This document shows, piece by piece, positions 1-64,000 of a stretch of DNA of 64,000 nucleotides (position 1 is its first letter; every line of letters starts with the position of its first letter). The translations under genes were made by a program, and so were the position numbers. The notes below the pieces were generated by a model. The model worked only from the letters and a program-made list of their open reading frames with translations, did no database searches and had not been told where the DNA came from. The stretch comes from Polytrichum commune (Eukaryota > Streptophyta > Polytrichopsida > Polytrichales > Polytrichaceae): assembly GCA_950295325.1 (NCBI GenBank), contig OX485805.1:26151501-26215500 (forward strand), written 5' to 3'.

Positions 1-3000
1 TTTTTAGGAACAAGTTTGGTTATTTGGTAAAGTCAGGTTGGAAGGGTACATAAGTGGCTTAAGTGACCGAATACTGCCACATTGACTCTTAACGGGGACG
101 GGTTCCCACCCAGGTGTGGACAGGAAGACTGAGCAATGAAAGAGGCATAGGAGAGACGGGACCCGGCCAAATGAAAATGTGATTTAGCCCGGGGCGGTTT
201 CAAATATGTGATTTTAAATGACGGTGTGTGTCCCAACAGGTTTGACGCAACCGGTCGATACATCACAATTGGCAAGACTTGGCCTCGATTTTGGTGCACT
301 AGCTAGGTCTCTGGAATGAACCTAAACTGGACTCTTAGGATTTTGAATGCAATTTCAACAGCAATAACAGAAGCGGTGCAGATCTGTATCCTAATAACTT
401 ACATGCTGCAATGGCGACATCACACTTGCATTTTCAAAGCAAAAGCACGTTTGGGTCTTGCTGCTGGATGTGAAAGCAACTTCGACTCCACTCTCAGTTT
501 TGGAGTGTCAACTCTCCCACATGATTGTATTGAATACGTGACTGTAAATTTGACAGCAGTAAGAGTGGCAGTGCAGTAAAGACAAATGTGTGTTCCAACA
601 GATTCAATGCAACCATGGGATAATAATTGGCAAGGCCCGGCCCGGCCCAGACTTCGATGCTTGCACTTCAGGTAGAGAGTGCTTAAATCGATGCTTTAAG
701 CTATTGCGTATACATATGACTTTGTGGTGGATGTGAAACATTTCATATTAGCCTTTGGGATAAACATAGGTATAAAGGGGAGGGGGGGGGGATAATAATG
801 AATAAATTTTATTGAATATTTGATGAATGTTCCAAGTCAGAACTGCTATCTTCTTTAAATTGATCCCTAGGTCATGTGTATGGCAACCTCGCATATGATG
901 AGGACTCCCACTTTCATTGTCTAGAACTGACACAACATAGTTGGCTACTAGACCCAAGCTAAATCAAAGCTCAACTAGTAACGGTGCACAAAGCCACATG
1001 GCCACCTTCATGATCCTACCTGGTTCGGTTGCAAAACCATCACCTTGCATCGCAGGTACCAACCCACTTTATGTCTAGAATCAACCCCCTTGGCTTTGTG
1101 AATAGAATGCCTAGAGCAGGCATTGTTTGGAAAGGCCAAGTGGGAAGAAACTTGGTTGGCAGAAGCAAGACTCAAATGGATGGGGAGGCAAATAGTTATC
1201 ACGTGACTTCTTCATGAAGAAGACTCAAGTGTAAAAAGTATGTTTTTGTCTCTTTTCGTGCCACATGGATTCTAGCATGGAATTTTCATATCCATCTTGT
1301 GTATCCTTCATCCACAAAGGATGAGTTTACATAGACGACATGGATCCCAAGCCGGGAGAGAATTATCGTAGACGAGAGCACCATTCATTCATTCAACATA
1401 AAATCCATGAAATAGTATGCAGCCTGAAGGTTACTCTTTTTAGTTGATTCTACACCAAAATTAGCTTTTGAAACCCTAAATTAGTGTACTCGAGATTATT
1501 TGAGATGAATTGGCAACAAACCTAAAAGGGTTCAAGTTTATATGTTGGGTGGATGACATATACACTTGTATTTGATAATTCCCCTTCTCCATGGAAGCAT
1601 ACCATAAGGGATTAATGTTGGTCGTCTGCACGTTGAAGTTACAGTTTACCCTCCATATTAAGACACTTGATTATACGACACCTTGACTATACAACACATT
1701 ACCCATCAACCAAACTCTCTAGTGCTACTGCATCTCCATACTACAACCTGCAACACTCATAATACAACATTCCTTTAGGCCCAAGTAATATAACATATAA
1801 TAGAGGTAGTTAATGTGCATAAGTTGTGGGACCCATATGTATTTCAAGGTTCATATGTGATCCGTACTTTGGAACATGCAAGGGAATGTTGGGAATTGTT
1901 ATGAGCATTGGAGAACCTTCAAGATGTTGTGAGCACAAATTTTTTCAATACAAACGTTCTTTCATACTTATGTATCTTCATTGTGTATATAAATTGGCAT
2001 TCTACATTTAAAATAGGACATTTTCTTGAAAAAACCTCGATAGTACAACATTCGAGGCCAAAATGTCATATTGCCAAGAATATGACATGCGGATAATACA
2101 ACACTTTCTTGCACTTTCAAGGTACACTTTTCATTCTCTTTGCCATGCTTTACCCATGCCACAATTCCCAAGCATGATGTGGGACTTTGTAAACACAGTA
2201 CATATCATTCGTGTGATGTGCTCATGTTACATTTGATATCACTTGTGTACTTAAAAACACTATTTTGGTTAATCAGTCTCATAGATGACTAATGTAAGTT
2301 ACCCGATTTTCATTAAAGTCAATAACATGTATTGATACTCTTTCTTTGAAATTGTTTTTGTCAACAAAAATTGCTTGGACATGTAAATGAATGTGTTCTT
2401 TAAATATTTATGGATTTCTTTTTACACGAAATTTAGAAGTTAGTACATAGTTTTCAATCACTTTTACTTTAAAACCAAATTTTAAGTGTGAGTCCAATCT
2501 TGAATCCAAAATTAGAGTTCATAAAACGGATGTTTTGGACTTCAAGTTTGTTGGACTTAGACTCTAATGTATATCCACCCTATGCCACGGGGAACATGTT
2601 TCCGAACACCTACCAAGGGATTGTAATAAGTTGCCCCTACATGGTCGTTGCTTATTCATCCCATCTTAATCTCACTGGACCCTAATATCATGGTTATATT
2701 AGTAAAAATATAAATATGTGGGCTCTACGTGTAGTAATCAACATATTCACCCCTTTCCTTGATAGGTTTTACAAAATATCACCCATCTTATGCCAGGTGG
2801 GCCCACACCATTCACCCTTTGGAAGCGATATAGTTATTTGTCAAGCAAAGCATATGAAACCATGGGTTTAGTCCCAAAACCTAATTTTATGAAACTTAAC
2901 ACAAAGTCATCAAAGTTTTCTCAATGCTTAAATTATCCTACACAAAGAGTGGTTTCGGGCCATTAAGAATCGGCTTTCTAGTTTGTCTTACTAACATGGA

Positions 3001-3410
3001 TTGGGGGTGGATTGAACAGACACTTAATTCACTTCGGTCTCCTCCGGAGACCGTAGTTTCTCTTTCTTTTCTTTTCTTTTTCTTTCTTGGGTGGGCCAAA
3101 CTAGCCTTGTACATGCCAATATAGGATTTAAGCACATGTACCTCATTAGCAAATAATGAGAAATAGGGTGAGACTTGATCTAGGGTATTCTTTATTCTTG
3201 CAAGCAAAAAAATTGAAAAATATTCAATGTAATATAGCATCAACTCTATTCACATATTGCATTATGAATGTTATATAATACCCTATAATCTCATGTATTG
3301 CTTCTTTGTAAAACAATATAGAGGGTATTGTGTTTAGGATGGTACAAAACTTGTAGAGGGTCACAAGGTTCTTCCACTCACAACCTCAACTCTTGAGCAT
3401 TTAGTAGTAA
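1..3410. other. Repeat-derived flank without a recognisable gene
   Basis: No convincing coding region was found. The first 50 bases resemble the sequences at 6,234 and 23,674, so a fragment of the 4.55-kb repeat family lies at the window edge. A stretch of about 75 bases near 225-300 recurs, diverged, near 585-665. The 2,830-3,110 stretch matches, in reverse, a repeat also seen at 13,720-13,940 and 50,985-51,190. A pyrimidine-rich run lies at 3,058-3,088. Short ORFs here have no family signature. Confidence 0.6.
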
Positions 3411-6400
3411 TCTTGTAGTGCTTAGTCATGCTATTATAGTATTTTTGTATTGTTTAGTAGTGTTCTTGTTCATCAAGTTGTATCCCTATCGTTTTTTGGT
3501 GTCTCAATCCCTTGTCATTATTGGATTCTACCCTTTATCAACATACTTAATAACATAAGGTAGCCCATGTCTTATGTTGATGGGTCTCCTTATATTATTA
3601 AACATGTTGACAAAGGATGCCTTAAAACACCACAAATATGATGATTTTAAACAACATATAAGAGTCGTTATGTGGATTAGCATAAGATTGAGTTTGTATG
3701 GAAAATTTTTCAGTTCAAACTACCAAAGCATGCAAGATAATGGTGCAAAATAGAAGTAGAAAATAAAACAAGGTATTAGAAAAAGTAAAAGAATGTTAGG
3801 ACAACATGTCCCATGCGCATATGCTATTTTAGATCCTAATTTTTTCTCAAAACCTCAGAGGTGGAACGAGGAGGTCCCAAACATCTCACCTACCTTTTAT
3901 AATAGGTTTTGATACACAACGAGCTAATGAGCTCTTAATAGAAAGTTTTCTCAAGGAAAGATCAAACTCACAATTTCGCCACTCTTTTGAGGGACTTTAC
4001 GAATAACTCTAATGATTTGTTACCTATTGAGCAACATCAACCACAAACCCTTAACTTCTTGGAGCATATTTGATTTCATTAGATCATCTCAATAGTAAGC
4101 TTTCTAAAGTTCAATTTTTATTGTACCTAAAAAAAAAGTAGTTGCTAATGATTTTAAGATCACATTACACGATAGCATTATTAGTATTTCATAGGATTTG
4201 TTTGTAATCAAATTAGTATCATTGAAGTTCATGAATTTGTGTTCAATGTATGCAATGGTATTATACTACAAACTTTCAAGATTACATCACGAATAGATAT
4301 ACCCTTTGAGGTAAGAAAAAGAGTTCATAGAAAATTGACAATTTTCAATAAAATAATATTATGGAGTTTTTATATATAGAAATGTATCCACAAAGGAAAA
4401 GTGACATTGAATATTATGTTTAGTGTCATATGGTATTTTATGTCACTATGGCAAAAAACATCTTATAACACTTCTTATGAATAAGTGAACAAATATTGTC
4501 ATGGATGATGGATGAGTTCATCCATCAGCCAAAACCCTACAGTCTATTGTCAACAACTTGTGATGAAATATTATCATGGATGATTGAAATTTGGATGAAA
4601 AAGCACTTGGTAAGTGACAATAATTGCAACACTGTAAATCCATAATCCCAAAAATAAAATTACAAGGAATGACAAACAATGTTGGGTTAACAATTAGTGT
4701 TGGCGACACTACACTATAGTTTGCACTTAATATTGAGCAAGACAATTAGGATTGGTGACACTGAATATCATATTTAGTGTAGTTCAATCTTGACTTTCAA
4801 ATTTTTTTGTGAGCAACCATCTTTTCATATTGGAATGGGATCACCGCCATTCACAAGAAGATTTTATGAGGAACAAAATGATACCTATTGTGACCTTCCT
4901 AGCACTTTCCTTCTCGGCCTCTCACGAAGTTAAGGTTTACATTACGTCAAGGTTTCTAAAACTCACCCCTCACATGTTGGTCTTCATGTGTCATAATTTG
5001 CCCACATTTCAATGCCTATAATCATTATTATGAGGCTTGCCTACAACTTGTTCACATGTTTATAATGTAGTACTAGCTTTTGGACCCATGCATATGAGAT
5101 AAGATATGTAAGGGTTTAATCTACACATTTAGAAAGGCTATTAATATTTTGAAGTGAAGGTAAATGTACAAAAGGGGGGCCTTATGATTTAGAGAAAAAA
5201 TTGACAACATATGTGTTAGTTTCAGCCAATTTACGTCTTCATCCATTATTGTCATATGATAATATTGAATTTCCCCAATAACTACCCTATCCATTTTTGT
5301 TAGGGTTCGCACGTGGGTTCTATGTTTCCAGGAATTTATAGCACTATGCACATAGTTTACTATTCATTCAAGAATATTCACAAGAGACAATGCTCATCCC
5401 AATATTATTCCTTGAAATTACTATCAATAGTAGCACTATCATTGAAAATACCAACAACATTCACAATATTCTTGCTATTCAAACCGGCATTATTTATTAT
5501 TTGTATTGGCATCTATTTCTTCCTATTTTCGAAGCTCCTTCCCATGAAGATAAGAGAGTGGAAACCCATGTAATATACTAAATATAGAATGGAACACAAC
5601 CATGCAACTGAGTAACATTATGGATTTCGAGGATTCTTAACATAAGTTGTGAGCTTCTTATTCAAACTTTACAACCATAAAGGAGGAACACAGTAAACAT
5701 TTGAGCTTTTGTGTAAATTCTCAACTGCTCTCAAACCTAGACATCTTTAATAAACATCCTTGTGCCCCCTTCCCACTTGACTTTAGCTAAGCCTAAAAGT
5801 TGGTTCCAAAAACACGGCCTTCACACCATCGACACCATCTAGTCCCCTGCCTAGTTGGCAAATGATGTGGCATGGTCTAAAAGTGGAGGTTTTAAGCCTC
5901 AAGCACCGACCCTCCCATCAGTACCTAGACATGAGGCAAGAATGTAAGGCGTTTAAAAGTGTTGCCTCCTGCCCTTGTAATTGCTTGCTTTTAGTCTTAA
6001 CTATGAGGACACAAGGAGCTCCATCAACAAAAATTGATGGTGAGATAGATGAGAGGTAAGGCATTTGGGGATGGGACAAAAACTATCCAACATGTCATTG
6101 CTTGGTAGATAAAACAACGAACATGTGTGAAAACTACTTAGCTAAGACCTACTCGACAATCTCCGGAGCAAGTTCTTGTAGGTGCATTGGGATAGTCGGA
6201 TGCATCCGTTATAACCGAGGGAGCTTTACCTAGTTTTTAGGAAATACTTTGGTATTTTGGTAAAGTCAAGTGGGAAGGGGACCATGTTAGTGAGGCGTTG
6301 TGAATGCATGGTGTGGTTTTGTGGGCAGACCACGTCCAAAAGACATCCTACGGTCTACGAAAGTGCTCGGGCAACCCGAAAAAAACTTTCGAAAGATGAA

Positions 6401-6460
6401 ATTTTAGCGGATGAAAAATCAATGTTTGCAAGATGAAGGGGTTGTTCGTTCATCCCATCA

Positions 6461-6512
6461 TATGAGAGCATTTGTGTGGGATTTTGAAGGTTCCCACACA
6501 AACGCTCTCATA
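6461..6512. repeat. Near-perfect 21-bp-stem hairpin
   Basis: The two 21-bp arms starting TATGAGAGC are reverse complements except for one G:U-compatible mismatch, with a 10-nt loop. The paralogous site near 23,922-23,973 in copy B has one further arm mismatch. It could fold in RNA, but nothing shows that it is processed. Confidence 0.75.
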
Positions 6513-7137
6513 CAACTGGTTAAATTTCATTTCATTTCAAAGTTGGTCATGAAAAAGGGCTTGGAGTTGATGGCTAGTACCCTTAGTTCTACCTTTAGGA
6601 AGGAAGAGGTAGTAGTTCTCCCGTTGGCATCATCTCTTCCACAAGTCCTTTTCAACGTAGGACTCAGTTTGAAAATTTTCATCCTAGATTCATGAGTGGA
6701 TGGAGGTGGAGATTTCATCTAACGTGAGGTTTTCCAAGCTCTACCTGAAGGAAAGAGGAGCCAGAAGCTGAGACAACATAGGAGCCTTTAGATCTCTCAG
6801 ATCGCAATCGACGGCTAGGATCTTCCTAGCCCGTGACCACAAGGGAAACGCGGTGCCTCAGTAACGCAGGGAAAGGGGCATTAGAGGTGCAGGGAATTGC
6901 TGTGCAGTTGCAGAAAGAGTACATTGGGAAGAAAAAAGAAAAGAAAACATAGATGAACATACCTTGGACATAAATACATTTGTCCTTGGGCAATATATAT
7001 ATATAACTCCATGAGCTAGTACTTGGCTCCTTGGTGATGAGATCATTAATGGCACTCAAAGAGAATTGTGCCATCGCGCCACATTGACTCCAGGGCCAGT
7101 AATTAATGATGAAAACTGTGACATTCACCTTCTGCAG

Positions 7138-7539
7138 TAAGGGCCAGTTCACATAGTTCCAAGTCCCAAGTCCCACTCACGTAAGCAAGTCCCAACATGG
7201 AGGCAACATCTCAACTTTTGAGCCACAAGAAATCATTAAAATATGGTTAATTATCATAAAAGTCGGATCTTGATTTGTTTCATGAAAAAGCATTCATAGG
7301 ATTTGTGTTGACAATTGGGTCTAGTTTTTTTTGCTTGTTTTAACTTTCAACATAAGTTCCAAGTCTCAGTTCCAAAAAGTGGTGCCATGTAGGCAATCCA
7401 TGTCATACTTGACGCTTAGGACTGGGGACCCGTGTGAAGTGGTAAGTCCCAACGCTCATGATCTCAACAACTTAGATTGCACGGATTTACCTCAAGTGAC
7501 TTGGGACTAGGACTTGGGACTCCATGTGAGCTGGCCCTA
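7138..7539. mobile_element. MITE with TAAGGGCCAG-type termini (copy A)
   Basis: The ends form inverted repeats of about 20 bp beginning TAAGGGCCAG on the left and, read inwards on the other strand, TAGGGCCAG on the right. Inside are repeated AAGTCCCAAGTCC motifs. No target-site duplication is clear. The termini resemble those of other elements in this window (28,986; 53,618; 57,255) and are hAT-like in style. It was present before the 4.55-kb duplication because the other copy carries it too. Confidence 0.7.
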
Positions 7540-7989
7540 CGTTGTTGTGGACGTATTACTAGATCACCCTCAGTTTCATAGTTGATTGTAGGTTGCATCC
7601 TGATCTTGCCTCACAATCTTGAGCAACCAAAAACAACAAAAATTGTTGCAAGGATCGTCACAAAGCATGAGATCTTCTTCCTTAAGATCCCGGGTGGCAA
7701 CTCTCCTTTGAACTTTGTGGCAACAAGAAAATGTGACCGACAAAGTGTGGACACAAAGAGCAAGCAAGTGGAAGAGAGAAGAAAGGAGCCCCCTCGCGAC
7801 CCTTAAACCCTAGACTGTGAACCCTAGCGTAGCCCCCTTAAAAATTGCCCTTCTTAGAATTTTTCATAAGATCGATTTATTTTGAAAAAAATTATAAGTT
7901 TCAAGAAAGGTGATCTAATGTTGGGGTCTGGATGATGACCCTGCATAAGAAAAACTACTTATGATAATTTCAAAAATTTGATTTGATTA

Positions 7990-9813
7990 TCAAGTGAAAA
8001 ACAATCTCTGCGATGTTTTGAATTCACAGACAACAAAGTTGCGGGTCTTCACCCCGTGAACAATCTCCGCAAAACTGGAACACATGGCATTGTTTCCATC
8101 CAGTTCCTTAATTGGCGAGAACTTGAACTTGTTGCAGTAATCACACACCTGCAAGAAGTAGGCCATGTCTTCAATGGCCCAGTCCTTCACTTTGATATTG
8201 TGCAGCCTAAAGTGCACTGAAGAACTCCATTGCTCAGACAACACCGGTTCTACTTTTGCTGAATATTGAACGCCATCCATTTCAAACGGGATGCTCTGCG
8301 CGCGCCCCTTCGAACCTTCTTTCCTTGGCACTTCAATTGTGCTGAGAATTGGGTCAAGGGTAGTCGCCTTGCGCTTGTCGAATTTGATGTGTGTGGCGAG
8401 CAAGACCTGCTTCACCACTTTGGAAGATGCCTCTTGGGTTACAAAGTTACCGCACTTGAACTGCGTCGAGATCGTTGCCATGAATGTGAACAGGAACACT
8501 CGCGTCTCCCTGTTGGAAAATTGCAAGATGACCCACTTCACAGACCTCGATATCCAGTACTGAACAAACCTCCAGATCTTGTTCGCCCAATACGAGAATA
8601 AATCCATCAGAACGATGAATATGCTGAAAATAATGGACCAGAAATTGAAATTGCGTGCTTGCAAAATCAAAGGCCAGATCGATGCAAACCTCATGAAGTT
8701 CTGATTGAGAATCTCCCTGGCACTGTAATCAAAGAAACAAACGGTCTGTGGTGATATGTCGTAGCCTTTTCCAGAGAGCACATGACTCATGGCGTCCTCA
8801 AAGCTCAATCTTCGGATCAAATGTACCTTGGGCCACAACAAGTCATCGTCTCTTCCAAACTGCACCTGAAGAGTTCGACTTGTGTACATTGTGTGTAACA
8901 ACTTCATGTGCTGTGCTCGTTGTCTGGTAGTCAAGCATGTATAAGGGGGCTGAAGATCTGTGAATGAAACCTCGACGTTATAGTCGCCAACAGCAACGAT
9001 GGTCATGGCCTCGGTAGGCGAGTTCAAGGCGCCTCTCTCTGAATCAGGGAGAGCATTTTTGTCCACAGAAACCTCGTCGTTGTAGTCGCCAACATCAACG
9101 ATGGTCACGGCCTCGGTAGGCGAGTTCAAGGCGCCTCTCTCTGAGTCAGGGAGAGCGTCTTTGTCCAGAGAAATCTCGCCGTTCAAGGCGCCTCTCTCTG
9201 AGTCAGGGAGAGCGTCTTTGTCCAGAGAAATCTTGCCGTTCAAGGTGCCTCTCTTTGAGTCAGGGAGAGCGTCTTTGTCCAGAGAAATCTCGCCGTTCAA
9301 GGCGCCTCTCTTTGAGTCAGGGAGAGCGTCTTTGTCCAGAGAAATCTCGCCGTTCAAGGCGCCTCTCACTGAGTGAGGGAGAGCGTCTTTGTCCAGAGAA
9401 ATCTCGCCGTTGAAGGCGCCTCTCTCTGAGTGAGGGAGAGCGTCTTTGTCCAGAGAAATCTCGCCGTTCAAGGCGCCTCTCTCTGAGTGAGGGAGAGCGT
9501 CTTTGTCCACAGAAACCTCAACGTTGTAGTCGCCAACAACACCGATGGTCATGGCCTTGGTAGGCGAGTTCAAGGCGTCTTCGTCAGGGAGAGCGTCTTT
9601 GTCCACATCTAGGTCATCTCGCATCAAGATGAGCTTTCGCGTCTTGTACCAGGAATCGAATCCGTGCCAAGAAGATGACACGGTCACGTAGGGGAGCCGG
9701 AAAAACTTGGCGGTGCGAACGAACTGCCAGATAGAATAGGCCATCTGAAACCAGAGAAGAAAGCTCTGCAGGGAATTGAACTTCGCAATGGCATCGGGTC
9801 TGAGGAAGCTCAT
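7990..9813 (-). CDS. Unknown 607-residue protein with 19-aa tandem repeats and membrane segments
   Basis: Not recognised. The frame is open for 647 codons up to 9,933, but the upstream end begins with TTG inside a dispersed repeat, so I start at the first in-frame ATG (MSFLRPDAIAKF). Residues about 14-32 are hydrophobic. Residues about 70-283 are a repeat array: six 19-residue units of the form LDKDALPDSERGALNGEIS, flanked by three longer units containing GDYNVEVS. A soluble stretch follows, then a strong hydrophobic segment at about 391-410 (FWSIIFSIFIVLMDLFSYWA), a weaker one near 437-452, and a charged C-terminus containing CDYCNKFKF. A DxD-like run (GRDDDLLWPK) lies near residue 320. The stop codon is 18 bp from direct repeat copy A. 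It may be a host gene, the last exon of one, or a passenger of the surrounding repeat block. No promoter was identified. Confidence 0.55.
   Translation of the reverse strand: MSFLRPDAIAKFNSLQSFLLWFQMAYSIWQFVRTAKFFRLPYVTVSSSWHGFDSWYKTRKLILMRDDLDVDKDALPDEDALNSPTKAMTIGVVGDYNVEVSVDKDALPHSERGALNGEISLDKDALPHSERGAFNGEISLDKDALPHSVRGALNGEISLDKDALPDSKRGALNGEISLDKDALPDSKRGTLNGKISLDKDALPDSERGALNGEISLDKDALPDSERGALNSPTEAVTIVDVGDYNDEVSVDKNALPDSERGALNSPTEAMTIVAVGDYNVEVSFTDLQPPYTCLTTRQRAQHMKLLHTMYTSRTLQVQFGRDDDLLWPKVHLIRRLSFEDAMSHVLSGKGYDISPQTVCFFDYSAREILNQNFMRFASIWPLILQARNFNFWSIIFSIFIVLMDLFSYWANKIWRFVQYWISRSVKWVILQFSNRETRVFLFTFMATISTQFKCGNFVTQEASSKVVKQVLLATHIKFDKRKATTLDPILSTIEVPRKEGSKGRAQSIPFEMDGVQYSAKVEPVLSEQWSSSVHFRLHNIKVKDWAIEDMAYFLQVCDYCNKFKFSPIKELDGNNAMCSSFAEIVHGVKTRNFVVCEFKTSQRLFFT
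8965..9606 (-). repeat. Coding minisatellite, 57-bp units
   Basis: Six 57-bp units (9,169-9,510) encode 19 residues each. Three longer units (32-34 residues) lie outside them. Units differ by a few bases, often non-synonymously (D/H, E/K/V, A/T), and no unit breaks the frame. Unit number is likely to vary between individuals. Confidence 0.93.
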
Positions 9814-9907
9814 GACGACGACGAAAGACCCAAAATCGATCAAAATTACCAGTGTATGATGATTCTTTGCTTCAGAGTAGGTTCTCTTCCTTACACCTGC
9901 ACTATCG

Positions 9908-10165
9908 CGCACCTCTCCAAAAGGGATGCCCAAAACACCATGGGCAGCGCCCTGGAACAGCAGTGGCCTGGGAGTGGCTCCCGGGACTGCGAAGGTTCAA
10001 ACAGGCATAACTTCCTCACTACTTGCCTGAATGGGGCAAGTGAGGTGTTTATGAGCATCTACGTGAAACGTAGATGCCGATAGAGTGGTTGGTTTTGAGA
10101 ATCCAAGAGCACACGTGGAAGTTATGGGGGTCTGAAGCTGCTGGGGGCTTCTAGCCCCAGCGGCG
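9908..10165. repeat. LTR-like repeat, internally deleted copy
   Basis: It matches 15,013-15,530. The first about 45 bases match 15,013-15,056, then about 240 bases present at 15,057-15,295 are missing, then the match resumes (TGGAACAGC onwards) to the motif CTAGCCCCAGCGGC. It is GC-richer than its surroundings. Its edge supplies the TTG-initiated first codons of the upstream-extended unknown ORF on the minus strand. Confidence 0.8.
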
Positions 10166-11860
10166 AAGGGAAAAGGCATGGCATGAAGGTCAGATACTTC
10201 ACATGGGATGAGTACATCATGTACATGATAAAGGGCACAAGCATGGTCAAGTACATAACTCCATTACCCTGCACAGGTTTAATTGAAAGTGATTCAAATT
10301 TATATACTAACTTTGAGAAGTTCCGCCTCCCCTTCAGGTGGATTTGTTCTCTTTGATTTTGATTCATTCTTGACTCTGGTTGTTACGTAGTGCATGAAAC
10401 TAAATACCATAAATGGTGTAGTGTTAAGAGGAATATTCCTATGGTACACAGTGGACTACAACTTGACTAAAGTGTACAAAAATGCTCAAGAATATCCTCC
10501 TCTTGTATTTTAAAATGTAACACATGACACTCGTCCTAAGTATGCTCAATAACATCATCTCAAGTATCCCAATATGCTTCACTAAACGTCATAACGTAGA
10601 TAAATTTTCACTTTATGAAGTTGCTTATGTTGGTGAATAGTGTCATATTGGCAATCAACAAATGTGGCACTTTGAGACCTCTTAGCGTCTAGTTAGGCCC
10701 TTCACAAATACCATAAATGGTGTAGCGTACCTAGTAGATTATGAACAAGCATATAAAGAATCAAATGTTTATGGACTACCTGAGTCGTTCAAACTTTATG
10801 AAATCAAACACTCTCTACTCATGCACTTTTTTTTTTTGTCACTAGGTCCATTTGACAATGTTATGCTACATGAGAAGTTGTGATAATCCACATTTTCAAT
10901 GCCAAGCTTCAAATGCACATCCCTAGTGCAGGAGTAACTTACAAAACTCACACAATTTACACTTTGCAACTTATTATACTACAACTTGTCCACTTAATAC
11001 TACACTAAATACGGTATTTAGTGTCACTTAGTATTTAGAATTACACAATGCTATATCTATTGACTGTAACCCTCGTGATTCACCAACAAATGTGAATATG
11101 GTAGTTTGGATAGTATAGAACATTAACAACTTTACTTGATAATAAATCACAACAATAGTCAAAAGATATGATACTATGTAAATCCTCGGGGGCTGCACTG
11201 TATATTATGTTTGAGAACCACGTGCATTCATGACCCCTCCTAAAAACCCCCTAGTATACGAGAGGTTATATGTCTAGATACCTTTGTGTACATATGTATT
11301 CCGTTTTAAATATATGTTTAATGTAAGTATACGTGAATATTTTTCAGTTCTAAAATATTTTAATGTGTTTATTGTATGTATACGTAATATGGCAAGGTCC
11401 AAATCAATACCCCTCGTGTGCACTCACGTGGACTCGTACAAGTTTAGTACAGTGCACCCCCCGAGTGTGAATCCAAACAATAAGTGACACTCAATATCAT
11501 ATTGAGTGGAGTATTTGACTTGTGCATTTTTTACACCACTGGCCACCTAAAGGGGAGTAAGGTACAGTAAGTCACTGTTTGGCGGCCTGTCGAATTCTAA
11601 AAGTAGAAATTCAGCACCTCAAATATTAACTGTAAATAGTTGGATGCAACGCGACATATACTGAAGCCATTCACGAAACTCTTGCATCACTTCATTGCGT
11701 AACTTACAGAATTAAAAATTTATGCCAGCAACCAGATTCTGGGATGAGCCATTCAAATGATTCGTAATTGACAGTCATAACTACAGTATCGTGCTTTTCT
11801 TGTTCTTGACAGAAATTGGAAATTAATGTTAATATTAATTTATACAAAATGCAACCAGGT
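10166..11860. other. Repeat-derived DNA, no gene seen
   Basis: Positions 10,386-10,735 hold diverged, partly reversed pieces of the foldback family at 50,030-50,495, including two ACCATAAATGGTGTAG termini. Around 10,995-11,030 is a short palindromic ACTAAATACGGTATTTAGT motif of the MITE type. Near 11,040-11,165 there is similarity to 41,660-41,850 and 49,380-49,560. ORFs are short and unsupported. Confidence 0.6.
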
Positions 11861-12130
11861 GAAGGACTGTGCTCGAGTGGGTTGAGCCTGAGACTGGTGA
11901 GATACACAAGTGGCCACAAACAATGAACTGCTTGAGTTTTGTCAAGAAATAACCGGTTCAGATTCAAGACCTCAGGAAAGTCACTGATCCATTTAGAGGA
12001 ATGTTGCAGAATATTCCTCAATTTTAATAAAAAAGAAAAACCCAAAAGATGTCAACATGTGACCGGTTGATCTTGGAAGCACTAGGATCTCAACTGATCG
12101 ATTAACCCAACAAGTTTCTTGGGCACTGAT
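11860..12130 (-). repeat. CCGGTT-type interspersed repeat
   Basis: Reverse-oriented copy of a family of roughly 200 bp marked by AACCGGTT motifs and a terminal segment read here as CACTAGGATCTCAA. Related copies lie at 12,650-12,900, 13,955-14,130, 19,314-19,520, 20,190-20,365, 42,830-43,025, 51,245-51,415 and 54,870-54,960. No coding capacity. Confidence 0.8.
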
Positions 12131-12650
12131 CTGAACGAGCTGCTCGGGGCCAAATGCTCACCGCTGGTGGGAGAAGAAGTCCTCAAGGAAGTTGGTAAAG
12201 TGAAAGTTGATAAATCTCAACCTTCATACCGAGTAATCAAGTAAGACTTGCATACCTTATGTCACCGATTAATTGGCTGAAATTGCATACATGTTGTCTG
12301 CCTTACACATCCATCCCATCTTACACAGAAAGAGCACAAGCGAGCCACCTCAGTCCACCAAACCGGCAGTTTGGGCGAAGAAACTTCCAGATCCAGGTGA
12401 TAAGTTCTAGTTAACTATAGTTGTTCTTGAAGTTATTAATTATGGCCTCAAGGGTTCCTTCCCAAGTGGTGAAGGAAAGGTTCTATAATTTATGTAGGAT
12501 GTACATCTCTGAGCCAGAAGTAAATAGCACTTTTCCTAGATTTAAAGCGATGTGAAAGAATGACATGGCCTCACGAGAGGCCGGAAGCTCATTTCACCTC
12601 CCATAGACTAGTCTTCTTCTCGACGAGTATAATTAGGAGACACAAAAAGC
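12131..12650. other. No gene seen
   Basis: Sequence between two reversed CCGGTT repeats. It contains short similarity to those repeats but no open frame or other recognisable structure. Confidence 0.5.
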
Positions 12651-12900
12651 TCAACTAATTGGCATAGATGTGGTCCAATGATCGAGGAGAACCGGCAGTT
12701 AGTTGCAAATGAACCAGTTGAGTTTAAAAAATAACCGGTTGAAGTTCAAGACTGCAAGAAAATTACTGATCATTTTAGAAAAAAATATAGAATATACCCC
12801 AACTTTAAAAAAGGAAAACTGGAGGAAGTAAACATGCAACCAGTTGGAGTTGCAAACACTAGGATCTCAACCGATTATGCCCAACAATCTCCCCGAGTCC
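12650..12900 (-). repeat. CCGGTT-type interspersed repeat
   Basis: Reversed copy carrying GAACCGGCAGTTAG, AACCGGTTGAAG and CACTAGGATCTCAA, in that order, which is the complement order of the plus-strand copies. Confidence 0.8.
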
Positions 12901-13179
12901 CCGATCACTGATGTGGTCAAAGCAATTGGCGCGCACCACCACCAAAGTTAGAAAAACTATTTACGCAGGTAAAGCCTAGGGAGAAACTCACTCACTGCCT
13001 AAATTTGGGGGAATCATTTTTCATGAACTGTAATTGTGTGACAATGGTCACCAAAGTCACCGGGGCCGAGCATCGCATTCTAATTAACGAAAGGATCTAT
13101 TCAATAGTCAACATTGCTTGTACATATATACTCACTTCACTGTCCACTACATTCCTGCCAGCCAAGGACTTAGCAAAAC

Positions 13180-13954
13180 GGTCGAGGAATCTCTCAACAA
13201 GGGTTCAAACCATGGGTTTGATTCTTCTTTGAGAGAACTTTCTATCAAGAGCTCGTTGTCGTTGAGGCGCCTAATATTCTGGATCAAGATCTCATCTACA
13301 ATTTATAGGGTACCGTAATTTCAATAAGGTTGGGGAGTGATTTTGATCAACCCGGAATCAATAATGTCATGACACATGTCTTGGTTTTGAGTGTTAAAGT
13401 GAGGAATGAATGGTTATGGTAGACTGTAGATATTGGTAATATGTTTGGACCAACTTTTGGTTTCAAAAATCCACAATAATTTGAATGTAAGGAATAAAAT
13501 AATTGAAAATTTTGCAGTCCTCTTCATTTGTATCGTCCTACATGGGAATATTTTGCACCGCCTCATACTTCTTTGGACCTGACTTACGATCTCCTAAGTG
13601 ATTGGTTATATGTGCCTCTACTCTAGCTCGTTGTTTATTGGAACCTCTTCTTTGCACCTCACAATATTTGAGAGAATATCATGATCTAAAACAGGGTGTG
13701 TGCATGGGTTCTGCTGCCCTAAATTTTGGATTGGCCTATGCAAAGCTAGCTTGGCCCACCCACCCTAGTAAAACAAGCTAGAAAGTTGGTTTGTGATAGG
13801 CCAACACCACTTTTTGTGTATAGTAATCTAAGCATTAAAAAAACTTGGTTGACTTTGAGTTAATTCTCATAAACTCAGGGTTTGCAATGGGATTAAGCCC
13901 ATGGTTTCATTTGCTTTACTTTATGAATAACTCCAATGTCCAAGGAGAATTTTG
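13180..13954. other. Upstream part of a composite repeat, no gene
   Basis: The stretch from about 13,200 and especially 13,720-13,940 (AGCTTGGCCCACCC motif) matches 50,820-51,190. In both places it is followed by a CCGGTT repeat and then a TA-flanked MITE. No coding frame is supported. Confidence 0.6.
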
Positions 13955-14130
13955 GACATAATATATTGAGATCCTAGTGTTTCCAAGTCCAACCGGTTAC
14001 ATATTGACATCTTTTGGCTTTTCTTTATTCATTTTGAGGTATATTTTGTAATTTTTTAAAAGTGATCGGTAATTCTTTTGAAGTCTTGAACTTCAACCGG
14101 TTTTTCTTAAACTCAATTGATTCATCTATA
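13955..14130 (+). repeat. CCGGTT-type interspersed repeat
   Basis: Plus-oriented copy. Its right end is interrupted by the MITE beginning at 14,135, since the usual continuation (TCTGTAACTAACTG) stops at the MITE border. Confidence 0.8.
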
Positions 14131-14134
14131 ACTA

Positions 14135-14762
14135 CACTAAATAGGATATTTAGTGTTTGATTATATTTAATGTTGTTACCACCCTACCTTGCTCAAAACT
14201 AATTTTCAATTTTTTGACAATAGAGTTATCCTTTAATTCAAAGGAGTTAGGTAGGGTCCGTAGGGAGTTTCTTACAAAACCTTCCATGTTTGGCAAGCTT
14301 GAGGTGCATGCGTCGGAGGTCGTGTGGAGGTTTGAACCAATAACATTCTATATGAGGGAATTGAGGGTCAAACTCATTTTAGCACCGCCCTCAATTCCCT
14401 CATATAGAATGTTATTGGTTCAAACCTCCACACGACCTCCGACGCATGCACCTCAAGCTTGCCAAACATGGAAGGTTTTGTAAGAAACTCCCTACGGACC
14501 CTACCTAACTCCTTTGAATTAAAGGATAACTCTAATGAGTGTTAGAAGATATGATAGAATTCTCCTTTTATGATTGCTATTTAATCTTTTCATTTCCTTA
14601 CTAACACTAAATTCAAACATGTAACTTCCACATAATATTACTATAGTTGATATTTTGTGTTTGAGTTTACATTTAATATCACTTACTTTCACGGGGTTAT
14701 TGATATTTAGCGTATACATTTGTATTTAGTGTATCAAACACTATAATATATCCTATATAGTG
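14135..14762. mobile_element. TA-flanked MITE with CACTAAATA termini
   Basis: Inverted ends read CACTAAATAGGATATTTAGT on the left and, less well kept, ATCCTATATAGTG on the right, with TA directly outside each end. The body is shared with 28,321-28,600. It is longer here because a 312-bp palindrome sits inside it. TA duplications fit Tc1/mariner-type mobilisation, while the CACTA start alone would suggest CACTA elements, whose 3-bp duplication is not seen. Confidence 0.85.
14222..14533. repeat. Perfect palindrome, 146-bp arms, 20-nt loop
   Basis: Bases 14,222-14,367 and 14,388-14,533 are exact reverse complements in my base-by-base reading, separated by 20 nt. The host MITE, compared with its relative at 28,321, is split between GACAAT and the downstream GTGTTAGAAG. 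AAT is present on both sides, as expected of a 3-bp target duplication. No coding function. It is either a very young foldback insertion or a cloning or assembly fold-back artefact. Confidence 0.93.
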
Positions 14763-14899
14763 TAGTGGTCAATTGTTCCTGTTCATCATAGCAAAAAACT
14801 ACAAATGACTTGAAAATTTGTATCCACATCCACATGGAGGTGTGCTCACCTGTTATTGGGAGAACAAGAAATGGGGAGAGAGGGTTCAATTATTGCATA

Positions 14900-15005
14900 C
14901 TCCCTCCGTTTCAAAATAAAAGTTATGTTTTAGAAAATCCGTGGGCTTGAGGTCATTTTTTGCACTTTTAGCACGAAACTGCATGCGTTGCATAGCTCTC
15001 ACTAA
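14900..15005 (+). mobile_element. Stowaway-type MITE, left end only
   Basis: Directly after TA at 14,898-14,899 comes CTCCCTCCGTTTCAAAATA, the well-known Stowaway terminus of plant genomes. The right terminus is absent. The sequence runs into the LTR-like repeat at about 15,010, so the element is truncated. Confidence 0.75.
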
Positions 15006-15009
15006 GTGT

Positions 15010-15950
15010 GTCACGCACCTCTCCAAAAGGGATGCCCAAAACACCATGGGCACAAGGGGGACCCCGGAGTGACACCCGGGACTTGTGGCGCCGATGGTGA
15101 GAAGGCCCAAGTGATCATAGTGCATGTGGGTGAGGGCCCTGGGCATTGGGAACGCCTCCTACCCACGGAGACTAGGAGGCATGAGGCTAGGGTAAGGCCA
15201 TGAGTTATGCTTAGCTCATGGCATGAGGATTCTAGAATGCTCAAGAACACCTCATTTGGAGGTGTGAGCTAGGAGATATGCCAATTAGAGTGGGGCGCTG
15301 TCCCTGGAACAGCGGTGGCATGGGAGTGGCTCCAGCCTCCCGGGACTGCAAAGGTTTAAACATGCACAACTTCCTCAATACTTGCCCAAATGGGGCAAGT
15401 GAGGTGTGCATCGGCATCTACGTGAATTTTAGATGACGATATAATGTTGGTTGTGAGAATCCAAGACCGCACGTGGAAGTTATGGGGGTCTGAAGTTGCT
15501 GGGGGATTCTAGCCCCAGCGGCTAAGAGAAAATGTCTACTTGGTCCCCACTCTAGGTAGAGAGACAAAATGTTTCTTGATGGTGGGGGAGGGGCCCCGCC
15601 AGAAGTCCTAGAGGCTTATATGGGTGAGGTGGTGTGGCCTCACCCACCCGAGGCCGAACGGCAAGGCCTCCATGGGCATTGACCCAATGTGAAGGCATAG
15701 TTGCCTAGTATGGCTCGGGTAGTTGTAGTGTTGCTCCGGCAATGGGATGATCAACTTAAGGTTAGACTTTCATGGATGGAAGTCCACCTCACACCATTGG
15801 TTACCGATTGAGCGGTGAGTCCCGAATACAAGTGTAGGAGGGTTGGTCCCCCTCATATGAGCTTAAGGGTCCGCGGTTTTGGGGAGCTAATCATTAGCAT
15901 GGCGGAATGCGAAGGGTTAGTGCTCGTACAAAAGTGAGAGGGTGGCTGTA
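15010..15950. repeat. LTR-like GC-rich repeat adjoining the SF3a60 intron
   Basis: Shares two blocks with 9,908-10,165. It is GC-richer than the flanks and has no long ORF. Its right edge lies within about 20 nt of the splice donor following the last visible SF3a60 exon (15,971). Exact borders and class are unknown. It could be a solo LTR or part of a larger element inserted in the intron. Confidence 0.6.
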
Positions 15951-15970
15951 GATTGACAGATGCAAGGTAC

Positions 15971-18900
15971 CTGGCCGAGTCCATGGAGCTTGTAGAGCCA
16001 GTAAGGAATTGGCTTGCCATCCCAGCCCATTGGCAGCTTCAGAGGATTATAGATTTGCTGTTCCTCATCTTCACTCTCACTTTCTGCAGTAACTTCCTCC
16101 TATGTGGACGAAGGCACCCAATCAGAACCACAATCAGAACCAGTGAACAGATATTTAGCTGTCAAGTCCAAGATGAAACTCCAAAGGGACATCTACCCAA
16201 GTGTTGTAAATACAAGGAGGATCTCAAGGAATAGGCAATCAACGAATGGAGTGATAACCAGGTTCCTCAACATCAGATAGTCACAGACTGTAAACTCTAT
16301 CACACAACGCAGGAACAAACATCTAGTAGCATATACTGCAGAACCAGAATCAAAGATGTCCAGAAATTTTCAAAGCCGCTTCCACAAGAATTATGCAAAT
16401 CAATTATGATAAGGCCACTCCCAGAAAGGCTCCGTCCATTTCATGGTCTCATGGAAAAAAAGATAGCAAATGAAATCTACATTTAGTCAAACAAGAGTCA
16501 AACGCCACCAGGGATAGAACACAGATGATGACAGAAGACTACCTCTTCACGCTCAGCTTCCATTTCCTCATAGGTTAGAGCTTGCTTCTTCTCCACATGA
16601 GACTTTGTTTCTTCAACAGCCTGCACCAAAAGAAATTTTTCTTATTAAATGTCTTGTTATGAAATGGAACTGACTTCAACAATAACTCATTACATAAAAA
16701 CAGCCATAGGTGACAGCCTTCTTCAGCAAAGAAGTGAAATATTTTGCCACTTCCTCAGTGCCACCTAATGAAATTCTAGCAGGTACAGACACACAAGCAC
16801 AAATACCTCTAGTAGAAGCTCACAGAGCTTCTGCATCTTGACTTCAGCAAAAGCAATTTCCTTGGATAAGGAAACCTGCTGTGCCACCTCCTTCTCTGAC
16901 TTCATTGAGGTGGGTGCCTGATATCCTTTAGGGAAGTGCTTACGGTCCAGCTGATCCAAAGGTGTTCCCTGCAGCACAAACCAAAGAACAAAAGCAACTA
17001 AGACTGGCTTTCATATAGCATCAAATTGATCCCTTGAATCCATCAGTGTTATCCAAAGCATACCTCCTGACAAAATTCACGAGAATACTCCTAAACAAGA
17101 TGCACCTAAGTAAGAACCCAATAACCAGAACCAATGGTATTGTAGATACATCTAATAACCACTACAATTTGAGATTCAAGTTCCTTAATTTGTCCACAAC
17201 ATATGGACAGCCCACCTTGGTAAGAAAGAGACGTTCTGCCCGTTGCTGTACTGTGCCACCTGTCTTCAGCCCCAATGCTCCAAGAGCCTGGTAAATGTCA
17301 TAAGTCCACAAATCAGAAAACTATTTGCCACCAATCAAAGGCATGCATTGCACACATAAGAAGAGTGCCAATTATTACTATGATAATCATGCACAATAAT
17401 CTGACCCCAAAGCATGCTCCTCCTTGTCTTCATCCCTTCGTAGCTCTTCCTCTTCATCTTTACTATTCTTGCTGTTCCCCATCTCTATACATTAGAGGAA
17501 AAACACTCTAAAAACAAAAAAACAAAAAAAAACTTTCGTACAAACACAGACTTCAAACTGACCAAAAGAGGTAAAATGTTCTAACAAACAAATGGAAACC
17601 CCCGTAGCTGATACCTTAGACATGCATACCGTCTAATCAAATTTAGTGAGGTAACAACACTTAAAATGGAATTGTGTGACATTCCAATGTGGAAATACAA
17701 CCTGTGGTTAAAGATTTAAAGTTTCATAAATTTGATAAACAGTTGAATGTATAAGAGAATGGGTTAAAGGAACAAAACAGTTGTTTGGTAACTTACCTCT
17801 TTCAGGCGCTCAGGGCCTAGGTCCATAAGCTCCTCAATTGTGTCATAGTCGTCCACATCCACAACAGCATTCCCTTTAGTAGTCGATTGCCCATTTCCAA
17901 CTCCCTTGTCCTCCCACCCTTGAACAGTTCCTGCTTGCCATTTCTCCTCAAACTCCACATTGACCTGCAAGAGCAGTCAATTGACACTTGTTCCACCAGC
18001 AAAACATGTACCTAATCAGACAGATCCTCACATAGTAACAATAAGCACTTGGGTATCATTGAGGGTGTCATTGGATCCTTGGGCACATATGCAGCATTTG
18101 AATGTCCTCCTATAATATACTGTGGCCCTCTGTAATGGGTGACAAAGTGCAGCTAGCAAACTGTCAAAAGGTGCACACAGACCTACCAAGACAAGATAGG
18201 CTGGAAAATGTTCCGGGCCGTTCTAACAAAACCAGTTTGACAAACACACCTTAGCAAAGATCTTGTCCACATCTTGTAGAGGTTCAGTTCGCCCAAAAAA
18301 TGAAAGCAAGTAAGCTGTCACTGCAGTCAAGTAGTCTTGATATTGTCTGCAGTTCAAGACAAACACCACCTTCGACTAGGTATCTTTACCTAGTAATCAC
18401 AGATCTTGATAGCAATAAATACATATTATACAAAACACCAAGATATCAGGAGATAAAGCATGCCCCCATGCAAAAAATACATTGCATGCTAGGAAAAATA
18501 CCAGAAAAGAGGAAGGGACTTACTTCGTCAGCTTATGACTTCGGGAGATCTTATGAGTTTGTGAAAATTCATCTAGGAAAGCCGAGTACTCGATTGGGTG
18601 CCCAAATTTGGAGTTCAGAAATTGGTTGTACAGCTCATGCATATCCAAATATCTTCCATAAACTTCCTGGACTTCAAAAGAAAAAGAAATTATGTCCTCA
18701 AATCTTTAAAAAATTTAATTTAATAACCTACAAAACTTCACTCTACTCCAGATAACAGGCATCACTGCAGTCAATTAACAATCAGCTCTCTAAGGTTGCT
18801 CATGGGCCTCAATTTCCAAAATGTATGAGCAAAGGCAAATCCAACTCACTTGCTTTTATTAACCTCTACTTCCAAAACTCCTAGACCACCACAACAGAGT

Positions 18901-19312
18901 GCATTTTGATGCAGTGAGCAGGAAAATCATACCTCCCCACTAAAGTCAATATAAGGTTCCTCCTTGAGATATTCTTCTGGATCATCGAGATTATTCACAT
19001 CTCGGGCATTAGGATGGCGTCTGTGGTACTCACGGATCTACAACAGCACAGCCCCAAATTCTTCTGTGTTATATTTGGAACAACTACACGTCCAGGAGAA
19101 ATCCATACCACACACAGTCAAGTGTGCAGATACACTTTTTCAGCATACAAGTAACTTTCAACCTCGTGATCAAACTACCACCTGCAAGAAACTCTGCAGA
19201 ATTTAGATAGATAGACCCAAAATTAACCCGGAAACTAAAGTACACGTACTTCTTTGAATCGCTCGTAGAAAGAAGTGAAGAAGTTCTGCCCAACACCCTG
19301 ACCTCCATTATA
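15971..19312 (-). CDS. SF3A3: Splicing factor 3A subunit 3 (SF3a60), partial: nine internal exons
   Basis: SF3a60 is a U2 snRNP component needed for prespliceosome assembly. Exons in order: 19,250-19,312 (left limit uncertain), 18,933-19,037, 18,524-18,666, 18,250-18,346, 17,797-17,964, 17,216-17,287, 16,807-16,968, 16,543-16,620, 15,971-16,099. All join in frame through GT-AG sites. Diagnostic stretches are [51 protein letters not shown] (the SAP-like part) and [20 protein letters not shown]. About 338 codons are visible of a family length near 500. The first about 75 residues and the last about 95, including the C2H2 matrin-type zinc finger, are not in the window. The 5' side meets a CCGGTT repeat at about 19,314 and the 3' side an LTR-like repeat within 20 nt of the last donor. 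Frames and splice sites are undamaged, so this is either a gene with TE-expanded introns or a recent truncated copy. Confidence 0.9.
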
Positions 19313-19313
19313 A

Positions 19314-19520
19314 ATCAATTGAGATCCTAGTGTTTCCAAGTCCAACCGGTTACATGCTGACATCCTTCAGTTTTCTTTTATTAGATTGGGGTATATTTTT
19401 ATAGATTCCTCTCAAATGATCGGTAATTTCCTGCACTCTTCAACTTCAACTTCAACTGGTTATTTCTCAAACTCCACCGCTTCATCTGTAACTAATTGAC
19501 GGTTCTCCCCGAGCATATTA
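19314..19520 (+). repeat. CCGGTT-type interspersed repeat at the SF3a60 5' border
   Basis: Starts GAGATCCTAGTGTTTCC immediately beside the first visible SF3a60 exon and runs to the ACGGTTCTCCCC motif, as in the other plus-strand copies. Confidence 0.82.
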
Positions 19521-20189
19521 ATTCCACCCCTAACTGGATTCTTTTGTTTTTGTCCGGTCTCGTCATCTTACATGGCTCATAGAATGTCCAACTTTTTGGG
19601 AATGATGTTTGGTCATTAGAGAGAGAGAGAGAGAGAGATCACGGAGGATCGCCAAGCAATTAGTAACTGAAAGCATTTACTCAAGGATGATTTGGTCTCA
19701 TGTGCAGGCTCGAGGTGGTCACTCACGACTTTAAGATAGTGCTACAACCCAATACCACTCAATGTTATTTGCATGTATCAATAAAGTATTCTTGTCGTTT
19801 TGTTATGAATTAACGTTAATTTATGTCAAGATTCCTATATTTTGATAAATGGTACAATTTGCAAACAAAGTAGAAACTATGAACTAAGTTCGTGAACACT
19901 ATAAAATATATCTACCTATAAGATCTTGAAAAATACCTCAACGTACCATTTTATCTACTAATAAGGTGCCAATTATTCATGACATTTAAATTAACACCCC
20001 AACCACAGGTGGTTTTACAAAATGTAATACTGTAGCTTAGTAATCTCCCCAGGAGGCCTTTCTTCAACCCCCCAAACCTCTCACCTCGATCGGACTCCAC
20101 CTTCTCCCACTTCCACTTCCCTTTTACTTCCCAAATGCCTTCCTTCTCCACCAGTGGCCGGGAAGTTTTGGGCATACTAGATAGTCGGT
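19521..20189. other. No gene seen; short GA microsatellite
   Basis: A (GA)n run lies at about 19,618-19,638. The rest is AT-rich, without homology I recognise or a supported ORF. I looked here for the missing SF3a60 N-terminal exon and found none. Confidence 0.6.
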
Positions 20190-20365
20190 CTAAGATCCTA
20201 GTGATTCTAAGTCCAACCGGTTAAATGTTGACATAATCTTCCGGTTTTAATTGCTTCCATTCATTTGAAGTATATTCCACCATACATTCATTCGGCAATT
20301 CTCCTGAAAGTCTCCAACTTCAACCTGTTCATTTGTGCCTAACCAAACCGCCGATTCTCCCCGAG
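20190..20365 (+). repeat. CCGGTT-type interspersed repeat
   Basis: Plus-oriented copy (GATCCTAGTGATTCTAAG, AACCGGTT, CCGATTCTCCCCGAGCA). Its right end is abutted by the MITE at 20,371. Confidence 0.8.
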
Positions 20366-20370
20366 CAGTA

Positions 20371-20708
20371 CACTAAATAGGTAGATTAGTGTTAGATGAA
20401 GATTAGTGTTAGATGCAATAGTTACCTAAAACACTAATTTTCAACTGATATTACAATTAGTGTTTGAATAGGGTTTGAACAAATTATACCTTTTACGAGG
20501 TTCTCATATTCTTCTTCCTTCAATTCTTCATTCCAAGATTTACAAAATATCATCTAACACTAAATGCGCTCATGTAAATATTTAAAGTTACTACTTGGTA
20601 CAAATAGTGTTAGAGTTGACATTTAGTGTTCTAACACTATAGAGACAATTTACATTTAGCGTTTTCGTCGACTATTAGTGTTTCCAACACTAATCTACCT
20701 ATTTAGTG
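20371..20708. mobile_element. TA-flanked MITE with CACTAAATAGG termini
   Basis: Perfect inverted ends CACTAAATAGGTAGATTAGT, with TA outside both. Several ATTAGTGTTAGA motifs lie inside. The internal sequence differs from the 28,321 type, so it may be a sister subfamily. Confidence 0.85.
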
Positions 20709-20879
20709 TAGTGCTCTTCACCTCCTACCCCGCGAGCGACGTTCCTCATTTCGACACACCCACTCTTTCCAAAATCAGGCCACAACCACAACGTCGACCA
20801 GGCTGAAAGAAAGGAAGGCTACAACATTTCTCACGCCTTCCCGGGCCTCCCTCCAACATTTGACATTTGATAATGGTAT

Positions 20880-23800
20880 TCTTGTAGTGCTTAGTCGTGC
20901 TATTATAGTATTTTTGTATTGGTGAGTAGTGTTCTTGTTCATCGTGTTGTATCCCTGTTGTTTTTGGGTGTCTCAATCCCTTGTCATTATTGGATTCTAC
21001 CCTTTATCGACATACTTAATAACATAGGGCAACCCATGTCTTATGTTAATGGTTTCCTTATATTATTAAACATGTTAACAAAGGATGCCTTAAAACACCA
21101 CACATATGGTGATTTTAAACAAAAAATAAGAGTCATTCTTTGGAGTAGGGTAAGGTTGAGTTTGTATGGAAAAACTTTCAATTCAAACTACCAAAGCTTG
21201 CAAGATAATGGCGCAAAGTAGAAGTAGAAAAAAGGGTATTAGGAAAAGTAAAAGAATGTTAGGACAACATGTCCCATGTGCATATGCTATTTTCGATCCT
21301 AGAATTTTCTGAAAATCTGAGAGGTGGAACAAGGAGGTCCCAAACATCTCACCCACCTTTCATAACAAGCTTTGATACACAACAAGCTAATGAGCTCTTA
21401 ATAGAAAGTTTTCTCAAGGAAAGATCAAGCTCACAGTTTCGCCACTCTTTGAGGGACTTTACAATGAACTCTAATGGTTTGTTACCTATTGAGCCACTTC
21501 AACCACTAACCCTTAACTTCTTGGAGTGTATTTTGATTTCATTAGATCGTCTCAAAAGTAAGCTTTCTAAAGTTCAATTTTTATTGCACCTGAAAAAAAA
21601 GTAGTTGCCAATGATTTTAAGATCCCATCAATACAATAGCATTATTTAGTATTTCCTATGATTTGTTTATAATCAAATTAGTATCATTGAAGTTCAAGAA
21701 ATTGTGTTCAATGTATGCAATGGTGTTATACTCCAAACTTTCAAGATTACATCACGAATAGATATACCCTTTGAAGTAAGAAAAAGAGTTCATAGAAAAT
21801 TGACAATTTTCAATAAACATAATAATATGAAGTGTCTATATTTAGAAATGTATCCACAGAGGAAAAGTGACATTAAATACTATGTTTAGTGTCCTATGGT
21901 ATTTTATGTCACTATGGTAAAAAAAATTATCACACTTCTTATGAATAAGTGAACAAATCCTGTCATGGATGATGGATGAGTTCATCCATCGGCCCAAACC
22001 CTACAGTCTATTGTCAGCAACTTGTGATGAAATATTATCATGGATGATTGAAATTTGGATGAAAAAGCACTTGGTAAGTGACAGTAATTGCAACACTATA
22101 AATCCATAATCCCAAAAATAAAATTACAAGGAATGACAAATAGTGTTGGGTTAACAATTAGTGTTGGCGACACCACACTATAGTTTGCACTTAATATTGA
22201 GCAAGACAATTAGAATTGGTGACATTGAATATCATATTTAGTGTAGTTCATTCTCGACTTTCAAATTTTTTTTTGTGAACAACCATCTTTTCATATTGGA
22301 ATGGGATCACCGCCATTCACAAGAAGATTTCATGAGGAACAAAATGATACATATTGTGACCTTCCTAGCACTTTCCTTCTCGGCCTCTCACAAAGTTAAG
22401 GTTTAAATTATGTCAAGGTTTCTAAAACTCACCCCTCACATGTAGGTCTTCATGTGTCATAATTTGCCCAAATTTCAATGCCTATAATCATTATTATGAG
22501 GCTTGCCTACAACTTGTTCACATGTTTTTAATGTAGTACTAGCTTTTGGACCCATGCATATGAGATAAGATATGTAAGGGTTTAATCTATACATTTAGAA
22601 AGGTTATTGATATTTTGAAGTGAAGGTAATTGTACAAAAGGGGGGCCTTATGGGTTAGAGAAAAAATGACAACATATGTGTTAGTTTCATCCAATTTACG
22701 TCTTCATCCATTATTGTCATGTGATACTATTGAATTTCCCCAATAACTACCCTATCCATTTTTGTTAGGGTTCGCACGTGGGCTCTATGTTTCCAGGAAT
22801 TTATAGCACTATGCATAGAGTTTACTATTCATTCAAGAATATTCACAAGAGACAATGCTCATCCCAATATTATTCCTTGAAATTACTATGAATAGAAACA
22901 CTCTCATTAAAATACCGACATTATTCACAATATTCTTGCTATTCAAACCGGCATTATTTATTATTTGTATTGGCATCAATTTCTTCCTATTTTCGAAGCT
23001 CCTTCCCATGAAGATAAGAGAGTGGAAACCCATGTAATATACTAAATATAGAATGGAACAAAACTTTGAAGCTGAGTAAGGTTATGGATTTCGAGGATTC
23101 TCAACGTAAGTTGTGAGCTTCTTATTTAAACTTTACAACTGAAAAGGAGGGACATAGTGAACATTTGAGCTTTTGTGTAAATTCTCAACTGCTCTCAAAC
23201 CTAGACATCTTTAATAAACATCCTTGTGCCCCCTTCCCACTTGACTTTAGCTAAGCCTAAAAGTTGGTTCCAAAAGCACGGCCTTCACACCATTGACACC
23301 ATCTAGTCCCAAGCCTAGTTGGCAAATGATGTGGCATGGTCTAAAAGTGGAGGTTTTAAGCCTCAAGCACCGACCCTCCCATCAATACCTAGACATGAGG
23401 CAAGAATGTAAGGCGTTTAAAAGTGTCGCCTCCTGCCCTTGTAATTGGTTGCTTTTAGTCTTAACTATGAGGACACAAGGAGCTTCATTAACCAAAACCA
23501 ATGGTGAGATAGATGAGAGGTAAGGCATTTGAGGATGGGACAAAAACTATCCAACATGTCATTGCTTGATAGATAAAACAATGAACATGTGTGAAAACTA
23601 CTTAACTAAGACCTACTCGACAATCTCCCAAACAAGTTCTTGTAGGTGCATTGGGTTTTTAAAGCTCTCTCCGGTTTTTAGGAAATACTTTGGTTATTTT
23701 GGTAAAGTCAAGTGGGAAGGGGGCCATGTTAGTGAGGCGTTGTGAATGCAGGGTGTGGTTTTGTGGGCAGACCACATCCAAAAGACATCCATTCACAATG

Positions 23801-25425
23801 CCCCATCCTACGGTCTACGAAATTGTTCAGGCAACCCGAAAAAAACTTTCGAAGGATGAAATTTCAACAAATGAAAAATCAATGTTTGCAAGATGAAGGG
23901 GTTGTTTGTTCATCCCATCGTATGAGAGAATTTGTGTGGGATTTTGAAGGTTCCCACACAAACGCTCTCATACAACTGGTTAAATTTCATTTGATTTCAA
24001 AGTTGGTCACCAAAAGGGGCTTGGAGTTGATGGCTAGTACCCTTAATTCTACCTTTAGGAAGGAGATGTAGTAGTTCTCCCGTTAGCATCATCTCCTCCG
24101 CAAGTCCTTTTGAACGTAGGACTCAGTTTGAAAATTTTCATTCTCGATTCATGAGTGGATGAAGGTAGAGATTTCATCTAACGTGAGGTTTTCCAAGCTC
24201 TACCTGAGGGGAAGAGGAGCCTGAAGCTGAGACATCAGAGGAGCCTTTAGATCTCTCAAATCGCTATCGATGGCCAAGATCTTCCTAGCCCGCGACCACA
24301 AGGGAGACGCAGTGCCTCAGTAACGCGGGGAAAGGGGCATTAGAGGTGCAGGGAATTGCTGTGCAGTTGCAGAAAGAGTACATTGGAAAGAAAAGAAAAG
24401 AAAACATAGATGAACATACCTTGGACATAAATGCATTTGTCCTTGGGCAATGTATATAACACTCCATGAGCTAGCACTTGGCTCTTTGGTGATGAGATCA
24501 TTAATGGCACTCAAAGAGAATTGTGCCATCGCGCCACATTGACTCCAGGGCCAGTAATTAATGATGAAAACTGTGACGTTCACCTTCTGCAGTAAGGGCC
24601 AGTTCACATAGTTCCAAGTCCCAAGTCCCACTCAGGTAAGCAAGTCCCAACATGGAGGCAACATCTCAACTTTTGAGCCATAATAAATCATTAAAATATG
24701 GTTTATTATTATGAAAGTCGGATCTTGCTTTATTTCATGAAAAAACATTCATAGGATTTGTGTTGATAGTTGGGTCTAGTTTTTTTGTTTGTTTTAACTT
24801 TCAACATAAGTTCCAAGTCTCAATTCCAAAAAGTGGTGCCATGTAGGCAATCCATGTCATACTTGGCACTTAGGACTTGGGACCCGTGTGAAGTGGTAAG
24901 TCCCAACGTTCATGATCTCAACGGCTTAGATTACACAGATTGACCTCAAATGACTTGGGACTAGGACTTGGGACTCCATGTGAGCTGGCCCTACGTTGTC
25001 GTGGATGTAGGACTTGATCACCCTTTGTTTCATAGTCGATTACAGGTTGTGTCCCGATCTTGGCTCACAATCTTGAGCAACCAAAAACAACAAAAATTGT
25101 TGCTAGGATCATCACAAAGCATGAGATCTTCTTCCTTAAGATCCCGGGTGGCAACTCTCCTTTGAACTTTGTGGCAACAAGAAAATGTGACCGACAAAGT
25201 GTGGACACAAAGAGCAAGCAAGTGGACGAGAGAAGAAAGGAGCCCCCTCGCGGCCCTTAAACCCTAGACTATGAACCCTGGCGTAGTCCCCTTAAAAATT
25301 GTCCTTCTTGAAATTTTTCATAAGATCAATTTATTTTGAAAAATATTATAAGTTTCAAGAAAGGTGATCTAACGTTGGGGTCTGGATGATGACCCTGCAT
25401 AAGAAAAACTACTTATGATAATTTC
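20880..25425 (+). repeat. 4.55-kb direct repeat, copy B
   Basis: Collinear with 3,411-7,971. A longer remnant ORF (20,919-21,221) survives here and is broken in copy A. It is unrecognised, and the sequence beyond its stop continues to align without coding signs. One internal difference is about 40 bp around 23,790 (CATTCACAATGCCCCATCC region) that is missing from copy A. Confidence 0.93.
24593..24993. mobile_element. MITE with TAAGGGCCAG-type termini (copy B)
   Basis: Paralogue of 7,138-7,539 inside the second 4.55-kb repeat, with the same termini and internal AAGTCCCAAGTCC repeats. Confidence 0.7.
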
Positions 25426-26773
25426 TAAAAACAAAACAATATAGAGGAGAGGGGAGGAGTGGAATCTAGTGCGATGCCCTAACGCTAACCCCACTCCTTG
25501 CAAAGTTCCTCACTTTTTCAAATTCCAACCCCCTTGAAACCCTAGGAGACAGCTCACAAGTGATATCATCCATCCTCAATTCTTCACAAAAGTAAACAAG
25601 TGTTCATCCATTCTCCATAATTGAAGTGCAAGGTATATGGTTTTTCATATCTAGCCCTTTATGTCCATGGTATTTTATATGTCCCACTTAGGTAATTTTA
25701 CAATATTATTACATATAATCAAGATTTGCACGCCTAGAGCACCATATATTATATGTAATTATCTTACAATTTTTTCTCATAATTAATATATGAAACCCTA
25801 TATTTCATCACACGTAGTCTCTACGTCTTTTGCCATTGTTGCCCCCTCCCCCCTGACACACACGACTTTATGTCCTCCGATAAAGAAAACACATGGTAGT
25901 CTTTCATTACTAGGCACCCATTCAAATCCAATGTATACATTATAGTTCAACATCAAAAAAAATGCATTAAGAAGCAAATCACAATAAGAACTTATGAGTT
26001 GCTTTTTGGTAAGTTTCTAATTAATATGAATCTTGTTTTACCTCTACATCACATTTTTAGATGTATTTTTTTTCAACTTGTGCATGTTACATCCATGTGC
26101 TACAAGTAGATGAATGGGTGGGCAGGTTGGTATGAAGGCCAATATAAAGGACACAAAATATATGCAAAAGTTTCAATCCCCCAGAAAATACAATACGTGT
26201 AAAACTATCATGTCCACATAATGAGTACCATTTTTCCATGGAATTTTGAAATGTAAAAATTGATGTTTATCATTGAAACAAAAATAATAATAAATTAGAA
26301 TATATTTAAGTGAATATAAAAGCTAAAATTTGGAAACGGATGTTTTCAATTCTAAAAAACCTATATGACATCTTCTCCCTCGCCCTTTTGTCATGTACCA
26401 TGCAAGTTCTCACGTCAACACAACATGATGCCCCCGTTGTTTGGCTAGCTATGGCACAACTCTAAAGACAAGCATGGTAAACTTTAATGCTTGGGGCATT
26501 TGGATAGTATATTTATTTCTTTGGTTTATGCATCGAGTAAGTAGGTATGGCACGTCCACTTGTAGAGTACAAGCACCCAATTGCATCAATGACCTCCATT
26601 CAAAACAAGTATTTTGTTCCAAACTCATGCTACATATTTCAACATGAACATTAGTTGTGTTATTCTAAAAACTTAAAACATGTCTCACTGGTTGAAAAAG
26701 ACAAAATGTCAATGAACAATACTATCCACATTTTTTTTGGGGGGGGGGAGAGGGGCTTATGTAACCATTGTGG
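25426..26773. other. AT-rich intergenic DNA, no gene seen
   Basis: No supported coding region. A G-run occurs at 26,737-26,748. The first bases (25,433-25,447) contain AAAACAATATAGAGG, which also occurs at 3,310-3,324 outside the other end of the duplicated block. Confidence 0.55.
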
Positions 26774-26781
26774 ATTGCAAG

Positions 26782-27269
26782 TAAGCCTCGGCAAGGTAAG
26801 GTAAAAGGTTAACATGTAATACATTGTCCTCTACCTTTACCTTACCATTACCATTACCCTTACCCGAATCGCCCACGCCTACCTTTACCTTTACCTTTAC
26901 CTATCCCTATCCCTATCCCTTCAACTGGGTAAATCACCTGGTAAAATGATGGAATCCGTGGGACATTTTATGGCGATCACTCAAAGCTCAAGGTTGGCCT
27001 CAAAGACCGCCGCTCGACATTAGGTCACTCAACACTCCAGTCCCCGGAAGCCTGCGGAAGCCCGTGCAGACTCCGTTGTGCAAACATGTAGGGCACTGGG
27101 GCCATAATAAATAATTTATCCAATTACATGTAATTACCGGGTAATCGGGTATTCCGTTCGGCTTTACCTTTACTCTACCCGTTACCTTACCTGTTGCCTA
27201 CCCTTCACCCTTTACCACTAACTATTACCGGGTAACAACCGGTGGTCTACCTTACCTTGCCGAGGCCTA
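26782..27269. mobile_element. hAT-like MITE with 8-bp target duplication and GGTAA-rich body
   Basis: Inverted ends share GCCTCGGCAAGGTAAGGTA (19 bp). ATTGCAAG is repeated exactly at 26,774-26,781 and 27,270-27,277, an 8-bp target duplication typical of hAT elements. The body is built of short CCTTTACC, CCATTACC, CCTATCC and GGGTAA motifs, a subterminal repeat pattern often seen where a transposase binds. No ORF, so non-autonomous. Confidence 0.93.
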
Positions 27270-27277
27270 ATTGCAAG

Positions 27278-28318
27278 GGAATCTTGACTTCCAGTGTTCA
27301 TTAATTGCAATAGCCTCCTTATGCATTTGTTAGTTTACTGTAAAAATTTGTGAAAAAGATTTCATTCATGTTGAGGGTTTCAAGTGCTCAAAGTGTTTGT
27401 TACATGCACTTCTACCCCACTTCTACTTGACTTGTGGAAGGCTTGTTGAAAAATGGAATCGTACAATGTGATCCCTCTAAATTTGACACGTGCTTTGATG
27501 TCAGAGGAAACATTTAAATATATAACAACATGACTCTTAGAAATGTATAATGTATGTTGCGTTTATAAGACATCAAGGTTCGTTCCACCAACATGTGTTG
27601 GAATGACCTACATAAATGGATTTTTTTTCAAATCAGAAAGTAGGAGGGTGTTGACCTTTTAGTTGTTTTGCACTCTTCTAACAAAGAACCTAAAATTTAA
27701 ATATATGTGAATTTATGGATGATCTTTTGAACAATCCCAACTGTCAATATGACGTACATTAGATCTCACAAAACTACACAAATATGATGGTTGACAAACA
27801 TGGAATACAACATTCGAAGTCATGGTTGTTGTGTTGTTGCTTTGTTGTTGTTGTCTGATATTTTTGTTCCCACAAGTACACATCCCTTACTATTTTTGAA
27901 CAAGTGATTGCTTCAAATATACTTAAATATCAATGAAGAATATATAAAGTGCTTAAATTGTGTCTTTAGAATGATAAGAATACTTAGATATGACACAACT
28001 CAAAACTTGTTGATGATACGACAAGGTGCTTTAGAACAATGCAAAATCTTCAATAAACTCATGGACCCGTTTGATCGTTATTGTCACAACCTCTAACTTA
28101 TTTTTGCTTAAGGAGTGGGGTGGGTTGAAGACGGTGGGAAGTGGTTACGTTATAAGTCAAAACATGCCGTTTACCGTTACTTATAGTCAACCATTTCAAA
28201 ACCGAATAAGTTATAACGTAAAATGTGTTCTTGCATAGCACTTATGGGCTTAGAACTTCTTTGTCCAATCGGGCTGGGTTACACTCCACCGTTTATGATA
28301 TTCACTTGTCACGTACAC
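27278..28318. other. No gene seen
   Basis: AT-rich sequence with a short TTG-repeat stretch at about 27,826-27,852. ORFs are short and without family signature. Confidence 0.5.
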
Positions 28319-28320
28319 TA

Positions 28321-28600
28321 CACTAAATAGGATATTTAGTATTTAATTATATTTAATGTTGTTACCACCCTATCTTGCTCAACTTTATATATATATTGAC
28401 AATTAGTGTTAGAAGACATGTTGGAATTCTCCTTTTATCATTGTTTATTTTTTTATATCTTTACTAACATTGAATTCAAACTTGTAACTTCCACATATTA
28501 CCATAATTGATATTTAGTGTTTGGGTTTATAATTAATGTTACTTACTTTCATAGGGTTATTGATATTTAGTGTATCAAACACTAAATATCCTATTTAGTG
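28321..28600. mobile_element. TA-flanked MITE, reference copy
   Basis: Compact 280-bp copy with termini CACTAAATAGGATATTTAGT and the matching inverted right end, TA on both sides. It shows the uninterrupted form of the sites that are disrupted by a palindrome at 14,222 and by a tandem duplication at 51,750-52,100. Confidence 0.9.
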
Positions 28601-28770
28601 TACTTGCGAAGGGCATAAAATATGTGTCTAGAGGTCTTGAAGTGTCACGTCCGCTAACTGCCAATATGATGATGCTATTCATCAATATAATTTTGATCCT
28701 TCTAAAGGACAAAATTCTTTACATTATGACATTTAGCATAGCGCCTTGGGATACTTGAGTTGATAGTTTT
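28601..28770 (+). repeat. Half of a foldback family
   Basis: Matches the left arm of the foldback at 50,030-50,495 (GATACTTGAGTTGATAGTTT and preceding sequence). The other arm is not present. Confidence 0.7.
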
Positions 28771-28985
28771 GCATTTAATAAGCAAGGGAAATTTAGGGAA
28801 GATATCTTTCAGCATATTAACGCCAAGTGTCATTGTGTACATGTTAGTCAACTCATAGACCATTGAACATGCATACAACTCACAACATTATTGAACATAC
28901 TCATGCCAAGATATTAATAAGCACAATTGAATGCCAAATGTCATGAGGTGACACTAATGATGTTGGAAGTTGTTGGTCATTAAAG

Positions 28986-29386
28986 TAGGGGTGGCTATTT
29001 CCGTCCAAATTTCAGATGTGCCTAGTTGGGATGCTGAAACTATTTTTTTTATAAATTTTGAGCGCTCCGCAAAGCTGGTGCAAGAGCAACTATGAAAAAA
29101 TAAAATATTTCCGGCATGTTTATGATTTCCTACAAAATTTTAAAGGAAACCTTGTAGAGTGACCAACACTCGCACATAGGGTACGTGGTATATCCACAGG
29201 GTGGATTTCTAAAACTGGCCGATGGCAGCATTAAACCGACCGCTGGCAGCCAATGAAATGTTGGCAACGCTATGAACGGTAAAAGCACCTTGATAGGTGC
29301 TTTTGTAAAACCGGGTAAAAGCACCTTAAAAGGTGCTTCCGACATAGGGGTCGACTTTAGGACCCGCACGGAAATTGCCACCCCTA
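28986..29386. mobile_element. hAT-like MITE, TAGGGGTGGC termini
   Basis: Inverted ends TAGGGGTGGCTATTTCCGT and TAGGGGTGGCAATTTCCGT. The termini are of the kind seen in plant hAT elements. Flanks CATTAAAG and CCTTAGTG match at 5 of 8 positions, consistent with a decayed 8-bp duplication. Inside, AAGCACCT...AGGTGCTT hairpins occur near 29,282-29,340. Confidence 0.8.
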
Positions 29387-30869
29387 CCTTAGTGTAACCT
29401 AGCATACGCCTCAAACTAGGGTAAGTGGCACTATCATGTACATGAGACTAAATACCATAATCGGTGCAGTGACCAGTGACCATAACCACCACCATCGCTC
29501 TATGAGATCTCTCATTAATTCATAAATGAGTGGAGGTCCCACTTCATTTTACACAAGGTCACCAAAATAAGAAGTGACCGTGGCTGAACATGTCAAATAA
29601 TGGTTGAGACAATGACATGGAAATGACATGGAATTGTACATGTCAAGAGATGGATATGTTTGGTGGTCATTCAAAATTTGCAGTGAAAAAACCCAAATAG
29701 GTTGTTTTGACAGAAATATAAGGTGACCATGTCAGAAGAAGGTAAAAAATTCATTTCTCTTTTATTTGAGAGATGTATAGTTTTAATAAACTCAAATGTT
29801 TGCATGTACGTCTTTTGATTGATTGATTTATTGTTTGTTTTCATTAGAAACACTAAGCCCACTCCAAGTCCGCTTTACACTGTGTCCCGTGACCAAGGCT
29901 TTCAAGAAGTGATGTGGATTTCTCTAGTCATGGTCTTTGAATTGTTGACCATGACGACAACGTATCCTAAATCAAATTCTTTTCTCATGGCCGTTGGTCA
30001 CATGTGTAGAATGACCCTCATACATAGCAAGTTGAGATTGTTGTATATGAGCAAGCCTCTCATCCATCTATATCAAAAACATGTTTCTTACATAGTGGTT
30101 GTTGATTCATCTCAATTGGGTCTCATTAGACCGATTCGAGGTTATTTATGATGTCAAAAAAAGTCATTTATATTCTACATACTATTTTCATTGGATGAAT
30201 GAGGTATGTTCAACTATAAAAACTCCTCTCGCCCCACTCCATTGCCATACTATAGGGGAATTGTTCTCCAAAGAGTATATTTCAATCATCCATTTAAAAA
30301 CAATTGTGTGTTGATAAACTTGTGGTTCATGGCATCCTTCAACTGTACAAAGATCTTGTTAAGTTGCATGTTAGGATCAAGACATGCATTTGTTGGGATA
30401 TGGAAAAGCTTCAATTTGAATTTTAAATCTGCAATGACAAAGGAACTAGGTTGGACTCAAAATAGAAAAATAATCGTTGAAGAATGTTTTGTTTGTGTAT
30501 CCATTTGTATCTCGCTATATCAATTTGAGGCCTTGACTCTACATCCAATGTCCAATTAACTTAAAGTGATAATTGCTTAACTATAGAGTAATTTGACACA
30601 ATGTTAGTATTGTATCATAATGAAAGACCAACTCACAAGTATACGTTTATTCTCACCATTGCCATACTATACTAGGGGGATCCCCCCCCCCCCAACACCT
30701 ACCATCAAGGGTGTAGTAAAAACATTTCCCTTGCAAGTTCTTAATGAATCACACTAAAGTAATCACCATTTAATAATTCAAGATTGTTGACCCTAATCTA
30801 TAAATTATTTTGACTAAACACTGTAATCCCCAAACTCTACATAGAAATCATCATTTTCACCTTCACGAT
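29387..30869. other. No gene seen
   Basis: Contains a CACTA-type MITE terminus near 29,443-29,466, short ORFs at 29,819-30,151 and 30,206-30,559 without recognisable families, and a C-run near 30,681-30,692. Nothing supports a gene. Confidence 0.5.
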
Positions 30870-31085
30870 GGTAGGTGTTGTGATCATGTACCTTACTATG
30901 GGTACCCAACCCTAAGTAGTTGAATTGTAACCAATTCCACGAGCTTGACCCCTTTGCCTACCAACGTGTCAGTGTTTTGATTTTGAGATTGACTATGAAA
31001 TCGTCTCTCTACTTGACAAAAAAATTAGACAGATAGTCAAGTACCTCACGTGTTCCGAAAAAAATAGAAAGAAAGAAAGAAAGCA
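30870..31085 (+). mobile_element. Degraded tRNA-derived SINE
   Basis: The 3' half (GAAATCGTCTCTCTACTTGAC, then GTCAA and an A-rich GAAA repeat tail) matches SINE copies at 53,307 and 55,075-55,245. The 5' promoter half is much diverged. Confidence 0.55.
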
Positions 31086-33600
31086 TGCAACTAACCACCT
31101 ATTGTATATTTACAAATTTTGGCTTATTGTAGCTTTATGTAGTACATTTGCATTGGGCTTAGGTTGCCTTCAAACACGGCCCAACGAAATCCCGTGCTCG
31201 TACATGCCAAGACCACAATGGCTATAATGAGAGTGGATGGTGGTGGGAAAGTTCCACTAGTGCCACCCGTGTCACCCCAAAGTGCAAATTATTGGGAGAT
31301 TGCCATTGACTAAGGGACACAACTTTTAGGAAAGCAAAGTAGTCTAGGGGTCCCAAGTTCTTTGAGAACTTATAAAACTCTCAACCGGTGTAGCAACTCC
31401 AAGTAGAACCGCGCGCTCCTCCATAAGTTGGACATCGTAACATTATTAAGCCGCCATGCGCTTTTATGTGGGCTCTAGAATAATTGGGGCATTGTGCCTC
31501 AATTATTTCAGGACTCTGCACATCACTGGGAGTTTGAGGCTGAATCTTAAAGTTGGTGATCACGTGTGTCTTGACACGCATACTTCAAACATGCACAATT
31601 ATTTTCTACGTGCAGTTATCTATCAACACACTCGCCATTTTGGTGGGTGCTAAGTTTGTTGTGGATTGTGGGGCTCGATCATGCTAGGTAGGCTAGGGGT
31701 TGTAGTTTAGTTGGTTTTATATTGCATCTTTTTGAAGAGAAAGATAACATGTTGCAGATACAAAATAAACATTGCGACAAGTCTTCATAGCATTATGATA
31801 ATAAGCGTATAGATGACAATTATTTGATAATGTAAGAAGAAAAGAAGATGAAGTTTGACTGTTTACCCGCTTTGGAACCCGAACATGTTGAGTCTAGAAT
31901 TATGGAAGAGTTTGGCATAAGGGTGATGTTGAGTGTGCAATAAATCTAGCATCACCAAATAACCATTAAAATTGGTGTCCCATGTTAATTACAATGTCCT
32001 TCACAATTTTTCATGCAACACCACGTGCAATATGATAGCATCTCTAAGTAGTTTCACCAGATGATTGCAAGACATTTAATGTGGGTTGATGATGAATAGT
32101 GTGAGCCACACCAAGTCACATTTTAAATGTACTGAATTCGAAAAATATCTAACAAGATTTATACAATCGATACATCGAATCGAAAACACTAGTCACTACC
32201 AACTTACATGTTACGAATCCTAAACAACATAATGTGGGGAATGCCACTGAGACTGAATGTGGGGAATATCTGGGAATACTACATGGAAAACTGTCAGTCC
32301 CACAAAACACTGTTATAGATCTGAATAATGTTATAAACCCTCTTGCATCGATGAAAACATATATACAAATGATAAATTTACAACTTTCCAAACGATGCAT
32401 GATAACTACCCATGACTCACAATAAGCTTATAATGAGTTTGTCTATGGAATCTCCAACCACCGATTATGGTAGTCTTCAATGATTGCCATTAAAATGTTA
32501 GGTTACTATACGTATGCATGTAGACGGTATCGTTGACGTTAAGGTCACTTGCAACTTCGAGTCCAAGTTTTGTGTAAAGGAAAGCTCCTCTAAAGTCGAG
32601 TACGTGGCTTGAGCTCAAGTCGTTAGGTACAATAAGGCCATGTTGCTCCAAACCTTTAGCCTCATCAACGTGAATACAAGCACTTTGTGAGGCACTACAT
32701 TCTTGGATGTATGTTAAATAAATAACAACACACACTCTTTTGAACTTAGCTGGCTGTTTCCAAGAAGGTGTTTCACACTATGCCCTTATTGAATGTCCTT
32801 TACCGCATCTCCTTAATTAACAAAGTTCAAGTCGGTGAACATTCATTTTTTGGCCGGTTTAACGGTATGCATGTAGGGTAAGTAGGGTAATATTAATATT
32901 GAATTTCACGGAGTCACTCATTGGACAATTTTGAAATGATTGTGATTTTTTACATGCGACCTACCTAGGCCCCCACAATAACCAACAACTTTTGGTAACT
33001 TGAAAGGCCCCATGTATCTGATAGCCAACTAGAGTTCGACTTGAAGAGACAAAAGTGTGGAAGGCAATGCATGTTGAGATTGTTCTTTTGCAAATAAAAA
33101 AAATTGCAATTCTTCACAGTTGAAGATAAGCGGTACCGTATCATCTAACATGTAGGGTGAAAGTTCAAAAGTGCCTCGATTTAGAGTGTTATACTAACCC
33201 TACCATCATGCTCTTAAAAATTATATTGACTTAGGGTTTTTTGCAACCATATTTTAAGAGGCAACAATTAGATTCCCACCTCTTTGAGCTACACCTTACT
33301 ATTATTACCGAAGGTGAAAATGCAATCAATTCTATTACATCAATAAAAAATAATTAGATAATTAAATCCCAAAATTAGCATAAAAAAACAGAAATTAGTA
33401 TAGAGGAATCCACACAAGATGTATAAACCACAAATCAATGGGGTCGTGTTTTTTTACCACACCTACTTTACTTCAGTAATAATGGTGGGCCCGCTCAAAG
33501 AGGTGGGCCCCTCCAGCCCTGGCCATGTTAAGGGGTCTGATAATATAATCGACAACACATTACGCCTAGGTTAATCTCGTTCAGACTGCCTAGAACGCAC
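31086..33600. other. Intergenic DNA, no gene seen
   Basis: Short ORFs only, none with recognisable motifs. I see no complete mobile element here. Confidence 0.5.
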
Positions 33601-36049
33601 GCAGGTCTATAGAAAATCTACTTGGGAGCGTGAATATACAGATCTATGAAATGGAGCATTGGCAGAGGAGAAATCTACGAAACTCGGGTGCAGCTGGATG
33701 GCGGCGCTGCGTGGGCGCGGGTGCAGAGTTACGGCCGGCCTCTGTTTCTGGGGGATGTCTTTGACGAAACTCTTTTTATAGACTCTGCCTGTACAGAGTG
33801 TGATGACTGATCGTAGCAAATGCAGGGAGAATAAATAGATCTTTCATTCCACGGAACGATAATCGACGGAGCTCGTATTACAGAGAATTTTTTGCTTAAC
33901 TTACTTTTCTGGTTTCGAAATGTGGGACGGTCTCACCGGCTGCTTCTTCTTCTCGTGAGAGTTTTGGGAAGAGGTTTTGGAGACCTTTCTTGTCGCAAAC
34001 CGGTAGAAGAGCTGGCAAGTGAATTTCTGAGCGCCAATGATTCACCCTCAGGGTTCCGCAGTGTGAGCGAATTTAGATGTGGCCAATTGGTGGTCCCGCT
34101 CACTCGATTGACGAAAGAGTCTGATGAAGGGGTAGTTCTTGATAAAATACAATTGTGGCAGAGTGACATAAGGTGCATTGGCGGTTCGCTTTGCTTGATT
34201 TTTCGAGTCGCTGGCTCTAATCACTGATCAGGTCTCTGTCGCCTCATCGCCCTTATCACTGTGGTGTTTCTTCTGCTTCTCTTCTTGTTGAGCGAACAGG
34301 TTGTTGCTAAATTAAGACTATTGCATGATTATCCTGGTGGCTTCTGGATAGTGATTTAATGCGAGTATGGCTGCTGAACCTATACCACGCTTGCATTAAT
34401 GCAAGTGTGATATACTATCCTGGTGGCGTTCCGGAAAGAGATTGGTTAAGTCGAATCGTGATTAAGTGGAATGCGTTGCTACTCTTCTGGTGCTAAATTG
34501 ATCGAGGCGCACTTCAAAACTTGTATGTCAGGTCGTCTGCTGCAATGCTTATTGTCCGGTTCAATTACTATTTTTTCATTCTCGCGCTATTGCTTTGGTG
34601 TGTGCAGAACCTCCATTCTCCCGTCACTCGATCGATTCCTTGAGCGAATTGTATTTTTCACAATATTGAGCTCATGTGCACTTTTTAATTTACTATCCTC
34701 CAACCGCAGCTCTGTTTCCACGCTCCTGTGCTTCGGCGGTCAGACAAAGGAATTTCTCCGTAGGACTACTGAAAGTAAGGACACCTACAATGATATAGAC
34801 TGACTTCTCTGAAATTCGCAAAATGCTGTTCTGTGTTCCTGTCGCGATATCATCCGTAAAGCTAAGGTCAACAGCCAGGACAGGCAGTTAGGTAGGAAAG
34901 TATTGCACATTGCAGCTCCATTGCGAGGGACTTTCTCGATACTTCTATCACTTGCACTTCAGAATTTCTCTCCTAATATTTGGTGCATTTCTGCTGCGTC
35001 TGGTAATATTTCTGTTATTTGAAGACAAACGTGTGATATAATATCCTTTTTTCACGGCGTAGTAGTAAATCCGGTGATTGATAACAGTTGTGCACATAAC
35101 GATCCCTATGATCTTCATTTCCTTCAACAGCTCTTTCCGGCAGTCCATCAGAGTCGGTGTGAGGGCGCAATTTGGCTGAAGAAATGCAATCCGTTTCCAA
35201 TACGCTTGTCTTGTTGACTCGCGGGGATGCAACCGAATACCTTAAAATCAGTTCAGAATCATTATAGTATTTTCTTTCTGCTCCAGTGCTAAGTAACCAG
35301 GACTTTCCACTGCATGCAGCTTTGCCCTCCATCACCTTAATTTCCTAAGATCGGCCCGTAATTGAATCTCCCTATTTAGCTCCTCGTCGATTGGCCTTGA
35401 AGAGCGAGCCTTGAGGAAAGAAAGTGTAGAATTCTGTACAGTGGAAAGCCTATTGGCGTGGAACACTAATCCTGGACGAAAGAAAGCGTGTAATCAGCTA
35501 AAGTGTGGAGCCTATCATTCATTCTTTGTGGTAGTGTTCGTTTATAAGCTTCCGCGTGAGTATTTCAAGTAGCTTGTTGAAGAAGGAGAAATGCAGACTG
35601 GTTCACTCTTCCCTTCGTAAGCATGTAAGTAAACGTCCAAGTATGGCAGTCGTCTCGTTCACTGATACTGCAGGAATTCTCGTCTTTCGTAGTCCTCCTA
35701 TTTCATGCGAATCTCTTGTTGCTCCTCTTTACCGAATTACTGGCCTTTCTCGATTGGTTTTAAGAATCAGTTTGTCAAGATTTCTTACAAGCTGAAGTTG
35801 GAATTTGCGTTTCCTGCTGCGCGATCTACTATCAATTCTGCCAGTCAGGTTGCACCGCGCATAATGTTCTTGGAATGTCTTCAAAATTTCAGTCTCCAAC
35901 CCAAGTTGATATTTCCTTCAGTAACATGATCTTCTCCATTCCTTCTCCTCTGCAGGTGTACTGGATGCATGGGCAAGAAGTCCGTTCTCTGCGCAAAGGC
36001 CATTGAGGACCTTCTAAGTCTATGAGAGGAGAGAGATTTCGTAAAGGGG
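33601..36049 (+). other. GC-richer upstream region of the COBRA-like gene
   Basis: Base composition changes from the AT-rich repeat zone to a more even one with few repeats, as expected of promoter, 5' leader and possibly 5' UTR introns of the gene starting at 36,068. A TATA-like TTTTTATAGAC occurs at 33,773-33,783. ORFs of 80-110 codons on both strands (for example 33,892-34,227) lack family motifs and I do not call them genes. Confidence 0.5.
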
Positions 36050-36067
36050 ATGGGAGAGATTGTCGAA

Positions 36068-39000
36068 ATGAGGAACGATATCGTCAAGTTCCTTGCCTCA
36101 GCATTGATTTTCTTATGTTTTTCCACGAAAGCAGGTGATCGACCACCCTTGATATTTCAAACCTCCTAGTTAAACTGCCACACCAGTCCAGCAAGCAGTA
36201 CTCGATCTTGTGATGAAATGCTTCACTAAGCTAAGGCTTGTTCAATAGTTTTTGTGTTCTAGAATTAACCTATTAATTGTCATGTGCACAGTGTCTTACG
36301 ATCCTTTGGACCCAAATGGTAACATCACTATCAAGTGGGACATAAAATCATGGACGTCCGATGGCTACACTGTGAGTCCTTTTTACCTTCCAAAGAGTGT
36401 CATTGAATAACTTCTTGTGAGGTTCTTCTGAAATGCGGACTATTCAATCTAGAAGCTTCTCTTTCATTAAGTAAATTTGTTTGTTGCGTTACTGAAATTG
36501 ACTTGAAGAAATTAGTGTGTAATTTACTAAATTCTAGTCATATTTCTTGTTGCAGGCAACGGTCACCATTTTCAACTGGCAGCAGTACCGCCATATTTCT
36601 TCCCCTGGTTGGACACTAGGGTGGGCGTGGGCAAAGAAGGAAATTATTTGGAACATGGTCGGGGCACAAGCAACCAGTCAAGGTGACTGCTCTCAATATC
36701 ACACCGATCCTCTGCCCCATTGCTGTGCCCCGAAGCCTTACATTGTTGATTTGCTACCGGGTGTGCCTTACAACCAACAAGTCTCCAATTGTTGTAGAGG
36801 GGGAGTTATTTCATCTCTTGCGCAAGATCCGCAGACTGCACTCTCTGCATTCCAGATTACAGTTGGCAATTCAGGTTCCACAAATACCACTGTTGTTTTG
36901 CCCAAGAATTTTACCTTACAGACCCCTGGACCTGGGTATACTTGTGGGCCTGCAACAAAGGTCCCTCCCAGCCAGTTTCTTGAGGCGGACAAAAGGAGAG
37001 TTACACAAGCATTCAGTAAGTTCATTTCTCCTTGTGACTGGATTGTCGAGCCAATCTGCCTTCAATAATTTTAATTCCTTACTGACGTGTACAGTTTATA
37101 TGTAACTTACACCTGAAGATACTGTGACGTTGTGATAGCTTGGACGTTAATTGGACTGATGCAACTTGCATGTGATAACGGTAGATTGTTTGCCTCGGTT
37201 TGTTTCCCGGAGTCACGTACCATTCTCCCAACAGCTCATCTATCTGCTGGAAGAAATTTGACTTCTAAGGAGCTCTATCCGCTGGAAACCAGACCGGTTT
37301 CTCTCCATTCTCACTTCTGGAGTGCATTATACAAGCACGATTGTGTATGTAATTTTACGTTCCTAACTCAAGCTAGGCACGCTAAGTGTAAAAAGCGAGC
37401 AGGTGATGTGAGGAGTCTTAGCAGTGAACATACCATTGAAGATCACGGTCTCCTTCACTACTTTTGGTTTCTTGTCAAGGAAGAAGAAAAGTGGAATGTC
37501 AGATTATGCACACTGTTTGCCTCCACATTTTTAAAGTAATGGAACGAGACTAGTTATTTCTTCAATAGGGATCTGAAATATGCAAATTTCGGAGGCAGGG
37601 TACCCTCCATGCCAATACAGGTACTTGGAATCAGAAGAAGCAGTGATGGTCTCGTTTGTTCCTATAACTGGGAATCACGAATATGCACAGGTTGGATAAA
37701 CTGATGTGTTCCTATCCGTGCAGTGACGTGGAATGTAACATGCACATACTTACAAAACTTGGCCCAAAGTGCACCGAATTGCTGTGTATCCTTTTCAACA
37801 TTTTACAACTCGTCTGTCACTCCTTGCGCTGAGTGCGCTTGTGCTTGCCCATCCAACGCCACTGTGACTGCATTGACTGGAGCATCAGCAGATTCGACCG
37901 CACAGACCTGTATTGATCCGTAAGCGTCACACTCTCCCAATTTTGAAGGCCTCTATCTGCGCTCAATGTCAAGCTTTGAGATTCATGCTCTGTCTTATAA
38001 TGATAAAAGCCTGTTTCCAATGAAATAAATACTTCCCACCCATAATTATGGAACCTTTCATCCAAATCCTGAAGAATCCCATGGACATGTTATCGGGAGT
38101 GCCCAATCTATGCCACTCACTACTGGAATCCAATGGATTTAATGTCATATTCGTTTGTCAACTTTGTGACATTCTTAGTTTCCGCTGAGAGAAAATGTCA
38201 TATTTGTGACATTATTGTGCTCAATAAGCTGACAGTGACGCAGTCAAAACGCATAAGTGACTTCTCAGACTGATACTTGGGGTGTCCTTAACGTGGGTGA
38301 GGTGTTGGTAAAGTTCAAGCCTCTCGAGCGTGTTTGGTTACTAACGCAAGGCATGCATCTCAGGAATACACCATACAAAAGACTTCCGGCTATAAGCACA
38401 GGGGTCAACAGTCAAACGAATGTACCTGACACGCTATATTGCACTAAAGATATGTGTCCAGTCAAGATTCATTGGCATGTGAAGACCAACTATCAAGAAT
38501 ATTGGCGGGTGAAAGTCACCATCACAAACCGCGATTTCTCTCGCAACTTCTCACAATGGACTCTAACTCTTCAGCATCCAAATTTTGACAATTTTACGGA
38601 GGCCTTCAGCTTCAACTACAAGGCCTTAAATCCTTATGGAACCTACAGCAGTAAGTCCTACCAAATTGCCACAAAGAGATTCATTTTCATTTTCTGATGA
38701 AAGATAGGCAGGTTGTGGAGATTTTACTTCGAGCTATTATAGCCACACCATTCTTAGTGTCAGGTGTCACGACTCATCACTGCTGTATGCTATATCCAGA
38801 AGCTTTTCAAGTGAATATGCCTATAATAGCTCGAAGTAAAATCTCTTGAGATATAGGGGTTTAGAAAAACAAAACTTTGTTACAAGTTGACGAACTTGTG
38901 CTGCACGTGTGCGTCAAGATATTGGTTTCCTAAGCCACTTGGGTATGGTCACAGCCTCACGACAGATGAGAGAATTGGAAGAGAAAGCTTTGCTTGGTCT

Positions 39001-39324
39001 AAATGGTGTTTCATTTTTCCACTTGCTGCAGATGACTCAGCTGTATTCTGGGGTGTCAAGTACTTCAATGACATGCTCATGGTCGCTGGACCATCCGGTA
39101 ACGTCCAGTCTGAGATTCTCTTTGCGAAGGGTAACGAATTCACGTTTAACAATGGGTGGGCTTTTCCCCACCGAGTCTACTTCAATGGTGATGATTGTGT
39201 GCTCCCTGCACCACAAGATTATCCTACGTTACCAAGCCACAGTCCATGCCTCCATGCACGGACACCTTTCCTAATTTCTCTCCTTGCTGCCCTTGGAGTG
39301 TCAATTTTGGGTTTAATTTTGTAG
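36068..39324 (+). CDS. COBL: COBRA-like GPI-anchored protein, six exons, complete
   Basis: COBRA-like proteins sit on the outer plasma membrane and in the wall, and act in cellulose deposition and oriented cell expansion. Exons: 36,068-36,134, 36,292-36,371, 36,556-37,015, 37,724-37,919, 38,364-38,650, 39,032-39,324. All have GT-AG sites and join in frame to 460 codons, the usual family length. Residues 1-22 form a signal peptide. Then come the N-terminal COBRA core (VSYDPLDPNGNITIKWDI, VTIFNWQQYRHI, GAQATSQGDCS, VDLLPGVPYNQQ), the CCVS motif at about 222-225 in the Cys-rich part, MCPVKIHWHVKTNYQEYWRV, and GWAFPHRVYFNGDDCVLP. The last 20 residues (TPFLISLLAALGVSILGLIL) are a GPI-attachment tail. 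A second in-frame ATG six codons upstream (36,050) is possible. Nothing suggests a pseudogene. Intron 5 carries a 25-bp inverted repeat. Confidence 0.95.
38718..38845. repeat. Perfect 25-bp inverted repeat in COBRA-like intron 5
   Basis: 38,718-38,742 and 38,821-38,845 are exact reverse complements (arm contains TTTTACTTCGAGCTATTATA) with 78 nt between. It could be a tiny foldback element or an RNA hairpin within the intron. Confidence 0.9.
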
Positions 39325-40494
39325 TACATAGAAGTATGGACTCTGCTCCTGGATTGGAATCAGCTAGTCAGAGGCTATGATAGTTGATTGTTTCTGCTGA
39401 AGTACGACCAAAAAAAGGTCCCCGCAGATTCTAACTTAGGTCCAATCGTAGAAAAGAAAAATGGAATATACTGGAAGTGGATTTCATTGTTATGTACAGT
39501 ATCCCCTTAAATATTAGTAGGGGCACAGTAGACTGTGACGGTAAGCTTCTTAGAAAGGAGATGAGCAAGAAAGGCTCTCAAGGCAGCTCTTGATAAATCA
39601 TGAAGGCGTGGCTGTGGAGGTACCTGAGTTGGCAATGTCAGTACTCTTACGCATTTTGTTACCTTGGGGCCTCACGGATAGGATATATACAAACGTAAGT
39701 TCGGTGTTGCATATAAATGTCGAGATATACACTAGATACTTAGTTGAGGACGGAACTTCTTTGCGCTGTTTTTAGCTTCTTAGATTGAGATGAATAAAGG
39801 ATGCAGCCTCATGAGGAGAATCACAAACTTTCTGCCCAGTAATCGTGTTTTAGGGTGGGGGCAATTGTTGTTACTACACTGGACATTTCTCCGGAGTACG
39901 CTGGTCCTTGTTCGTATTTTAAATATGCTCGACTATAGAAGGTGCACTGGACTTCACCTGTTACCAAGTCCAAGGCAACTAAGGTGTTTGTGTGAGTGGC
40001 ATACCCTAGCTGTGTGTTTGATTATATTGTATTTATATTTGTGTACGGTGATGATGCCTTACAGTAACGGGACAGTAACCACTGACATGAGACGTGACTT
40101 GCAGAACGAATTGAAATCTGTTACTGGAGGTCTCCTGCTGCCATTCTGAGTTTGATCAGGAGTCTCTACAGAGTACGTACTTTGCTTCACAAGAATCCTT
40201 ACTGGGCAGATTCTAAAGCACATGCAATGCTGCCGGCCCTCCCTCCTCTTGCATATAGATATCTATTCTTTAACAGTTTATCATAACTCTTGTCTTGTTT
40301 GTCTGACTTACTGGAGGCAGATTATTAGATTTGCCAATGCGTGGAGAACGCTAAGGGCAGGCTTGTCTTCTTTTGCAAGTCTGAAGGAACCTAGGGATTT
40401 GGAACTTGTACACCTGCAAATTGGCAGCTCGACGGGAATATAATGAAGAAAACTGTGACAGAGGTTGCTTACCTTCTGTGTCAAAGGTTATTGT
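39325..40494. other. Downstream of the COBRA-like gene, 3' UTR and spacer
   Basis: The 3' UTR must start here. AATAAA-like ATGAATAAAGG occurs near 39,790, but I cannot fix a polyadenylation site. ORFs at 39,790-40,149 and elsewhere have no family signature. Confidence 0.45.
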
Positions 40495-41215
40495 TCCTCC
40501 TCTAAGGTATGTGGCCCCTAATGTGGGCGCTTCCAACTCCACATATCGCTGGATCAGCTTGTCTTATATTTTCAAGATTGAGAGTGGCCTGTGGGAGTAG
40601 ACTCAAGATGCAAAAGATATGAGAGGTCAAATTAGAGTTTCTCATACTGTTCAAATGATCACATAGGTCCTTCCAATTGGGTTCATTATTGAACTGAGAA
40701 TGGTGTCTATATTTAGTGCACATAGTCCAATCTCATCGTAACAAATATCTTTTCGGTGTCCATACTCGACTACAAGCCTTGCTATATACCACTCAAATAG
40801 AGGCTTCCCATCAAGAAGAGCGATCATGCAAGGCCCACCTACTTATGTACATAGATTGTCTTGTTAATAACATCATTATTTGAGTCGGTTGCTACTTATA
40901 TGGCTACTTTTCTCAATGGAAACCTATATTAGAGTGTTACTATGACATGGCTTCTACTTATGACCAAACACCAAAAAGATGATGAGATTGGACTAAATGC
41001 TCAAAATATTGACACCATTTTAAGTCCAACAGTCGGGAGGACTTACGTGATCACTTTGATCTCTTCTAGCTTTTGCATCTCCACTCCAACTCTGAAACAT
41101 GAAATGACAATCTTCATGATTTGCAACTGGCTGAGACAAATCCGAAGCCAATCCAACGGCCAACATATATGGGGAGTTGGAAGTGCCCACAATAGTGCCA
41201 CATACCTTGCCTCCC
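40495..41215. mobile_element. Foldback element, arms of about 260 bp
   Basis: The stretch 40,495-40,760 matches the reverse complement of 40,945-41,215 with moderate divergence (for example GTGGGCGCTTCCAACTCC against GGAGTTGGAAGTGCCCAC), leaving about 180 bp between. No ORF across it. Exact ends and target duplication were not resolved. Confidence 0.75.
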
Positions 41216-41847
41216 ATTGCTAGACGTAACTTGATGTTTGGTCCGCTGTACAATTGTTCCATCTCTTTGTGCAGAGAGGACTATACTTACTCTTCTTCCA
41301 CCTGTAAGCAGAATCTCATAGTACACTGGTCCCTGGTGAACTCCAGAAGGCAACCCCACACCAGATTGGTGTAAATTCAAAGTTATGGTGATTTTATTGC
41401 CACTGAATGTGGCCTACTCTAGGTACAGTGGTTGCACACACACTGTCATTACCGCAATGTAATTAAGCTCTGAGCAATGACTTGATGTGCACGGCAGGCG
41501 ATTGCTTTCTTTGTAGGTGACCCTATTCCATCACATTTCGGTAAGTTCAAAGGCCTGCCGAGCACTTGTGCAACCCACAACCTCAAAGAGAGCTGCTTGG
41601 GCTATGGATTGTCACTTACTACATTAATTATTCCATTTAGTGCGTGTTATTATTTGGAATTATGCAATACAATGACGTCTTACTCAAACTTCGTTTTCTA
41701 CAAACGAAAGTTCAATAGGTTGTTTTGGACATTATAGAACATAAACGACTTTGCTTGGTAAAATATGATATTCTTGTTAAGTAGTTATAGCACTACATAA
41801 CTCCGAATAATAACACACGTATTAAATGGGATGATTGGTGTAGTGTG
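41216..41847. other. No gene seen
   Basis: Positions 41,640-41,850 resemble, reversed, 49,380-49,560 and part of 11,040-11,165, so a further low-copy repeat family is present. No coding signal. Confidence 0.5.
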
Positions 41848-42132
41848 AGTTTACACTAGGGTCCAAGACCAAAGAAACTCCAAGATCAAGTGTTCCTATG
41901 GGTCGAGAGCGAGATTTTGGATCCAAGGAGCTTACATTAGGGTATGGGTCCAAGGTAATAAAGTGGTGCTACTGTGACATCAATTTCCAACCAAATCTTG
42001 TTGGTCCCCACTTGCGAAAACACTCTTGCTAGTTTAAGAGGTTGATCCTCAACCTTGGGTCCAATCATGAATTCAAAAGCAAGGGCGTTTTGGACCCCCA
42101 AGCTTCTTGCACCTAGACCCTAATGTAAACCC
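41848..42132. mobile_element. MITE, TTTACACTAGGGTCC-type ends
   Basis: Left AGTTTACACTAGGGTCCAAG is matched on the other strand by the right end GGGTTTACATTAGGGTCTAG. A related diverged piece lies at 2,490-2,590. No clear target duplication. Confidence 0.6.
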
Positions 42133-42319
42133 ACTATTAGGTCGCATAAGAAGAAGTTATAATAGCCACCCAGAGGGTCTACTCTTCATACCATGTACAA
42201 ACAAATGTGAGTGTAAAAAGGGTAGACTTATACTTCTCATCATTTAAATTTTGAATATGCAGTGAAGAAATTTACCACAATAAATTAAACCTTTGCATAC
42301 ATACATGAGTCAATATTAT

Positions 42320-42371
<52 letters not shown>
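42320..42371. repeat. (CA)n(TA)n microsatellite
   Basis: Eleven CA steps followed directly by about fifteen TA steps. Likely polymorphic. Confidence 0.97.
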
Positions 42372-42375
<4 letters not shown>

Positions 42376-42829
42376 TTCTCTATGTTTTTCTCATATTCAT
42401 GGGATGTTTATTTCATTGTCACCCATGCACGTGATTTACAACTCCAATGAAGAGTGGACCCCTGAAGAGCAGCCACAACTTTGGCTATGTAAGTTATGCG
42501 CCGCCAAAGTTACAGCTCATGTATGAACAAACTAGGAATGGATAGATGATAACACCAGGTTCCCTGGGAAGGAGGCGTAAATGGAGAGCCTCTTTGTCTT
42601 GGCTTACTATAACCTTTCGGTCTGGTGCTTTATGTTATTGACCTCCCCAACTCAAGGAATCTAAGCGAGGCATGGTGACGGTGCCGGTGCCGGTGCCAGG
42701 TGACCATGGTGTGGATTTTTAGAGACAGTGTCCCATATAGACACACATGGCACATACCCTAGTGTAGAGAGACAGTTGCATACATGCCACTTCTCGCATA
42801 TAACCAGTGATCAGGGAGATTTTTGGGGC

Positions 42830-43025
42830 ATAATCAGTTGAGATCCGAGTTTTTGCAAGTCCAACCGGTTATATGTTGATATCCTCCGGTTTTCCTTTAT
42901 TAAATTGGAGTATATTTTATAGATTCCTCTAAAATGATCGGTCATTTTTCTGCAATCTTGAACTTCAACCGGTTATTTCTCAAACTCAACCAGTTCATTT
43001 GTAACTAACTGCCAGTTCTCCCCGA
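42830..43025 (+). repeat. CCGGTT-type interspersed repeat, near full length
   Basis: Best-preserved plus-strand copy: AGTTGAGATCC start, AACCGGTT twice, CCAGTTCTCCCCGATCAT end, about 195 bp. No inverted ends or poly-A tail, so the class is unclear. Confidence 0.82.
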
Positions 43026-43306
43026 TCATTGCATATATATGCTGCAATTAACTTAGCCTGTGGACTTGCCTCGACCTGCTAGAGATTAGTATGTAAAGAT
43101 GGTTTTGTTTGGGACAGAAATTAGTGTGATAGTCGTCCCACATTGTTGGGTGAAACATGTGGGAGTCGGATCAAGGGGTAGGGCAGGGAAGAAATGGTGT
43201 GTCCCGTGGGTTATGATATGATCAAGGCACATAGAGGGTAGACTTGTTTCTCAAGATTCATAAGAGCACATAGATGTAGGCCATGTAAACCCTAAACCCT
43301 AATTCT

Positions 43307-43660
43307 ATGTAGGCCACTCGCCCACTAGATTCTAGTGTGAATAAAGGCAAACCCGTCCAATTTGAAGAGGGAATCTAGTGGGATAGGGTTTGTATGTGCC
43401 AACTAGCTCCTCCCATCTTCTCAAATGTAGGCCCACCTACTAACCTCCTCCTTCTAAAACCGGTCTTCAAAACATTGTGACTGGCACTTGTAAGTTGAAG
43501 ATTCTTTAGAAGATGCATAGAAGTCTAGCGGCCCATGTCCACAACCCTTCACATTCTAGTGGACCGTCAAATTCCAGTTGGATTGTGGCTAGTCCTTTAA
43601 GTATATGTGAACACCTCCGACATATAGTTTTCTAGAATCTAGTGGGTGAGCGGCCTACAT
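43307..43660. mobile_element. MITE with ATGTAGGCC-type ends
   Basis: The left end starting ATGTAGGCCACTCGCCCACT and the right end, reversed, starting ATGTAGGCCGCTCACCCACT are inverted repeats of nearly 30 bp. Related to the element at 57,965-58,221. Confidence 0.75.
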
Positions 43661-43969
43661 GGAAACTCACCCTAACAAGGATGCCATAACTCTTTAGAAG
43701 AGCACCAACTTTGGCCAACCACAATAACTAATTGGGGATCTATCCACTCAACGAGGAGGTGTAAGTGATCCTCAAAAGGGGAACATCACCTTCATTTAAT
43801 AGAAGATTCTCACATGTAATAAGGCTAATTTTCTCATGATTCTCACTTAGCAATCCGACATCAATAGATGTGCCCCCCCCCCTCCCTTGTTGAGAGTAAA
43901 TGGCTCTTTCCTTAAGACGACTTTGATAATTTTTGTAGGTTGCATATATTTTTTATTAATATTATTTTT

Positions 43970-44468
43970 GGTACTGAGAGCCCGTGACCATTACACTTCA
44001 AGCACTCTCATTGGTGTAAAAAGCAGAGCCAGCTCAAGTTCGCTTCACACTACGCTTGAGGGACCAACGGAGTATATGAATGCAAGATGGATGTAAAGTC
44101 TACATGGATTCCTACATGGCATCGAATGGATCATGTTTCATGGTCACTTGGATTATTTTCAAAAACCACCTCTTGGAAGTAGGCCTAACACAAAACCAGG
44201 AGACCATGGCACTCCGAACGCTCACAACCATTGGTTTACTCTATTTTATCATGTACAAGGACCCGCATGAATAAAAATTCATTGAAATAGCATTCGGTTG
44301 AGGGCCTGGTCACATATGACTTCACACTACACTTGAGGATCCGTGACCACACTACTTGATTTGGGAGGTGTGTTGGGACGGCCTTTGGACACTCACTTTC
44401 TTTTGTTTGGGCTCTCACAATCTCATGGTCACGGCTCTTGGCTCGTGTGTGAAGTGGCCCTCAGTACC
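43970..44468. mobile_element. MITE with GGTACTGAG ends and repeated CTTCACACTAC motifs
   Basis: GGTACTGAGAGCC on the left and GGTACTGAGGGCC (reversed) on the right. Two direct CTTCACACTACRCTTGAGG motifs lie inside (near 44,044 and 44,321). Similar in style to the TAGGGCC family. Confidence 0.5.
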
Positions 44469-45390
44469 TCAACCTGGTGCAGTTGGATAAGCGATTGCTT
44501 ATGTCTCGTCTTCAATCTACACAAGTCCTTATCCTTTTAGTACACACTCCCACAGTGCACGGCTCTTTATTTATTACACTTGCAGGCTCCAACGGAATAG
44601 GCAGTAAATTCTCACATTGTAATCCCTGGAAATAGGGTTTTCACTTTTGACTTTCTACTGCTATAATACGTACTGGAGCCCTGTACGGTTACCCTCTGAT
44701 TGTCCTTGTTCACTCAACGAGCGTAAGGAAGGAAGGAAGGAAGTAAGTAAGGAGTGCAGTGACATTGAGATTTTACCGTAGAGGGCCCTATGTTTCAACA
44801 ATAATAAATAACTTTTTCCCGATTCCGCCATGTGTTGTTCCTACATTGGTTGAGACCCACTTGAATACCACATGGACACCACAGTCGGGCGGTACTTAAG
44901 ATGAAATAGAGCGCCTTCTACGTTCCTTTGAATCTAGGACCCATTTGTAACTAAAGTAACGACTTTGTAGGTTGCGTTTTGGTTCATAACAAGTATATTA
45001 CTTGTCTTATTAGTGAGAATCATATTAGTTTTTAAGAACACATTATTTTTCAACTCATGTCGAATCTCTAGTTTGAAATTGGCATGAGTCATGTTAATTG
45101 TTCTTTTTAATAAGGAAACCAATGTGGGTGAGTAATTTATTTTATGCTACTTTGTGCTTGAATCGATATTCGACGACTTGTTTAGGGAAGTCTTTATGAA
45201 GGTTTAGGAGACAAAGCGGGGTCTTTGAGATCACATTGTTTCCACCATGACTAGATGATAAGAGTGGTCCATTTTCATTTTCCACCCACAATAATAAGAC
45301 AATTATAATATTAGAAAGCAACAAATTGTAATCGGATGGCCCCTAGGTATCATAGCACTATGTTTTGGTATCATCCATAAAGGGCCATAG
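44469..45390. other. No gene seen
   Basis: Contains a (GGAA)n run at about 44,727-44,743. No supported ORF or complete mobile element. Confidence 0.5.
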
Positions 45391-46397
45391 TGTTGGGATG
45401 AGCCTAACATGGCTAACCATGAAATATGACCAACTCGCTTGGTGTTAAGGGTCCATAATCATGTATAATATTACTGTAAATGGCTATATCTCCAGCCGGG
45501 ATGTGGGCCACACCACCAGCATTGCAACTCACCGCAAGCAATGTGATGTACATGGATTAAAGATTTAATGTTGGATTATGCAATAAAGAAAGACTAATCA
45601 TATATTGTTGTACTTAACATGTGAGGAGATGATGATTGGAGTCAGACAACTCTTAAAAAAAAGTTGGGTTAGACAACCCAAGACATAATGGTGCACAAGG
45701 GCTAGACAACCCATGAAGGAAGTTTGTAGTGGAGTCGGACAAATCCCAATCAAAGATCTTTGCGTTGGTCTTAAATAACTCCAACTGGGAGTTAGACACC
45801 TCCCTCTAGAAGATCTTTATGTTGGAGTTAGACAACTCCGACTAGAAGATATGAATTGGAGTCAAACAACTCCCATCGGATGGATGTCATTTATTGAAGC
45901 TAGACAACTCTTATTGAATAAAACATAATTGGAATTAGACAATCCAACTAGAAGAATGGATGAATGAATCAGCAAGTTGGAATCAAACTATTCCAATTAG
46001 AATAATGGATGTTTGGATCAAGTTGGAATCAAACAATTGCAACTAGAAGAACAAATGAATGCATCAAGTTGGAATTAGACAATTCCAACTGGTGGATTGT
46101 GATTGAGCCAAAAGATAGAAGAATCATAGAAGAACAAAACATATAGCTATTAATAGAATCATTTTACTATATGAGAATTATATAGTAGAAGTAGTGTTTT
46201 GGCATAAAAGGGAACTCAAGGGAGGAGAAAGGATCTTCAGTCTCTCCTATGGTCGGGTGGTTTGAGCTCATAGCAATCATAATATTCTGATAAAGTTGTA
46301 AATGTTTGGTAATGTACAAAGCTTGAAAGCTCTCAGCATTGGTGTTTCATGTGTGTTCATGCTTGTGCTATTCTTACGTAGAAGAGGAACATAACAA
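45391..46397 (+). mobile_element. Possible Copia-type solo LTR
   Basis: Begins TGTTGGGATGAGCC, as many Copia LTRs do, has a TATA-like CATAAAAGGG near 46,203-46,212 and ends near AACATAACA. No 5-bp target duplication, primer-binding site or pol sequence was found beside it. The dyad array at 45,636-46,090 lies within it. Confidence 0.35.
45636..46090 (+). repeat. Array of 13 short dyads with co-varying arms
   Basis: Each unit is a 4-8 bp inverted repeat around a conserved TAGACA/CAAACA core. Arms change together: GGAGT/ACTCC at 45,823, GGGTT/AACCC at 45,666, GGGAG/CTCCC at 45,787, GGAAT/ATTCC at 45,980 and 46,071. Units start near 45,636, 45,664, 45,699, 45,731, 45,764, 45,787, 45,821, 45,856, 45,896, 45,929, 45,978, 46,022 and 46,067. 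Linkers (ACTAGAAGA, ATGGATG) vary in length. Function unknown. Confidence 0.85.
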
Positions 46398-47135
46398 GTA
46401 GCCCGTCACAAATACTCCCTTGGGCTATGTTGTCTAATGTTATGATATGGTTTTGCCATGGGGAGTGTGGTAAAATATTGTCTCTCCTAAGTTTGTTGTT
46501 GATCCCAATGTTGGGCGGGTATTAAAATTGGCACCAAACCCTTGCTGGTTATCAAAGCAGTTTTTTGAATTTATAACCATGGTTTTCAAATTGTCCAATA
46601 ATGGGTCTTGATTCATAACCGTGTGGTTCTTAGAAAATAGAAAACCAATCAAATAACCTTCTAAAAGCAGTCGGTTCTTTATCAATTCTTTCATGAAAAC
46701 CATCAAGCCTTTGATTTATTTATTTTTCAAATAATGAGGACATGAGGTCCTCTTATTGTAAGAACTTTCAAAACCCTAGAACTGAAGGTTCTTTGCTTCT
46801 AATTTGTCTTCAAAAATCGTAACCGGAGAAAAGTAGTAAAATCAAATACTCGCCCAGCACTGGTTAATTTGTTCCAACTTGGTCACTCTAGATTAAATGA
46901 GGATCTGTATTTCTTATTTTGGGGTCAGTTTCAATTAAAATAAATATTCTCGGGTTGTACAATGACTCTTGTGTTTTCACCCTCCCCCTTGAAAATGTCC
47001 TAAAATGGTATGTAGGTTGGGGGGTTATGGATATTGAATAATTCAACTCCTAAATTAACATCATAGAAAATAACTTAGTCTAGTGAACAACATTCGAAAC
47101 GAGTCAACCGTGTACCTATAAGGGGTAGATATTCA
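46398..47135. other. No gene seen
   Basis: AT-rich, with short ORFs only and no recognisable retrotransposon domain following the possible LTR. Confidence 0.5.
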
Positions 47136-47143
47136 ACACATAT

Positions 47144-47429
47144 CTCGGGGGGTTCACTGGCGAAAATCGTAGAACAACGTGCGATAAAAAATAGGGTCCA
47201 ATATATTCATTGTAGATAAATTTTGTAAAAAATGTACATGTAAAATAGGGGATTTTAAAATAATGAAACATGTTTACATGTAAAATACCATCACATATAA
47301 TATTTTCAGGCTTTTCACATGTAAAATACCATTATCTTATAATCTATTCTGCAAGGTAAATAACCCCCCCAATAAATAGGTCCCGAACGCACGTGTATGC
47401 AAAATATAAGAGGGAGTGAACCCCCCGAG
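47144..47429. mobile_element. MITE, CTCGGGG family, with perfect 8-bp target duplication
   Basis: Inverted ends CTCGGGGGGTTCACT (15 bp, exact). ACACATAT is repeated exactly at 47,136-47,143 and 47,430-47,437. 286 bp, no ORF. Shares ends and internal motifs (ACCCCCCCAATAAATA near the right end) with 56,173-56,974. Confidence 0.93.
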
Positions 47430-47781
47430 ACACATATGGATGAGGAGAGAGAGTTTTTACGACATGTCATCCACCAACATATAAACTTGACCCCCTATAG
47501 GTTTGTTGCCGATTCATCTCAAATGACTTTGAGCACATTAATACAAGATTTTGAAAGTTAATTCCGGTGTCAAATCAAAGCCTCCGGGTTGCATATAATT
47601 TTCAAGGCTTCTATGTTAGATGAATGAACGTACGCTCGTATGTGATAATTCCCTCTCTCTGATGGACGAGAAGGTGTCATGAGACTTCAATATTCACTTG
47701 GGAGAGTCAAAATGTGCTAATTTTTTGGTGATGTTCTAAATTTAAAAGTAATACACTGAAAATCCCAACTAGTGTGTGTTA

Positions 47782-49372
47782 CAGTTTACAAACAAAATTG
47801 AGTACGTTGTACATAAACTCAACTTTGGCTCCCATTGTTAGCCAATTCAAATCAAAAAACAAAATGATCAAGTGATCAAGTGATCAAAGCAAGAGTCCAA
47901 GTAATCAATTGCATAAATGTGAAACCAAAAAGGAAGAAAGGTTTAGGGTTGTCTAAAACAAAAAATGTTGAAGTGGTTAGGGTTATATTACTCGTTTTTG
48001 TTCGCTAACGCTCTTCCAACATCGACATCTCTATATGCATTGCGTAGTCGAGAACGTCGTGAAATTTCTTGTGCAATGTGTAGCCTTGGTTCCATAGTAT
48101 GTGAGGTGCAATTTGTAGAATCGTTTGTAGCCGTATGCCTCCATTATCTCAAGATCAGAAGCATCAAACTTTGGTGCAACTTAGAAGTAACATTTCTACT
48201 CGCAAAGTTGCCACTTTAATGGGCATGAGCCAATCTTTTGTAGTGCATCTAAGGAAGGATGTAGGGGGCGAGATTGAGAGACAAAGAGGATGGCGTCCAA
48301 AGCTTCTTGTAGACTGAGAGAGAAGGCCTTGTGTCACTCTTGCAACTGAAGGTTGACTTGGAACTGCTTTGCAACAACAAAACAACTTCGATCTAAAACC
48401 CATAAATTGTTGTTTGACATCATTGTGAGGCGTGCTTTGAGAGAGGTTGGATTGGATGCACAAGTGTAAAAGAGGAAGCCATTTTTGAGTCGTAATCATG
48501 TTGTCGCACGCCTAAGGTTTGCTCAAAGGTATGAAAATTGGACCATTGATGATTGGAGACACGTGATTTTCAATGACAAGACAAAGATAAATAGGTCTAA
48601 CTCATGTAATGGGTCATGGTGTTGGATTGGAGATGGAGAACGCGTTGACATGTCCATCAAACCGTGAAGCATAGTGGTGGATCGGTGATGATTTGGGGAT
48701 GCATAACAACTTTTGGGCCGGGGGCATGGTACAGAATTGAAGGTAGGATGGATGGGCATTTGTACAAACTTATTTTAGAAAAAATCTTGTGGTCCACTAT
48801 ACAATATTACAATCTAGATTCAGGTAGGTTGGTCTTCCAACAGGATAATGATCCAAAGCACACAAGCAAGATCATGCAAGAACGGTTGGCATCACAACCA
48901 TTTCAACTTCTTCAATGGCATGCACAACGTCTGGATTTGGATCTCATTGAACACTTTTGGGCACTTCTCAAACAACGCTTGAACAAATTTACAACACCTC
49001 CAAGAGGTATCCAAGAATGTTGGGAGTGTGTGTGTTTAGTGAATCCTGATTCCAATGAGCATGATTGCATGCTACTTTATGAGAGCATGCCATGAAGAAT
49101 TGACGTTGTGTTGAAGAGTAGGGGTTAATGGACCAATTACTAAAAAAATTGTAGGCAACTTGAACAGAACCGAGTATTTGTGTATAGTTTCTCATTTGGC
49201 TTTGCAACATACTTTCTTACTATCAATGTAATGTGAATTTTTGCACACATGTGCACAAGTTTGTGCAGTATCATATCCAATTTTCAAATGTGAAAAAAAA
49301 AACTATGAACTGTTCATGGTTGCCTGTTGAAGGCGAGTTTCTTCAAAGTGTACTCAATTTTGTTCGTAACTG
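47782..49372 (+). mobile_element. Complete Tc1-type DNA transposon, 1,591 bp
   Basis: TA stands outside both ends (47,780-47,781 and 49,373-49,374). The termini start CAGTT, the Tc1 signature, and the inverted ends share AACAAAATTGAGTAC with further matches inward to AAACTC. Size and architecture are those of Tc1 elements, with one central transposase region on the plus strand. The ends are well kept but the coding region is broken, so it is non-autonomous now. Confidence 0.95.
48135..49095 (+). pseudogene. Tc1-type (DD34E) transposase, decayed
   Basis: The N-terminal part carries a helix-turn-helix region (QKHQTLVQLRSNISTRKVA) and RGWRPKLL, like Tc1 DNA-binding domains. The catalytic part shows the first D in HVIFNDKTKINRS, then VMIWGCI, then the second D in FQQDNDPKHTS, and the E in DLIEHFWALLKQRLN. 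There are 34 residues between the second D and the E, which is the DD34E spacing of Tc1, not the DD39D of the plant mariner-like elements. The frame is interrupted by stops near 48,316 and 48,469 and by at least one shift near 48,660, so no full protein can be made. The usual proline motif before the E is altered (RLDLDLIEH). Confidence 0.95.
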
Positions 49373-49374
49373 TA

Positions 49375-50029
49375 CTACTCAAAATTACACAATGCTATAA
49401 CCATTCAACGAGAATGCACTATTTTACCAAGAAAGGTCAGTTTGTTCTATAATGTCCGAACAACCTATGGAACTTTGGTTAGTAAAAATTGAACTCTCAA
49501 GTAAGACATTGTTATACTTTGTAACTCCGAATAGTAAGATGCAGTCATTGGGAGAATCGGTGTAGTTATCCATGTGTCTCAGGTGAATGTTATTTCTTAA
49601 TCAGGAATATAATCTGATACTAACTTAGGGTCTCAATGGAGGTGCATCTAAAACAATATCCACCCAAAGTGGTCTATTCCTTCTTTGTAAATATAGACGC
49701 AGAAGTTATATATACATGTGTACCCTAAAACCACGTGCCGGTCTATAGGGGTTAACTTCAATTAACGATGTCACCACCTCCCACCATTCTTTGTAGTGAA
49801 CGTATTTTTTCTCTCTATATTTGTAGTGAATGTAGTGAATATATTTCTTAATAAAGTACCTTGATTATGGTAAATAGTGTGCATGACTTTTTAGAGCCCC
49901 ATGGTGGAGAGAGGGAGAGAGTGTACCTCTCATTCGTCCAACATGAAAGCCTTGAAATAGTATGCATCTTGGAGGTTATTATTGTTGGTTTATTTGATAT
50001 CATATTTTAGCTTTCAAGAGTTTGACTTA
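49375..50029. other. No gene seen
   Basis: Positions 49,380-49,560 match, reversed, 41,660-41,850. The rest is unremarkable AT-rich sequence. Confidence 0.5.
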
Positions 50030-50495
50030 CACCGTCTATGGTATTTATTGTCATGTACAATATTTGTAAAGGGTCTAACCTAGACGCCTAAAGATCTCAA
50101 AGTGTCATGTCGGCTAATTGCCAATGTGATACTATTCATCAACATAAGTAACTTCTCTAGGTGAAAATGTATATACATTACGACATAGAGCATAGCACAT
50201 TGGGATACTTGAGATGATAGTTTTGCAGCATGTAAATGTGCACAAATGACACTTGCCATTACTATGCTCAATTTTATCTTCTCCTTGCGTACCAAAATGC
50301 AAAACTATAATCTCAAGTATCCCCATGTGCTACACTATATGTCATAATGTAAATAACTTTTCACTTAAGAAAGTTACTTATGTTGACGAATAGTATCATA
50401 TTGACAATTAGCATACATGACACTTTGAAACTCCGTGCATCTAGGTTAGGCCCTTCGCAAATAATGTATGTGACAATAACTACCTTAAATAGTGT
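50030..50495. mobile_element. Foldback MITE, arms of about 200 bp, CACTACAC-like end
   Basis: The left half is matched by the reverse complement of the right half (for example GATACTTGAGATGATAGTTT against AAACTATAATCTCAAGTATC). The right terminus, reversed, reads CACTACACTATTTAAGGTA, as at 10,401-10,424 and 29,443-29,466. Half-copies occur at 10,500-10,735 and 28,601-28,770. Confidence 0.82.
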
Positions 50496-51244
50496 AGTGC
50501 CATCAAAACTATGCGGTTGGTTTCTCCGTTTTCTTTTGGCATTTGTACCAATAGGTTAAGGGAGTTTGTGGTGGGAAATTTAAGATTTGGAGGAAGTTTT
50601 ATGTTTATATGTGTAAACACATACATACAATACCGTGGCATAGTGAGTCCATTGGTATTAATAATGGTCCTTTTACTTGTGTCCTGTAAGTAAGTATGGT
50701 GGTTTGGCATTGAAACATCATGTCACTACATCTCACTGTTCACATGATCATTAAATGCGTACATTAGGGTAATCCATAAAGCCCCTCAAAGAGGGATGAA
50801 ATCGTGGGGTATGATCCTTCTTTGAAGAAAGTTTCTATTGAGAGCTCCCTAGCTCATCGTGTTTCGGAGCCTATTTTGAAAGTTGGGTGCAAATTTTGGG
50901 ACTTCGTGAGTTCTTGTCCCACCTCTCAAACTTTGAGAGAAGTTTAGAATATAAAACATGGGATCCGTTATCATGAATCCAAGATCGGCCTATGCAAGGC
51001 TAGCTTGGCCCACCCATCCTAGTAGGACGAGCTAGAAAACTGGTTTTTAATCGTCTGACTCCACTCCTTGTGAATGATAGTTTAAGCAATAAGAAAACTT
51101 GGGTGACTTTGTGTTAATTCTCATAAACTCTTGGTTTGGGGTGTAACCTATGGTTTCATTCAACATACTTCACAAAGAGCTCTATTGTCCAATCGTATCA
51201 CTTAACCTTATTCCTCCTACCTAGGGGGTGAGCATCAGTGTCTG
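50496..51244. other. Upstream part of a composite repeat, no gene
   Basis: From about 50,820 it matches 13,200-13,940, including the AGCTTGGCCCACCC motif. No coding signal. Confidence 0.6.
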
Positions 51245-51415
51245 GGAAGATTTTGGGCATAATCGGTCAAAGTCCTCGTGTTTCCAAGTCCAACCGGGTA
51301 CATGTTGTGATGGTTTGGCTTTCCTTTATTAATTTGAGGTATATTATGTAGTTTCCCCTAGAATGGTTGGTAATTATCTTGAAGTCTTTCATTTGTAACT
51401 ATCATCAAGCTCTCC
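51245..51415 (+). repeat. CCGGTT-type interspersed repeat
   Basis: Plus-oriented copy with diverged central part (CAACCGGGTACATG), ending AAGCTCTCCATGGTCAT. Confidence 0.75.
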
Positions 51416-51609
51416 ATGGTCATTGATGTGCATTTGATTGAGGAAGGAATTTTTAGACCATTGTTGGTGTTGAAGGCCTTTCATCTAGAGAGAGGGGATT
51501 ATTGCATACGAGCACACCTCCCATTTATCCAAAATGAAAGTCATGAAATAATACGCAACTTGAAGGATTACATTTTTTTCGTTGCTTTGACATCAGAAAT
51601 CAATAACTA

Positions 51610-52218
51610 CACTAAATACGATATTTATTGTTCGATTATATTCAATGTTGTTACAACCCTACCTTGCTCAACGTTGATTTTCAATTCCATGACAATTAGT
51701 TATAAACATAAATGCACCGCTACCTTCCCTTTACCACCCCCCTTCATGTGACACATGGATTTCACTGGACTTGCGATTTCAGGTGTGCCACCCCACCAAC
51801 CTGCTCGATGATCTCTCGTCTGCCGAAATCGACGACATCTTTTCTCATATCCTTACTAACACCCTAAATTCAAACATATAACTTCCACATATTACCATAG
51901 TTGATATTTAGTGTTTGAGTTTACATTTAATGTTACTCACTTTCATAGGGTTATTGGCATTTAGTGTATGGACTTGCGATTTTAGGTGTGCCACCCCACC
52001 AACATGTTCAATGATCTCTCGTCTGCCGAAGTCGACGACATCTTTTTTTCATATCCTTACTAACACCCTAAATTCAACACATGTAACTTCCACATATTAC
52101 CATAGTTGATATTTAGTGTTTGAGTTTACATTTAATGTTAATTACTTTCACAGGGTTATTGACAATTAGTGTATGGGTTCGGATTTAGTGTATCGAACAC
52201 TAAATATTCTTTTTAGTG
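51610..52218. mobile_element. TA-flanked MITE with internal tandem duplication
   Basis: Left CACTAAATACGATATTTA, right TTCTTTTTAGTG, TA outside both. Inside, about 210 bp (from GGACTTGCGATTT at 51,769 to TTAGTGTATGG at 51,970) is repeated directly afterwards with few changes. Part of the duplicated unit (ACCCCACCAACATG...GACGACATC) is not found in the 28,321 copy, so it came from elsewhere. Confidence 0.85.
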
Positions 52219-52428
52219 TAGCGGTTGGCTCCATGAAGCCACACCAAATCGATGGAATTTGGCAAGGTGGTGGTGTCATAACTAGTCAGCCTATAACTTA
52301 GCAATGCTTTATATTTTCTGAAAGGGTTGCCATCCAAGGGCAAGATGCCTGACATTCATTCCAGGAATAGAGTCTTAGGTACTCACCCTTATTCCCAGCC
52401 AACCAAGGTTGGTGATGACTGTGCAAAT

Positions 52429-53304
52429 TAGGGCCGCTTTAATTTACACCTAGAGCCCGGGCCAATTCCCCTTGAGGCCAATTGCATGAAATTTCAGCCC
52501 CTTTTGGGTTGGAGGCCGGCCTCAACTACACCTTATAATAAGATTATCATGGGGGTCAATTTTCCCATATGTAAAGGTTTTAGGGCTAAGAAGTTAGGCC
52601 GATTCAATAAATCTAGCATAATCTAGCATAGAGCCGTTCCCTTATCACATAATACAATGAATATGGTTTGCTAAAAAAAAAAATGTTTTATTAAATATTT
52701 TCTTTCTTTTCTTTTCTTTATTGAAATTTGACATTGGCCCTGAGGGTGGGATAACATTACCCAACCCAAAGGTCTTAACTCCGGCGCGGAGTTCGATGCG
52801 GCTCCGGGGAGGTTCGGATGCCAGCTCCGGTGGGTTCGGGTGGGTTGGGGAAAAATTGCCCCCTATTTTTTTGATTGGGTGGGGCCTTACTTGATCTCAT
52901 AAGGGGCCTCCCAGAGTAATTTGGGGCCGTAGAACCCAAATTTAGCAAAAAAAAAACCAAAAAAAGTCATCAAGGGACCAAAACGGGGAGGGCCAGAAAA
53001 ATGGACCCACCGGAGCTGGCATCCGAACCTCCCTGGAGCCGCATCGGAGCCGCATCGAACTCCGCGCCGGAGTTAAGACCTTTGGGTTGGGTAATGTTAG
53101 GGCCGAGGGTGCACTTAATTCAATGAGCTCGGGCCATGTCATACCATGCATTTTTTGATTGAAGAATTCATATCACCAAATCGGTCCGGCGTTTAGGTGT
53201 AAAGGGGTTGGGGCCGATTTCAACCTTTTGGCCAATCACAAGTGAGGATTTCAAGCCTCGTACACAACGAATTGGCCCAACCTCTAGGTGTAAAGCGACC
53301 CTTA
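52429..53304. mobile_element. TAGGGCC-family element containing a GC-rich inverted repeat
   Basis: The left end TTAGGGCCGCTTTAATTTAC and the right end, reversed, TAAGGGTCGCTTTACACC are imperfect inverted termini, both followed by CACCTAGAG and GGGCCAATTC. No perfect target duplication. Confidence 0.7.
52752..53099. repeat. Long GC-rich inverted repeat
   Basis: Arms 52,752-52,834 and 53,006-53,099 are near-perfect reverse complements beginning TAACATTACCCAACCC. The right arm has an extra 11-bp repeat of its CGGAGCCGCAT motif. The arm itself contains the palindrome AACTCCGGCGCGGAGTT. A nested foldback with about 170 bp between the arms. Confidence 0.9.
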
Positions 53305-53306
53305 AT

Positions 53307-53495
53307 GGTCTGAGACGACCCTAAACTACCGGATGATGGTGGAGAGATACCCCAAATCTCAAGAAAAAGGTTGGCGGTTTGATTCCCAGCTATGAAATCT
53401 CCTCTTTACTTGACGGAAAACTTGCCAGGTGGTCAACTGCCTTCTATGCTTTAGCGTTGGCCTATCGACCTTTTGTCTCAAAATAGAAATAAAAA
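53307..53495 (+). mobile_element. tRNA-derived SINE
   Basis: 5' GGTCTGAGACGACCC, an A-box-like GATGATGGTGGAGAG, then a pol III B-box-like GGTTTGATTCCCAGC, then the family-specific TACTTGACGGAAAA...GCCAGGTGGTCAA and an A-rich end. Aligns throughout with the minus-strand copy at 55,075-55,245. Confidence 0.8.
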
Positions 53496-53617
53496 TTGAT
53501 TGTGCAAACTATTGCCCTATATATATGGGCCCTCAATGAACGGCCATGACACCGTTAAATCGTATGGAACCCCGGAACTCATTAGTGAGGCATGCTCGAA
53601 ACTGCCCAACTGTTGGT

Positions 53618-54178
53618 TTAGGGCCACTTCACACTATGGCCGTCCAAGTCAAGAGGCCATGGGATTGAATGGCCAAACTTTGTTGAGGGTCCAAAGACAT
53701 GGGCTGAAAATATATAGCCAGTACAATATAGGAATTGGAGCCTCCGGCCGGGCACAACATGAAGCCTCCACATGCCAAGCCCAAAGTCCAAACCTTTGGC
53801 CATGAACTCCCACGGCCTCTTGACTTGGACGGCCATAATGTGAAGCCTCCAAAGGCCAAGCCCAAAGTCCAACCCAAAAGGATCATCCCACTTTATTCCT
53901 TGCCCAAAACAACCCCAAGATCTTGTCAATGGTGGGTTTCTTTTTATGAAAAAACAGTGACAGCCTCTCAACCGTAGTGGGTTTCCATTCCCATCCGACC
54001 CAAACTTCCTTTGAGAGTCCATCACCTTCGTAAAAAAGTAAGCATTTTAAATTGCGACGGCCTTTGAACTTTGGCCTTAGCGTGAAGGGTCGAGAGACCG
54101 AATTCTTGGTTCCTTGCAACATGATTGGTGGAAATCAATGGCCTCTCAACCTTCAGCCATAGTGTGAAGCGGCCCTTA
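53618..54178. mobile_element. TAGGGCC-family MITE
   Basis: The left end TTAGGGCCACTTCACACTAT and the right end, reversed, TAAGGGCCGCTTCACACTAT are inverted repeats of about 23 bp. The body has repeated GCCAAGCCCAAAGTCCAA units in direct and inverted orientation, which give rise to spurious repeat-like ORFs on both strands. Confidence 0.85.
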
Positions 54179-55074
54179 GTTCAATGTAACAAACTATTCA
54201 TTTTGTAAGGCGTTCCCAACATAAAAAGGGCCTTATGCCCATGTTGTTTATTCCCATCCCCACAATTCAACCCCTTGTACCCTCAAAGGACCAAGGGGCT
54301 CAATGTACGTCCTACTATGAACATAACATTTACAAGCCTTGCCAAGTCTTTAAATCATATTGGTTTTGTATGTACTAGTCCCAAACTTCATTGAGTACAT
54401 CAACTTATGTCAAGGAAAAACATTGTTATATTCATAAGTGACAACAATGATCAAAATATTGAGTAAGTATTTGCATCCAAGGGCACCCATGCACAACCTA
54501 TGCTCTATATTTGAACCCAAATTCTTAAAAACATTAAGGTATTCAACCAATATGAAAAGCGCACTTGAAGAAAAGAGTTAGTTGCATATAGGGTTATTCT
54601 TTACACAATTAGCTTAAAATGAGAGCATGTACTTCATATGTGTATTTTGGTGCATGAAGAGAACCTCTTGGAAGCTTAGGGGTTAACCCCTAAAGGACCA
54701 AACGACTTAATGTACAACCATATAGTACACAATTTCTACAAGCCACACCACATTGACTATCATACTTTATATGTTATTGGATTTTAAAATTTGTTTTCAT
54801 ATATAATCTACATCAAGGAGAAAATAATAATAATATAGTCGCACGTGAATATGATTCCTCTAAAATGATTAACATCTTGCTTGAAGTCTTGAACTTGAAC
54901 CGGTTACTTCTCAAACTCAACCGGCTCATCTGTAACTAGCGGTCGGCTCTCCTTGTTCATATGTTGGAATGGAATAACCACAAACTTATGGGGGTAGATC
55001 TACATTTAACCCTCGGTAAGACCAACATGGCCTTTCTTCTTCCCTCCCAATTTGGTTGCGTGTATTTTATTTTA
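54179..55074. other. No gene; partial CCGGTT repeat at 54,870-54,960
   Basis: The CCGGTT fragment (TTGAACCGGTTACTTCTC...AACCGGCTCATC) is plus-oriented and lacks its left half. The remainder shows no coding signal. Confidence 0.6.
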
Positions 55075-55245
55075 TTTTTAAATTTTTTTTGGGGGGGGCA
55101 CATGAGGTGATTGGCCACCTGGCTAATTTTCCGTCAAGTAGAGAGACAGTTTCACGGTTAGGAATCGAACTGCCAACCACACCGTTCAGTTTGGGTACCT
55201 CTCCACTATCATCTGGTAGTTTAAGGGTCATCTCGGACCACAATG
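55075..55245 (-). mobile_element. tRNA-derived SINE
   Basis: Read on the minus strand: GGTCCGAGATGACCC, GATGATAGTGGAGAGG, B-box-like CAGTTCGATTCCTAACC, CTCTACTTGACGGAAAATTA, GCCAGGTGGCCAA and a tail of C and A runs. Same family as 53,307-53,495. Confidence 0.82.
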
Positions 55246-56164
55246 TGATTGCAAATCGAAAGTAGAGTGGAAAGCACATTTTTTTCTCTTTGGGTGAGTT
55301 TGTTGCGACTTTTGTTTCGAACAACTTTGAGCCATAAAAGAGTGCCTCTCTAGATGTCTTTCTCTTTGGGGTTTATGACCCTATTGGCCAAACCCCTACC
55401 TTCTCTTGTCAACAACTTGTGATCAAATATTGTCACAAATGATTGAAATCTGGATGAAAGATCGCTTGGTAAGTGACAAGAACTGCAACACTGTATATCT
55501 ATAATCCCTTCAAAAAATACAAAGGAATAGCAAATAATATGGGGTTATCATTTAGTGTTGGTGACTCTATGCCATGGTTTACAAGTAGAATTGGTGACAT
55601 TAAATATCATAAACATAATATTTGTGAAAACGTCACATTCAAATGTGACATTTTATTATTCAAATGGTGACTCAATGTCTAGTCTTGTGGAATGCACTTG
55701 TAGTTTGGGAAAAAATTGTAGTTGACAAAAACCGCTTTCAAAGACCAATTCAAACTGACTTTCCTTACATTCAAGAAAACGACATATACGACTTTTTACG
55801 TGTCATGTGATGTTTTCACGAATACCGTGTTCATATTTAGTGTAGATTTCAATCTTTGGTGGGTAATGGTATTGAAAATGCTTGTAACATCATCCAAGGT
55901 TAAAGAGGTGACACCATGGATATTGCCATGTGATACATGCAAATATCAAGTGGGCACCAATAATGGTAGTGAAGGGTGTGATACAATCAACTAGTCGGAT
56001 ATTTGACATGCACACACATATCCTATTTCAACACCATGTTGAACTTAGATACCCTCACAACTTGTAATGTTCTTTTAACCAATGTTTTGCATGCACCTAC
56101 AATAAACCTCGGTATCATTCAAGATACACACACGTGCATTCATTATCCGACTCAACTGGTATCA
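55246..56164. other. No gene seen
   Basis: Part of 55,405-55,620 resembles the 4.55-kb repeat around 4,550-4,770 (TGTCAACAACTTGTGAT, GTGACAATAATTGCAACACTG type motifs) in diverged form. Short ORFs are unsupported. Confidence 0.5.
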
Positions 56165-56172
56165 CAAAACTC

Positions 56173-56974
56173 CTCGGGGAGGTGACTATCGGAATTTTAG
56201 AAACCACGTGAGATAAAAAAAAATCAATTTGATTCGTTGCAGGTAAAAAATATAATTTCATTAGATCTATGTTAGCATTGGAAATATGTCCCCTGCATGA
56301 TTATATGTAAAACAGGGTGGTGAATAATTCCTTCATTTTAGTAATTAATAGGAAAAAATGAGGTTATAGATATTGGATGCCCCTAAAAGCGTGTAGTAGG
56401 ATTAATTGAATAATTTTGGCTTTTGTATTTAGTTTTCTTGTATTTGAATGTAATTTTTTTTTGGGAGTAGGTAGTTGTGCAAAATTCTATGTCTTGTCAC
56501 AACTGATTGTAATTCTTGTTTTGTTCTATATGTGTTTACAACTTGTTTATGTTAGCTTGTATATTTTGTTATCTCCATGTTTATTGGTAGTTCTATAACT
56601 AGTACCCAAATGATGTTGGTTGTGTTTTGAATGGTACTTTGAATGGTTTAGGATTGGTATAACTAATTGAAACCAATTGAATGACAAGATGGATGGTATG
56701 AAATGTTTGTTACTCACATAGTTGATTTTACAATGCTATAGTATTTTGTCCACTATTTGGTACTTGTACGATTTATATATATATAAATATGATGCCAAAA
56801 ATTAGCCTCTCTATATAATTACAAATAAATATGAGGTGCTAAAAATAAATCAAAGTAGCTTTATATCTACAAATAGGGCAAGAAAAAATATTGAGAGGTG
56901 CATAAATATCCCCCCAATAAATACCCCATTATCGCACATGGTTCCAAAACGTAAGGGAGTGTGATCGCCCCGAG
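56173..56974. mobile_element. CTCGGGG-family element, long form, perfect 8-bp target duplication
   Basis: Ends CTCGGGGAGGTGACT and, reversed, CTCGGGGCGATCACACT. CAAAACTC is repeated exactly at 56,165-56,172 and 56,975-56,982. 802 bp, no transposase. The right part (ATCCCCCCAATAAATACCCC) matches the 286-bp relative at 47,144. Confidence 0.9.
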
Positions 56975-57254
56975 CAAAACTCATATCACAAAACTTATAA
57001 ATCTATTTATTTCTCCGTAGCAATTATAGTAGAAAAAATTAGTTGTATTTTGTTGTTGTGGTTAAAAATTGTCTAAAATAGTGTGGAATGTTGATGAATT
57101 AGTGTGGGATAACCTAGTTGCACATATCAATGTCGTTCTCTTTTGTAAAGACGCATGGCGAATTTCCCTTTGCAATATGAGGTACACATACTTTGCGTAA
57201 TGCACCTACGTATTTTGGAGTGCAATACTATTTGGACAAGGCGTTACGTGATTC

Positions 57255-57839
57255 TAAGGGGTTGTTTACACCATGGACCATGAAGTCGTCCCAAGGCCCT
57301 GTAAAATTTGTGATTGGTTGTTGAATTCGTCCCGGGACCACTTTGGTTTACACGAAGGAAAAAATCTAAGAGTGACCACAGAGTTCAAGGTCCCCAAAGG
57401 ACATATTTGAAGGCCTACATCATCCACTAACATGGTTCAATGGATTTTGCGGTGGGAGACGCAAAAGAGGTGCTCTAGTAGAATAAGGCAAGGGCCCATG
57501 GCAAAGAAATGTTGTTATAATAAACTTTTAATGAAATTATTTTTGCGGAAGAGAAGATGAAGACAAGAGAAGACAAAAGAATGGTCAAACTTGATTTTGT
57601 AAATTTTTCATCAAAATTACTCTTTTTGGGCATATATTAAAAAACTCAACACATTTACTTTTTGGTGCATGGTCATTCCTCTTGGTCCACATTCGGTTTA
57701 CACCTAGTGAGGGGCCCAAAGGCTTCGTAATTGATTTTTGAAGAAATCAAACCATGGAAGTTGGACCATCAAGTCAGTCCATGGAAAAGGCCATCTTCCA
57801 TGGTTTGACTTCATGGTCCATGGTGTAAACCAGCCCTAA
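57255..57839. mobile_element. TAAGGG-family MITE
   Basis: Inverted ends TAAGGGGTTGTTTACACC and TTAGGGCTGGTTTACACC, both continuing ATGGACCATGAAGTC. Inside, GGTTTACAC and CCATGG-type motifs recur. No clear target duplication. Confidence 0.85.
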
Positions 57840-57964
57840 GCAATCAAAAGCATTGAAATCTGTCCTTAGACCTTTATCTCTGGTAATGGATTTGGGGAAG
57901 TGCATTATGGGGAACATGGACACCTATGTGAGGTGATATTGGATACTGCCTTACATGGTGTCCT

Positions 57965-58221
57965 TAGGGTGAGTTTCCATGTATGATGCTCGCCCATTGG
58001 ACATTGGTGAGAATAAAGACAATTGTAGTAGAAATATGGTGGGCGCATGGAAGTCTAGGAGCCCATGATCTAGTATTCAAGTAAGCAACCTCCACATTGA
58101 AGTCAACAACCAAATCATGGTTGGTTGGTTGCTCGCTTTTGTTATATTCATAAGAACACATCAGAACCCACTATTATCTAGAATCTAGTGGATGGACGGC
58201 ATACATGAAAACTCACCCTTA
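57965..58221. mobile_element. MITE with TAGGGTGAGTTTCCATGTA ends
   Basis: The left TAGGGTGAGTTTCCATGTAT is matched by the reversed right TAAGGGTGAGTTTTCATGTA. The inner end sequence CCACTAGATTCT is shared with the 43,307 element. No clear target duplication. Confidence 0.75.
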
Positions 58222-58599
58222 TTCCCCATAATGCACTCCCCCCCCCACATCCACTACCTATTACATTACCCACTTGTACATGAAAAATAAAATAGATACC
58301 CAACATTACTCTTGACTAGAGCCCATGTAAAGTAGCATCACCTCAACCAAGAAGTTAAGATATTTGACATACATGTGATAATTGTACGAAGTGGGAAAAA
58401 AATTCTCAAGCAAGAAAAAAGAGACAAGGTGTACTATAATTTATTTATTCTAATATTAAAATAAATACAAAATTTTAGAATGAAAAGTGAGATTGTCACC
58501 CAGAATCAATAGGAAAGCTTGATGTTCACATGGTGAACATTCTCATAGTCAATATGTACTTATTATACAAGATTTCAGGTGTTCATTTTAGCACCCTCG

Positions 58600-61500
58600 A
58601 CCTCATCTATTGGCGGGCTTCCTTCCTTTGTTCTCTCTCTCCCCCCCCCCCCAATGCGCCTCCGTGAGCAGTGAGGGCAGGGCTGATGCAGCCGAAGCGC
58701 GCTCTTTTCTCTTGCTTGCTTCTCCGCCTCCCTCCGCATTGAGAAGGATGCAGGCTCCGAGCTAAAAATAGAGCGCCGCTCTCTCTCACTCACTCCAAAT
58801 GCGCCGAACACTCTACTTGCTTGCAGACCGCATCAATGAGGAACTAGCATAGCCGCATCAGCGAGTAGCTAAGCTAAACTAAGGCGGGCGGGCTAGAGTC
58901 TAGCCTCCAAGTTCCGCTTCCGGGCTTCCAGCCTTTTCGTCTTCCGCAGGCAACCACGTGTTCACGCCACCCGCATTGATAAACCGCTCACTGCCTCTTC
59001 GGAGATTTCCGACCGGCGCCTTGCATGCACAGACGGCGACATCTTCCCAAGCTCCAGATATCTGGCAAAGGGCGGGACCACGCGACTGGAGAACTCTCGG
59101 GGAACTAGCGGTGAGTGTGGAGTGTGGACTCGACTTGGAGATCGTCTGCGTCCGCCGGTGAGGTGAGGCATCCAGTCATTGCATGTAAGCAAGGTGGGAG
59201 GCATTGGCTTCAATCACGGTCACAGGATATGTCGTACCTGGAGTATAAACTTTTGGACTGATTATGCACTTCAACCATTTCAACGTCACTGGCTTCTTCT
59301 ATTATTTCTCTAAAGTAATGTAGCTCTAGGCAGAACTCTCGGGGGAACTAGCGGTGAGTGTGGACTCGACTTGGAGATCGTCCGCCGGTGAGGTTAGGAG
59401 TTAAGAGTATGTTGTTGTTAATATTATTGTGGTGTGGTGTTGTTGTGAGCCTATAAACTCGCCGGTTACTGTTGATGCACAGTGCAACAGAGTGTAGAGG
59501 TCTTAGTAGGGAGTGTATATTATTGAGTGCTTGATCCTAACGCACATTTATGTCTGCCTACCCTAGCAATTTCACAAGCCGCGAGGTAATGTGATGAGTA
59601 GTGGCTGCCTCTCGGCCTTGCGGTCAGTAGCTTCATTGTGAGGAGTTAGGAGTATGCTATTGTGTTCAGGTGTTGTTGTGAGCCTATAAACTCGCTAGTT
59701 ATTGTTGCGCATTGCGACAGAGTGTGGAGGTTTTGATCCTTCCGCACTTTTTTATTTGCTTCCTCAGGCTAGCAACTTCACAAGACACCGGGGTGGTGTG
59801 GACAGTAGTGGTGCTCCCTCCACCTTGCGGTTTATTAGCTTTATTGTGAGGTTGGGAGTTTGTTATTATATTGTGGTCTTGTGTTGTTGTGAGCCTATAA
59901 ACCTGCCGATTACTACTGCACATTGCGACAGAGTGTAGAGGTTTTGAAGAGTACGTGGTCCTTCCACACATTCTTATTTGCTTACTCCAGCAATTTTATC
60001 ACAAACCGCGGGGTAGTGTGGTTAGGTTAGTAGTGGTGCTCCTCATTGCGGTTTATTGAGGCGAGGAGTTAGGAGTATGTTGTTATCATTGTGGTCGGGT
60101 GTTGATGTGAGCCTTTAATCTCGCCGGTTACAATTGCTCATTGCAACAGAGTGTAGAGGCGTAGAAGAGTATTTGAGCCTTTTGTATATTTTTATTTTCT
60201 TTCTCTGGCAATTTCACCACAAGCAGCCGGGTGATGTGGTTAGTAAGTAGTGGTTCTCCTCGCTGCGGTCTATTTAATAGCTTCACGTGGTGAGTTAGGA
60301 AGTTTGTCTGCGTGTTTAACACTTTTCTCCCCCGTTTCTCTTCGTTGTAGCTTTGTTTTGTGCTTTACAGCGGTCCGCATTGACCTGTTTTAGAAGCCTT
60401 CTCTTGACTATCGTCGTCCGCAATCTGTCTCTGGCCTTTTGTTTTGTTTTTTTTTTCCCGTGTTCATCTTGCAGCATTGGGAGGTGAACACATTTGGTCA
60501 ATACTCTCTATCTGGAGGATGTAAACTAGCTCACCGTCTCCTATTTCCTCCTTGTTTAGGATCTGATTTCTTTGTACATGCGCTATCGAGGAGATGTCAA
60601 CTTGGCATGCCATTTTTCAGGACACACGAACTCGCCCTTTCGCCTGTGGTGGTTTGAGGAGCGAGAGTTTTCAGGAGAAGCCGAGTCATCCAGGCATTGC
60701 ATGTGAGGCGGATGTGAGCATGGTAGGAGGCATTGATTTCAATCACATTCAAAGGATGTGTTGTACTTGGAGTATAAACTGTTGGACTTATCCACTTCAA
60801 CCATTTCATTGTCACTTACTTCTATATTCTCTCTGAACTAATGTACCTCTAGTCTGAGGGGCTTGTCTTCCTTCTCTCTTAGCTATAGCCCAAACTCTTT
60901 CAATGTTACACATGAGGTCGGTTCTTTGAACGTGTCTAAACGTTTAGGTTTGCTTCACGAACGTATGCACCTTTTTGCACATATGTAGGTCTCAGTTTTG
61001 ACTTGTGTAGAAGCCCCTGAGCTCTTTCAGTGTAAGTGCATTCCCGAGCATAGTTCTTGATATATTTACGTGTGCCCTTGCAACTCCAGATGTCATATCT
61101 ACAGCTTAAAAGCTCCTTTGCCTCAAGCTCCTTAGATTCCTGCTTATTGGATCCTTTTTTTTTTCTTGCTCAATAGAATGTTGTGCAAATGAGTGCTGTG
61201 TGCTTTATGAAGAGCTTTTTTTCCCTGAAAATTTCAGAGCATTTTCACTGCAAATAAAATCTTCCTTCTTTGCTCTTGCTTCTGGCCTTGAGACACAGTT
61301 TTCAGCTTGCACGTATTGGAAGTGGTGTAACTGGCTTTCATATTCTGGGGGTTTCACCTGCTACATTGAAGCCTGCATAGTGATTCACTGTAATTATATT
61401 CATCCATCTTTTCTTTGGGTATTCTCTCCCATCCTCCGATAAATCTGAAACGTTCTTTGTCATTGTGATGGTTGATCTTGTTCCTGATTTTACTTTTCCA

Positions 61501-61606
61501 CTTGGGTTTATGCTACTGTGCTAGATGCGAGCACGGAGTTTTGGCTGTATTACTTATCTGCTCTGCGACAAATACTAGTTGTGACTACGTGAGGACAGTG
61601 ATCATA
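58600..61606 (+). promoter_or_regulatory. Probable promoter and 5' leader of the membrane-protein gene
   Basis: From 58,600 the sequence becomes GC-richer, with a CT-rich run (58,633-58,656), a common feature of plant core promoters and leaders, upstream of the coding start at 61,607. It contains tandem repeats (59,398-60,290) and a duplicated block (59,190-59,335 and 60,700-60,855, both with GGAGTATAAACT). It may hold non-coding exons and leader introns. I cannot fix the transcription start. An in-frame non-ATG extension upstream of 61,607 is hydrophobic but probably intronic. Confidence 0.5.
59398..60290 (+). repeat. Four tandem repeats of about 220 bp
   Basis: The marker GTGAGCCTATAAACTCGC recurs, diverged, near 59,446, 59,676, 59,889 and 60,108, giving periods of about 230, 213 and 219 bp. 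Each unit also has GCAACAGAGTGTAGAGG and TAGTGGTGCTCC-type motifs. A shorter direct repeat (GGAACTAGCGGTGAGTGTGG) lies just upstream at 59,100 and 59,345. Confidence 0.88.
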
Positions 61607-64000
61607 ATGGAAGAGGTATGGAGAATCAAAATGGAAGAGATATGGAGAATCATGGGAAAATTATGGGCAAGCTCAAGAGCCCAAATTGCTGAGACCTACC
61701 GACAGGCGTCTACTAACCTGTAAGGCATTACTGCACTGTTTTCATCCTGGGAAAAGTATACCTACTCTTTTCAACTTTGATGTATCATGTGACTCTTGAG
61801 GTCACATTCCACTCCCTCCTGGAGCTTTTTGAATGTCTGCTGAAATTGTGAGGTTCTCCTGACGAAAATTTACTATTTGCTTTCAGAGCCCCTATCAATG
61901 CCCAAATTGCTGAGACCTACCAGCGTGCGTCCACTAACATGTAAGGCACTACTTCACTGTTTTCTCTCTGCTTCTTTGCATACTCTTCATTTTCGATGAG
62001 ATTGGTGTGGTTACTATCCACTGCCCCTGAAGCTTCTTGGAATGCCTACAGATTGTCAAGGTTCTGCTGATGCCTCCTTATTGTAACCTTTGAGAGCCTG
62101 ATGAGCTTCATATGTTTTCTGTATGTTTGTCTCTACTACTACCAGCTAGGTGTTAGAATTTGTGCTGTAGGACATATTACCTAGGTGACAATTCACTCTC
62201 AGCTCAACAAGCTTTCTTTTACAATCACAGTCGTTGCGAATTGCACAACACTGTGCACAGGATATCTTTTATGCTTGTTCCTTACTACGTTCAAATGAGC
62301 TGGTATCCTGCCAGAGCTGAAGTGAGGAAATTCTGTTTCTCTTTCTATCTAATCAGTGATGAAAATATTTCTGGAAGAGGTAAAATGATTAGTATTAACT
62401 AGAGTATTTTTCTGACGATAAGATTTTGTTGTTTTTGTGCAGTGACATTGAGCGGCTGAGAAACTTCTTGGTAGGGCATGTCAGGAAGAATTTGTTCAAC
62501 TATGAGAAGCGAAAACATGAACCTAGGGCATCTTCTGGTTCAGAGAAGCAAGTGAAACTGAAACAGGTGGCCACGCGGTTACGACTTGGTTTCTTGATCT
62601 TTACATTTGCTGTTCTAGGCACCTTGGCACTGCCAATGATGTTTGATGACATGTTACCTCAGCAGATGGAACAGGAGTTTGGTGCAGGTGGCACAACAAA
62701 CCATGACATGGGAAGGTGCGTTTCCACTACCTACTTGCTTTGTCTCTGTAAATCTTGATACAGGACAATTGATGTGTATTAAAGATGTTCGAGTGAGTTT
62801 GTTACCAGTTCCTCGTATCTTCTACTCTACCAGTCTGCAGACTGTCATTTGTTCTCGAGGAGGTGCAGGGAGACCAGCTTCTTCCAAGTACTGCCTTCAG
62901 TTTCAAGATGCGTGTGCTGTGCAGACACCTTGTATAAGTGACAGATTTTGGCCTTTCTTTTGCAGTGGAAAGGAACAAGCTTTGAACAGAAAAATTATAC
63001 TTGAAGATGACAGATACTTCAAATACAAAGAGAAATGGAATGATGAGAGATTAGAGGAGGATCAACAAGAGGTCTCAACAGAGGAAATTGACAGTGATGA
63101 GAGCAAAGACGTTTTCACTTCCAAAGAGAAAACAGTGCAAGATATATTTCCAGAGAAGGATGTGAAGATTCTGCAAAAGCATCTGCCATCAGATCCTCTA
63201 CGTAAACAGAGGAGATCTGGTAAGCTGAAGTTATCTGGAGAGACTGGTGTTGTTGTAAATGGAGATGTCAAAGTTGTGGGCATTGTCAAGGAAACAGTGA
63301 TTGAGAAATCAGATCTTGTGCAAGATCCAAGCAACAGAGAAGGCACACTGGTTTCTCATAGTGACAGTATGGGAACACGTCGTGCTGAGAAGCGGCCAAA
63401 TTCTAAAGGATCGTCCTCGATGAGATCAAGGAGAAAACGTGGTAAGCATGGGGTGGATTCACTCCGTGTGAGTGACATAATTGTGGATAGTGCTCAGGGA
63501 AAAACCGTCACAGAAACTGTAAAATCTCGAGTAGAAAATGAGCCACATAAGGAGGATTCCGTTTTGGCACTTGGCACAGAGGCTGGGATTGTACATGAGA
63601 CAAAGGCAGATGTAGTGGAAGATTCCCAATCTGGGTCCAAAGAAGCCATTCCACTCGTCAAAGATGAATCAGTATCTACAGATGGGTCCATCAAGAGCAG
63701 TGATCAGTGGCAGCATTCTTCTGAATTGCCTCAGGACAATCCAGAAAACGACTCCTCAAAGGGAATGGATGCGGCTCTTGAAGAAGTAGTGAAGCTGGAT
63801 ATTGAAACCAAGAAGATTGCAAGTGAACACTCGAGTGAATCTCTCGAGGTACAGCAGGAGTCAATGAAGAAGGAAGAACCTGAACTCAACACTACAGGAC
63901 TTGATGTGGGATCATCTGAAAGGGCTGATGGGGATTCTCAGAGAATCTTAGGGGAAGGAAGTACCCATTCTGAAAAAGAGAACTTGGTTGAGGCAGTTTC
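61607..64000 (+). CDS. Unidentified single-pass membrane protein, 5' part
   Basis: Not recognised. Exons: 61,607-61,719, 61,887-61,940, 62,443-62,715, 62,966 to beyond the window end, all with GT-AG sites and consistent phase. The start MEEVWRIKMEEIWRIMGK is the first in-frame ATG of the first exon. Exons 1 and 2 carry near-identical AQIAETYRQASTNL and AQIAETYQRASTNM, a tandem exon duplication. Exon 3 gives IERLRNFLVGHVRKNLFNYE, a basic stretch, and one strong hydrophobic segment (LRLGFLIFTFAVLGTLALPM, residues about 103-122 with exon 2 included). Exon 4 stays open for 1,035 nt and encodes an acidic, Lys/Glu/Ser-rich, low-complexity region likely to be disordered, with short basic clusters such as SMRSRRKRGK. 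The layout suggests a membrane-anchored protein with a long flexible tail. The C-terminus and any catalytic domain lie outside the window. Confidence 0.8.

Follow-up and report, generated by a model that had tools for sequence, protein, structure and literature searches.

The window analysed here is a stretch of 64,000 nucleotides from the moss Polytrichum commune. It holds what we take, from frames recognised by eye, to be a COBRA-like gene at about 36.5 to 39.3 kb. Three light-harvesting exons of the same genome were compared with the chains of solved structures. The first of these exons scored 375-377 bits with chains 4 of 7xqp, 7ksq and 8htu (other chains reached at most 325 bits), and the second (LHCII) had 8htu and 7xqp as its top matches, behind the multi-domain chain 9vfj_2. 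The third scored 363-365 bits with chains 9 of 7xqp and 8htu, other chains being at 239 bits or less with the exception of several multi-domain 9vfj chains at 232-375 bits. Chain 9 of 7xqp and 8htu is presumably Lhcb9, and Lhcb9 is not known outside mosses. According to the accessible parts of the published descriptions, 7XQP is from Physcomitrium patens and includes Lhca2b (PMC12589708), 7KSQ and 8HTU are labelled PpPSI, and PpPSI-L binds one Lhcb9 (PMC10005731). On these matches, a moss is the most likely host. An unusually large array was also seen at G000 C5:1751760-1846160, where fourteen equally scoring matches to light-harvesting genes lie within 95 kb. Rfam and tRNA scans across the window gave no matches.

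The remainder of this analysis concerns a transposon copy that interrupts a repeat at 47752-49565. Its features are listed below, where L029 is a related locus of the same genome.

47752..47781, + strand: left part of the target repeat of about 220 bp, starting TACACTGA...; joined flanks align unbroken to repeat copies
47780..47781, no strand: left target-site TA, which occurs once in the uninterrupted repeat copies shown
47782..49372, + strand: Tc1-like (DD34E) transposon, full length at 1,591 bp but no longer able to code for a transposase
47782..47826, + strand: left terminal inverted repeat, starting CAGT, pairing with 49328-49372
48135..49143, + strand: what remains of the transposase gene, from ATG to TAA; homologous throughout to the open 338-aa L029 transposase, with two frame shifts and five in-frame stops
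48135..48368, + strand: N-terminal helix-turn-helix part, element frame 3, two stops (HTH_23 E=0.046, below cut-off)
48374..48649, + strand: segment in frame 2 with one stop, covering the last part of the second helix-turn-helix (HTH_Tnp_Tc3_2; E=0.0022, below cut-off) and the first catalytic D, within FND
48649..49140, + strand: DDE domain in frame 1 with two stops; 34 residues separate the second D, in QQD, from the E, in IEH (residue count, Pfam and structure match)
49328..49372, - strand: right terminal inverted repeat, finishing ACTG, pairing with the left end
49373..49374, no strand: right target-site TA, flanking the element
49375..49565, + strand: right part of the interrupted repeat of about 220 bp, finishing ...CGGTGTAG (genome search and joined-flank alignment)

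In the window the element starts with CAGTTTACAAAC, finishes with GTTCGTAACTG and has TA on both sides, and the TA duplications claimed in a preliminary description of this DNA lie exactly at 47780-47781 and 49373-49374. The CAGTT termini and inverted ends of about 40 bp claimed there were recovered as well, as CAGT...ACTG. The inverted ends are imperfect: their pairing spans 45 bp with a one-base gap per arm, and within the ungapped 40-nt core complementarity is 78%. The end-to-end pairing score was 23.5, a value that 2,000 spacing-matched draws from the window never reached. Since the best random draw (21.0) came near the observed value, the stronger proof comes from the 29-base left end of the family, which was found at 45 genome sites with at most 3 mismatches, against 0 for the reversed control. 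The element had been called complete, which holds for its length of 1,591 bp but not for its coding capacity. Furthermore, the impression that its ends are better kept than its coding region was not borne out. When the window copy was compared with 25 other aligned copies, identity was 77.6% and 79.2% for the two 40-bp ends and 84.1% for the coding region, although the second end figure is lowered by two right-end forms among the copies. These forms, ...GTTCGTAACTG and ...TTGTTCGTCAGTG, were told apart by eye among the 26 copies and suggest two subfamilies.

Three segments of the window copy align to L029 (48114-48368, 48374-48649 and 48649-49140, in frames 3, 2 and 1), and its longest forward frame is 148 aa. 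The window fragments stay under the Pfam cut-offs, with 19.8 of 28.6 bits for DDE_3 and 18.7 of 31.5 for HTH_Tnp_Tc3_2. The open relative L029 is above the cut-offs for both profiles and just short for HTH_23 (24.1 of 24.6), and representatives of three other families of the same genome, B, C and E, also exceed the cut-offs for HTH_Tnp_Tc3_2 and DDE_3. The element had been credited with one transposase bearing FNDK, QQDNDPKHTS and IEHFW motifs and a 34-residue spacing; the triad and the spacing hold, but a continuous gene does not, as the remnant runs through three frames with five in-frame stops, FNDK being read in one of these frames and QQDNDPKHTS in another. With two frame shifts and five stops, the window copy is therefore dead. 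Taken together, we put the probability that 47782-49372 is a decayed copy of a Tc1-family (DD34E) cut-and-paste DNA transposon at about 97%, and no counter-evidence to this class was found.

The borders were examined through the flanking DNA. With the 1,082-base left flank as query, no empty site was found, and a MITE accounted for 39 of the 41 matches (best 40 of 4,168 candidates scored). Shorter flanks without this MITE revealed the interrupted repeat and, through it, the empty site. From the TA onward, the right flank is a high-copy repeat, whose copies made up 40 of 42 genome matches (best 40 of 2,434 candidates). The window flanks were joined without the element and one TA, and this query was aligned to 10 fetched copies out of 13 whose match begins at the border. 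The joined flanks crossed the junction unbroken in all 10 (78-82% identity over about 200-228 columns), reaching at most from window position 47752 to 49565. The related empty form of the target is thus present in the genome: the insertion took place at a TA belonging to one copy of the repeat of about 220 bp, and since the joined flanks match the uninterrupted repeat elsewhere, the borders are real insertion borders. This repeat starts with TACACTGATTATCCCAA and in several of the copies shown ends with the inverse of TACACTGATTATCCCAA; because of these inverted ends it looks like a MITE, and by appearance it predates the insertion.

Two further repeats lie to the left. The MITE at 47144-47429 is 286 bp long, has 15-bp perfect inverted ends (CTCGGGGGGTTCACT) and is flanked by the 8-bp repeat ACACATAT (47136-47143 and 47430-47437), a hAT-type pattern. 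It is young and abundant, with 39 scored genome matches at 93-98% identity and 4,168 first-look candidates for the query that contains it. The second of them, at 47467-47661, is about 195 bases long and likewise high-copy; it showed 75-80% identity to its scored matches and had 2,757 first-look candidates.

A search of the genome with the element DNA gave at least 44 matches (best 40 of 164 candidates), which fall in at least 40 places and include every one of the seven large contigs; the element is multi-copy and resident in its host. The alignment comprised 26 of the 27 near-full-length rows from this search, with lengths of about 1,540-1,600 bp as obtained by extension to the query ends. 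TA was present at the left end of 21, at the right end of 24 and at both ends of 20 of the 26 aligned copies; the six copies with TA missing at one end or both include L009, whose fetched stretch stops short of the right end. Pairwise identities were 82.5-87.1% with no close pairs, and the divergence was star-like, with a mean K2P distance of 0.171 and a standard deviation of 0.012 over 325 pairs. A full forward frame was absent from all 26 copies examined, among which the longest forward frame has 188 aa (L003); an open frame of 338 residues is present in the related locus L029, which we assign to a family of its own, A2. Divergence at codon positions 1, 2 and 3 was 0.155, 0.151 and 0.150. 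Equal divergence at the three positions, together with the lack of close pairs, is what one old burst followed by neutral decay would leave. The burst would be very roughly 9 million years old if 1% per million years applies, a figure obtained as half of 0.171 at Liu and Yang's rate for Physcomitrella rather than at a rate of the host.

The class of the element was examined by comparison with solved structures, by residue counts and by a tree. The 148-aa fragment of the window copy matched Sleeping Beauty at E=3.2e-25 and Mos1 at only 0.84, and a family B member (L030) matched them at 2.5e-46 and 1.9e-6. The distance from the second D to the E was exactly 34 residues in 33 of 34 moss loci. The D, D, E triad was kept in 20 of these loci and had lost at least one residue in 10, while in the remaining 4, the window copy among them, the segment used stops short of the first D. 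The spacing was 39 in three DD39D elements found in this genome, of which L156 has N as the third residue. The tree contained 36 of 38 rows (L160 and L167 were dropped, their D-E stretch being scrambled); Sleeping Beauty was its sole outside Tc1-like sequence, its root was a midpoint, and viral-contig relatives (13 loci) and prokaryote relatives (best 80 of 360) were left out. DD39D and all DD34E rows were split at 100/100, with the window element outside DD39D, and support was 100/98 for the window family (10 rows) and 100/100 for the window family with A2 (15 rows). Sleeping Beauty was placed amid the moss rows beside family E (98/96), with long branches and under midpoint rooting, and therefore the moss DD34E elements do not form a single lineage on this tree. 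The claim that a plant carries a Tc1-like element of the DD34E type was thus upheld by the third residue, the spacing and the match to Sleeping Beauty. The PF01359 profile gave no match anywhere, controls included, and is thus uninformative.

Several other explanations were weighed against these data. DD39D is the usual plant type of mariner-like element and is present in the same genome, and one could suppose that such an element had been mistaken for DD34E. This is extremely improbable and was rejected by direct residue count, which gives E as the third residue and a spacing of 34, not 39; the ends, moreover, are CAGT, not CTCCCTCC, and the tree separates the two types at 100/100. Contamination, in which the element would sit on foreign animal, fungal or protist DNA in the plant assembly, might be suspected for a DD34E element, as this type is better known from animals and fungi. 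However, each of the seven large contigs carries the element, at no fewer than 40 places in total, and the repeat that it splits is itself dispersed over the same contigs, and on the grounds of this dispersal and the related empty site we consider contamination next to impossible. The viral and prokaryote relatives were distant (22-45% identity), from collections that hold no eukaryotes and are thus silent on animals and fungi. A long-lived relic whose triad is still recognisable could also be expected if a host gene had been domesticated from the transposase for a co-opted function. We give hardly any weight to this possibility and rejected it because the frames are broken (the window copy has two frame shifts and five stops, and no forward frame in any of 26 copies exceeds 188 aa) and because of the neutral pattern of equal divergence at the three codon positions.

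For the decayed Tc1-family copy that we prefer, the following history may be proposed. The intact ancestor would have encoded a transposase of about 338 residues, whose two N-terminal helix-turn-helix domains would have bound the CAGT-type inverted ends, and whose RNase-H-like D,D,E domain would have excised the element and inserted it at a TA, duplicating that dinucleotide. This chemistry is inferred from Tc1, Sleeping Beauty and Mos1. In the present case the target was a TA inside a copy of the high-copy repeat of about 220 bp. The family multiplied by one burst in ancestors of the moss host, and the window copy and the 25 other aligned copies have since decayed as neutral DNA.

The window family, which we call A (names A to F are our own), is accompanied by other Tc1/mariner families in the same genome. 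The 148-aa query gave at least 150 genome matches (best 150 of 601 candidates), among which we distinguished, in addition to A2 (L029), family B (L030-L033 and L038), family C (L034, L035, L037 and L048), family D (L036, L039 and L040), the long-inverted-repeat family E (L042-L044) and a set F (L169-L173), which may hold more than one clade. Family B had six matches that were full-length or nearly so, at 95-100% to the query, and family C had ten such matches at 92-100%, the query being included in each case. Full-length matches in B and C were 92-98% identical to the query copy, several copies were open or nearly open, some with open frames of about 340 residues, and both families are younger than A. 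Members of A2, B and C carry TA and CAGT ends or one-base variants of these. In family E, the inverted repeat of L042 is 221 bp long and that of L043 consists of two blocks of 303 and 270 bp; both loci have TACAGT outer ends and group with Sleeping Beauty in the tree.

DD39D-type elements were observed as well. L155, L156 and L158 have open frames of 480, 517 and 452 aa, L156 with N as the third residue. Their inverted ends, of the CTCCCTCCGT type, are flanked by TA and match at 20/20, 18/20 and 19/20 positions. The profile PF24964 (DD39D-type plant mariner) had 15 genome matches. In its accessible text, a 2020 survey gives no DD39D-type elements from Bryophyta (PMC7325037). L041 and L045 represent a further DDE_3 transposase group, unlike the DD34E and DD39D sets; L041 has a DNVSFHKS motif and, by eye, a K at the expected last acidic residue, and a Tc3-type HTH was not found in it.

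The stratified DD34E families (A, which is dead, and A2, B, C, D, F and E), together with DD39D, suggest repeated entry of Tc1/mariner elements into mosses, in which case the two families of Physcomitrium would be a small sample of a moss-wide story; we regard the chances of this as even. PpTc1 of Physcomitrella, as far as the consulted text of Liu and Yang 2014 goes, is 1,584 bp long, encodes 338 aa and has 75 full-length copies; PpTc1 and PpTc2 both have CAGT ends, TA and DD34E, and relatives, mostly fragmentary, were reported from nine angiosperms (PMC4054914). In the available part of Vendrell-Mir et al. 2020, PpTc1 and PpTc2 are both transcribed and nearest to fungal elements, and transfer from fungi was proposed (PMC7466625), and the part of a third at hand describes a Pleurotus family 71% identical to the moss element Mariner2_PPa over 71% of its length (PMC4905642). 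The preliminary description had spoken of an under-described plant Tc1 lineage; a plant DD34E element outside DD39D it is, but not a new lineage, since PpTc1 and PpTc2 were already described in moss. Fungus-moss transfer has likewise been proposed in print, so that both the lineage and the idea of transfer had precedents. For its host this copy is ordinary, being a dead member of a Tc1-like kind known from mosses.

As to its ultimate origin, horizontal transfer from a fungus rather than inheritance from early land plants is compatible with the reading as a decayed Tc1-family copy, and we rate it at slightly less than an even chance. Published trees, in the parts accessible, group Tc1/mariner elements of Physcomitrella with fungal elements (PMC7466625, PMC4905642), and our DD34E families fall in separate lineages, with family E beside Sleeping Beauty; however, that grouping involves long branches and a midpoint root. 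The decayed copy adds one old dead family to the Tc1-like elements of mosses and little otherwise. Several DD34E families of different age together with DD39D in one moss are the more interesting lead, and with such a set the published idea that elements passed repeatedly between fungi and mosses can be tested by comparing moss genomes.

Among known systems, Sleeping Beauty, a Tc1-like element of fish (PDB 5cr4), resembles the window element in its catalytic domain, the only part compared, with its D,D,34,E, and differs in host and sequence. The PlantMar elements (DD39D) share the superfamily, the TA target, the inverted ends and the single transposase, but their third residue is D, their spacing is 39 and their ends are of the CTCCCTCCGT type. 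Mariner2_PPa of Repbase is likewise a Tc1-mariner element of a moss and is reported to be close to a Pleurotus element (PMC4905642, accessible part). PpTc1 and PpTc2 of Physcomitrium patens share with the window family a moss host, a TA target, CAGT...ACTG ends and DD34E. By length and frame size, on which the comparison was made, PpTc1 has 1,584 bp and a frame of 338 aa, and the window family about 1,540-1,600 bp, with 338 aa in its relative L029. The PpTc copies are on average about 96% alike and some are open, according to the available text (PMC4054914), whereas in the window family identity between copies is 82.5-87.1% and all 26 copies have lost their open frame.
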